This document shows, one piece after another, positions 1-39,204 of a stretch of DNA of 39,204 nt (position 1 is its first letter; each line of letters opens with the position of its first letter). The DNA is from Desulfobulbaceae bacterium (GTDB taxonomy: Bacteria > Desulfobacterota > Desulfobulbia > Desulfobulbales > Desulfocapsaceae). The stretch lies in NCBI GenBank assembly GCA_026988015.1, contig JALSMA010000061.1:1-39204 (forward strand), written 5' to 3'. The translations under genes were made by a program, and so were the position numbers. The notes beneath the pieces are model-generated. The model saw nothing but the letters and a program-made list of their open reading frames with translations. It searched no databases and had not been told where the DNA came from.

Positions 1-126
1 CTTGAGTATCACAGTATTTGAAAAAACTCCATTAGTTCAGGCTGTTACTGGATCAGCTTACAAAAAAGAGAAACCTCCTAGCGGTATCCAGCTGAAATTA
101 TTTGATTAAACGTTGGGACACTAGTG
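1..126 (+). mobile_element. 3' terminus of an IS4-type insertion sequence, cut by window edge
   Basis: These 126 bases recur in inverted orientation at the other end of the window (39078-39203). They contain the last codons of a transposase followed by about 17 bp of non-coding end that finishes in CACTAGTG. Identity between the two copies stops abruptly after base 126, which marks the outer edge of the element. The family is inferred from the transposase C-terminus. The rest of the element lies outside the window. Bases 127 onwards are host DNA and belong to a truncated PEP-CTERM gene. Confidence 0.85.
2..109 (+). CDS. Transposase C-terminal fragment, IS4-type
   Basis: An open frame enters from the window edge and ends at a TAA, giving about 35 residues. 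It has the pattern VFEKTPLVQAV near its start and ends in QLKLFD. A C-terminus of this kind (FEKTP...QA...NQL.LFD) is typical of IS4-superfamily DDE transposases. The catalytic domain is outside the window, so the exact IS group cannot be named. The reading frame is intact as far as it goes. An equivalent fragment is present at the right end. Confidence 0.7.
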   Translation: MSITVFEKTPLVQAVTGSAYKKEKPPSGIQLKLFD

Positions 127-696
127 ACTTTTGGTATATATGATCCATATAGTACCGATACCAGGTTGGAGTTGTTTGCTGGGGCTGATTATGCTAGTCA
201 AAGTGAACCCTCGGTAACTACGGGTGCGAGCACCTCAGTATCAGTGCAAGGTAGTCAATTTTGGCTAACAAATGTTGGGGGCAGCGTTACGCAATTTACA
301 ACACATCATTTTGGGTACTATCTCGATGTTTCTGATGGTGCTGGTACTAGCACCACTTATTTTAGCAATACCCAATTGAATTCGGATTCTCTAGATCATA
401 TGCTGGCCTATCAGGGTGTTGGTGACCTGTTTTCAGTGTACAACGATGGAGCATATTCTAGTTGGACAGCCAATGAATATATTCTGGCATGGGAAGATGG
501 AGTTGTAGAGCAGGATGGTGATCCTGCCCGGGACTTCACTGATTTCGTGGTAATGGTAGAATCTGTACAACCTGTTCCCGAACCAGCTACCATGTTACTG
601 TTCGGAACAGGCCTTGCCGGATTAGCAGCCATGAGAAAAAAAAAGGAAAGGCCAGGGAACCGCATAGGCGGAATATTTAACACTGGCAGTGCTTGA
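127..696 (+). pseudogene. PEP-CTERM sorting-signal protein, 5' part removed by IS insertion
   Basis: The frame runs from the IS edge to a TGA. The only available start is a GTG formed by the IS end itself (124), without a ribosome binding site, so this is best read as the 3' part of a longer gene. About residues 115-145 (YILAWED...DFTDFVVMVE) resemble the acidic core of DUF4114-type domains. The C-terminus has the full tripartite sorting signal: VPEPATMLLFGTGLAGLAAM followed by RKKK, meaning a PEP motif, a membrane segment and a basic tail. Such proteins are exported and processed by an exosortase, usually in exopolysaccharide producers. No signal peptide remains. The exosortase is not in this window. 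Confidence 0.75.
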
Positions 697-704
697 TTAG
701 TCTA

Positions 705-730
705 CCGGGGAGCCCTTTGTGGCTTCCCGG
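705..730 (+). terminator. Hairpin after the PEP-CTERM gene
   Basis: A 10-bp GC-rich stem (705-714 with 721-730, one G-U pair) closes a 6-base loop, starting 8 bases after the stop codon. A short GGTTTG follows instead of a long U tract, so it could be a weak intrinsic terminator or a 3'-end stabilising hairpin. Confidence 0.5.
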
Positions 731-766
731 CGGTTTGATTGCAGTACGCACTGCATGTATTCAGTT

Positions 767-907
767 GCTGGATTTGTAAAATCCATCATCTCCTTCCTTG
801 TTCGCTCTATGGGAAGTACCCTTGAGCCACAATTTCTTGCCCATAATAGGCCGAAAAGAAGATTTCGCGCCTCGGGTATAAAGTTTTTAGAAGTCTCCAC
901 TTATCTG
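767..907 (-). repeat. Dispersed palindromic repeat, copy R1
   Basis: Read on the minus strand, this copy begins GATAAGTGGAGACTTC, passes through CAAGGGTACTTCC and ends near GATGGATTTTACAAATCC. It aligns with the copy at 34520-34656 (GATAAGCGGAGACTTC, CAAGGGCACTTCC, GATGAGTTTTTACGAG) and with three further copies. It lies between convergent genes. Confidence 0.7.
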
Positions 908-1210
908 CAATTCCATTCAGTTCTGGATCTTTTTGTGAGTCCATCTTATTGGTCCTGTAGAATTTTTTAACTCTTGGTCTTGTTTGCGATTAATGGGTTT
1001 TATTTTCGCTAACTGTCTCTGTCAGATATCAGCGGGTGAACTATGGCAGTCCGATCGATCGGTTATTTCTGTTGCCATGTCCCTGTCCTGAGAAATACCT
1101 GAATGCATTTGCGTTGGAGGACGATATGGTCTGGTGTATTTTGAACATATCTGATTGCCGGGTTTGTGACGGTTTTTATGAATTACGAATCTGTTATGAA
1201 TTCAGGATTT

Positions 1211-1792
1211 TTACTCGGGCGAGGTGAAATTCGTAAGTTTACAGCGTACCCGACCATCAAGCTGGTAGGTTTTGGTGAGGGTATTGAAGATAAGGTTTTT
1301 TCCCCGGACCTCAATTTTTTCTCCAATTACCTGCGTTTTTCCAGGTGATTTTGCGATATGTGTTTTGTCATTATAGATGAGCAGGTCGGTATAAAGTTCA
1401 ATTTGGTCTGTGGGGTTCATGACCACCACTTCATCGATCAGGGTGAGAAGGGCTGCTTCTTTGTCTAAAATACCTTTGCGGGCAGTGACGTAGGTTTGTT
1501 TACCAGAGGTATCGGTGATTATGGCATCAACGTTTTCCATCTTAAACTCATTTTCGCTGGAACCAGTGTAGGCACGGACAGCCACAATCTCAAGGGTTGT
1601 TTTGCCAAATTCACTCTGGGTGATGTGAACATTTGTCATGTTGAAATTATGAGAGTCGAGTTTCCGCTGGGCAAGGGATGGGTCGTACCCACCACGGGGT
1701 GTAAGAAACTTGGTGACCGGAATGCGCCACAGCGGGAAAGTAATAAAGAGGCAGAGAGGTATGATCCAGATTAGGTTTCGACGGGTCAGCAT
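1211..1792 (-). CDS. lptC: LPS export ABC transporter periplasmic protein LptC
   Basis: This 193-residue protein has one N-terminal membrane anchor (about residues 8-23, IWIIPLCLFITFPLW) followed by a periplasmic OstA/LptC-type beta-jellyroll region with ITDTSGKQTYVTARKG and LIYNDKTH-like strands. LptC bridges the LptBFG transporter in the inner membrane and periplasmic LptA during lipopolysaccharide export. The size matches the family (about 190 residues). The start overlaps the last 7 bases of kdsC, which supports co-translation in the pyrG-kdsA-kdsC-lptC operon. lptA and lptB, which commonly follow in such operons, are absent here; the gene is the last of the run. Confidence 0.85.
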   Translation of the reverse strand: MLTRRNLIWIIPLCLFITFPLWRIPVTKFLTPRGGYDPSLAQRKLDSHNFNMTNVHITQSEFGKTTLEIVAVRAYTGSSENEFKMENVDAIITDTSGKQTYVTARKGILDKEAALLTLIDEVVVMNPTDQIELYTDLLIYNDKTHIAKSPGKTQVIGEKIEVRGKNLIFNTLTKTYQLDGRVRCKLTNFTSPE

Positions 1793-2340
1793 CTGTTCAT
1801 GTAGTATTGGAAAATTTCTGTGTGTTTCCCCATGGCCTCAAGAATCAGGTCACAGAGCTCACGTACTGCGCCATGGCCGCCTGCCTGTGTGGTGGTATAG
1901 TGTACCATTTCTCTGACTTCAGGCACTGCATTGGCAGGGGCCGCAGAGAGGCCAACTCGCTTCAGGAGCGCTAAATCCAACCAGTCGTCACCCATGTAGG
2001 CTATCTGGAAGGGTTTTAATCCTGTGATCTTTACAATCTTCTTATAGGCAGCATGCTTATCTGCAGATCCCTGATAAAGATGGCTTATTTTCAGGTCCCG
2101 TGCCCTCCTTTCCAGCGCCTCGGAGCTTCTGGCGGTGATGATACCCACCTCGACACCAGCATCTTGAAGAATGCGCAGCCCAAATCCGTCCTGGGTGTTA
2201 AAGGATTTTGACTCCCTGCCCTCGTGGGAATAGATGAGATTGCCATCGGTAAGGACACCATCAACATCAAGGAGTAAAAGTTTAATGTCTTGAGCTTTGG
2301 AGAGAACTGCCATCCAGTTGTCACTGCGAGTATTTTGCAT
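1786..2340 (-). CDS. kdsC: 3-deoxy-D-manno-octulosonate 8-phosphate phosphatase (KdsC)
   Basis: This is a HAD-superfamily phosphatase that removes phosphate from Kdo-8-phosphate in the cytoplasm, the step before CMP-Kdo formation. The nucleophile motif LLLLDVDGVLTDG is near the N-terminus, GIITARSS is motif II, and MGDDWLDLALL is the acidic motif IV. The start chosen (ATG at 2340) gives 184 residues, the usual KdsC size, and has AGGGA upstream. The frame stays open to an ATG at 2436, 19 bases after kdsA, which would add 32 atypical residues; that start cannot be excluded. It sits between kdsA and lptC in a Kdo/LPS operon. Confidence 0.9.
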   Translation of the reverse strand: MQNTRSDNWMAVLSKAQDIKLLLLDVDGVLTDGNLIYSHEGRESKSFNTQDGFGLRILQDAGVEVGIITARSSEALERRARDLKISHLYQGSADKHAAYKKIVKITGLKPFQIAYMGDDWLDLALLKRVGLSAAPANAVPEVREMVHYTTTQAGGHGAVRELCDLILEAMGKHTEIFQYYMNRC

Positions 2341-2455
2341 TGCTTTTTCCCTGACTAGTTTTCTGTAGCCCTCCCTTACTTCACAGTCAGATGGGTAGGA
2401 TCCGGGTTTTGGAGAAGGACAGGAGCTCGAATCCATAGTGGTTTTTCCAAGGTTG

Positions 2456-3294
2456 TCAGGCAGTAACCGCTTCCTGAATACGAATGAGCTGAATCAGGAG
2501 CTGTTCTATGGCATCAAGGGGAATGGAGTTGGGTCCGTCACAGAGGGCAGTGTCTGGTGTGGGGTGTACTTCCATGAACAGTCCGTCGATACCGGCTGCT
2601 ACTGCTGCTCGTGACAGAGGTGCTATAAATTCCCGCTGCCCGGCGGATGAGCCTCCGGCGCCGCCGGGAAGTTGCACAGAGTGGGTTGCATCAAAAATTA
2701 CGGGACAACCGAAACTGCGCATCACTGGGAGCGCGCGTATATCTACGACTAGGTTATTGTAGCCGAAGCTTGCACCCCGTTCGACGAGCATGGTTTTGGT
2801 TCCACCGGCACCGCTGAGCTTATTGACACCGTGCGCCATATCCCACGGAGAGACAAACTGGCCTTTTTTGAGGTTGACCGGTTTTTTTGTCTCTGCAGCA
2901 GCAACTAGAAGATCGGTCTGTCTGCAGAGAAAGGCGGGAATCTGGATGATATCAAGTACCTCTGCCGCTGCTTTTACCTGGCTGACATCGTGTACGTCAG
3001 AAATTACAGGAACCTGGAGCTCTGCACGGATTCTTGAAAGGATATTCAAGCCTTCATCAAGTCCGGGGCCGCGATAGGAGTCTAAGGAGGTTCTGTTGGC
3101 TTTGTCAAATGAGGCCTTGAATACGTAGGAGATACCGAGTCGTGCGCATATTTCCTGCATATTTCCTGCAATCCTGCGGGCTAGGTCCTCAGATTCTAGG
3201 GCACAGGGACCGGCAATCAGGAGCAGGGGAGATCCGGGGCCAACACATATTTCCGTCCCGTCAGGTTTTGCAATGACAACAGGAGTAACAGGCA

Positions 3295-3295
<1 letters not shown>
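2456..3295 (-). CDS. kdsA: 3-deoxy-8-phosphooctulonate synthase (KdsA)
   Basis: KdsA condenses phosphoenolpyruvate with arabinose-5-phosphate to form Kdo-8-phosphate, the first committed step of Kdo synthesis for lipopolysaccharide. The 279-residue protein shows family signatures in order: LLIAGPCALES, FKASFDKANRTS, RGPGLDEGL, PVISDVHDVSQV, DIIQIPAFLCRQTDLL, NLKKGQFVSPWDM, FDATHSVQLPGG and MEVHPTPDTALCDGPN. Its ATG overlaps the stop of pyrG by one base (TAATG) and is preceded by AAGGTGAG, so translation is probably coupled. Confidence 0.97.
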
Positions 3296-4980
<1,685 letters not shown>

Positions 4981-4994
4981 CTATTTTTAAACCA

Positions 4995-5021
4995 AAAAAG
5001 AGAAGGATTGTCTCTCTTTTT
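4995..5021. promoter_or_regulatory. A/T-rich hairpin in the pyrG leader region
   Basis: AAAAAGAGA (4995-5003) pairs with TCTCTTTTT (5013-5021). Read in the pyrG direction it is a weak stem ending in a U-rich strand, about 40 bases before the pyrG start. It could be a terminator or attenuator-like element. Its A/U-rich stem makes this uncertain. Confidence 0.3.
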
Positions 5022-5092
5022 CCTTGTCTGACCGCACGACAATGTATACGTTTGTTGGTATGGGAACTATTATCAACAGCTGGAGGTATGGA

Positions 5093-6157
5093 ATGGCGCG
5101 ATCTTACAGGAAGGCAATGTTTTTTTCAGGCTGCCTGATTCTAATTTTATTGTATGGGAGTGTGGCTATGGCAACGGAACAGAGAGCAGTTTTTGGAGGT
5201 GGGTGTTTCTGGTGTATGGAACCTCCCTATGAGCAGCTTGAGGGAGTGCTGTCTGTTCAGGCTGGATATACGGGTGGAACTGAGGAGGATGCCATCTACG
5301 AACGGGTAATATCCGGAAGAACCGACCATTATGAAGCGGTCGAAGTGGTTTATGATCCTTCTCTTGTCAGTTATGGAGAGCTTGTGGAGGTGTTTTGGCA
5401 TCAGATCGATCCCACGGATGCGGGGGGGCAGTTTACCGACCGGGGATCACAGTATAAGACGGTAATATTCTATCAAAATGAAGTGGAACGTGGCCTTGCA
5501 GAGGCATCAAAACAGCGTCTGCAGCAGTCAGGGGTTTTCGACAAACCGATAATGACAGAAATTATAGCATTGCAGCCATTTTATGCTGCTGAAGAGTATC
5601 ATCAGGACTATTTCAGAAAGAACTACTCCCACTACTCATCATATAAAAAAGGATCGGGACGCCAGAATTTTATTGAAACGGTCTGGTCAGAAAAACTGGC
5701 GCAGCAATCAGCCCCCTATGGGAAACCTGCGGACGATGAACTCCGCAAAAAGCTCACTAGGCTGCAGTATAAGGTCACTCAGAAAGAGGGGACTGAACCT
5801 GCCTTTAATAATGAATATTGGGATAATAAGGCTCCAGGAATTTATGTTGATATAGTTTCAGGGGAACCGCTGTTCAGCTCCCTTGACAAGTTTCAGTCAG
5901 GTACCGGCTGGCCGAGTTTCGACAGACCGCTGGAACCGGCCAATATTGTAGAAAAACAGGACAGAGGACTATTTGGAGTACGCACTGAAGTACGCAGCAG
6001 ATTCGGTGACTCACATCTCGGGCATGTTTTTGATGATGGTCCATCAACCACAGGATTGCGTTATTGTATTAATTCTGCTGCTCTGAAATTTATCCCGAAA
6101 GAAAAACTAAAAAGTGAAGGCTACGAAGATTTTTTAATTTTTTTTAAAGGTTCCTGA
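5093..6157 (+). CDS. msrAB: Periplasmic peptide methionine sulfoxide reductase MsrA-MsrB fusion
   Basis: This bifunctional repair enzyme reduces both stereoisomers of methionine sulfoxide in proteins. The start at 5093 is preferred because GGAGG sits 6 bases upstream and a clean signal peptide follows (cut near AMA-TEQ); an earlier ATG at 5024 adds 23 unlikely residues. The MsrA domain (about residues 31-175) has GGGCFWC with catalytic Cys38 and YHQDYF. The MsrB domain (about 200-350) has [20 protein letters not shown] and [11 protein letters not shown] with catalytic Cys325. The CxxC zinc pairs of many MsrB proteins are missing ([10 protein letters not shown] in place of CxxCGEPLF). In the mature protein only Cys38, Cys41 and Cys325 remain. 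Confidence 0.93.
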
Positions 6158-6396
6158 AAATTGCTGAAAGAGGCGTAGGAACTCAATGGTGGATGAGGTG
6201 TTTTGCAGCTCCCTTAAGTAGACAGGAGGGGGTGCGACAAAATACCACATTGTTCACAGCGATTTTTGTGCTAACTGTATATATTGATAGTAAATAAATA
6301 TAATGGGGAAGGTGGCTGTGGCGGTATGACACCATCTATTCCCGGTGTCGTCAGTTGATGTAACCAATTAATGCAGAGCAAAAGAGGGGCACAGAA

Positions 6397-7590
6397 ATGG
6401 GGATACTGCCAGTCAGGAAAAGAGCGGAGAGGAGCTGTTGTGGCAGTGTCTCTCGAGGCTTATGGTTGTCTTTAGGGCTTGTTGTTGTGTTGTATGGATC
6501 TGCGTCTGCTACCATGAGCGGTATCTGTGCAGATTGTCATACCATGCATAACAGTCAGGACAATGCTCCGATGAATTTTGACGGCTCTACCACGGCCAAT
6601 GAGTATCTTACCCGAGGGACATGTTATGGCTGCCATGCTCAGGGAGGCGGAACCGTGACAGTTGTTCAGGGAACGTCAATTATCCCACAGGTGATGCACA
6701 GTGACACTAAACATCTTGCCGCTGGAAATTTTGGGTATATCACCGGCATGGCAGGCAGTGGAGCAGCTGATAACAAGGGGCATAATATTGCGGATCTCAC
6801 TGGTTCTGACAGTGTGCTGTATGGCCCTCCCGGTGGTATCAGGCAGTCTTTTCACTATGATGGGGGCACCGTAAATACTGATAACCTTACCTGCGCCGGA
6901 ACCAACGGATGTCATGGTTACAGATATGCCGCCTCTTCTTATCCGGAAGGAATATCAGGGGCACATCATAAAAATGTAGGTGGTCAACTTACTGTGGCTG
7001 ATGAAGTTGGCAACAGCTATCGTTTTATAATGGGTGTGCAGGGTTATGAAAGTGATGACTGGCAGGAAAATGCTACCAGTGGAAACCATAACGAGTACCT
7101 GGCACTTGATGCTCCGGTGCAGCTTGGTTGTTCAGGCGGCGCAGTCCTCAGTTGTCATGTCAGCGGAGCAGGAGTTCAGGCTCCAGACGGAACCATGAGT
7201 CAGTTCTGCGCCACCTGTCATGGTAATTTTCATACCCTGACAGTTGGTGATGGTACAGATAATGCTCCCGGGAATTCATCGGGTGTCGGGGCTGTGGCAA
7301 ACTCTCCATTTATACGGCATCCCACAGATTTGTCGCTGCCAGCGATTGGAGAGTATGCAGCTTATACCTCTTATGACCTGCAATCTCCTGTGGCCAGGCT
7401 TGCCGTCCCTGCAACTTCAAACAGTTCAGTCGTTCCGGGGAGTGATGCTGTTATGTGTCTTTCCTGCCATGTGTCCCATGCAAGTAATTACCCTTCCATG
7501 TTGCGCTGGGATTATGATCTTATGATTGCAGGCAATGGAGGCGGCGCGTCCGGCAGTGGTTGCTTTTCCTGCCATACTACCAAAGATTAG
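6397..7590 (+). CDS. Multihaem c-type cytochrome with five CxxCH and two expanded motifs
   Basis: The protein is exported: a basic N-terminus and hydrophobic segment end near ASATMSG (residue 40). Canonical haem sites are CADCH (44-48), CYGCH (76-80), CATCH (271-275), CLSCH (354-358) and CFSCH (389-393). Two more Cys...Cys-His sites have wider spacing: CX5CH at 166-173 and CX7CH at 245-254. The 397-residue chain therefore carries five to seven possible haems. Related proteins in iron- and sulfate-reducing bacteria serve in periplasmic or extracellular electron transfer; the partner here is unknown. GAGGGG lies 7 bases before the ATG. It stands alone, ending 14 bases before the convergent phoR. 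Confidence 0.85.
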   Translation: MGILPVRKRAERSCCGSVSRGLWLSLGLVVVLYGSASATMSGICADCHTMHNSQDNAPMNFDGSTTANEYLTRGTCYGCHAQGGGTVTVVQGTSIIPQVMHSDTKHLAAGNFGYITGMAGSGAADNKGHNIADLTGSDSVLYGPPGGIRQSFHYDGGTVNTDNLTCAGTNGCHGYRYAASSYPEGISGAHHKNVGGQLTVADEVGNSYRFIMGVQGYESDDWQENATSGNHNEYLALDAPVQLGCSGGAVLSCHVSGAGVQAPDGTMSQFCATCHGNFHTLTVGDGTDNAPGNSSGVGAVANSPFIRHPTDLSLPAIGEYAAYTSYDLQSPVARLAVPATSNSSVVPGSDAVMCLSCHVSHASNYPSMLRWDYDLMIAGNGGGASGSGCFSCHTTKD

Positions 7591-7604
7591 AAGAGATTCT
7601 ATTT

Positions 7605-9413
7605 CTATCTTTTTGAACCGGGCAGGATCAGGCTGAAGCTTGCCCCCTGGCCCGGTTCACTTTTCAATTCCACCGTACCGCCATGGCTGTCAGCGATATG
7701 CTTGACAATGGCCAGTCCTAGGCCGGTGCCGCCTTGTTTTCTGCTTCTTGCCTTATCGCAGCGATAAAATCGTTCAAAGATACGTTCCTGATGCTTTTTC
7801 TCAATGCCTGGTCCCTGGTCCTGAACACTGATACAGATATCTGTTGGCGAATCGTTATGGTTTCTGGCGCTGAGAGTAATAGTTGAATTTTCTGGGCTGT
7901 AGGATACAGCATTTGTGAGCAGGTTGATAATGGCCTGTTCGAGCATTGCACAGTTGACCAATGCTTGGAGAGTATCGGGAACACATTCCATATTGATAGT
8001 GATATTCTTCTGCTTGGCCCCAACCAGACAAGTCTGTATGGCCGATTCAAGAATTGCTTCAATGGCTTCAGGCTGCAGATCCATCTGTTGTTTTTCAGAA
8101 GAGTCTTCTATTCGGGCAAGAGTCAGGAGGTCATCCACAATGGCATCAAGCTGCATTCCCTGACGTTGAATGATCTGAAGAAACTGGGTGGCAGCATCGC
8201 GGTCATCTATGGCTCCATCGAGCAGGGTTTCAACATAGCCGCGAATGGCAGTGATGGGTGTTTTGAGCTCATGGGAGACATTGGCAACAAACTCCTGACG
8301 AATATTTTCCAGTAGAGTGATTCGGGTAAGATTGTGAAGCACCACCAGGCTTCCGAGCCTGCTGTTTTCATCATCGTAAAGTGGGTGGGCATGGACTCGC
8401 AGGCTCATTTCCCGGGCATTTTCCATGAGGATGAGATCTTTAGTCATGGTCTCTCTTGAGGCCAGTGAGTTGTCTAGGAACTGCTGCAGTCCTCTATTTC
8501 GAATGACCCCCTCGAAAAGCATACCTTGAACACTGCTGTGGTCGATGCAGAGGATTTCAGCTGCTGCTTGATTAACGCGGATAATAGTATGGTCAGGGGC
8601 AATGGCAAGAACTCCATCGGTCATACTGCTGAAGACAGCTTCAAGCTCATTGCGTTGCTGGCTGATTATCTTGATCCGGCCATTGAGCTGTTCGGCCATA
8701 TTGTTTAGAGAGTGAGAGAGCTCTGTCATCTCACGGGGAACAGCCGTATCCTGAATGATGATGGGTTGCTCAGTGTTTCCATTGGCAAGTCTTTCAGCAC
8801 CTTGCCGCATTTTTTCCAGAGGGCGACTGATGCGGCGGGCCAGATAGTAAGACAGACCTGCAGCCAGGAAGGCAATGAAAACGATTCCGTAGAACAGTTT
8901 TGTACGAATGACCGAAAGCACAGCGTCAAGGGTGGCACCTGAAACTGAAAGGCGGAGAACGCTATCATGGGGAGAATCGGGTTTGAGAGGGATCGCCACA
9001 TAGAGCATATTCTGACTCAGGGTTTTACTGAATCGCAGGGATGCACCTACCTTTCCTGTGAAAGCTGTCTGGATTTCAGGGCGTGCCCCATGGTTGTCCA
9101 TTTGCTCCGGGTTTTCATTGGAGTCGGCAAGTACCCTGCCATCTCGGGCGACCACTGTGATCCGTGTGGCTGCAGCCCTTCCAGTCTGGCGGCAGAAATC
9201 CTGAAGAAAACTCTGCTTGCCCTGCAACAGCATATTGATATGGGGCCTCAGTAGCAGGGCACGGTCTTTGATATCTTCCTCCATCTCATGGTAGTGGAAG
9301 GATTGGATCATCCGGGTACCGTACCAGCTGGTGGCAGAGATGGAGAGAACAATGATAAAGAGGGCTGCTGGGAAAATCTGCCAGAAAAATCGTCTGTTTT
9401 TCATAAATGACAA
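7605..9413 (-). CDS. phoR: Phosphate-regulon-type sensor histidine kinase PhoR
   Basis: This 602-residue membrane kinase has TM1 (about 9-30), a periplasmic region (31-170), TM2 (172-192), a HAMP domain (about 193-245), a PAS domain (about 255-365), a HisKA domain with VSHELKTP (phospho-acceptor His381), and an ATPase domain with the N-box NLLTNA (497-502), DQGPGI and GGTGLGLAI. That layout is typical of PhoR proteins with a periplasmic sensor region. The assignment to phosphate rests on the phoB neighbour upstream and the Pho-box-like repeats near phoB and the pst genes. A 203-base gap containing a dispersed repeat separates it from phoB. Confidence 0.88.
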   Translation of the reverse strand: MSFMKNRRFFWQIFPAALFIIVLSISATSWYGTRMIQSFHYHEMEEDIKDRALLLRPHINMLLQGKQSFLQDFCRQTGRAAATRITVVARDGRVLADSNENPEQMDNHGARPEIQTAFTGKVGASLRFSKTLSQNMLYVAIPLKPDSPHDSVLRLSVSGATLDAVLSVIRTKLFYGIVFIAFLAAGLSYYLARRISRPLEKMRQGAERLANGNTEQPIIIQDTAVPREMTELSHSLNNMAEQLNGRIKIISQQRNELEAVFSSMTDGVLAIAPDHTIIRVNQAAAEILCIDHSSVQGMLFEGVIRNRGLQQFLDNSLASRETMTKDLILMENAREMSLRVHAHPLYDDENSRLGSLVVLHNLTRITLLENIRQEFVANVSHELKTPITAIRGYVETLLDGAIDDRDAATQFLQIIQRQGMQLDAIVDDLLTLARIEDSSEKQQMDLQPEAIEAILESAIQTCLVGAKQKNITINMECVPDTLQALVNCAMLEQAIINLLTNAVSYSPENSTITLSARNHNDSPTDICISVQDQGPGIEKKHQERIFERFYRCDKARSRKQGGTGLGLAIVKHIADSHGGTVELKSEPGQGASFSLILPGSKR

Positions 9414-9432
9414 TCTCGTAAAAAGGTCAATT

Positions 9433-9556
9433 GATAAATGGCTAAGTAAAAAACTTCAGATGCGAGGCGCATAATTTTTTTCAGCGTATTAAGGTACATC
9501 ATGATTGAACAATAAATGCAGCAACGAAGCAGGTGAAGAGTTTTTACGACGCCATC
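9433..9556 (+). repeat. Dispersed palindromic repeat, copy R2, between phoB and phoR
   Basis: This copy contains AAAAAACTTCAGATGCGAGG, then GCAACGAAGCAGGTGAAGAG, and ends TTTTTACGACGCCATC. Its reverse complement closely matches 38700-38850 (GATGGCGTAGTAAAAACTC...TTCGTTGCTCC...CTGAAGTTTTTT). The element lies inside what is normally a continuous phoB-phoR operon. Confidence 0.75.
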
Positions 9557-9615
9557 CTAAAGAGATGTGTAGAGAGGTACTGTAAGACTCTCAGGTAGTG
9601 GTTTTCAGTGTAAGC

Positions 9616-10314
9616 CTATTCTTTTAAACGATAACCGATTCCACGAACCGTTTCAATGTAACTTCCCATGGTACCAAGTTTCTTTCGTAGTCCGAATATC
9701 TGAACATCAATAGCTCGTGAGGTGATAAGGTAGTCGTAGCCACGGATCTTGTCGATTATCTGCTGCCGGCTGTAGACCCATCCGGGGCGTCCGGCCAGTT
9801 GTTCAAGGATGGTGAATTCTGTGGCGGTGAGGTGGATCTGTTTTCCGTCGACCAGCACCTCATGCCGTCCCGGATGGATGACCATGGAGTGGATATGGAT
9901 GCTCTCATTATCGGGTCGCTGTTTTTTAGTGATCTTTTCCTGTTTTCTGCGAAGAATAGCCTGAACTCTTGCAATGAGCACCCGGGGCGAGAATGGTTTG
10001 GTCACATAATCATCTGCGCCACAGCTAAGACCGGTGACAATATCGTCTTCCTCGCTTTTAGCTGTGAGCATAATAATGGGCGGTTGAATAAAATCGGTTT
10101 TAGCCCGAATGATACTGCAGACCTCCATCCCATCTTTTCCAGGCAGCATCAGATCGAGAAGGATCAGATCAATTTTTTCCCGGTCAAGGATTTGCAGAGC
10201 ATCCTCTCCGGAGTCAGCGCAGGTCACATTAAATCCTGACTTGATTAGGTTATAGCTGACGAGCTGCTGGATGTCTGCATCGTCTTCAACGACGAGGATA
10301 CTTGCTTTTCCCAC
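9616..10314 (-). CDS. phoB: Response regulator PhoB (OmpR family)
   Basis: This is the DNA-binding regulator paired with PhoR. The receiver domain (residues 1-120) has the acidic pair Asp11/Asp12, phospho-acceptor Asp54 in LLDLMLPGKDG, and the switch lysine in DDYVTKPF. The C-terminal winged helix (about 135-230) ends GSYIETVRGIGYRLKE, as in PhoB. The start chosen is GTG at 10314, because AGGAG lies 7 bases upstream and the protein then begins directly with the receiver domain (232 residues). The frame remains open to a TTG at 10386 that has no ribosome site. Tandem 11-bp repeats at 10414-10457 suggest autoregulation. Confidence 0.92.
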   Translation of the reverse strand: MGKASILVVEDDADIQQLVSYNLIKSGFNVTCADSGEDALQILDREKIDLILLDLMLPGKDGMEVCSIIRAKTDFIQPPIIMLTAKSEEDDIVTGLSCGADDYVTKPFSPRVLIARVQAILRRKQEKITKKQRPDNESIHIHSMVIHPGRHEVLVDGKQIHLTATEFTILEQLAGRPGWVYSRQQIIDKIRGYDYLITSRAIDVQIFGLRKKLGTMGSYIETVRGIGYRLKE

Positions 10315-10413
10315 TGACGGTCTCCTGAAACAGTGCTTTAAATGTTGAGTATAATTCCTAGTTGAACCTCCAATCCTACCTGTCAATTTTCAGGTTGCAA
10401 CAAAAAATCGTCC

Positions 10414-10457
10414 CCTAATGAAACCCTAACAAAATCGTAACACTATTCTAAAGCAGC
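10414..10457 (+). promoter_or_regulatory. Putative Pho box (four 11-bp repeats) upstream of phoB
   Basis: The units are CCTAATGAAAC, CCTAACAAAAT, CGTAACACTAT and TCTAAAGCAGC, each starting exactly 11 bases after the last. The pattern YYTAAYNNNAN matches the repeats before phoU and pstS. An 11-bp repeat period is the known spacing of PhoB half-sites. Relative to phoB itself the repeats point the opposite way. Confidence 0.65.
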
Positions 10458-10508
10458 CAAAAGAGATTGCCGCAGATTTCAGGGTGCTGCGGGCTTCGAA
10501 TGGAGGCA

Positions 10509-11348
10509 TCAGTGACTGGAGTTTTTGAAAGAGTAGAGCCAATCGTAACAGTCATTTTCAAAGTCGGCAAAAGATTCGTCCTGCTTTAACAGGGTCTCGT
10601 TGAAGATTGCAACTGCCGTGTTGTGTCGTGCCCGCAGAGAATGCAACAGAAATGATTTCACTGGGCGCTTGTTATGGTACAGACAGGACGTAAGGGCCCA
10701 GGATCTGGCGTAGACCTCACCTGAGCGAATCCTTTTATGTGGGTTTTTGACTAATCCTGTGAAGTTGAGAGTCTGGTCTCTATCCTGGAGGTAGTGCACA
10801 AGCTGGAGCCGTTCAATATTGCCGGGAGGTGTCTTGAGCCCCCCAGGCAGCGTTTCCATCAGGCATGCTATGCCTTCATCCGCCCAGAAGGGGAGTTTCC
10901 TGGAGTCAGAGTACGCGTTGTGTAATGCGGCATGGGTGGCTTCATGGCGAAGCACTGTTGCAAACCGGGGATCGTCGAGTTGGCCAATGAGGAATAGAAT
11001 GTTTTCGGGCGAGTCGTAATGTCCAGTACTGCGATGCCGAGTTTGACTTCTCCTTAGAAAATATCTTCCAATGCTGTCTTTGTCTGAAAAAATGAGTATG
11101 GGGACAGGAGAAGTGGGAAGTGGAAACTCAAGCCAGTGCTGAAGATTTTTCCAGACATTAGTGCCTTGCCCGAGAATTTCCAGACAGCGATCTCCCTGTT
11201 CCAGATGAAGGATCGTGAAATAGTTATTACCGCAGAGTGGCTTATTGTTCTGGTATTTCGACAGATATGGCTCTGGATTTGGGAAGAGTGGTAGCGTGCA
11301 GCTGTTGATCAGGAGCAGCGGCAGGAGCAGGATAAAAATAGTTTTCAT
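10509..11348 (-). CDS. Lipoprotein with gluzincin-type metallopeptidase motif
   Basis: This is a 279-residue protein with a lipoprotein signal peptide (LLLINSC, lipid-anchored Cys17). The central domain has the zinc motif HEATH (His135, Glu136, His139) and a possible third ligand Glu158 in FWADEG. That spacing is typical of gluzincins of the peptidase MA/DUF1570 kind. Substrate is unknown. It is the third gene of a minus-strand envelope trio, and its first 107 bases overlap the 3' end of the gene upstream in another frame, which suggests coupling. The start is fixed by the signal peptide; no clear ribosome site is visible. It could be an inactive or structural homologue, but all three metal ligands are present. 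Confidence 0.75.
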   Translation of the reverse strand: MKTIFILLLPLLLINSCTLPLFPNPEPYLSKYQNNKPLCGNNYFTILHLEQGDRCLEILGQGTNVWKNLQHWLEFPLPTSPVPILIFSDKDSIGRYFLRRSQTRHRSTGHYDSPENILFLIGQLDDPRFATVLRHEATHAALHNAYSDSRKLPFWADEGIACLMETLPGGLKTPPGNIERLQLVHYLQDRDQTLNFTGLVKNPHKRIRSGEVYARSWALTSCLYHNKRPVKSFLLHSLRARHNTAVAIFNETLLKQDESFADFENDCYDWLYSFKNSSH

Positions 11349-12285
11349 GGTATTTGGAGAAAATGGCTTCGATTAAATTGTCCTTTTCATCGTCAGTCGC
11401 CTTTTCCAGTATACCTCTTCTTTCCAGTCGCTGCCAGGTGCTGGTGACATCATTGTTGAAAAGGGTTAATGAAATTCGAACCCGTGCAAGTTTCTCTACC
11501 TCCTCACTGAGCCCGCCCAGTGCAAGTAACAGGTTGGGTTCTTTACTTTCCTTGAGCCTGAATCCAAGTTCATACTGCTCTAACAGGTAATGGACTATTT
11601 TCCTGGAGAGTTGGGTTCTTTTGGTATTTATCTGGTCATTTTCCCATTCCAGGACCAGAGAGAAATCTTTGGATTTATAGAGGGAGTCAAGATCAAGCAG
11701 GTTGCTCATCCGGTTTCCCATGATTTCTTCGACATGTCTGGTGAAGGGGTTGGGGTGCCACTGCCTCGGGCCAAAGGGAGTGGACAGGCCGACTCGCTGC
11801 CAGCTTTCATTGATGATACCGGCACAGAACAGCTGATCGGTTTTCCCAGGTTCATAGCTCATGCTGTAGTCAAATTGAGCATTCTGGATCTGTGTATTGG
11901 TTAACATTTCCTGTAAGACACGTGCAGCTGCAATTTGGCTGTCCTGTGATGTTATGGCACGAAAAACTGCGGCCCGATGAAACTTTTTAAAACGATCTTC
12001 GAGAAGCTCAGAGTCAGCTTTTCCACTGAACACCCCTCCGATCATTAATTGATTGTCTGTATTACGAAAGATCATTTCTGAATGGCTGAACGGGGTCTTA
12101 ACTACCCGTGTGTCGGACCTTGCGGCCAGAGCAATCAGCCATGATTCGACTCCACCGTCTGCAGTTATGACAATATCGCCTTCTCGAAACAGCTCGGCAT
12201 CTGGCAAGGTGGGGTCTGGTTGCAAGGGCATGGTACAGTTGGTGAGAAACAATAACAGCAGAGGGAGAACAGGGTTTTTTTTCAT
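11242..12285 (-). CDS. YiiX-like permuted NlpC/P60 (papain-like) lipoprotein
   Basis: The protein begins with a lipoprotein signal (LLFLTNC, Cys17). Next comes a domain starting FREGDIVIT, with His68 in PFSHSEMIF and Cys154 in QLFCAGII. The order His before Cys, with the GD start, is the signature of circularly permuted NlpC/P60 proteins such as YiiX and YebB, which are amidase or lipid-hydrolase relatives. The C-terminal half (about 200-347) is a predicted helical region with no recognised domain. An in-frame upstream start at 12417 adds 44 residues without a signal peptide and was rejected. The gene follows the barrel-like gene by 79 bases and overlaps the next lipoprotein gene by 107 bases. 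Confidence 0.75.
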   Translation of the reverse strand: MKKNPVLPLLLLFLTNCTMPLQPDPTLPDAELFREGDIVITADGGVESWLIALAARSDTRVVKTPFSHSEMIFRNTDNQLMIGGVFSGKADSELLEDRFKKFHRAAVFRAITSQDSQIAAARVLQEMLTNTQIQNAQFDYSMSYEPGKTDQLFCAGIINESWQRVGLSTPFGPRQWHPNPFTRHVEEIMGNRMSNLLDLDSLYKSKDFSLVLEWENDQINTKRTQLSRKIVHYLLEQYELGFRLKESKEPNLLLALGGLSEEVEKLARVRISLTLFNNDVTSTWQRLERRGILEKATDDEKDNLIEAIFSKYHENYFYPAPAAAPDQQLHATTLPKSRAISVEIPEQ

Positions 12286-12364
12286 GGATCGGCCGTGGAA
12301 GAAGAGGCTGGAGTGCCAGATGGCGGTTGACACCATCCGGCACTGTGGTTGAACGAGGTGGCGC

Positions 12365-13588
12365 TTACCAGGAGTGACCGAAAGTGAGAGTGAATCCACG
12401 ATTTTTAAGGCCATCAAGGCTGTCTACATACATCAGACCCAGGTTGTAGTTTTCCCATCCGTAATAATCGAGAGCAAAGGAAATACCGGTGCTACTGTCT
12501 TCCATATAATTGGGCATATCCAAGGCCACAGTATAATCAAGACCAGTTGTAAAAAAAAGAGATTCTGTCAGGGGCAGGATATATTGAAATTCCATGGTGT
12601 TCATGTTGATATATTTTTCACCTGTGATTTCTTCGTCTCCGTTAAGATTCCGGTCATGGGTGAAGAGATTCGACAACGTGAATCCTCCTACGGGAGTTGT
12701 CAACCCTGCATAGATACTAAGCCCTGGAACCAATCTGGTCTGTGTTCTGTTCTCATAGTCGTTGGTGGAAATTTCGAGAAGACCAGCAAGGGCGAAATCG
12801 ATACCGTTTTCCTCCTGATTTAAAAATTGGTAGCCGGGAATCAAGAGCAGGCCAAAAGACTCAGTGTCTTGGGAATCATAAATACCAGTACCTTCAAGGC
12901 TGGTATAGTACACTTGATTATCGATATAAAAATTACCCTTGTCGGCACTAAAATTAACGGCCAGTGATTTAACATCGGATTCTCGGCCAAGGGTAGGAGT
13001 TAGTTCCATTTCACTCTCCTTGACACTGCCCTGAATGGATGTGTTAAAGTTCCACTCGGGTAGATCTGATGGTTCATAGAGTATGCCGGCTGATGACAAT
13101 TGGGATGCTGGTGAGGAGGTGTTCCATTTTTCAAACGCTCTTCTCGTCTTGGCGGCCTCTTTTCTCTTACGTTGTCTTTCCTGTGTTAATTCAAAGGCTA
13201 ACGTGCGATCAGCAGCACGTTGTTCTTCTAGCTGATCTATACGCATTTGCTCGGGATCATCCAAAGACGTATGTGCTGATGTGTTAGTGCTGCAGGTTCC
13301 CTCATTAGTAACAACATAACAGGTATTTCCAGTGCCGGTTTCCTTATACCATTGCTGCTGTTCCTGGGTAGTTGAGCCGGTAGAGCATGTTAGGTTAATC
13401 GTCTTGGTGTAAGTCTGATACCATCCGCCTAAGTCACCACATTCACCAATGTAGGTTGCTGTGTGATGCGTATGCGTAGTTGCAAAAACATCGTTTGCTG
13501 CAACAAATGACGTAATACAGAAAGTTGCCAGAAAGGTACAACCTGCCCCGGTTTTAATGAGTTTTCTCCCCATGGTCAGTTTCTCCAT
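12365..13588 (-). CDS. Predicted outer-membrane beta-barrel protein, unknown function
   Basis: The start at 13588 is supported by AAGGAGAG about 7 bases upstream; the open frame extends 90 bases further without support. The product has about 407 residues: a signal peptide ending near VFA, a short Thr/Cys-rich region with five cysteines, a charged coiled-coil-like stretch rich in Glu, Arg and Gln (about 110-165), then alternating polar and aromatic strands to a C-terminal FGHSW. A terminal aromatic residue after such strands is the usual outer-membrane insertion signal. I recognise no named family. It is first in the envelope trio. A large inverted repeat lies about 155 bases upstream. Confidence 0.7.
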   Translation of the reverse strand: MEKLTMGRKLIKTGAGCTFLATFCITSFVAANDVFATTHTHHTATYIGECGDLGGWYQTYTKTINLTCSTGSTTQEQQQWYKETGTGNTCYVVTNEGTCSTNTSAHTSLDDPEQMRIDQLEEQRAADRTLAFELTQERQRKRKEAAKTRRAFEKWNTSSPASQLSSAGILYEPSDLPEWNFNTSIQGSVKESEMELTPTLGRESDVKSLAVNFSADKGNFYIDNQVYYTSLEGTGIYDSQDTESFGLLLIPGYQFLNQEENGIDFALAGLLEISTNDYENRTQTRLVPGLSIYAGLTTPVGGFTLSNLFTHDRNLNGDEEITGEKYINMNTMEFQYILPLTESLFFTTGLDYTVALDMPNYMEDSSTGISFALDYYGWENYNLGLMYVDSLDGLKNRGFTLTFGHSW

Positions 13589-14000
13589 TTTCTTCTCTCC
13601 TTGAAAAGGTGTTTTTATGGGAATTAAGGTAATAAAAATCCCCGCTTGATGATTTAGATAGCAAAATATGTGCCGCATTAAGATGAAAGAGATCTGCTTG
13701 GAATATCAAGGTGTTCGGGGATTTTTTTCAGGGGAAGTTATTGTAACAGTGGCAAGCGGTTGATATAAACCGGTTGCCACTGGTTTATATCAACCGCTTG
13801 CCGCTGTTACTTTGGCATTTATCTATCTTTTTGATAGTGCTGTTTGCGGGAGAGTAGTATAAAATAATTTTTGTTGAAAAGTTGGTGGCTTGCGGTTAGA
13901 TGTTGGGCTTTACGTATTGGGCAGAGTCGGAATCCATGTTATGGGTACCGTCTCCTGTCATTTATTATTCCGTATTGGATAACTTTTGAGAGGTGAAAAC
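13589..14000. other. Divergent intergenic region with a large inverted repeat
   Basis: About 410 bases lie between the barrel-like gene (minus) and the NTF2-like gene (plus). The dominant feature is the 29-bp inverted repeat at 13743-13810. No convincing ORF is present. Promoters for both genes must lie here, but I cannot assign them with confidence. Confidence 0.6.
13743..13810. repeat. 29-bp nearly perfect inverted repeat with a third half-site in the loop
   Basis: The left arm 13743-13771 and the right arm 13782-13810 are complementary at 28 of 29 positions; the exception can form a G-U pair in RNA. The loop region (13770-13781, CCGGTTGCCACT) is itself an inverted near-copy of AGTGGCAAGCGG in the left arm, so a second, shorter hairpin is possible. 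It sits between divergent genes and could be an operator, a cruciform or a transcription insulator. Confidence 0.85.
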
Positions 14001-14471
14001 ATGGGAAATACAATCACGACAGATGAAATAGCACAGGCACAGCAGATCTGGGGGGAAGGGATCGTTGTAATTGGTAAAGCCTTTAGTGATAAGGGTGATT
14101 TTGTGCAGGCTGCGGAGCAGCATATCGATACCCTGTATAATTTCAAGGAAGGAGATGTTCTCTTCAAGCCCACCAAGGCAGCAGATGTCCAGTTTCGCCT
14201 AGACCGGGAAGGAGCATTGTCCTATTTTGTTGGAGGCAATGACAGTTATAAGGAAGATCACGGTTTTGCTATTACGCCCTGGACCAATGTTCGCTTTGAA
14301 AACGTCGGCACATCCATCCATGGAGACTATGCCGTCGCTATGGGGAACTATTATTTTACTCAGGTTGATGGTACAGAGGTGAAAGTTGAGTACACGTTTG
14401 GATACATTAAAGGCGCAGATGGCAAGTTAAGGATTAACCTGCATCACTCATCACTTCCCTATGCGAAATAG
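14001..14471 (+). CDS. NTF2/SnoaL-like fold protein, function unknown
   Basis: This 156-residue cytoplasmic protein begins at ATG 14001, with GAGAGGTG 5-6 bases upstream; the open frame starts 15 bases earlier at a TTG. It resembles small single-domain proteins of the SnoaL/NTF2-like (CaMKII-association-like) fold, with FKPTKAADVQFR, ALSYFVGGN, NVRFENVGTSIHGDYAVAMG and an ending INLHHSSLPY. Homologues are, from memory, often labelled phosphoribosyl-AMP cyclohydrolase in databases. The sequence shows no HisI zinc-binding motifs, so I do not accept that label. It stands alone, and its stop codon abuts a MITE-like element. Confidence 0.7.
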   Translation: MGNTITTDEIAQAQQIWGEGIVVIGKAFSDKGDFVQAAEQHIDTLYNFKEGDVLFKPTKAADVQFRLDREGALSYFVGGNDSYKEDHGFAITPWTNVRFENVGTSIHGDYAVAMGNYYFTQVDGTEVKVEYTFGYIKGADGKLRINLHHSSLPYAK

Positions 14472-14613
14472 TGCTTGTCAAGAAATGACTTTTTCCTTCT
14501 GACTCTTTGTTGCTATGAAGATTTTATCCCTCGAAATATCAAGTATGTGCCTGTGGTCAAATTTCTTCTGTGTCTCAGTTGACAAGGAAAAACCTTATTG
14601 CCGGACGGACACT
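14470..14613. repeat. MITE-like element, copy A
   Basis: The element begins AGTGCTTGTCAAGAAATG and ends GCCGGACGGACACT, so its ends are inverted repeats of one another (AGTGTCCGTCCGGC when reversed). The interior TTTTTCCTTCTGACTCTTTG and the later AAATTTCTTCTGTG match the element at 27239-27382. There is no ORF inside. It starts at the stop codon of the NTF2-like gene. Confidence 0.7.
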
Positions 14614-14664
14614 GAGTAAGCAGATTTCTTTGTTGACTTGATCATCCGGAAAACTGCTGGAACA

Positions 14665-14699
14665 CATGGCACTCTGATCTGCATATCCAGAGTGTCATG
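14665..14699. terminator. Hairpin between convergent genes
   Basis: CATGGCACTCTG (14665-14676) pairs with CAGAGTGTCATG (14688-14699), 12 bp with one G-U pair. It lies between the NTF2-like gene and the convergent cytochrome b561 gene. No long U tract follows on either strand, so termination is only a suggestion. Confidence 0.4.
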
Positions 14700-14763
14700 A
14701 AAATATCACTCCCCAGGATCAGCGAGACTGCAACTCATGGTTATTTGTGGCTGCCACCAGTGA

Positions 14764-15369
14764 TCAGGATTTTTTCTCTTTTGTGCCGGTAATCATTGCT
14801 TTGATAAGGTTCTCCCGATGGCATACACTTGAAAGTATAGCTCCAGTGACATGAAGAAAAATGAGGAATAAAAGTGTAAAAGCCGCTCCTTCGTGTATGT
14901 CTTCCCAGAATTCATCTTCATATTTTGCTTCATCATGCTCATCACTGTCTGCGTAGGCATTTGTGACAAAAGTGAACTCCTGTACAGACAGCTCCTGCCC
15001 CTCATATTTATAGGCGATGTGACCAGACACAGATACCAAAAATGTCATAATCAGTAAAAAAAGAGCCATCCATCCTGCAGCGGGGTTGTGGCCGACATAA
15101 TATCTCGGAACCCCCTGGGTAAGATCTTTTATATATTGAAAGGCCTGGGCAGGAGGATAAAGGAAATTTGTGAAACGGGCATGTTTACTCCCTGTAAAAC
15201 CCCATACCAATCGCGAAAGGATTACACCAAAGATCGCATATCCAGCGTAAAGGTGAATCTTGTATTCCTCATCACCTGAGAGAAATGCTATCAGCACCAG
15301 TATCACAACAGCCCAGTGGCCAATGCGTACAGGTAAATCCCAAACTTGAATGTGTTTTTTATGTGTCAT
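14764..15369 (-). CDS. Cytochrome b561-family membrane protein
   Basis: This 201-residue protein has four predicted membrane helices (about residues 16-32, 40-57, 97-118 and 163-182). Histidines typical of the di-haem b561/nickel-hydrogenase b-type family are His18 (VRIGHWA), His39 (IHLYAGY), His117 and those in EDIHEG and LIFLHVTG. An acidic loop (EHDEAKYEDEFWEDIHEG) sits before the last helix. Such proteins pass electrons between quinones and a c-type cytochrome or other periplasmic partner. The usual partner gene is not adjacent. The gene diverges from phoU, and the phoU Pho-box-like repeats lie upstream of it. Confidence 0.85.
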   Translation of the reverse strand: MTHKKHIQVWDLPVRIGHWAVVILVLIAFLSGDEEYKIHLYAGYAIFGVILSRLVWGFTGSKHARFTNFLYPPAQAFQYIKDLTQGVPRYYVGHNPAAGWMALFLLIMTFLVSVSGHIAYKYEGQELSVQEFTFVTNAYADSDEHDEAKYEDEFWEDIHEGAAFTLLFLIFLHVTGAILSSVCHRENLIKAMITGTKEKKS

Positions 15370-15708
15370 CTGATTGTTCCCCGTCTCTCCATTGTTTATT
15401 TTGGATAACAGTAAGCGCCATTTTCTTTCTGGCAGGGCGATCGTCTTTTCATAACACTGTAGCCGATGAGCATTTTTGACTCAACAGAGTTTTGTCCGGT
15501 GATATCTCAGGTGTAAGCGGAAAATATTGTCAATGGCCACCTTCTACTAAATGTCCCAGGCACTACCGATAAATGGATTGGCAGCTGGGATTTCGTATCG
15601 ACGTCACACTTTCCTAACGCAATCCTAATGTTACTCTAATCAAACCCTAAAACAGATAGGTTCTAAATGGGCTGAACATTTACTTACAATCATTCAGGAG
15701 AATATATT
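15370..15708. other. Divergent intergenic region carrying the phoU Pho box
   Basis: About 339 bases lie between cytochrome b561 (minus) and phoU (plus). It holds the four-unit Pho-box-like repeat at 15613-15656, then a TACAAT that may serve as a -10 at 15685-15690, and AGGAG for phoU. No ORF is credible. Confidence 0.6.
15613..15656 (+). promoter_or_regulatory. Putative Pho box upstream of phoU-pstCA
   Basis: Four consecutive 11-base units are visible: CCTAACGCAAT, CCTAATGTTAC, TCTAATCAAAC and CCTAAAACAGA. The arrangement matches the sites near phoB and pstS and points toward phoU. PhoB binds direct repeats with an 11-bp period, so phosphate-starvation control of this operon is likely. Confidence 0.75.
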
Positions 15709-16371
15709 TTGGCCCATCAGCTGACGTTCCACAGGGAAATAGAAAAGGTAAAAAAGAAGTTTCTGGTACTTGGTTCTCTGGTGGAGGATCGGCTTCAGAA
15801 GGCTAGTCTTGCCATGCAGAACCGGGACCCGGATCTGCTTCAGGAGATCATCGGCTCTGACTGGGAAATAGATGAGATGGAGATCGAGGTGGAGGAAGAG
15901 TGTCTTAAAATTCTTGCGCTCCATCAGCCTGTGGCCAGCGATCTTCGCCTCTTGGTGGCCATGATCAAGATCAACAATGAACTGGAGCGGATAGCTGACA
16001 ATGCCGTTAATATTGCCAAGCGTCTTCAGACCATCAACAAAGATTCTACTCTGGCTTTTTCCATTGACTATCAACCCATGTTCGGCACGGTTCTGAAGAT
16101 GTTCAAACTCAGTCTTGACGCTCTGGTCACTGAAAATGCAGAGCTGGCACGGCAGATCTTTTTTGAAGATGAGGTGGTGAATCAACTTCGGAACGAGGCA
16201 TACAGGAGTGTGACCCATGAGTTAAACAAAGAGCCTGGTCATGCAAAATGTCTGGTAAACCTCTATCTGTTGGCGCGCCATCTAGAACGGATGGGAGATC
16301 GGATAAAGAATATAGCAGAAGAGGTTATTTATCTGGTTGAGGGAAAGATCGTACGTGGGGAGATGCATTAA
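15709..16371 (+). CDS. phoU: Phosphate transport system regulator PhoU
   Basis: This 220-residue all-helical protein has two PhoU repeats: the first with VASDLRLLVAMIKINNELERIADNA and the second with AKCLVNLYLLARHLERMGDRIKNIAEE. The E(R)xxD metal-binding signatures are seen in both. PhoU links the Pst transporter to PhoR signalling and restrains phosphate uptake. The start is TTG with AGGAG 8 bases upstream. It is the first gene of phoU-pstC-pstA, whereas in enterobacteria phoU comes last. The stop is one base before the pstC ATG. Confidence 0.95.
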   Translation: MAHQLTFHREIEKVKKKFLVLGSLVEDRLQKASLAMQNRDPDLLQEIIGSDWEIDEMEIEVEEECLKILALHQPVASDLRLLVAMIKINNELERIADNAVNIAKRLQTINKDSTLAFSIDYQPMFGTVLKMFKLSLDALVTENAELARQIFFEDEVVNQLRNEAYRSVTHELNKEPGHAKCLVNLYLLARHLERMGDRIKNIAEEVIYLVEGKIVRGEMH

Positions 16372-16372
16372 G

Positions 16373-17761
16373 ATGTCTCCATCACTTTTTCTCATTGTCC
16401 TGCTGGGGATGGCCTCATATGTATATATGCAGGGAAAGCGAAGGGCCTTCCGCCTTGCAAGTTCCGAGTCGGATTCCACAAAACTTCATTCCCGTCCCGG
16501 TTATTACGGTATGTTAACCGCCCTCTGGTGTTTTCTTCCAGCGCTTCTTGTGTTTTCGTTCTGGATGATGTTTTCAGGTTCTGTCCTGACGACGCTTGCG
16601 TTGAGGACACTGCCGGATACCATGCAGAACATTCCGCCAAATCAGCTTAATCTGCTGATTAATGATCTCCACAATTTGATAGCAGGCCACGTTGCAGCAA
16701 AGGATATTGACCCTGTCCTGCAACTGGCTGCAGAACAGTATCTGGGCATGGAACGAATCAGTAGGATTTCCCTTGCTGTCGTGATGTTTGCAGTTGCCCT
16801 GTTTTTCTCAAGCCTGATATACAGACGAATTACTCCACGGTTGCGTGCCAGGAACCATGTGGAACGGATTGTTCAGACTGGTCTGATGATTTGTTCTGGC
16901 CTTGCAGTTTTGATCACCATAGGAATTGTTGTGTCAGTGATGTTTGAGTCTATTCGATTTTTTCAGCAGGTACCTGTCACCGACTTTCTTTTTGGTCTCA
17001 AGTGGAGTCCGCAGATGGCGATGCGTGAAGATCAGGCCGGAAGTTCGGGAAGTTTCGGGGCGATTCCCATTATGGCTGGAACCTTTATGATTTCCGGCAT
17101 TGCCCTTTCAGTGGCTGTACCCATTGGACTCATGTCGGCCATTTACCTTTCCGAGTATGCTCCACCGAGGGTTCGTGCCTGGGCCAAGCCTGTGATGGAG
17201 ATTCTGGCAGGTGTTCCCACCGTTGTGTATGGTTTTTTTGCAGCTCTGGTGGTGGCACCGTTTATTCGTAACAGTGGGGAGTTGCTGGGGCTCGATGTCT
17301 CATCTGAAAGTGCACTGGCTGCCGGGCTGGTGATGGGTGTAATGATAATTCCATTTATTTCTTCACTTTCTGATGATGTTATTACCGCAGTTCCACAAGC
17401 CATGCGGGATGGCTCCTATGGACTTGGTGCCACCAAGAGTGAAACAATCAAAAATGTCATTATTCCTGCTGCTCTTCCTGGAATTGTAGGCGGGGTGCTT
17501 CTTGCAGCCTCACGGGCAATTGGGGAAACCATGATTGTGGTGATGGCGGCTGGACTTTCTGCAAATTTAACAGCGAACCCTCTCCAGGCTGTGACCACGG
17601 TCACGGTACAGATTGTGACTCTGCTGGTTGGTGATCAGGAGTTTGACAGTCCCAAAACTCTGGTGGCTTTTGCTCTGGGGCTACTGCTCTTTCTGGTTAC
17701 TCTGGTTCTGAACGTTATTGCACTCTATGTTGTGCGGAAATACCGTGAAGAATATGAATAG
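16373..17761 (+). CDS. pstC: Phosphate ABC transporter permease PstC (long form)
   Basis: PstC and PstA form the inner-membrane channel of the high-affinity phosphate importer. The start at 16373 follows the phoU stop by one base; the frame is open to 16337 inside phoU. At 462 residues it is well above the roughly 320 of E. coli PstC. The extra length is an N-terminal region with additional membrane helices and a loop (residues about 1-190). The permease core has QAGSSGSFGAIPIMAGT, the EAA-type loop GSYGLGATKSETIKNVIIPA and SRAIGETM. Long PstC proteins are a known subgroup. Confidence 0.94.
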   Translation: MSPSLFLIVLLGMASYVYMQGKRRAFRLASSESDSTKLHSRPGYYGMLTALWCFLPALLVFSFWMMFSGSVLTTLALRTLPDTMQNIPPNQLNLLINDLHNLIAGHVAAKDIDPVLQLAAEQYLGMERISRISLAVVMFAVALFFSSLIYRRITPRLRARNHVERIVQTGLMICSGLAVLITIGIVVSVMFESIRFFQQVPVTDFLFGLKWSPQMAMREDQAGSSGSFGAIPIMAGTFMISGIALSVAVPIGLMSAIYLSEYAPPRVRAWAKPVMEILAGVPTVVYGFFAALVVAPFIRNSGELLGLDVSSESALAAGLVMGVMIIPFISSLSDDVITAVPQAMRDGSYGLGATKSETIKNVIIPAALPGIVGGVLLAASRAIGETMIVVMAAGLSANLTANPLQAVTTVTVQIVTLLVGDQEFDSPKTLVAFALGLLLFLVTLVLNVIALYVVRKYREEYE

Positions 17762-17822
17762 TGCAGATCATGGATGCAGCTGGTTTGGATGGTTTTGTTG
17801 TGAATGGGATTTGAAGGAGTAG

Positions 17823-19100
17823 ATGATGCAGTCTCGAAAAAAAGAAACAAGTATGGATAAAATGAATATCGGTCTGGCAAAACGATATCGGAAGGAACGA
17901 CGTTTTCGTCTGTTCGGGCTGGCTGCAGTCTTTGCCAGCATAACTTTTCTCGGTATACTGTTTGTCTCCATTGCAGCCAATGGCTGGACAGCCTTTCAGC
18001 AGACTGAGATTCTGCTCGATGTTCATTTTGATACCGCCGAATTTGACGTGGACAATCTCTACTCAGTCAATTATGGAGCTTTGGTAAAAAACAGTATGCG
18101 TTCACTTTTCCCGGAGGTTAAGGGGCGCAGTGATAAGCGAGATCTCTATAGACTTATGAGTTCCGGTGCTGTCTATATCCTACAGGACATGGTGATGAAG
18201 GATAGCGGTATTATCGGATCTACGCAGCAGATATGGCTTCCGGCAGATGATGAAGTTGATATGTTGATGAAGGGCCACATCTCGCGGGACGTGACTGAAG
18301 GTGATCGCCGTTTAAACGATAAACAGATCAGCTGGGTAGATACTCTTGTGGCAGAGAAACGCCTTGAGAAAAAGTTTAATACAACGTTTTTCACAGCAGG
18401 AGATTCGCGGGAGCCGGAACTGGCTGGAATTCGTGGGGCTGCAGTGGGATCGCTGTTTACCCTGGCGGTGACTCTGCTTTTGTCATTTCCAATCGGAGTT
18501 GCCACTGCTGTGTATCTTGAAGAGTTTGCTCCGCGTAATAAGTGGACTGATCTGGTTGAAGTAAATATTAATAATCTTGCCGCCGTACCTTCCATAGTCT
18601 TTGGGCTTTTGGGTCTTGCTGTATTTCTGAATATTTTTGGTATGCCGCGTTCCGCACCGTTGGTTGGTGGTCTGGTTCTCACTCTGATGACTCTTCCAAC
18701 CATTATTATTGCCTCACGGGCGGCATTGAAATCTGTGCCACCGTCTATTCGTGAGGCCGCACTGGGAGTTGGCGCATCCAAGATGCAGGCCATAACGCAC
18801 CATATTCTCCCCCTCGCCCTGCCAGGAATGTTGACAGGTACGATTATCGGAATGGCCCAGGCACTCGGTGAAACGGCACCGTTACTTATGATCGGGATGG
18901 TGGCATTTATTGTGGATGTTCCGGGGTCTGTGACTGATCCATCTACGGTCTTACCGGTACAGATTTATCTTTGGGCAGATTCCCCTGAACGGGCCTTTGT
19001 TGAGAGAACTTCTGCCGCCATTATGGTTCTGCTTGCCTTTCTTATTTCCATGAATGCAATAGCTGTTTTCCTACGTAGGAAATTTGAGCGCCGCTGGTAG
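17823..19100 (+). CDS. pstA: Phosphate ABC transporter permease PstA (long form)
   Basis: This second permease subunit has 425 residues, longer than the usual 280-300. The extra part is a periplasmic insert (about residues 60-190) between the first membrane helix and the permease core. The core has FPIGVATAVYLEEFAP, NINNLAAVPSIVFGLLGL, the EAA loop AALGVGASKMQAITHHILPL and QALGETAPLLMIG. AAGGAG precedes two adjacent ATGs (17823 and 17826); the second has the better spacing. It follows pstC by 61 bases and probably ends the first transcript, since pstS has its own Pho-box-like site. Confidence 0.94.
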   Translation: MMQSRKKETSMDKMNIGLAKRYRKERRFRLFGLAAVFASITFLGILFVSIAANGWTAFQQTEILLDVHFDTAEFDVDNLYSVNYGALVKNSMRSLFPEVKGRSDKRDLYRLMSSGAVYILQDMVMKDSGIIGSTQQIWLPADDEVDMLMKGHISRDVTEGDRRLNDKQISWVDTLVAEKRLEKKFNTTFFTAGDSREPELAGIRGAAVGSLFTLAVTLLLSFPIGVATAVYLEEFAPRNKWTDLVEVNINNLAAVPSIVFGLLGLAVFLNIFGMPRSAPLVGGLVLTLMTLPTIIIASRAALKSVPPSIREAALGVGASKMQAITHHILPLALPGMLTGTIIGMAQALGETAPLLMIGMVAFIVDVPGSVTDPSTVLPVQIYLWADSPERAFVERTSAAIMVLLAFLISMNAIAVFLRRKFERRW

Positions 19101-19116
19101 CTGGATGCACTTTCCC

Positions 19117-19160
19117 TGTAACGAAGCTCTAATGGAAGCCTAATCAAATCGTAACAATTT
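19117..19160 (+). promoter_or_regulatory. Putative Pho box upstream of pstS
   Basis: Four 11-base units are present: TGTAACGAAGC, TCTAATGGAAG, CCTAATCAAAT and CGTAACAATTT. It begins 17 bases after the pstA stop and points toward pstS. A separate, stronger promoter for the abundant binding protein is a sensible reading. Confidence 0.75.
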
Positions 19161-19233
19161 CAAAGTAAATAGAGGGACGTTGATGTATCAAAAGTCTGTT
19201 TGTTTACTAATTATAATCTTTAAGGAGAAAAAA

Positions 19234-20292
19234 ATGTTGAAGAAAGGTTTAGTTTTTGTTGCAGCGGCATCCATTGCTGTATCTGCTGTGTCCAGTGCTT
19301 ACGCAGCATCTGGTCGTGATTATATCTCTGTTGTGGGTTCCTCCACAGTGTACCCTTTCGCTACCACTGTAGCAGAACAGTTTGGGAAAACTACAAAGTT
19401 TAAGACCCCGAAAATTGAGTCAACGGGTTCCGGTGGCGGAATGAAACTCTTTTGTACCGGTTCCGGGATTGACACTCCAGATATCACCAATGCTTCAAGA
19501 CGAATTAAATATTCTGAGTATGAAAAATGTCAGAATAATGGCGTGAAGAAAATAACAGAGGTGAAGATCGGCTATGATGGAATTGTTATGGCCAACTCAA
19601 AAGAAGAAGCTCAAGTGACATTTACTAAAAAAGATATCTTTCTGGCCCTGGCCAAAGATGTGCCTGATCCAAAAGGTAGTGAAAAACTGGTTGCTAACCC
19701 TTATAAAACCTGGAAAGAGGTGAATCCTTCTCTTCCTGATACTAAAATTGAAGTGCTGGGACCTCCTCCCACTTCCGGTACACGTGATGCTTTTGTTGAG
19801 CTTGCCATGGAAGGCGGTTGTAAACAGATCGGCTGGATCAAGGCTTTAAAGAAAAAAGACAAAAAATATTTCAAATCCGTCTGCCACACTGTTCGTGAAG
19901 ATGGTGCGTATATTGAAGCAGGTGAAAATGATAATCTGATTGTCCAAAAGCTCACCGCAAACCCCAAAGCTTTTGGAATCTTCGGTTTCAGTTTTCTTGA
20001 CCAGAATGGAGACAAGATCCAGGGTTCAATTGTCGGTGGTGTTAGTCCCACCTTTGAGAATATTGCTGCAGGAAAATATCCTGTTTCCCGTCCTCTGTAT
20101 TTTTACGTAAAGAACTCCCATGTCGGTGTCGTTCCCGGAATGGCAGAGTTTTTAAACGAATTCACAAGTGAAAAAGCCTGGGGAGAAGATGGATATCTTT
20201 CAGACAAAGGACTTATCCCCATGCCTGAAGCTGAGCGCAAACAGTTTGCAGCAGATGTTAAAGGATTAAAAGCATTAGTTCTCACAAAATAA
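19234..20292 (+). CDS. pstS: Phosphate ABC transporter substrate-binding protein PstS
   Basis: This periplasmic phosphate receptor has 352 residues from the ATG at 19234, which has AAGGAG 6 bases upstream; an ATG 54 bases earlier has no ribosome site. The signal peptide is cut near AYAASG. Phosphate-binding segments are visible: VGSSTVYPF, ESTGSGGGMKLF, ITNASRR, YDGIVMAN and PPPTSGTRDAFVEL. It lies between pstA and pstB, with its own Pho-box-like repeat upstream and a hairpin downstream, so it is probably expressed more strongly than its neighbours. Confidence 0.96.
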   Translation: MLKKGLVFVAAASIAVSAVSSAYAASGRDYISVVGSSTVYPFATTVAEQFGKTTKFKTPKIESTGSGGGMKLFCTGSGIDTPDITNASRRIKYSEYEKCQNNGVKKITEVKIGYDGIVMANSKEEAQVTFTKKDIFLALAKDVPDPKGSEKLVANPYKTWKEVNPSLPDTKIEVLGPPPTSGTRDAFVELAMEGGCKQIGWIKALKKKDKKYFKSVCHTVREDGAYIEAGENDNLIVQKLTANPKAFGIFGFSFLDQNGDKIQGSIVGGVSPTFENIAAGKYPVSRPLYFYVKNSHVGVVPGMAEFLNEFTSEKAWGEDGYLSDKGLIPMPEAERKQFAADVKGLKALVLTK

Positions 20293-20314
20293 TAAATATT
20301 TTGGGATTTAACCG

Positions 20315-20339
20315 GGCCGGAACAGAAGGCGTTCCGGCC
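20315..20339 (+). terminator. GC-rich hairpin between pstS and pstB
   Basis: A perfect 9-bp stem (GGCCGGAAC with GTTCCGGCC) closes a 7-base loop 22 bases after the pstS stop. Only TTTT eight bases later follows, so it is more likely a partial terminator or an mRNA-protecting hairpin than a full stop. Confidence 0.5.
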
Positions 20340-20355
20340 GACTGAGGTTTTAGTT

Positions 20356-21249
20356 ATGGAAACAATGGGCGCAGTGGCTGATATTGGTGATTTGGTATTT
20401 CCGGGAGTGGAAACAATGGTTCGTGAGGAGAGTCGGCAGGAAGAAAAGGTGGAGCGGGAAGATCGCAGTACCGTGGGCCGTCCGTTTGTGGATGATGCTC
20501 GAATGACCTGTCGTGACGTCAATGTATATTACGGTGAGAAACACGCCATCAGAAACGTTTCAATAGATGTGGGACGTAATGAAGTGTTGGCCATGATAGG
20601 CCCTTCCGGTTGCGGGAAATCTACATTCCTTCGCTGTTTAAATAGAATGAACGATACCGTGGACAGCTGTCGGGTCTTTGGCGATATCCAGCTCGACAGC
20701 TTGAATATCTATGACAAATCTGTGGATGTGGTTCCCCTCCGTGCCCAGGTGGGGATGGTTTTTCAGAAACCTAATCCGTTCCCAAAATCCATTTATGACA
20801 ATGTGGCCTATGGCCCCAAAATTCATGGCCTGGCGTCATCCCGGACGGATCTTGATGGTATGGTGGAGAGTTCTCTTAAAAAGGCAGGACTCTGGAAAGA
20901 GGTGAGTGATCGTCTGGATCAGCCGGGAACTGGACTCTCCGGTGGCCAGCAACAGCGTCTCTGTATTGCCCGTGCCATTGCTGTTCGTCCCGAAGTTATT
21001 CTCATGGATGAGCCATGTTCAGCACTTGATCCCATTGCTACGGCAACTGTGGAGGGTCTCATTGCGGAACTTCAGGAACAATTTACCATTGTGATAGTCA
21101 CCCATAATATGCAGCAGGCCGCGAGGGTATCACAACGCACTGCCTATTTTCATCTTGGTGACCTGATTGAGGTGGGAAGTACTGATCGGGTATTTACCAA
21201 TCCACGTCACAGACTCACTGAAGATTATATAACTGGACGTTTTGGTTGA
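20356..21249 (+). CDS. pstB: Phosphate ABC transporter ATP-binding protein PstB
   Basis: This is the ATPase that drives PstSCA. It has Walker [10 protein letters not shown] (82-90), a Q-loop region [10 protein letters not shown] typical of PstB, signature LSGGQQQR (194-201), Walker B VILMDEP (214-220) and switch VTHNMQQA. At 297 residues it has an acidic N-terminal extension of about 45 residues before the usual domain start ([11 protein letters not shown]). Two starts are possible: ATG 20356, and ATG 20416 with a better GGGAGTGG ahead. The immediate surroundings of both ATGs share GGAAACAATGG. A strong terminator follows. Confidence 0.96.
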
Positions 21250-21330
21250 TGGTATTCTTTTGCTAATTGTAGCAGTTGGGTTAATTGCACCACTCATGTT
21301 TGTGTTTTGTTTTTGTTGTTTGCTGTTATA

Positions 21331-21370
21331 AACAGGATCACTCTCTGAAGAGGGTGATCCTGTTTTCTTT
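21331..21370 (+). terminator. Intrinsic terminator of the pst operon
   Basis: A 15-bp stem (21331-21345 with 21350-21364, one G-U pair) with a TGAA loop is followed by a T-rich tract (TTCTTTT). It ends the phoU-pst transcripts about 80 bases after pstB. Confidence 0.9.
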
Positions 21371-21416
21371 TGTGATGGTGTTTGACCATCAAGCGTTTTG
21401 GCACCTAGTCACGGAT

Positions 21417-23114
21417 TCAGAGAGAACTCTCGGTGTTGCCCAGTAATGCAGCGCCTACCCCGTTTCCAACCTCGTAATTTTTGGGAAAACGTACGCTGGT
21501 TCCCAGTCGTTTGGCTACTCGCGGGAGAAAGTATGGTGCTGCCGCTCCAATCCCGATAAACGGAATTTTCATACTGAATGTGACCCCCAGTACAGGATGA
21601 TCGTTCCTGGTTGAGATGAAACTGGTAAGGGATTTCCCCCAGTAGTGTTGAATAATATAATCGATGAGCAGGTTTTCAATACGCTCTTCCGTCATTGAAA
21701 TAACGGTCTTACAGAAATGGATACTGTCCATATTCAGCAGTTTCCCAAGCACTGTGGCTCCTTCCTCAGCTTTTTCCTTGTTTCCAATTTCTATTTCCCC
21801 CAGTACATGGAGGGCGTCTGTCGGGGTGAAACCGGTTTCCAGGATAACCTGGCTCCGGGAGAGCTGTTCCAGTCGTTTGTCAAGTGGAACTCCCGAGAAT
21901 CCAGTCCTCTTGCGAATTGAGTCAGCTGTGGAAGGGCCTGCACCGAGTGCGTAGAGAATGGGATCATCTTCTTTGAGGTGATTAAATTCAGGGAGCAGGG
22001 AGATGCACTTGGATTTGAGACCGGCACCAAGCCAGGTGCTGCTTCCTGGGAAGTCGGTGGCCACGGATAGAGGAATCACTCTGGCAGGACCAAGGCTGAT
22101 TTTTCCATCGCTGTCCAGAACCAAGTGACTGTCTCCACCAATACCACCGGTGAACATATCTACTGCCTCGACGTGGGTTTGCCAGCGTCCGATCTGGCAG
22201 CCGGTGGAGGACATTACTATCTTCCCATTTTCAATCATGGCAATATCGGTGGTGGTACCACCAACATCAACTACAAGTGCAAAATCATCATCCTGTGCTG
22301 CTCCAAAACCAGCGGTACATGCCGGGCCGCTGGCAATGGTCAGGCCTGCCTGTTCCACTGTATCTTCCATGGTGACCTGCATCCCATTACCGGTAATGAT
22401 AGTAACTGGACAGTGAAGACCTGTCTTGTGCAAGGCATCCTGGACACCTGAGATGAAATCCTGCATCAGCGGCATCAGTTTGGCATGGAGTGCTGCTGTT
22501 CCCGCACGTTCCTGCATACCAGTGTGCTGGCTGACCGTATGGGAGCAGAAGACCGGTTTGGGATCCAGCATGGAAATGGCTTTTTCCGTAACCAGTTCGT
22601 GGCTTGGATTTATTATGGACATGGCAGAACAGACGGCATAGGCATCGACGTCATTCCGCAGGCCCTGGATGGTATCAACAATATAGTCAATATCCAATGC
22701 CTCCTCTTCATCGCCGCTGATATTGTGACCGCCCTTAACAAATACCGTGGCCGTGATCGGAAGGCGAAAATGTTTCACATAACCGATGATAAAGGCGGCC
22801 ACACGGGCCCCTTTGTTTTCTATGACAGCATTGGTGGCCAAGGTGGTGGAGAGGGTCAGTTTCGTGATCTCATTCTTACTCACACCTGACTGATCCAGAA
22901 GAGTGGTCAGGGCATTGCAAATGGAGTCCGCAAGGCGGTGGTGGATGGTGGGGACTTTGGTACTTGCCTTGATACATTTATCTGCTGTGTTGAGAAGTAT
23001 GGCGTCGGTGCAGGTGCCACCAGTGTCAATTCCTATGATATATTCTGGCATGTCAGCTTTTGGGCTATGGTATTCAATGATCTTAAAATGTGGGGCATGA
23101 TCACCACCAATCAT
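21417..23114 (-). CDS. Hydantoinase/oxoprolinase family (HyuA-like) protein
   Basis: The product has 565 residues from ATG 23114, or 544 from ATG 23051 (MPEYIIGIDTGG), which is the more usual family start; no clear ribosome site separates them. The N-terminal region has GIDTGGTCTDAIL and LSTTLATNAVIENKGA (Hydant_A_N-like). The central ASKHA-fold part has ASGPACTAGFGAA, VVDVGGTTTDIAMIENG and GGIGGDSHLVL. These are ATP-dependent enzymes acting on cyclic amides or activating ketones. The usual B subunit is not nearby, so the substrate is unknown. It is an isolated minus-strand gene between the pst cluster and the FabI-like gene. Confidence 0.8.
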   Translation of the reverse strand: MIGGDHAPHFKIIEYHSPKADMPEYIIGIDTGGTCTDAILLNTADKCIKASTKVPTIHHRLADSICNALTTLLDQSGVSKNEITKLTLSTTLATNAVIENKGARVAAFIIGYVKHFRLPITATVFVKGGHNISGDEEEALDIDYIVDTIQGLRNDVDAYAVCSAMSIINPSHELVTEKAISMLDPKPVFCSHTVSQHTGMQERAGTAALHAKLMPLMQDFISGVQDALHKTGLHCPVTIITGNGMQVTMEDTVEQAGLTIASGPACTAGFGAAQDDDFALVVDVGGTTTDIAMIENGKIVMSSTGCQIGRWQTHVEAVDMFTGGIGGDSHLVLDSDGKISLGPARVIPLSVATDFPGSSTWLGAGLKSKCISLLPEFNHLKEDDPILYALGAGPSTADSIRKRTGFSGVPLDKRLEQLSRSQVILETGFTPTDALHVLGEIEIGNKEKAEEGATVLGKLLNMDSIHFCKTVISMTEERIENLLIDYIIQHYWGKSLTSFISTRNDHPVLGVTFSMKIPFIGIGAAAPYFLPRVAKRLGTSVRFPKNYEVGNGVGAALLGNTESSL

Positions 23115-23261
23115 CTCCGGATAGGGATGTCTTTATTCTGATACCATTCTTTTTTAAATGATGCATTATCCAAAGCACAGATTTCAGTGATTTTGTTCTG
23201 GTGCTGGTGTATCTTTTAGTACAATATACCTTCTGAACGATAAAAAGAGAATGAGGATACA

Positions 23262-24074
23262 ATGAGTTTTTTGCAGATTGAAGGAAAAATATTTGTGATT
23301 TTTGGATTGGCCAATAAGAAGTCCATTGCAGGGGCCATAGGCAGGGTACTGGTCGAAGAGGGTGCCACTGTTATTCATGTGGTGCGGTCTCGGCAGCGTG
23401 CTGAAACTGCCGCAAAGCTATTCCCCGACTCGAAAGTATTTATTTGTGATGTGGAGGATGAGGAAAATATTATCCGGGTTCGTGACGAGATAGGGATTGC
23501 CGTGGATGAAACAGGGGGGGGGCGTATTGCAGGGCTTGTTCATTCCATCGCTTATGCAAATTATTCCGAAGGTCTGACGCCGTTTCATGGCACTGTTAAA
23601 AAAGATTTTCTGCAGGCCTTTGATATTTCGTGTTTTTCATTTATTTCTATTTGTAATCATTTTAAAGAATTATTTGTAAAAGAGGCCTCTGCGGTGACCA
23701 TTTCCATTTCTACCACTTCCATGGCCGCTGAAAATTACGGATATATGGCACCGATTAAGGCAGCCTTGAATTCTTCGGTTTGCTTTCTTGCCAAGTCCTT
23801 TTCCTCTTTTTCAGAGGTACGTTTTAATGCGGTGGCTCCCAGCCTGCTCAAAACCTCGGCCTCTGCGGGAATTCCAGGATATATTGACTCGTATCTTTAT
23901 GCCGAGAAGGCAATATTACGAAAAAGGGCTTTGAAGACACGGGAGGCTGCTGATCTTGCTGCTTTTTTACTCTCTCCACGTGCCTCAGGGATTACGGCCC
24001 AGACGGTGGTGGTGGATGCTGGTATGGCGGTAAACTATTTTGATTCAGAGATTATTCAGGGTGCAGTGGGTTGA
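23262..24074 (+). CDS. fabI: FabI-like enoyl-[acyl-carrier-protein] reductase (SDR superfamily)
   Basis: This 270-residue short-chain dehydrogenase has the FabI-type nucleotide loop [16 protein letters not shown] near the N-terminus, HSIAYAN after strand 4, and a Tyr-x6-Lys-like active-site region [15 protein letters not shown]. The C-terminal part has [18 protein letters not shown], as in FabI. Enoyl-ACP reductase completes each round of fatty-acid elongation using NAD(P)H. It departs from typical FabI in several segments (for example ISTTSMAA where FabI has a Leu-rich strand), so a specialised role is possible. GAGGA precedes the ATG. It is followed after 80 bases by pyrF. Confidence 0.75.
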
Positions 24075-24154
24075 TACTGCCATACATGATGATAAAGAAC
24101 AGAGAGTCAGCGTTGGCGGAGTGCAGGCTGCGATAATTTTATTAGGGAAAAGAT

Positions 24155-24871
24155 ATGACAAACAAAAATATAGAGATGCAGGACAGGATAATTGTGGCGC
24201 TGGATGTGGACAATCCAGAGCTTGCAAAAGAGATGGTTAAACGTTGCGAATCGGGAACACGATATTTTAAGGTTGGTTTGCAGCTTTTTATGGCAAGCTA
24301 CTTTGAGGTAGTTGACTGGATCCTGGACCGCGGTCACAAGGTGATGCTGGATCTGAAATTTTTTGATATTCCTGAAACTGTGAAACTTGCTGTGGAGCAG
24401 GTTAATAACCGGGGTGTTTCTCTGGCTACAATTCATGGCAATGATGCTATAATCAAAGCTGCCATGGAGGCGCGTGGAGATCTGCAGTTACTCGCAGTAA
24501 CAGTGCTTACAAGTTTTGGCGAAGAGGATTTGCTTGCCATGGGGATGACTCAGTCTGTGGAGGACCTCGTCCTGTTTCGGGCACGACGAGCGCTCGAACT
24601 AGGTTGTGATGGGGTGGTTTCCTCAGGGCTTGAGGCGGAGCGACTGCGTAAAGACCTAGGGGGGAAATTGTTAATTGTGACCCCTGGAATCAGACCCGGT
24701 GCCAATGTTTGTGACGGTTCAGATGACCAGAAAAGAATAATTACCGCAGGTAGGGCCATTGCCACCGGAGCAGATCACGTTGTCGTGGGACGGCCTATAA
24801 CAAAGGCTGCTGAGCCACTGGTTGTGATTGAAGAGATGCAGCAGGATATTGAAAACAGCACGGGAACGTAA
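24155..24871 (+). CDS. pyrF: Orotidine 5'-phosphate decarboxylase
   Basis: PyrF converts OMP to UMP, the last step of de novo pyrimidine synthesis. The 238-residue protein has the start strand RIIVALDV, the catalytic tetrad motif MLDLKFFDIPETV (Asp66, Lys68, Asp71), VTVLTS, VTPGIRPG and HVVVGRPIT. Length and motifs fit the short bacterial OMP decarboxylase family. AGGGAAA lies 5 bases before the ATG; a second in-frame ATG at 24176 is closer to the conserved start of the fold. Confidence 0.97.
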   Translation: MTNKNIEMQDRIIVALDVDNPELAKEMVKRCESGTRYFKVGLQLFMASYFEVVDWILDRGHKVMLDLKFFDIPETVKLAVEQVNNRGVSLATIHGNDAIIKAAMEARGDLQLLAVTVLTSFGEEDLLAMGMTQSVEDLVLFRARRALELGCDGVVSSGLEAERLRKDLGGKLLIVTPGIRPGANVCDGSDDQKRIITAGRAIATGADHVVVGRPITKAAEPLVVIEEMQQDIENSTGT

Positions 24872-25472
24872 TACAGATTTTTCCCTGACTCCTCTTTTGC
24901 TGTTCTTCTGAATTATCGAGTACTCGATGTTCCCGCATGTTGTTACCATGCTCGGCCCGAAATCGTAAACAAAGTTCACACGTCTCCTTTTTCTACGTTT
25001 CTTACCATGTACTGGCCTTTTTCCAAAGTTGATTCTATGCCGTGATGCCTGCTTATCGGAAATGAAGTGGTCAATTTTCGTTCCAAATAGCTGGTGAATG
25101 CCCAATTTTTGTGAAAAGCAGATTTTACTCCATCTGTGAGCATCCGCAGCAAAGCTGTTTTTTTTAATACCATAAAATTAGCCTGCTCTGAAGATTGTTA
25201 CCGGGGAGGCTGTGCATTGTCCTGATTCATTAAAGGTGGAGATAACCCTTTGTCATGGTGTTAATTATTTCAGCTGGTGGTGTTTTGATTACGTATCAGT
25301 GATGCTCGGTTACGTTTATGGAATCAAATTTTTTCTGCTCTTAGATATGCTGTTATGGGGGAACAGGCATTGCATTTGCATTAAATGTTGCAGTACGTAA
25401 CTATGTAACGCGGCTATGCTCTGTACAAAGGTCAGGGTGGCCGATATCCCCTTTTATTAAGAGAGGCATACA
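24872..25472. other. Gene-poor stretch, nothing recognised
   Basis: About 600 bases follow pyrF. Overlapping short frames on the minus strand (within 24976-25173) and one on the plus strand (25212-25400) lack ribosome sites, known motifs or a normal composition. A perfect 14-bp palindrome, ATCGAGTACTCGAT, lies at 24915-24928. I see no RNA gene. Confidence 0.5.
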
Positions 25473-25661
25473 ATGAACGTTGAAAAATCACAACTTCGTC
25501 CGGCTGGAAAAGGTTTTGTCCTTGCTGCAATTGGGGATGGACTCCCCACCATGAGACGTCTGGTTGAAGCCTATACCGGGAAAAATAACAAAAAGTACAT
25601 TAAACTCGATGGTGAAATAACCCCATTGCTCCCCAGCCATCTATATATGTCCGGAAACTAA
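25473..25661 (+). CDS. Small protein of unknown function, 62 residues
   Basis: The ATG has AGAGAGG 5-6 bases upstream, and a strong intrinsic terminator follows 60 bases after the stop, so the short frame has the layout of a single-gene transcript. The product is basic in its middle (YTGKNNKKYIKLDG) and has no membrane segment, signal peptide or cysteine. I do not recognise the family. It stands alone between the empty region after pyrF and the Spy/CpxP-like gene. It could also be a leader ORF or an sRNA with an incidental frame. Confidence 0.5.
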   Translation: MNVEKSQLRPAGKGFVLAAIGDGLPTMRRLVEAYTGKNNKKYIKLDGEITPLLPSHLYMSGN

Positions 25662-26078
25662 GTCTACAATGAGTGGAAACAATGTCTTTTCCTGAGTGCT
25701 TATTGTAGGCCACTGATCCTCTCTTTCGCCATTCATTCTAATGGCGAAAGAGGTTTTTTTATTATCAGGAGCTCTTCCCCTCTCCAATAGAATTTCAGCC
25801 ATTTTTACCACATCGTTTTCTTCAGATTGTCTCCACTGCGTATTTATCAACATGATTATTCTGGTGTTCCATTACAAGGCACGGCATCTAGGGGGTGTCG
25901 TTTTACTTTGCCAAACGTAGTAGTATGAGTTATTATCGTTTGGGTAGTCGGGCCTGCGGTACCACTACTGAACTTATTGAAACACTGAAACATGCCGGAC
26001 CCATGGTTGTGGTTCTGCTGTGGTATCAGACCTGTTTGGTCTGGCCAGGGGCAGTGGAAATTAAAAAGGAAAATATTT
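25662..26078. other. Intergenic stretch holding a terminator, otherwise no gene seen
   Basis: About 417 bases separate the 62-residue ORF from the Spy/CpxP-like gene. The terminator is at 25721-25760. Frames entering from 25895 and 25992 continue into other readings without ribosome sites and are not credible. The Spy-like gene's promoter is expected here but was not identified. Confidence 0.5.
25721..25760 (+). terminator. Strong intrinsic terminator after the 62-residue ORF
   Basis: CTCTTTCGCCATT (25721-25733) pairs perfectly with AATGGCGAAAGAG (25740-25752), with a 6-base loop, then a G and seven Ts. This is a textbook rho-independent terminator on the plus strand. Confidence 0.92.
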
Positions 26079-26510
26079 ATGTTAAAAAAACAGTTATTCT
26101 TCGTTACTCTTGTTGTTGTCCTTTCCCTGTCTGCTACCGGTGTTATGGCCAGTGGGGGGAAACAGAAGAACTCTCCGTTTCTTATTACCGGAAAGCTTCC
26201 TCATCTCACCAAGCTGTTGATGCAGCAATGGGAGAATCCTGATCTCCAGCTTACAGAAGATCAGAAGGGGAAGCTTCTTGAAGTGAGAAAGACAACTATG
26301 ACTGGTGCCAAAAAATTTGGTCAGGAAGTCGCCGAATTGGAGCAGAAGGTTGTTGAAGGCGCCCTTGGTGGAAAATCTCCAGAAGAGCTTCGTTCACTTG
26401 TGGAGAAGATCTCAGAAATCAAAGCCAACGCAACAATGTTGCATCTTCAGTGTATTTATACTACCAATAATATACTGGATCAGCGCCAGCTTGGGGTGCT
26501 GAAGAAATAG
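26079..26510 (+). CDS. Spy/CpxP-like periplasmic protein
   Basis: From the ATG at 26079 (AAAAGGA upstream) the product has 143 residues. A signal peptide (LFFVTLVVVLSLSATGVMA) ends near SGG. The mature part is helical and charged, with an LTEDQKGKLLEVRK segment matching the LTxxQ motif of the Spy/CpxP/CnrX family, and with further helices rich in Glu and Lys. Such proteins act as periplasmic chaperones or as stress and metal sensors. No kinase or sigma-factor partner is adjacent. The open frame upstream (to 25992) was rejected in favour of the signal peptide. Confidence 0.65.
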   Translation: MLKKQLFFVTLVVVLSLSATGVMASGGKQKNSPFLITGKLPHLTKLLMQQWENPDLQLTEDQKGKLLEVRKTTMTGAKKFGQEVAELEQKVVEGALGGKSPEELRSLVEKISEIKANATMLHLQCIYTTNNILDQRQLGVLKK

Positions 26511-26686
26511 TTTTCAGAGAGACTTGGATCCAACGGCAGCGAAGGTGCAGAATGGCGGTGAGTGAGTTTTTCAAACATGCCTGATTGTGACTTATGTGGT
26601 TGTATTTTTTTAGTATTTTGTGAGAATAAAATCACGAGTTCGTTATGGATTCCGGGTAGAGATAGTTTTGTTGACAGGAGAAATAT

Positions 26687-27124
26687 ATGGCAACCATTGA
26701 GGCAATTTGCATCAGTAAGAAAAAAGGCATGGTCAAAAGGCCGGTCGATCTAGCAAATTTTCAGGAAGGTTTTGGTATAGAAGGAGATGCTCATGGGGGA
26801 GACTGGCATCGTCAGGTTTCTCTACTTGCCGGTGAAAGTATCGATATTGTAAAAGAAAAGCTTCCATCATTAAAAGATGGTGCTTTTGCGGAAAATATCA
26901 TTACCCGAGGACTGGCCCTATCCTCTGTGGCTGTTGGAGACAGTATCCAGATTGGTTCGGATATCCTCCTTGAAATTACTCAGATTGGGAAGGAGTGCCA
27001 TAATGATGGCTGTGTGATCAAAAAGGCCACCGGTGACTGCATAATGCCCAAGGAAGGGATTTTTGCAAAGGTAATTCAGGGTGGGGAGGCCAGGGCTGGG
27101 GAGAAGATTCTTGTCAAAAGCTGA
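26687..27124 (+). CDS. MOSC-domain protein
   Basis: This 145-residue protein consists of one MOSC domain. It has IEGDAHGGDWHRQVSLLAGE, FAENIITRGL and GDSIQIG, followed by the conserved cysteine region (KECHNDGC...GDC) and MPKEGIFAKVIQGG. MOSC domains bind molybdenum cofactor or carry sulfur in cofactor maturation; single-domain forms occur beside molybdopterin genes, none of which is visible here. GGAGAAA lies just before the ATG. A terminator follows directly. Confidence 0.88.
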   Translation: MATIEAICISKKKGMVKRPVDLANFQEGFGIEGDAHGGDWHRQVSLLAGESIDIVKEKLPSLKDGAFAENIITRGLALSSVAVGDSIQIGSDILLEITQIGKECHNDGCVIKKATGDCIMPKEGIFAKVIQGGEARAGEKILVKS

Positions 27125-27147
27125 GTTGTTTGTCGCCTTGAAGTCCG

Positions 27148-27183
27148 GGCAGCCAGGGGGCACTCTCTTGGCTGCCTTTTTTT
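27148..27183 (+). terminator. Intrinsic terminator after the MOSC gene
   Basis: GGCAGCCA (27148-27155) pairs with TGGCTGCC (27169-27176), extended inward by G-U and G-C pairs, then seven Ts. It ends the MOSC transcript. Confidence 0.85.
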
Positions 27184-27238
27184 ATAGCTATTCTGTCTAA
27201 TAGTTTTTTACAAAGCATTCCTCTGAGATATTTAGTGT

Positions 27239-27382
27239 AGTGTCTGTCCAGAAATGGCCTTTTTCTCCTAACCCTTTGTTGCTCTGAAAAGTTTATCCTC
27301 GGAACAGCAGCTGGATAGGTGAGGTGGAATTTCTTTTGCACCCCGATTTAGAAGGAAAAATCTCATTTCCAGGCGGATACCA
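27239..27382. repeat. MITE-like element, copy B
   Basis: The element begins AGTGTCTGTCCAGAAATGG, and its other end reads GGCGGATACC, the inverted match. It shares interior blocks with copy A at 14470-14613, including CCTTTGTTGCT and TTTCTTTTG-like parts. A 7-base direct repeat AGTGTAG lies at 27234-27240 and 27382-27388, which could be a target-site duplication. There is no ORF inside. Confidence 0.65.
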
Positions 27383-27397
27383 GTGTAGGATCAATGT

Positions 27398-28570
27398 ATG
27401 TTTATAATCGATAAGCCGTATATATCTGACCTGTTTCGGGAAACAGTGAGAAATCATGACATCCCGGTCATTGCCACTTCTGCAGCCATGGATATGGTAC
27501 TTTTTGACGGAACGCCACTGGTCGGTGAGGAAGCTGCTGTGCAAATGGCACTGGAAAATGATCGGTTGAGAGTTTATACAACCTCGGAAAATGCCATAGG
27601 GTGGCTTGCTGCACATTTCTCCGCAACAGATCTTCCAGGAAAAATAGAACTTTTTAAAAACAAATTGAAATTCAGAGAGATAACTGCTGATATTTTTCCC
27701 AGTTTTTTTTTTACAGGAGTGCTACTTGCACAATTGCGGGAATTCGATATATCAAATATTCCCGTTCCGTTTATAATAAAGCCGGCAGTCGGCTTTTTCT
27801 CCATGGGAGTTCATAAAGTTACAGAACGTAACGAATGGCGCTCTGTTGTGGATACTGTTCAAAATGAAATTGATCAGACAAAAGAACTGTATCCGCTGGA
27901 GGTTCTCGATACCGGAACTTTTATCATTGAACAGTGCATTGAGGGAGAGGAGTATGCTGTGGATGCCTATTATGATGATGCAGGTGATGCTGTAATCCTG
28001 AGCATTTTTCATCACAGCTTTTCTTCTGATAGTGACGTGAGTGATCGAGTCTACACCACCTCAAAAGAGATAGTTGAGGCTAATCTTGAAGAGTTCAGCA
28101 GCTTTGTAGCCGGAATTGGACAGGCGACAGCTGTGAGAAATTTCCCGGTCCACATTGAGCTGCGCAGGGAACCGAGCGGCCGTATTTTACCCATTGAGGT
28201 GAACCCCATGCGTTTTGGCGGCTGGTGTACCACCGCCGATATGACTACCCTGGCCTTTGGCGTAAACCCCTATCTTTGTTACTACAGACAGGAAAAACCA
28301 GACTGGCAGGTTGCTCTGGCCGGCAAGGAAAATACGCTCTACAGCCTCATTGTCCTTGATAATTCAACAGGGACAGCTGGGAGAGATATTGAACGGTTTA
28401 ATTATGAAAAACTCATGGCCGGTTTTGAGAAGCCTCTTGAGTTAAGGAAGGTTGATTTCAGACAGTATCCGGTATTTGGATTCCTGTTTACCGAGACCCG
28501 GGGAGACAATTTCGCAGAGTTAAAGATGATTCTTGATTCGGATCTGAGAGAATTTATAACACCGGTATGA
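27398..28570 (+). CDS. ATP-grasp domain protein, substrate unknown
   Basis: This 390-residue protein has the ATP-grasp layout: an N-terminal alpha/beta region, PFIIKPAVGFFSMGV as the ATP-binding loop with the conserved Lys, IIEQCIEGEEYAVDAYY as the grasp strand, and LPIEVNPMRFGG with the metal-binding Glu and Asn. ATP-grasp enzymes join a carboxylate to an amine, thiol or similar group through an acyl-phosphate. The substrate cannot be told. AGGA at 27387-27390 is 7 bases before the ATG and sits just outside the MITE-like element, which may therefore supply part of the promoter. No partner genes flank it. Confidence 0.85.
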   Translation: MFIIDKPYISDLFRETVRNHDIPVIATSAAMDMVLFDGTPLVGEEAAVQMALENDRLRVYTTSENAIGWLAAHFSATDLPGKIELFKNKLKFREITADIFPSFFFTGVLLAQLREFDISNIPVPFIIKPAVGFFSMGVHKVTERNEWRSVVDTVQNEIDQTKELYPLEVLDTGTFIIEQCIEGEEYAVDAYYDDAGDAVILSIFHHSFSSDSDVSDRVYTTSKEIVEANLEEFSSFVAGIGQATAVRNFPVHIELRREPSGRILPIEVNPMRFGGWCTTADMTTLAFGVNPYLCYYRQEKPDWQVALAGKENTLYSLIVLDNSTGTAGRDIERFNYEKLMAGFEKPLELRKVDFRQYPVFGFLFTETRGDNFAELKMILDSDLREFITPV

Positions 28571-28912
28571 CTGTTACTCGTTATAATCATTGACCTGTTT
28601 CGCTGGATTTTTCAAAGAGTACAGCAGCAGCATTTCTGAAATTCTGTTTTCAGGGATGCTTTTGGGAAAAATTTAGGTGCGAACATTGCATATTTTGTTA
28701 TTCTATCTCTATATATAAGGGAGGGTACAGTGTGTCTGTTCTTTTCCTTGAGACTTGGGGGTGCCGGAAACTTCGGCTGAGAGTAAACTCCTGGAACCTG
28801 ATACTTGTAATCAAGTCGTAGGGAAAGTCATGGTGAACGTACTATCATTCCCCTTGTGCCGGTTCCGGCATACCTTTTCCCTATTGTGCTTTTTCCCCGT
28901 CATGTGAGGATA
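28571..28912. other. Intergenic region with the first TPP riboswitch
   Basis: About 340 bases lie between the ATP-grasp gene and the ThiZ-like gene. It contains a TPP aptamer (28750-28832), then a short GC palindrome TGCCGGTTCCGGCA at 28857-28870 and two pyrimidine-rich tracts before GAGGA. No ORF is convincing. Confidence 0.6.
28750..28832 (+). promoter_or_regulatory. TPP riboswitch (THI element) upstream of the HMP-type ABC importer
   Basis: The conserved aptamer strands are present in order: CTTGGGGGTGCC, CGGCTGAGAG, GAACCTGATAC and CGTAGGGAAAG. These form the pyrimidine- and pyrophosphate-sensing arms of the thiamin pyrophosphate riboswitch. It lies ahead of the ThiZXY-like genes and thiD and would reduce their expression when TPP is plentiful. 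The expression platform is probably between 28833 and 28910, but its mechanism is not resolved. Confidence 0.95.
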
Positions 28913-29659
28913 ATGCTTTCTGTTTGCGGTTTAACAAAGAATTTTGCTCAGCAGTTGGTTTTTTCCGGATTTGATCTTGAGGTGAAACCTAATCTCATTG
29001 CTGTGCTTCTTGGCCCGTCCGGCTGCGGGAAGAGTACTTTTTTTGACGTTCTCACCGGGGTGGTTCGAGCCGATGGTGGCAATATAAGATGGCAGGGGCA
29101 GGAGGTTGGGCATCTCGGGGGGATTGCAGCCTATATGCATCAGAAAGACCTGTTGCTTCCCTGGTTTTCCCTTGTGGAAAACAGTCTGTTACCTGCCCGG
29201 ACAGCCGCAGAGGATCTGAAAGCAGCCAGGAGTCGGGTTGACACCCTGTTTGACCGCTTGGGGTTGGGTGGATATCAGGATCATTATCCGCATCAGGTGT
29301 CTGGCGGGATGAGGCAGCGTTGTGCTCTTGTACGGACACTCATGTTCGACCGGGATCTTGTACTGCTGGATGAGCCCCTCTCGGCCCTTGATTCAATCAC
29401 CCGAAAAAGTCTTCAGTCTCTATTGCTTCTCCTGCAGAGTGAATTTCAAAGAACCCTGGTGATGATTACCCATGATGTGGATGAGGCGCTGCTCCTTGCT
29501 GATGACCTTTATCTACTCAGTGTCTGTCCAATGAGGATAGTTGAGAGGGTAAGACTGGGGACTGATAAACCAAGACGTTTTGATGATCCTGAATTACTGG
29601 CCATGAAAAACAGCATTATGAAGAAGCTGGAGGCAGATGGTGATCATGTCCAGGGCTAA
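28913..29659 (+). CDS. ABC transporter ATP-binding protein, ThiZ-like (thiamin precursor uptake)
   Basis: The preferred start is ATG 28913 with GAGGA just upstream (spacing is short); a GTG at 28856 would add 19 residues. The 248-residue protein has Walker [10 protein letters not shown] (34-42), the MHQKDLLLPW Q-loop typical of the nitrate/taurine/HMP subfamily, signature VSGGMRQR, Walker B LVLLDEPLSALD and THDVDEA. The upstream TPP riboswitch and the following permease, binding protein and thiD point to uptake of hydroxymethylpyrimidine or its precursor. It overlaps the next gene by 23 bases. Confidence 0.85.
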   Translation: MLSVCGLTKNFAQQLVFSGFDLEVKPNLIAVLLGPSGCGKSTFFDVLTGVVRADGGNIRWQGQEVGHLGGIAAYMHQKDLLLPWFSLVENSLLPARTAAEDLKAARSRVDTLFDRLGLGGYQDHYPHQVSGGMRQRCALVRTLMFDRDLVLLDEPLSALDSITRKSLQSLLLLLQSEFQRTLVMITHDVDEALLLADDLYLLSVCPMRIVERVRLGTDKPRRFDDPELLAMKNSIMKKLEADGDHVQG

Positions 29660-30407
29660 CTTTTTTGCCGTGGTTCTTCTGGCTCTGCTGCTTGGGCTCT
29701 GGGAAACCGGATGCTGGATTTTTGAGGTTCCAGTGTTTATCCTGCCGCCTCCGTCCTCCATCTTGAGTACGGCTGTAATAAAGGCGCCGCTGATCCTGCC
29801 CCATGCCCTTACCACCGGGTTTGAGATTGTCTGTGGCATTGGGCTGGCCCTTACTGTGGCAATCCCTCTGGCCACAGGGATGTTTGCTTGGTCATGGCTG
29901 GAAAAGGCGCTGTCTCCCTTCCTTGTCGCATCTCAGGCCATTCCGGTATTTGCTCTGGCGCCTCTGCTGGTGGTGTGGTTGGGATATGGTGTCGCTAGTA
30001 AGATTCTCATGGCCTCCATTATCATTTTTTTCCCCATCACTGTCAGTCTGCTGGAAGGTTTCAAGGGCTGTGACCGTGAGTTTCGGGTCCTGTTCCGTCT
30101 CATGGGAGCCGGATTCTGGCAGACCATGCGTCTGCTTTACTGGCCCTGGGCTCTGCCCCATTTTTTTTCCGGTCTCAGGGTGGGGGTGACGGTGGCAACC
30201 ATCGGTGCCGTGATTGGAGAGTGGGTCGGGGCACAGCGGGGGCTTGGCTATCTCATGATACAGGCCAATGCCAGACTCAAAGTTGATCTGGTCTTTGCGG
30301 CTATCCTGTGGCTTTCTGTTATGGGGCTTCTGCTCTGGTTTGGAGTAGGGTGGCTGGAGAAGAGGTCCACTCGTTATAAGGAGCTTAGGTTTCAGGAAAA
30401 GCTATAA
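29637..30407 (+). CDS. ABC transporter permease, ThiX-like (thiamin precursor uptake)
   Basis: This 256-residue integral membrane protein has five to six hydrophobic helices, and the family segments PPPSSIL, SQAIPVFALAPLLVVWLGYG, LMGAGFWQTMRLLYWPWALP (EAA-like loop) and GVTVATIGAVIGEWVGAQRGLGYL. This pattern is that of nitrate/sulfonate/HMP permeases. GGAGG in the end of the ATPase gene precedes ATG 29637 (a GTG three bases on is better spaced). It is the second gene of the riboswitch-controlled operon. Confidence 0.87.
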   Translation: MVIMSRANFFAVVLLALLLGLWETGCWIFEVPVFILPPPSSILSTAVIKAPLILPHALTTGFEIVCGIGLALTVAIPLATGMFAWSWLEKALSPFLVASQAIPVFALAPLLVVWLGYGVASKILMASIIIFFPITVSLLEGFKGCDREFRVLFRLMGAGFWQTMRLLYWPWALPHFFSGLRVGVTVATIGAVIGEWVGAQRGLGYLMIQANARLKVDLVFAAILWLSVMGLLLWFGVGWLEKRSTRYKELRFQEKL

Positions 30408-30462
30408 TATGGTGCGCCAGGTTCGTGCTGAAAATATTTATTTTACAGTGGGATAACAAGTT

Positions 30463-31398
30463 ATGAAAAAACATCTTTCTACTATTTTATTTATTTGTAC
30501 TTTTTTGCTCAATCCGGGCTCTGCCTCAGCTGAGAAGCTGACTCTGATGCTGGACTGGTTCCCCAATATTGATCATCTTCCCATCTATGTGGCTAGGGAG
30601 AAGGGCTTGTTTGCCGAAAAGGGTCTAGAGTTGACAATAGTAACCCCTTCCGAGACGGCCGATGGTTTGAAGCTTGCTGCATCAGGAAATGTGGATATGG
30701 CGGTATCTTATGAACCGCAGACTATCATTGCGGCTGCTGCAGGAGTAAAGGTCAAGGTGGTGGGCAGATTGGTGGCGCATCCTCTGACCACCCTTCTCTT
30801 CCTGAAGAATAAGGGAATACGCAGCCCGAAAGACCTGGAGGGGAAGAAGATCGGTTATACCGTCCCCGGTCTGATGGATATTATGCTCAAGGCCTTCATG
30901 TCCATCAACGGGGTGGAGAATTATGAGGCTGTAAATGTTGGCTTTACCATTGTTCCGGCATTGGTCTCCGGTAGTGTGGATGCGGTCATGGGGCCTTTTA
31001 AAACCTATGAAACCGTGACCATGGCTCACCAAAATATTGAAGCCGGTTATTTTGAACTGGAGAAATGGGGAATTCCTGATTACGAGGAGTTGATATTTGT
31101 AACCGGGGTAAAGACCTTGGGGCAGAAAGAAGAGGAAATCAAGGGCTTTATTCAGGCTGTGGAGGAAGCAATCTCATTTATGCACCAGCAGCCCCAGGAG
31201 GCTCTGCAAATCTACCTCAATGCCCTGCCGGAGGCTGATGTTCGGGTTGAAAGTGATGCCTTCAAGTTGACTCTGCCTTTTTATGCGGGCCCAGGCGGGT
31301 CTGATGCTGCTGCCTGGCAGGATTTTGCAGATTTTTCCCTGCAGCATGGACTCATCGAAAAATCTGTGCAGGCGGCAGATCTGATTCACAACTGGTGA
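30463..31398 (+). CDS. Substrate-binding protein, ThiY/THI5-like (thiamin pyrimidine precursor)
   Basis: This 311-residue exported protein has a signal peptide (ILFICTFLLNPGSASA, cut before EKL). The family segment LMLDWFPNIDHLPIYVAREKGLFAEKGLEL is characteristic of NMT1/THI5-like binding proteins. In such systems the protein captures formylaminopyrimidine or HMP in the periplasm. The riboswitch upstream and thiD downstream support this over a taurine or nitrate role. It is third in the operon, 55 bases after the permease. Confidence 0.88.
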   Translation: MKKHLSTILFICTFLLNPGSASAEKLTLMLDWFPNIDHLPIYVAREKGLFAEKGLELTIVTPSETADGLKLAASGNVDMAVSYEPQTIIAAAAGVKVKVVGRLVAHPLTTLLFLKNKGIRSPKDLEGKKIGYTVPGLMDIMLKAFMSINGVENYEAVNVGFTIVPALVSGSVDAVMGPFKTYETVTMAHQNIEAGYFELEKWGIPDYEELIFVTGVKTLGQKEEEIKGFIQAVEEAISFMHQQPQEALQIYLNALPEADVRVESDAFKLTLPFYAGPGGSDAAAWQDFADFSLQHGLIEKSVQAADLIHNW

Positions 31399-31419
31399 GT
31401 TGCAGAGGAGGATTGAACA

Positions 31420-32235
31420 GTGAAAGAATATTACAGGGCACTGAGTGTCGCTGGCTCAGATTCCGGTGGTGGTGCAGGGATACAGGCTGATCTGAAAACA
31501 TTCTCAGCCCTTGGCTGTTACGGGATGACGGTGATTACAGCTCTCACTGCCCAGAATACTGTCGGAGTTACCGGGATACAGGCTGTTCCGCCGGAATTTA
31601 TCGCTCTGCAGATGGAGGCGGTGTTGACAGATATTGGTGCTGATGCAGTTAAAATAGGTATGCTTCATTCGGTGGAGGTTATTTCCAAGGTGGCAGAGGA
31701 GCTGCAGAAACATGATTGCAAGACCCTTGTCCTGGATCCGGTGATGGTGACCAGAAATGGCGATAAACTTCTGCAGGATGATGCCGTTCAGTCATTGCGG
31801 GAGCGCCTCTTTCCCCTGGCTGCTGTTATTACTCCCAACCTCGCCGAAGCCTCCATACTCTTGGGCAGGACGATATCGGAGCGCAGTCAGATGGCTGGTG
31901 CCTGTCGGGAGCTTGCCAGGATGGGCTGCAGTCGGGTCTTTCTTAAAGGTGGGGCCCTTGGTGGCCTCAGCAGTACGGATTTCTTTTACGATGATGGGAA
32001 TGGTGAGTTGCTGGAGCTTGAAAGCCCGCGCATTGATACAGCCAATAACCATGGAACCGGATGCACCATATCGTCGGCGATCACTGCAAAGCTGGCTGGA
32101 GGAGCCGACCTGTTAAATGCCGTTACTGAAGCCAAGGCTTACATCAACGGGGCCTTGCAGGGGGGAGCAGATGTGAAAACAGGCGGTGGCCACGGGCCGG
32201 TGCATCACTTCCATAACTGGTGGAGAGTATCCTGA
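31420..32235 (+). CDS. thiD: Hydroxymethylpyrimidine/phosphomethylpyrimidine kinase
   Basis: ThiD phosphorylates HMP and then HMP-P to give the pyrimidine half of thiamin. The 271-residue protein has the ribokinase-like start ALSVAGSDSGGGAGIQADLKTF, VKIGMLHS, LVLDPVMVTRNGDKLL, ITPNLAEASILLG and the anion-hole motif NNHGTGCTISSAI. The start is GTG with AGAGGAGGA 7 bases upstream. It closes the operon that begins at the first TPP riboswitch. No thiE is fused to it. Confidence 0.96.
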   Translation: MKEYYRALSVAGSDSGGGAGIQADLKTFSALGCYGMTVITALTAQNTVGVTGIQAVPPEFIALQMEAVLTDIGADAVKIGMLHSVEVISKVAEELQKHDCKTLVLDPVMVTRNGDKLLQDDAVQSLRERLFPLAAVITPNLAEASILLGRTISERSQMAGACRELARMGCSRVFLKGGALGGLSSTDFFYDDGNGELLELESPRIDTANNHGTGCTISSAITAKLAGGADLLNAVTEAKAYINGALQGGADVKTGGGHGPVHHFHNWWRVS

Positions 32236-34519
<2,284 letters not shown>

Positions 34520-34520
<1 letters not shown>

Positions 34521-34656
34521 ATAAGCGGAGACTTCGAAAAACTTCATATCTTTTCGGCGTACTAAGGCACGTTGTAAAGGTATGAAGTTTGTGCTCCAAG
34601 GGCACTTCCTGAAGGGCGTCACCCCAAGGGGGGATGAGTTTTTACGAGTTCATCAA
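34520..34656 (+). repeat. Dispersed palindromic repeat, copy R3, between thiC and pgpA
   Basis: This copy begins GATAAGCGGAGACTTCG at the last base of the thiC stop codon, continues AAAAACTTCATATC, contains CAAGGGCACTTCC, and ends GATGAGTTTTTACGAG and TTCATCAA, running into the stop codon of the convergent pgpA. It aligns with copies R1, R2, R4 and R5. Confidence 0.75.
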
Positions 34657-35117
34657 GCGTTGATTCTGCTGCCTATCATCCAGAGAATCTGCAGGCTGAG
34701 AAGTGCATAGAATCCGGCAACAACATCATCCATCATAATACCGAATCCGCCATGAATGTGCTGGTCGAACCAGGAGCAGGGAAAAGGTTTTACGATATCA
34801 AAGAGACGAAAGAGGAGAAAGCCGAGAATCCATGCCGCGGGGTGCTGTGGTACTGCAATAAGGGTGATGAATATTCCCACAAATTCATCAATGACAATGG
34901 GGCCGGCATCAGCCTGGTCAAGGATCTTCTCGGCAGACCCCGCCAGGAGACAGCCTGACACAAAAATAACAGCCACCAGCCCAAGGTAGGATGGCAGTGG
35001 CAGGTGTCGCATGAAAAACCAGGGCAGCAGTGCCACAAGGGACCCCCAAGTACCCGGGCATTTCGGGATATTACCACTGTGGAAACCAGTGGCCAGAAAC
35101 ATAATGATCTTGTCCAT
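34653..35117 (-). CDS. pgpA: Phosphatidylglycerophosphatase A
   Basis: PgpA removes phosphate from phosphatidylglycerol-phosphate in the inner membrane. The 154-residue protein (start MDKIIMF at 35117) has the family motifs KCPGTWGSL, IVIDEFVGIFI, LFRLFDIVKPFPCSW and MDDVVAG, and about four membrane segments. The frame is open to 35198, but that would run back into the DUF3617 gene, so the inner ATG is preferred. It is the last gene of the def-fmt-larC run and starts 19 bases after the DUF3617 stop. Confidence 0.93.
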   Translation of the reverse strand: MDKIIMFLATGFHSGNIPKCPGTWGSLVALLPWFFMRHLPLPSYLGLVAVIFVSGCLLAGSAEKILDQADAGPIVIDEFVGIFITLIAVPQHPAAWILGFLLFRLFDIVKPFPCSWFDQHIHGGFGIMMDDVVAGFYALLSLQILWMIGSRINA

Positions 35118-35136
35118 CGCTGTTTTCCGAATTGAC

Positions 35137-35634
35137 TTATTCGTCGAAGGCGGGTTCGCTGCCGTCACATGCACCTGTCCGCTTCGAGTCCACTGCAAAT
35201 GTGGTCTTCATGGAGGTGGCTCCACCCATCATCTCCTGTATCATAGGATTTCCGGAAAGATCAATGATGATCTCCATGTTCAGGCTTAAGGTACTTGCTG
35301 TGGAGTGGATTGTACCTTTTTGCACCCTTGCTATTCCATCTTCGACACAGTGCATCTCAAAGTAGAGACCCTCTGAGCGATGTTCATCTTTGATGATATT
35401 ACAGCCAGGATCACCTGTAATATCATCAAAGATGAGCTTTTTCCCGTCCAGTTCCTTATTGACACAGGAAATATCCACAGTAGGAGGATGGCTTCCACCG
35501 GGAGCCTGCTCGGTGGCGGTTGTTTCCCAGCGTCCCATTTTCATGGTGGCTGCACTGCCGGGAGTGCTGGTCATAACTATGGCAATGGTTCCTGCCAGGG
35601 CGAGAGTAATAAGCTTTTGTGGTACTGTTTTCAT
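35137..35634 (-). CDS. DUF3617-family exported protein
   Basis: This 165-residue protein has a signal peptide (LITLALAGTIAIVMTSTPGSA, cut near AATMK) and a mature domain starting MKMGRWETT, with four cysteines (DISCVN, GCNII, MHCVED and GACDG) that could pair as disulfides. The pattern fits the DUF3617 family of small periplasmic proteins, for which I know no function. GGAG lies 5-6 bases before the ATG. A perfect 21-bp inverted repeat is embedded in the coding sequence and translated as part of IFDDITGDPGCNIIKDEH. It lies between larC and pgpA. Confidence 0.75.
   Translation of the reverse strand: MKTVPQKLITLALAGTIAIVMTSTPGSAATMKMGRWETTATEQAPGGSHPPTVDISCVNKELDGKKLIFDDITGDPGCNIIKDEHRSEGLYFEMHCVEDGIARVQKGTIHSTASTLSLNMEIIIDLSGNPMIQEMMGGATSMKTTFAVDSKRTGACDGSEPAFDE
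35384..35435. repeat. Perfect 21-bp inverted repeat inside the DUF3617 coding region
   Basis: Bases 35384-35404 are exactly complementary to 35415-35435, with a 10-base loop (CCAGGATCAC). The arm reads TCATCTTTGATGATATTACA plus G. A perfect stem of this length within a conserved-looking coding region is unusual. Confidence 0.95.
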
Positions 35635-35660
35635 GGAAGCTCCATTCTGTTTATCGGTGT

Positions 35661-35686
35661 TGCTGCAATGCGATGCAGCAGTTTTT
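35661..35686 (+). terminator. Small hairpin with T tract between larC and the DUF3617 gene
   Basis: TGCTGCA (35661-35667) pairs with TGCAGCA (35674-35680), followed on the plus strand by GTTTTT. It is terminator-like only on the strand opposite to the flanking genes, so on the genes' own transcript it is just a hairpin. Confidence 0.3.
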
Positions 35687-35687
35687 A

Positions 35688-36857
35688 TTATTTACTTCTA
35701 GAGACGGTATGATACACCTGAGCCAGTGGGATCTGATGCTCTTCTGCCACGCGCCTGCAGGCTTCATATTCCGGATAGATTGTGGCACCCACAGGGGTTA
35801 GGACTTTCTTAGCCACAATCTTTCCCCAGGGGGTGTCAACCATTACGTTTTTCCGGGCAAGGGTCATGCGCTCTTCCTTCCTGAAACGGAGGCCGATGGA
35901 GGTTGTTTCCGATAGAATAATATTTTTCAGGTCAAGGCTGTGAACAGGATCGCTTATGACGCGTAATAACTGGCCGGGCCGCCCCTTCTTCATGATCAGT
36001 GGACTCAGTGAGACATCCAGAGCTCCTTTTGCAAAGAGGAGATCGCAGAGATAGGGGAAGCCCTCACTGTTCCAGTCGTCAAGGTTTGTTTCGATAATCT
36101 CCACCACCTTACTTTCATTGCTGCTGACACTGGTTCCGATGATCAACCTGAGAAGGTTGGGTTGTTTGTTGGATAGTGTGTGCTGACCCGCGCCGTAGCC
36201 GGTTTTACTAATGGTCATTGTGGGCATGGCACCAAAGGAGTCTGCAAGCCCTGTTGCCAGCGCTGCCCCCGTTGGCGTGACCAGCTCTTTTGTCTGCTGC
36301 ACGCCGTATACAGGAGTATTTTTGAGGAGTTCACAGACGGCGGGTGCGGGCAGGGGAAGATGCCCGTGGGCACAGTCCACAAAGCCATGCCCCATGGGGA
36401 GCGGCGAACAGAAAATCTGCTCAACGCCTAGCTTTTTCAGTCCGATCAGACTGCCGGTAATATCAATAATAGTATCAACAGCGCCCACCTCATGAAAGTG
36501 GACCTCATTTACCGAAATATTATGCACTGTAGCTTCAGCGGTTGCCAGGCGGGAAAAAATTGCAATGGATTTTTCGATGATATCGGAAGGAAGGGAGGAA
36601 GCTTCAAGAAGATTAATAATATTGTTAAGGTGTCTGAACCGTTGTTTTGCTGGAGAGTGAACGCTTAGCTGTTTGCTGCCAATGCCAGCCCGAAGTTCTT
36701 CTGTTACTGTAAGAGTGAAATCAATTTTTCCTAGTTTTGCGAGTTCGGTGAGGAGGTGATCTTCTGAGAGACCGGCATGGAGTAGTGCGCCAAGGAGCAT
36801 GTCGCCACTGATCCCGGAGAAGCAGTCCAGGTAGGCGATGGTAGTGGGGAAGCTCAT
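35688..36857 (-). CDS. larC: Nickel-pincer cofactor biosynthesis protein LarC
   Basis: LarC (formerly DUF111) is a CTP-dependent nickel insertase that completes the nickel-pincer nucleotide cofactor of lactate racemase and related enzymes. The 389-residue protein has YLDCFSGISGDMLLGALLHAG, VHFHEVGAVDTIIDITG, SPLPMGHGFVDCAHGHLPLPAPA, TPTGAALA and ETNLDDWNSE (usual NLDD) in order. It is a single intact frame, unlike species where larC is split by a programmed frameshift. larB and larE are not in the window. It starts 7 bases after fmt, so it is probably co-transcribed with def-fmt. Confidence 0.93.
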   Translation of the reverse strand: MSFPTTIAYLDCFSGISGDMLLGALLHAGLSEDHLLTELAKLGKIDFTLTVTEELRAGIGSKQLSVHSPAKQRFRHLNNIINLLEASSLPSDIIEKSIAIFSRLATAEATVHNISVNEVHFHEVGAVDTIIDITGSLIGLKKLGVEQIFCSPLPMGHGFVDCAHGHLPLPAPAVCELLKNTPVYGVQQTKELVTPTGAALATGLADSFGAMPTMTISKTGYGAGQHTLSNKQPNLLRLIIGTSVSSNESKVVEIIETNLDDWNSEGFPYLCDLLFAKGALDVSLSPLIMKKGRPGQLLRVISDPVHSLDLKNIILSETTSIGLRFRKEERMTLARKNVMVDTPWGKIVAKKVLTPVGATIYPEYEACRRVAEEHQIPLAQVYHTVSRSK

Positions 36858-36864
36858 CAGATGA

Positions 36865-37824
36865 TTACAGCCCGGACCTGAATCGTTGTCCTCGTTTCAG
36901 GGATTGGCCGCAGAGGTAGGCTGCCACTGACATCCTTTTTTTTCCTTCCGGCTGGATCTCACGTATAAGTAGAGCGCCATCACCTGTGGCAAGGAGCAAT
37001 CCTTTACGGTTTGCATCAATGATTGTACCAGGCTCCTGTGCAGCGTTTGCACTGTGTAATTCCGGTGCAAAGAAACGAAAACGTTTTCCGTCAAGGAAAC
37101 TGTAGGCAGTGGGCCATGGGTCCATACCGCGGATAAGGCAGTGTATCTGCCAGGCGGATTTATTCCAGTCAATGGCCCCATCCCTTTTTTTGAGGGGTGG
37201 CGCTTCGGTAGCCAGGCTGTGATCCTGTTCAATGGGGGGAAGTTTATCCTGTCGCAGCAGGTTAAGGGCGCGAAGCAGGGCTGTTGAACCAAGGTTGGAG
37301 AGTTTGGTAAAGAGGCTGCCTGCTGTGTCATTATCTTGAACAGGGATTGCAGCCGGCAGCAGCATAGCACCGGTATCCATTCCGACATCCATCTCCATGA
37401 TGGTTACACCGGCCTCTTTGTCACCCTCTAGAATAGCCCACTGAATGGGGGCAGCCCCCCGGTGGCGCGGCAGTAGAGAACCGTGAATATTGATACATCC
37501 GAGCGGCGGTAGATCAAGGATGGAGGGCGGCAGAATACGTCCGTAGGCGGCGACAATGATCAGGTCCGGTTCAAAAAAACGTAGCTCATCTGCAAATTCA
37601 GCAGTTTTTATTTTTGTTGGCTGGAGGACAGGGATGGAAGCGGATTGAGCGGTGACTTTGACGGGTGGTGGGCTAAGTTTTTTGCCACGCCCTCTGGGGC
37701 GGTCAGGCTGAGTAACAACGGCGACCACCTGATCCGGTCCGTCAATTAAGCCCTGCAGAACAGGTACGGAGAAATCCGGAGTACCCATGAAAATGATACG
37801 AAAACATTTTTGAGTGTCTGCCAT
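36865..37824 (-). CDS. fmt: Methionyl-tRNA formyltransferase
   Basis: Fmt formylates initiator Met-tRNA. The 319-residue protein has IIFMGTPDFSVPVL, VTQPDRPRGRGKKLSPPPVK, the active-site block INIHGSLLPRHRGAAPIQWA and an MDVGMDTGAMLL segment, then the C-terminal OB-like tRNA-binding domain. The length is typical. AGGAG precedes the ATG by 5 bases. It follows def by 12 bases, the usual def-fmt pairing. Confidence 0.97.
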   Translation of the reverse strand: MADTQKCFRIIFMGTPDFSVPVLQGLIDGPDQVVAVVTQPDRPRGRGKKLSPPPVKVTAQSASIPVLQPTKIKTAEFADELRFFEPDLIIVAAYGRILPPSILDLPPLGCINIHGSLLPRHRGAAPIQWAILEGDKEAGVTIMEMDVGMDTGAMLLPAAIPVQDNDTAGSLFTKLSNLGSTALLRALNLLRQDKLPPIEQDHSLATEAPPLKKRDGAIDWNKSAWQIHCLIRGMDPWPTAYSFLDGKRFRFFAPELHSANAAQEPGTIIDANRKGLLLATGDGALLIREIQPEGKKRMSVAAYLCGQSLKRGQRFRSGL

Positions 37825-37836
37825 GGGATCTCCTGT

Positions 37837-38346
37837 TCAGGCCTTTGCGGCCAGCATTTTTTTGACTTTTTTCTTGTAGAGGGCACGTTTCAATGTGCTG
37901 AGGTGGTCAATGAAAAGCACACCGTGGAGATGGTCAATTTCATGTTGCAGCACAACCGCGAATCGATCCTCCGCCGTTAGTTCCTGACTCTCGCCTCTGA
38001 TATCCTGATAAGAGACGGTGATTTTCTGGCTTCTCTTTACTGCTGCAGTGAGATCCAGGACCGATAGGCAACCTTCTTCATCAACCTGAGAACCCTCTTT
38101 TTCAACAATTTCAGGGTTGATCAATACCATGGACTCCTCGCTGTCTTCATCCTGGGCGGCGTTGACAACAATGAGTTGAACTGATTCTCCGATTTGAGGG
38201 GCTGCCAGCCCAACACCGGGAGCATCATACATGGTTTCAATCATATCAGCGGCCAGGTCTTCGAGGCGAGCGTCAAAAGTGATAATTTTCTCGGCCTTTT
38301 TTCGCAGCACCGGATCTGGAAATTTAAGAATAGTACGCAGACTCAT
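37837..38346 (-). CDS. def: Peptide deformylase
   Basis: Def removes the N-formyl group from nascent proteins. The 169-residue enzyme has the three family motifs: GVGLAAPQIG (44-53), EGCLS with metal-binding Cys93, and QHEIDHLHG with His135, Glu136 and His139. In the second motif the residues after EGCLSV are LDL rather than the common PG, a modest deviation. It is the first gene of the def-fmt-larC-DUF3617-pgpA run. No good ribosome site is seen ahead of the ATG. Confidence 0.96.
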   Translation of the reverse strand: MSLRTILKFPDPVLRKKAEKIITFDARLEDLAADMIETMYDAPGVGLAAPQIGESVQLIVVNAAQDEDSEESMVLINPEIVEKEGSQVDEEGCLSVLDLTAAVKRSQKITVSYQDIRGESQELTAEDRFAVVLQHEIDHLHGVLFIDHLSTLKRALYKKKVKKMLAAKA

Positions 38347-38377
38347 GGTAATGGTAATTTGTGAAATATATAAAAAT

Positions 38378-38581
38378 GATGGTGTCGTATAAACTCTTCA
38401 TCTGTTTTGTTGTGCGCCCCTTAGGAAGTGCCCTAGGGGCACTTCTGTATTTTATTTCGACACACCCTGGTACGCTGAAATTAATCAAAAAAACTACCTT
38501 GGGTCTGCAGGAAAAACGCTTGGGGTGCGCCTGCAGTTTTCTACTCAGCCATCGGTTATTGCAACTTTTTACGAGCTTGCC
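38378..38581 (-). repeat. Dispersed palindromic repeat, copy R4
   Basis: On the plus strand this copy starts GATGGTGTCGTATAAACTC, contains a perfect 9-bp hairpin (GAAGTGCCC with GGGCACTTC, 38425-38445), then GGTACGCTGAAATT and CTTGGGGTGCGCCTGCAG, and ends CATCGGTTATT...TTTTTACGAGCTTG. It matches R5 in all these blocks. It lies just upstream of def. Confidence 0.75.
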
Positions 38582-38699
38582 ACGATTTCGTCCAAATGAA
38601 AACAGTAAAAGAGATTTGAAAACATACCACAGGTCAGGTTGTTCCGCATCAACGTTGTGTTTACATAAGATATGCGCTAATGTTCCAATCGTCAATATT

Positions 38700-38900
38700 G
38701 ATGGCGTAGTAAAAACTCTTCAGTTGCTTCGTTGCTCCTTTTTTTTTGTTTGATTGCGACGTATCCCAGTACGCCGAAATCAAATAAAAAATGCGCACCT
38801 CGCGCCTACAGGCAGAACTTTTGGGGTGTATCTGAAGTTTTTTGGAGTCTACGCTTACTTACTTAGACATCGGTTATTCAGATTTATACGAGCTTGTCAA
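38700..38900 (-). repeat. Dispersed palindromic repeat, copy R5
   Basis: On the plus strand this copy starts GATGGCGTAGTAAAAACTC, passes TTGCTTCGTTGCTCC, CAGTACGCCGAAATC, ATGCGCACCTCGCGCC and TTTTGGGGTGTATCTGAAG, and ends ATCGGTTATTCAG...TATACGAGCTTGTCAA. It is the longest and clearest member and matches R2 reversed and R4 directly. Confidence 0.75.
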
Positions 38901-39077
38901 TAGTAACCCTGAATCTGTGACGGCTTCATGATTAATTTTTTGAAAAACAACATCGAACGCCCACGGATTCAGGCTAACCATAAAATGATAACCAAGAGCT
39001 TGTTCGAGAAAAGGAATTTCGTTCAAAATTGAACCATTTCTGTGCAATAAACGCAGGCATATATTAATATACCGAGC
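38874..39077 (-). pseudogene. Possible C-terminal remnant of an unknown gene cut by the IS
   Basis: A minus-strand frame runs from the IS edge (39077) to a TAA at 38874, about 67 residues, with a protein-like segment (LHRNGSILNEIPFLEQALGY...NPWAFDVVFQKI). The only start is a GTG made by the IS terminus. Its last 8-10 residues lie within repeat R5, which suggests the true end was changed or that the frame is accidental. I do not recognise the family. Confidence 0.3.
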
Positions 39078-39203
39078 CACTAGTGTCCCAACGTTTAATC
39101 AAATAATTTCAGCTGGATACCGCTAGGAGGTTTCTCTTTTTTGTAAGCTGATCCAGTAACAGCCTGAACTAATGGAGTTTTTTCAAATACTGTGATACTC
39201 AAG
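39078..39203 (-). mobile_element. 3' terminus of an IS4-type insertion sequence, second copy
   Basis: This is the reverse complement of bases 1-126, apparently identical throughout. It carries the transposase C-terminus and the terminal CACTAGTG. The two copies face each other across the window. The remainder is beyond the edge. Confidence 0.85.
39095..39202 (-). CDS. Transposase C-terminal fragment, IS4-type (second copy)
   Basis: The frame ends in QLKLFD and a stop (39095-39097) exactly as in the left-end copy. Only about 35 residues are inside the window. The reading frame is open to the edge. Confidence 0.7.
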   Translation of the reverse strand: MSITVFEKTPLVQAVTGSAYKKEKPPSGIQLKLFD

Positions 39204-39204
39204 A

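Follow-up and report, generated by a model that had tools for sequence, protein, structure and literature searches.

Regulators of the OmpR family generally use direct repeats. The Pho box is built of 11-nt direct-repeat units, each with 7 conserved and 4 less conserved nucleotides (PMC4415409). In the available part of PMC3973317, a contact between Arg201 of E. coli PhoB and the guanine of the CTGTCAT core is cited. For Desulfovibrio vulgaris, the available text of PMC3333781 and PMC6456213 gives (c/t)GT(n)AC as the box of PhoB (DVU1083), derived from DAP-chip and gel shift, and a gel-shift-validated site in which GTTAC is present twice with 11-bp spacing. The cyanobacterial SphR box CTTAACCT is composed of 8 bp and a 3 bp linker in at least 3 tandem repeats, according to the accessible portion of PMC1906773.

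The window analysed in this study is a stretch of 39,204 nucleotides from a Desulfobulbaceae bacterium (assembly GCA_026988015.1, contig JALSMA010000061.1). Its phosphate genes, the three arrays of repeats found among them and the candidate promoter elements are presented in Table 1.

Arrays at the phosphate genes of the window

Three arrays of four 11-bp units, with TAA in the same register, had been predicted near phoB, phoU and pstS, and were confirmed at exactly those positions. The pattern TAA-N8 in four consecutive copies matched exactly three times on both strands of the window, compared with no match in 100 dinucleotide-preserving shuffles. The pattern STAAY-N6-STAAY-N6-STAA matched six times, two per array (shuffle mean 0.00), and three TAA at N8 spacing identified the identical six places (shuffle mean 0.17). 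Where a Pho box is defined by at least two 11-nt direct-repeat units, each array has four of period 11.

Between units only the core is common, and the spacers differ in all three arrays. Across the 12 units the base 5' of TAA is C in nine and G in three, the second base 5' is C in eight and T in four, and the base 3' is C in five, T in five and A in two. The original prediction had given the core as CYTAAY; its TAA is indeed shared, but the CGTAAC unit does not fit, and YYSTAAY fits the 12-unit counts. The E. coli consensus CTGTCAT-N4-CTGTCAT, with up to 3 mismatches, matched eight times in the window (3.96 expected) and never at the arrays, and was ruled out there.

Table 1. Positions of arrays, candidate promoter elements and genes in the window
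Feature	Position	Strand	Remarks
Array 1, four 11-bp Pho-box-like units	10414..10457	+	Upstream of phoB, reads away from phoB; TAA starts 10416/10427/10438/10449
Array 2, four 11-bp units	15613..15656	+	Upstream of phoU-pstCA, same strand; TAA starts 15615/15626/15637/15648
Array 3, four 11-bp units	19117..19160	+	Upstream of pstS, same strand; TAA starts 19119/19130/19141/19152
Candidate -10 of phoU, TCTAAA	15662..15667	+	4/6 to TATAAT; 14 nt past start of last TAA of array 2; suggested by fixed offset in relatives
Candidate -10 of pstS, TAAATA (weak)	19166..19171	+	3/6 to TATAAT; suggested by the same 14-nt offset
Candidate -35 of phoB, TTGCAA	10395..10400	-	TTGCA invariant in 8 aligned, hand-chosen relatives
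Candidate -10 of phoB, TAGGAT	10373..10378	-	16 nt from TTGCAA; GTANNNT invariant in 8 hand-chosen relatives
phoR-like histidine kinase	7605..9413	-	PnpS 376.5 bits (cut-off 400) and phoR_proteo 288.2 (cut-off 334.2), below both
phoB, OmpR-family response regulator	9616..10314	-	Pfam Response_reg + Trans_reg_C
Five-gene block separating phoB from phoU, 5.2 kb	10458..15612	.	Gene layout
phoU	15709..16371	+	Pfam PhoU; TIGR02135 above cut-off
pstC-like permease	16337..17761	+	DUF3708 + BPD_transp_1; ORF limits, start not refined
pstA-like permease	17823..19100	+	DUF3333 + BPD_transp_1
pstS-like phosphate-binding protein	19234..20292	+	PBP_like_2; TIGR02136 162.2 bits, below cut-off 206.6
pstB-like ATPase	20356..21249	+	ABC_tran; name suggested by position

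Distribution of the arrays and of the PhoB contact residues

A scan of the whole genome with the strict three-unit pattern identified five arrays, with two matches for the reversed-pattern control. All five precede phosphorus genes, namely phoB, phoU-pstCA, pstS, a phosphonate gene cluster and a gene for a calcineurin-like phosphoesterase. As predicted, a genome scan thus matched further phosphate genes, in the form of the last two arrays; the statement that the arrays are found only near phoB, phoU and pstS holds within the window but not for the genome. With a looser pattern, five of six arrays were upstream of phosphorus genes, and the sixth match, located between two genes of trp type, is a plain tandem repeat of 11 bp. 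As a regulon finder for the family the strict pattern failed, since 55 matches in the 59 other family genomes compared with 58 for the reversed control represent no enrichment; 14 of the 29 matches fetched from these 55 were at recognisable phosphorus genes. This pattern excludes TTAA units, which are common in other genera. Three further arrays in the relative G055 (C45, C107 and C143) face no obvious phosphorus gene.

The relatives named in the comparison are metagenome bins. An array of at least three units pointing toward phoU was present in 35 of 46 divergent phoB-phoU intergenic regions and absent from the other 11, and arrays toward phoB were found in none of the 46 pairs. Block-shuffled versions of these regions gave a mean of 0.06 regions with an array, and a maximum of 1. 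The count of 46 pairs leaves out L062-L064 (the phoB DNA of L062 and L011 is identical), L010, L060 and L123 (phoB and phoU on separate contigs), L029, in which phoB was not found, and L025 and L026, in both of which phoB and phoU are not divergent and arrays do face phoB.

Of the 148 genomes sampled from the phylum, 34 gave a PhoB match at 1e-60; the matches outside this genome were at 34 places, and the stretches around 32 of them were examined. Strict TAA-type arrays were present in 16 of these 32 phoB loci from other families and absent from 16, compared with 5 of 32 for reversed sequences and a block-shuffle mean of 0.37. In eight loci the array was followed on its own strand, at no more than 400 nt, by a match to phoB, phoU, phoR or pst, and in four of these eight the match was phoB itself. 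The core had been proposed as lineage-specific, which is too narrow in view of these 16 loci (control 5) and of the close cyanobacterial and D. vulgaris boxes. The remainder of that proposal, namely PhoB sites in which the period of 11 bp is kept and the core is changed, is well supported by position, with five of five strict genome arrays at phosphorus genes.

PhoB matches were present in 46 of 60 family genomes, from which the best 30 loci were taken. Residue 201 (E. coli numbering) is Gly in all of these best 30 of 46 family PhoBs and in all 18 PhoBs of the named loci; the 32 PhoBs from other families have Gly (22), Ser (6), Ala (2), Pro (1) or His (1). Overall, Arg201 was found in none of 80 PhoB rows, 79 of them distinct, and Gly in 70. 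In the same 30 of 30 family PhoBs (best 30 of 46), Gln, Arg and Thr take the place of Glu177, Trp184 and Glu191 of the E. coli loop. Cyanobacterial SphR keeps the E. coli DNA-contact residues although its box is CTTAACCT, according to the available part of PMC1906773, and therefore Arg201 need not decide the core.

Promoter register and the array beside phoB

An array of at least three units was present in 33 of 39 phoU upstream regions, with three units in 21 and four in 12. For the three-unit arrays, TANNNT was found at +25 from the last core in 19 of 21, and no other offset between 8 and 35 had it in more than two arrays, these -10 offsets having been picked after inspection of the data. 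The value of +25 is the sum of 14 and a single degenerate slot of 11. When a match of at least 4/6 to TATAAT was used, 15 of 21 three-unit arrays had one at +25, yet 13 of 21 had one at +12. At +14 of the four-unit arrays, 8 of 12 had such a match and 3 of 12 had TANNNT, and TANNNT was found at +14 in 10 of 26 hand-picked arrays from other families. The candidate -10 elements of the host genome are weak: TCTAAA, TAAATA, TAAACA and TACTAG match TATAAT at 4, 3, 3 and 3 of 6 positions, and TANNNT is present in none of these four.

The arrays found at divergent phoB-phoU pairs are oriented toward phoU only, and in four genomes a second copy is present near phoB, facing away from it; this is a new detail, and the orientation of array 1 is not mentioned in the original prediction. 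Two arrays are present in the window and in three relatives, at the place of array 1 in G055 (the same genome as L123) and on the phoB side in L015 and L016. The distance from the phoB-side array to the phoB reference point is 99, 99, 99 and 101 nt in the four genomes. Downstream of this array there are five genes in the window and in G055, one response-regulator gene in L015 and none in L016, in which the two arrays are about 220 nt apart without a gene block between them. In G055 the genes of the block are split between two contigs that are not joined, at the end of each, and relatives with adjacent divergent phoB and phoU are without the five-gene block. As their PhoB proteins are 98% identical, the window and G055 represent little more than one case; together with L016 they form a clade (support 0.987), and the placement of L015 is weak (0.224).

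No TANNNT was found at +14 of the phoB-side array, in the + direction, in any of the four genomes, and the sequence at +25 of array 1 in the window is AGATTT; a role of array 1 as promoter for a + strand transcript is consequently not favoured. An origin of the gene block by recent duplication, with repetition of the target site, was rejected, as arrays 1 and 2 share only their cores and L016 has two arrays without the block.

Interpretation and relation to described systems

The three arrays are very probably Pho boxes, that is, PhoB operators of a known kind with an altered core. The explanation as a whole, in which Pho boxes precede phosphorus genes, the altered core goes with an altered recognition helix, and array 1 is derived and likely acts on phoB, is given a probability of approximately 0.85. 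Phosphorylated PhoB would bind the arrays head to tail, each 11-bp unit taking up one protein. The array would replace the -35 element at phoU-pstCA and pstS, and also at the phosphonate cluster and the phosphoesterase gene. RNA polymerase would be recruited by PhoB to a -10 hexamer whose first base is 14 nt past the core of the last unit, an arrangement like that of E. coli phoA. The core change from CTGTCAT to YYSTAAY would accompany the change of Arg201 to Gly in the recognition helix. The sequence itself shows the arrays, where they lie, how they are conserved, the replaced residues and the -10 register of the relatives; binding and activation by PhoB, the -10 elements of the window and an effect of array 1 on phoB are inferred.

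Simple tandem repeats or chance periodicity were ruled out as the source of the arrays: the looser-pattern match between the trp-type genes is a repeat of this type, but in the arrays the spacers differ and the core alone is shared, none arose in the shuffles, and the recurrence in 35 of 46 phoB-phoU regions of relatives refutes this explanation. Binding of a different OmpR-family regulator of the same genes is improbable. It would be compatible with the general use of direct repeats in this family, and with the score of the window PhoB, for which the best of 75 NCBIfam models was TIGR02154 PhoB at 226.3 bits, below the curated cut-off of 296.2; against it, the arrays of relatives likewise accompany phoB, phoU and the pst genes, and a close sequence is bound in vitro by D. 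vulgaris PhoB in the available accounts.

The arrays might also be PhoB sites of which array 1 is a functionless relic at phoB, left when genes entered between two arrays that both served phoU. Array 1 faces away from phoB, no TANNNT lies ahead of it at +14, and just one of the five genes of the block is on its strand, 3.5 kb away, which would agree with such a loss of function. This possibility is considered rather unlikely, as the four cores are intact, the distance to phoB is equal in the window, G055, L015 and L016, and the sequence after the phoB-side array varies among these genomes while its place is kept.

In the preferred explanation, with a functional array 1, this array would be derived from the array common to divergent phoB and phoU, the lineage now having two arrays with the gene block between them. 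The phoB-side array lies upstream of phoB at a distance of about 100 nt and is oriented away from it, just upstream of the candidate promoter TTGCAA-16-TAGGAT, and would most likely regulate phoB from this reversed position. Array 1 may control phoB from behind. It is proposed, tentatively, that a single directional array facing phoU-pst acts from behind on the divergent phoB as well, with a phoB-side copy in this lineage fixed about 100 nt from phoB. If true, phoB would be autoregulated through a PhoB operator that is reversed and class-I-like. Such an operator is not predicted by the E. coli model, in which PhoB binds head to tail and contacts sigma; and in the PhoB clade concerned the E. 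coli-type residues for sigma contact (177, 184 and 191) and for guanine contact (201) are all replaced. No description of a phoB-phoU arrangement of this kind was found in a literature search that was mostly outside subscription journals.

For this group of sulfur- and sulfate-metabolising bacteria, the arrays supply an operator model of phosphate control that can be put to use, and the model predicts regulon members from sequence, in this genome the phosphonate genes and the phosphoesterase. They are also a natural test case for two questions: how the core of the Pho box is determined by the recognition helix of PhoB, and whether an array of PhoB sites is able to act on a promoter behind it.

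With the cyanobacterial SphR box CTTAACCT, as given in the available part of its description, the window arrays share the period of 11 and the TAA core, but the consensus has T before TAA where the window has C or G, and the phylum is different. The D. vulgaris PhoB box, in the accessible accounts, is likewise a direct repeat, found at the pst genes of a sulfate-reducing bacterium. Of the 12 units in the window, three fit (c/t)GT(n)AC (CGTAAC, TGTAAC and CGTAAC) and nine, with C instead of G before TAA, do not. The E. coli stretch used for comparison, which we take to be the phoA promoter and whose sequence is identical in E. coli records, has 11-bp head-to-tail units of the same period as the window arrays. 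The core of its last unit is 14 nt before the -10 hexamer, a register that is clear in the three-unit phoU arrays of relatives once the degenerate slot is counted, weak in the host genome, and absent from array 1 in the direction it faces; the E. coli core CTGTCAT goes with Arg201, and YYSTAAY in the window with Gly201.

Array structure and genomic distribution

The window, one contig of a 3.15-Mb genome, carries phoR-like and phoB genes on the minus strand and phoU, pstC-, pstA-, pstS- and pstB-like genes on the plus strand, all assigned by Pfam. PhoU scored above the NCBIfam cut-off, the top NCBIfam model for PhoB was PhoB with a score below the cut-off, and the phoR-like kinase and the PstS-like protein were both below their cut-offs. 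The 20 named relatives retrieved via PhoU are metagenome bins, several of them labelled Desulfocapsa or Desulfobulbaceae.

As originally noted, three arrays of four 11-base units with TAA in register were found. The four-unit pattern TAA-N8 matched three times in the 39,204 bases, and never in 100 shuffles. The TAA was invariant in all 12 units, preceded by C/T and then C/G and followed by C, T or A, and the unit end was frequently A. The arrays are clearly real as sequence, and are very probably Pho boxes with a TAA-type core that serve as PhoB operators.

Coordinates of arrays, genes and motifs
Feature	Position	Strand	Remark
Array 1 (near phoB)	10414-10457	+	TAA starts 10416-10449
Array 2 (phoU)	15613-15656	+	TAA starts 15615-15648
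Array 3 (pstS)	19117-19160	+	TAA starts 19119-19152
phoB	9616-10314	-	
Counterpart of TTGCA	10400-10395	-	TTGCAA
Counterpart of GTANNNT	10378-10373	-	TAGGAT
Five-gene block	10458-15612		
Cytochrome b561-like gene	14764-15369		only Pfam match in block
Phosphonate uptake and C-P lyase-type cluster	L119 379-8947	-	behind three-unit array
Response-regulator gene	L015 2943-3998	-	between two arrays
Porin gene	L057 1807-3024	+	matches Porin_5

Arrays had also been expected upstream of other phosphate genes, and the genome scan revealed two further ones, both at phosphorus genes. The strict pattern (STAAY-N6-STAAY-N6-STAA) gave nine matches, representing five arrays, and the reversed control pattern gave two. 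The fourth array, outside the window, preceded on the same strand a gene whose product scored only just above the cut-off of TIGR03223 (putative phosphonate metabolism protein). PhnC and PhnD, above the cut-off, start about 0.5 kb past this gene; PhnE, G, H, I, J and L were assigned by inspection, the PhnK-like ATPase was below the NCBIfam cut-off, and no NCBIfam model reached 1e-10 for either the PhnI- or the PhnJ-like protein. The TIGR03223 gene and the Phn genes likely form a predicted single operon. The fifth array was upstream of a calcineurin-like phosphoesterase gene on the same strand. Allowing B in place of S added one array, which lies between two trp-type genes and is a simple repeat. 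Phosphorus genes were present at 5/5 strict and 5/6 looser-pattern arrays. In the closely related genome G055, three looser-pattern arrays (L158, L159 and L160) had no clear phosphorus gene in the facing direction; by eye, the neighbourhood of L158 is apparently that of the phosphoesterase array (C78) of the window genome, but L158 faces the ferredoxin-type gene of that neighbourhood.

The strict pattern was not in excess among 59 other family genomes (55 matches versus 58 for the control). Twenty-nine of the 55 matches were fetched as loci, with 10 downstream proteins tested against Pfam and the others judged by sequence: 14 face phosphorus genes (pstC, pstS-like, phoU, PhoU_div), 2 face porins and 13 face no recognised phosphorus gene. 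The porin arrays (L057 and L058, from two relatives) lie about 200-300 nt upstream of genes which possibly encode phosphate porins.

Register between phoU arrays and a putative -10 element

Many relatives have phoB and phoU side by side in divergent orientation. Across 46 divergent phoB-phoU regions (the window; L011-L024, L027, L028, L061; L065-L088; L124-L127), with an array definition permitting TTAA, an array pointed toward phoU in 35 and toward phoB in none, and 11 had no array; block shuffling gave a mean of 0.06 regions with an array.

Arrays of at least three units were present in 33/39 phoU upstream regions. For three-unit arrays, TANNNT was found exactly 25 nt past the start of the last TAA in 19/21 cases, and no other offset between 8 and 35 had it in more than 2, these offsets having been scanned after the pattern was noticed by eye. 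At 14 nt from four-unit phoU arrays, at least four of the six positions of TATAAT were matched in 8/12 and TANNNT occurred in 3/12. As 25 = 11 + 14, the three-unit arrays seem to have a degenerate fourth slot. The 14-nt offset is also that of TATAGT in the E. coli phoA stretch. Three observations count against this register. Similarity to TATAAT alone gave 15/21 three-unit arrays at +25, yet 13/21 at +12. TANNNT was at +14 in 10 of 26 hand-chosen arrays from other families. In the window genome, the four arrays on the same strand as their gene had TCTAAA, TAAATA, TAAACA and TACTAG there (only 4, 3, 3 and 3 of 6 to TATAAT).

PhoB contact residues and spread of the core

Thirty family PhoBs were aligned gap-free to the E. 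coli PhoB C-terminal domain (identical to PDB 3t72). All 30 had Gln177, Arg184, Thr191, Ala194, Gln198 and Gly201, and residue 200 was Phe in 29 and Tyr in 1; E. coli PhoB has Glu, Trp, Glu, Thr, His, Arg and Arg at 177, 184, 191, 194, 198, 200 and 201. The window PhoB shares the Arg at the Trp184 position and the loss of acidic residues 177 and 191 with the whole set. According to PMC3973317, Arg201 bonds to guanine, Glu177 and Glu191 face sigma, and W184R, G185R, V190M and D192G abolish activation. With these contact residues replaced in the family, the contact to the base and the sigma contact described there would both be changed. The sigma contact may be different in this PhoB clade, and the replacement of Arg201 is consistent with a core that has no fixed G. 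The latter match is correlation only, since cyanobacterial SphR, according to PMC1906773, retains the contact residues although its box is of the TAA type.

The core had been proposed to be lineage-specific, which proved too narrow: strict TAA arrays were present in 16 of 32 PhoB loci from families elsewhere in the order and phylum (reversed-sequence control, 5; block-shuffle mean, 0.37). Residue 201 in these loci was Gly in 22, Ser in 6, Ala in 2, Pro in 1, His in 1 and Arg in none. In eight loci a strict array was followed within 400 nt by a phoB, phoU, phoR or pst match on the same strand, and in four of these it pointed at phoB; L025 and L026, relatives outside the divergent group, also had arrays toward phoB. 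The core is therefore wider than this lineage, and the reversed phoB position belongs to the divergent phoB-phoU group.

The reversed array at phoB

In the window, five genes separate phoB from phoU, with one array flanking each side. G055 has the same genes split over two unjoined contigs: four of them follow the phoB-side array, and the remaining one precedes the phoU-side array. Two arrays enclose a different gene, a response regulator, in L015 (HD-type motif by eye), and lie about 220 nt apart in L016, with the block genes absent between them. The distance from the start of the phoB-side array to the phoB reference point (the first query residue, whose codon immediately precedes the GTG at 10314) was 99, 99, 99 and 101 nt in the four two-array genomes, and TANNNT at +14 in the plus direction of this array was found in 0/4. 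The reversed cores, TTGCA and GTANNNT were kept in an alignment of eight hand-chosen phoB upstream regions.

If transcription begins about 7 nt past TAGGAT, the array 1 cores would be near -50, -61, -72 and -83. Array 1 at phoB is the one unusual, testable point, and positive, negative or no control would all be compatible with the sequence. The -50 to -83 region is a usual place for activators contacting the alpha subunit; array 1 would occupy a similar place to such a site, but is reversed.
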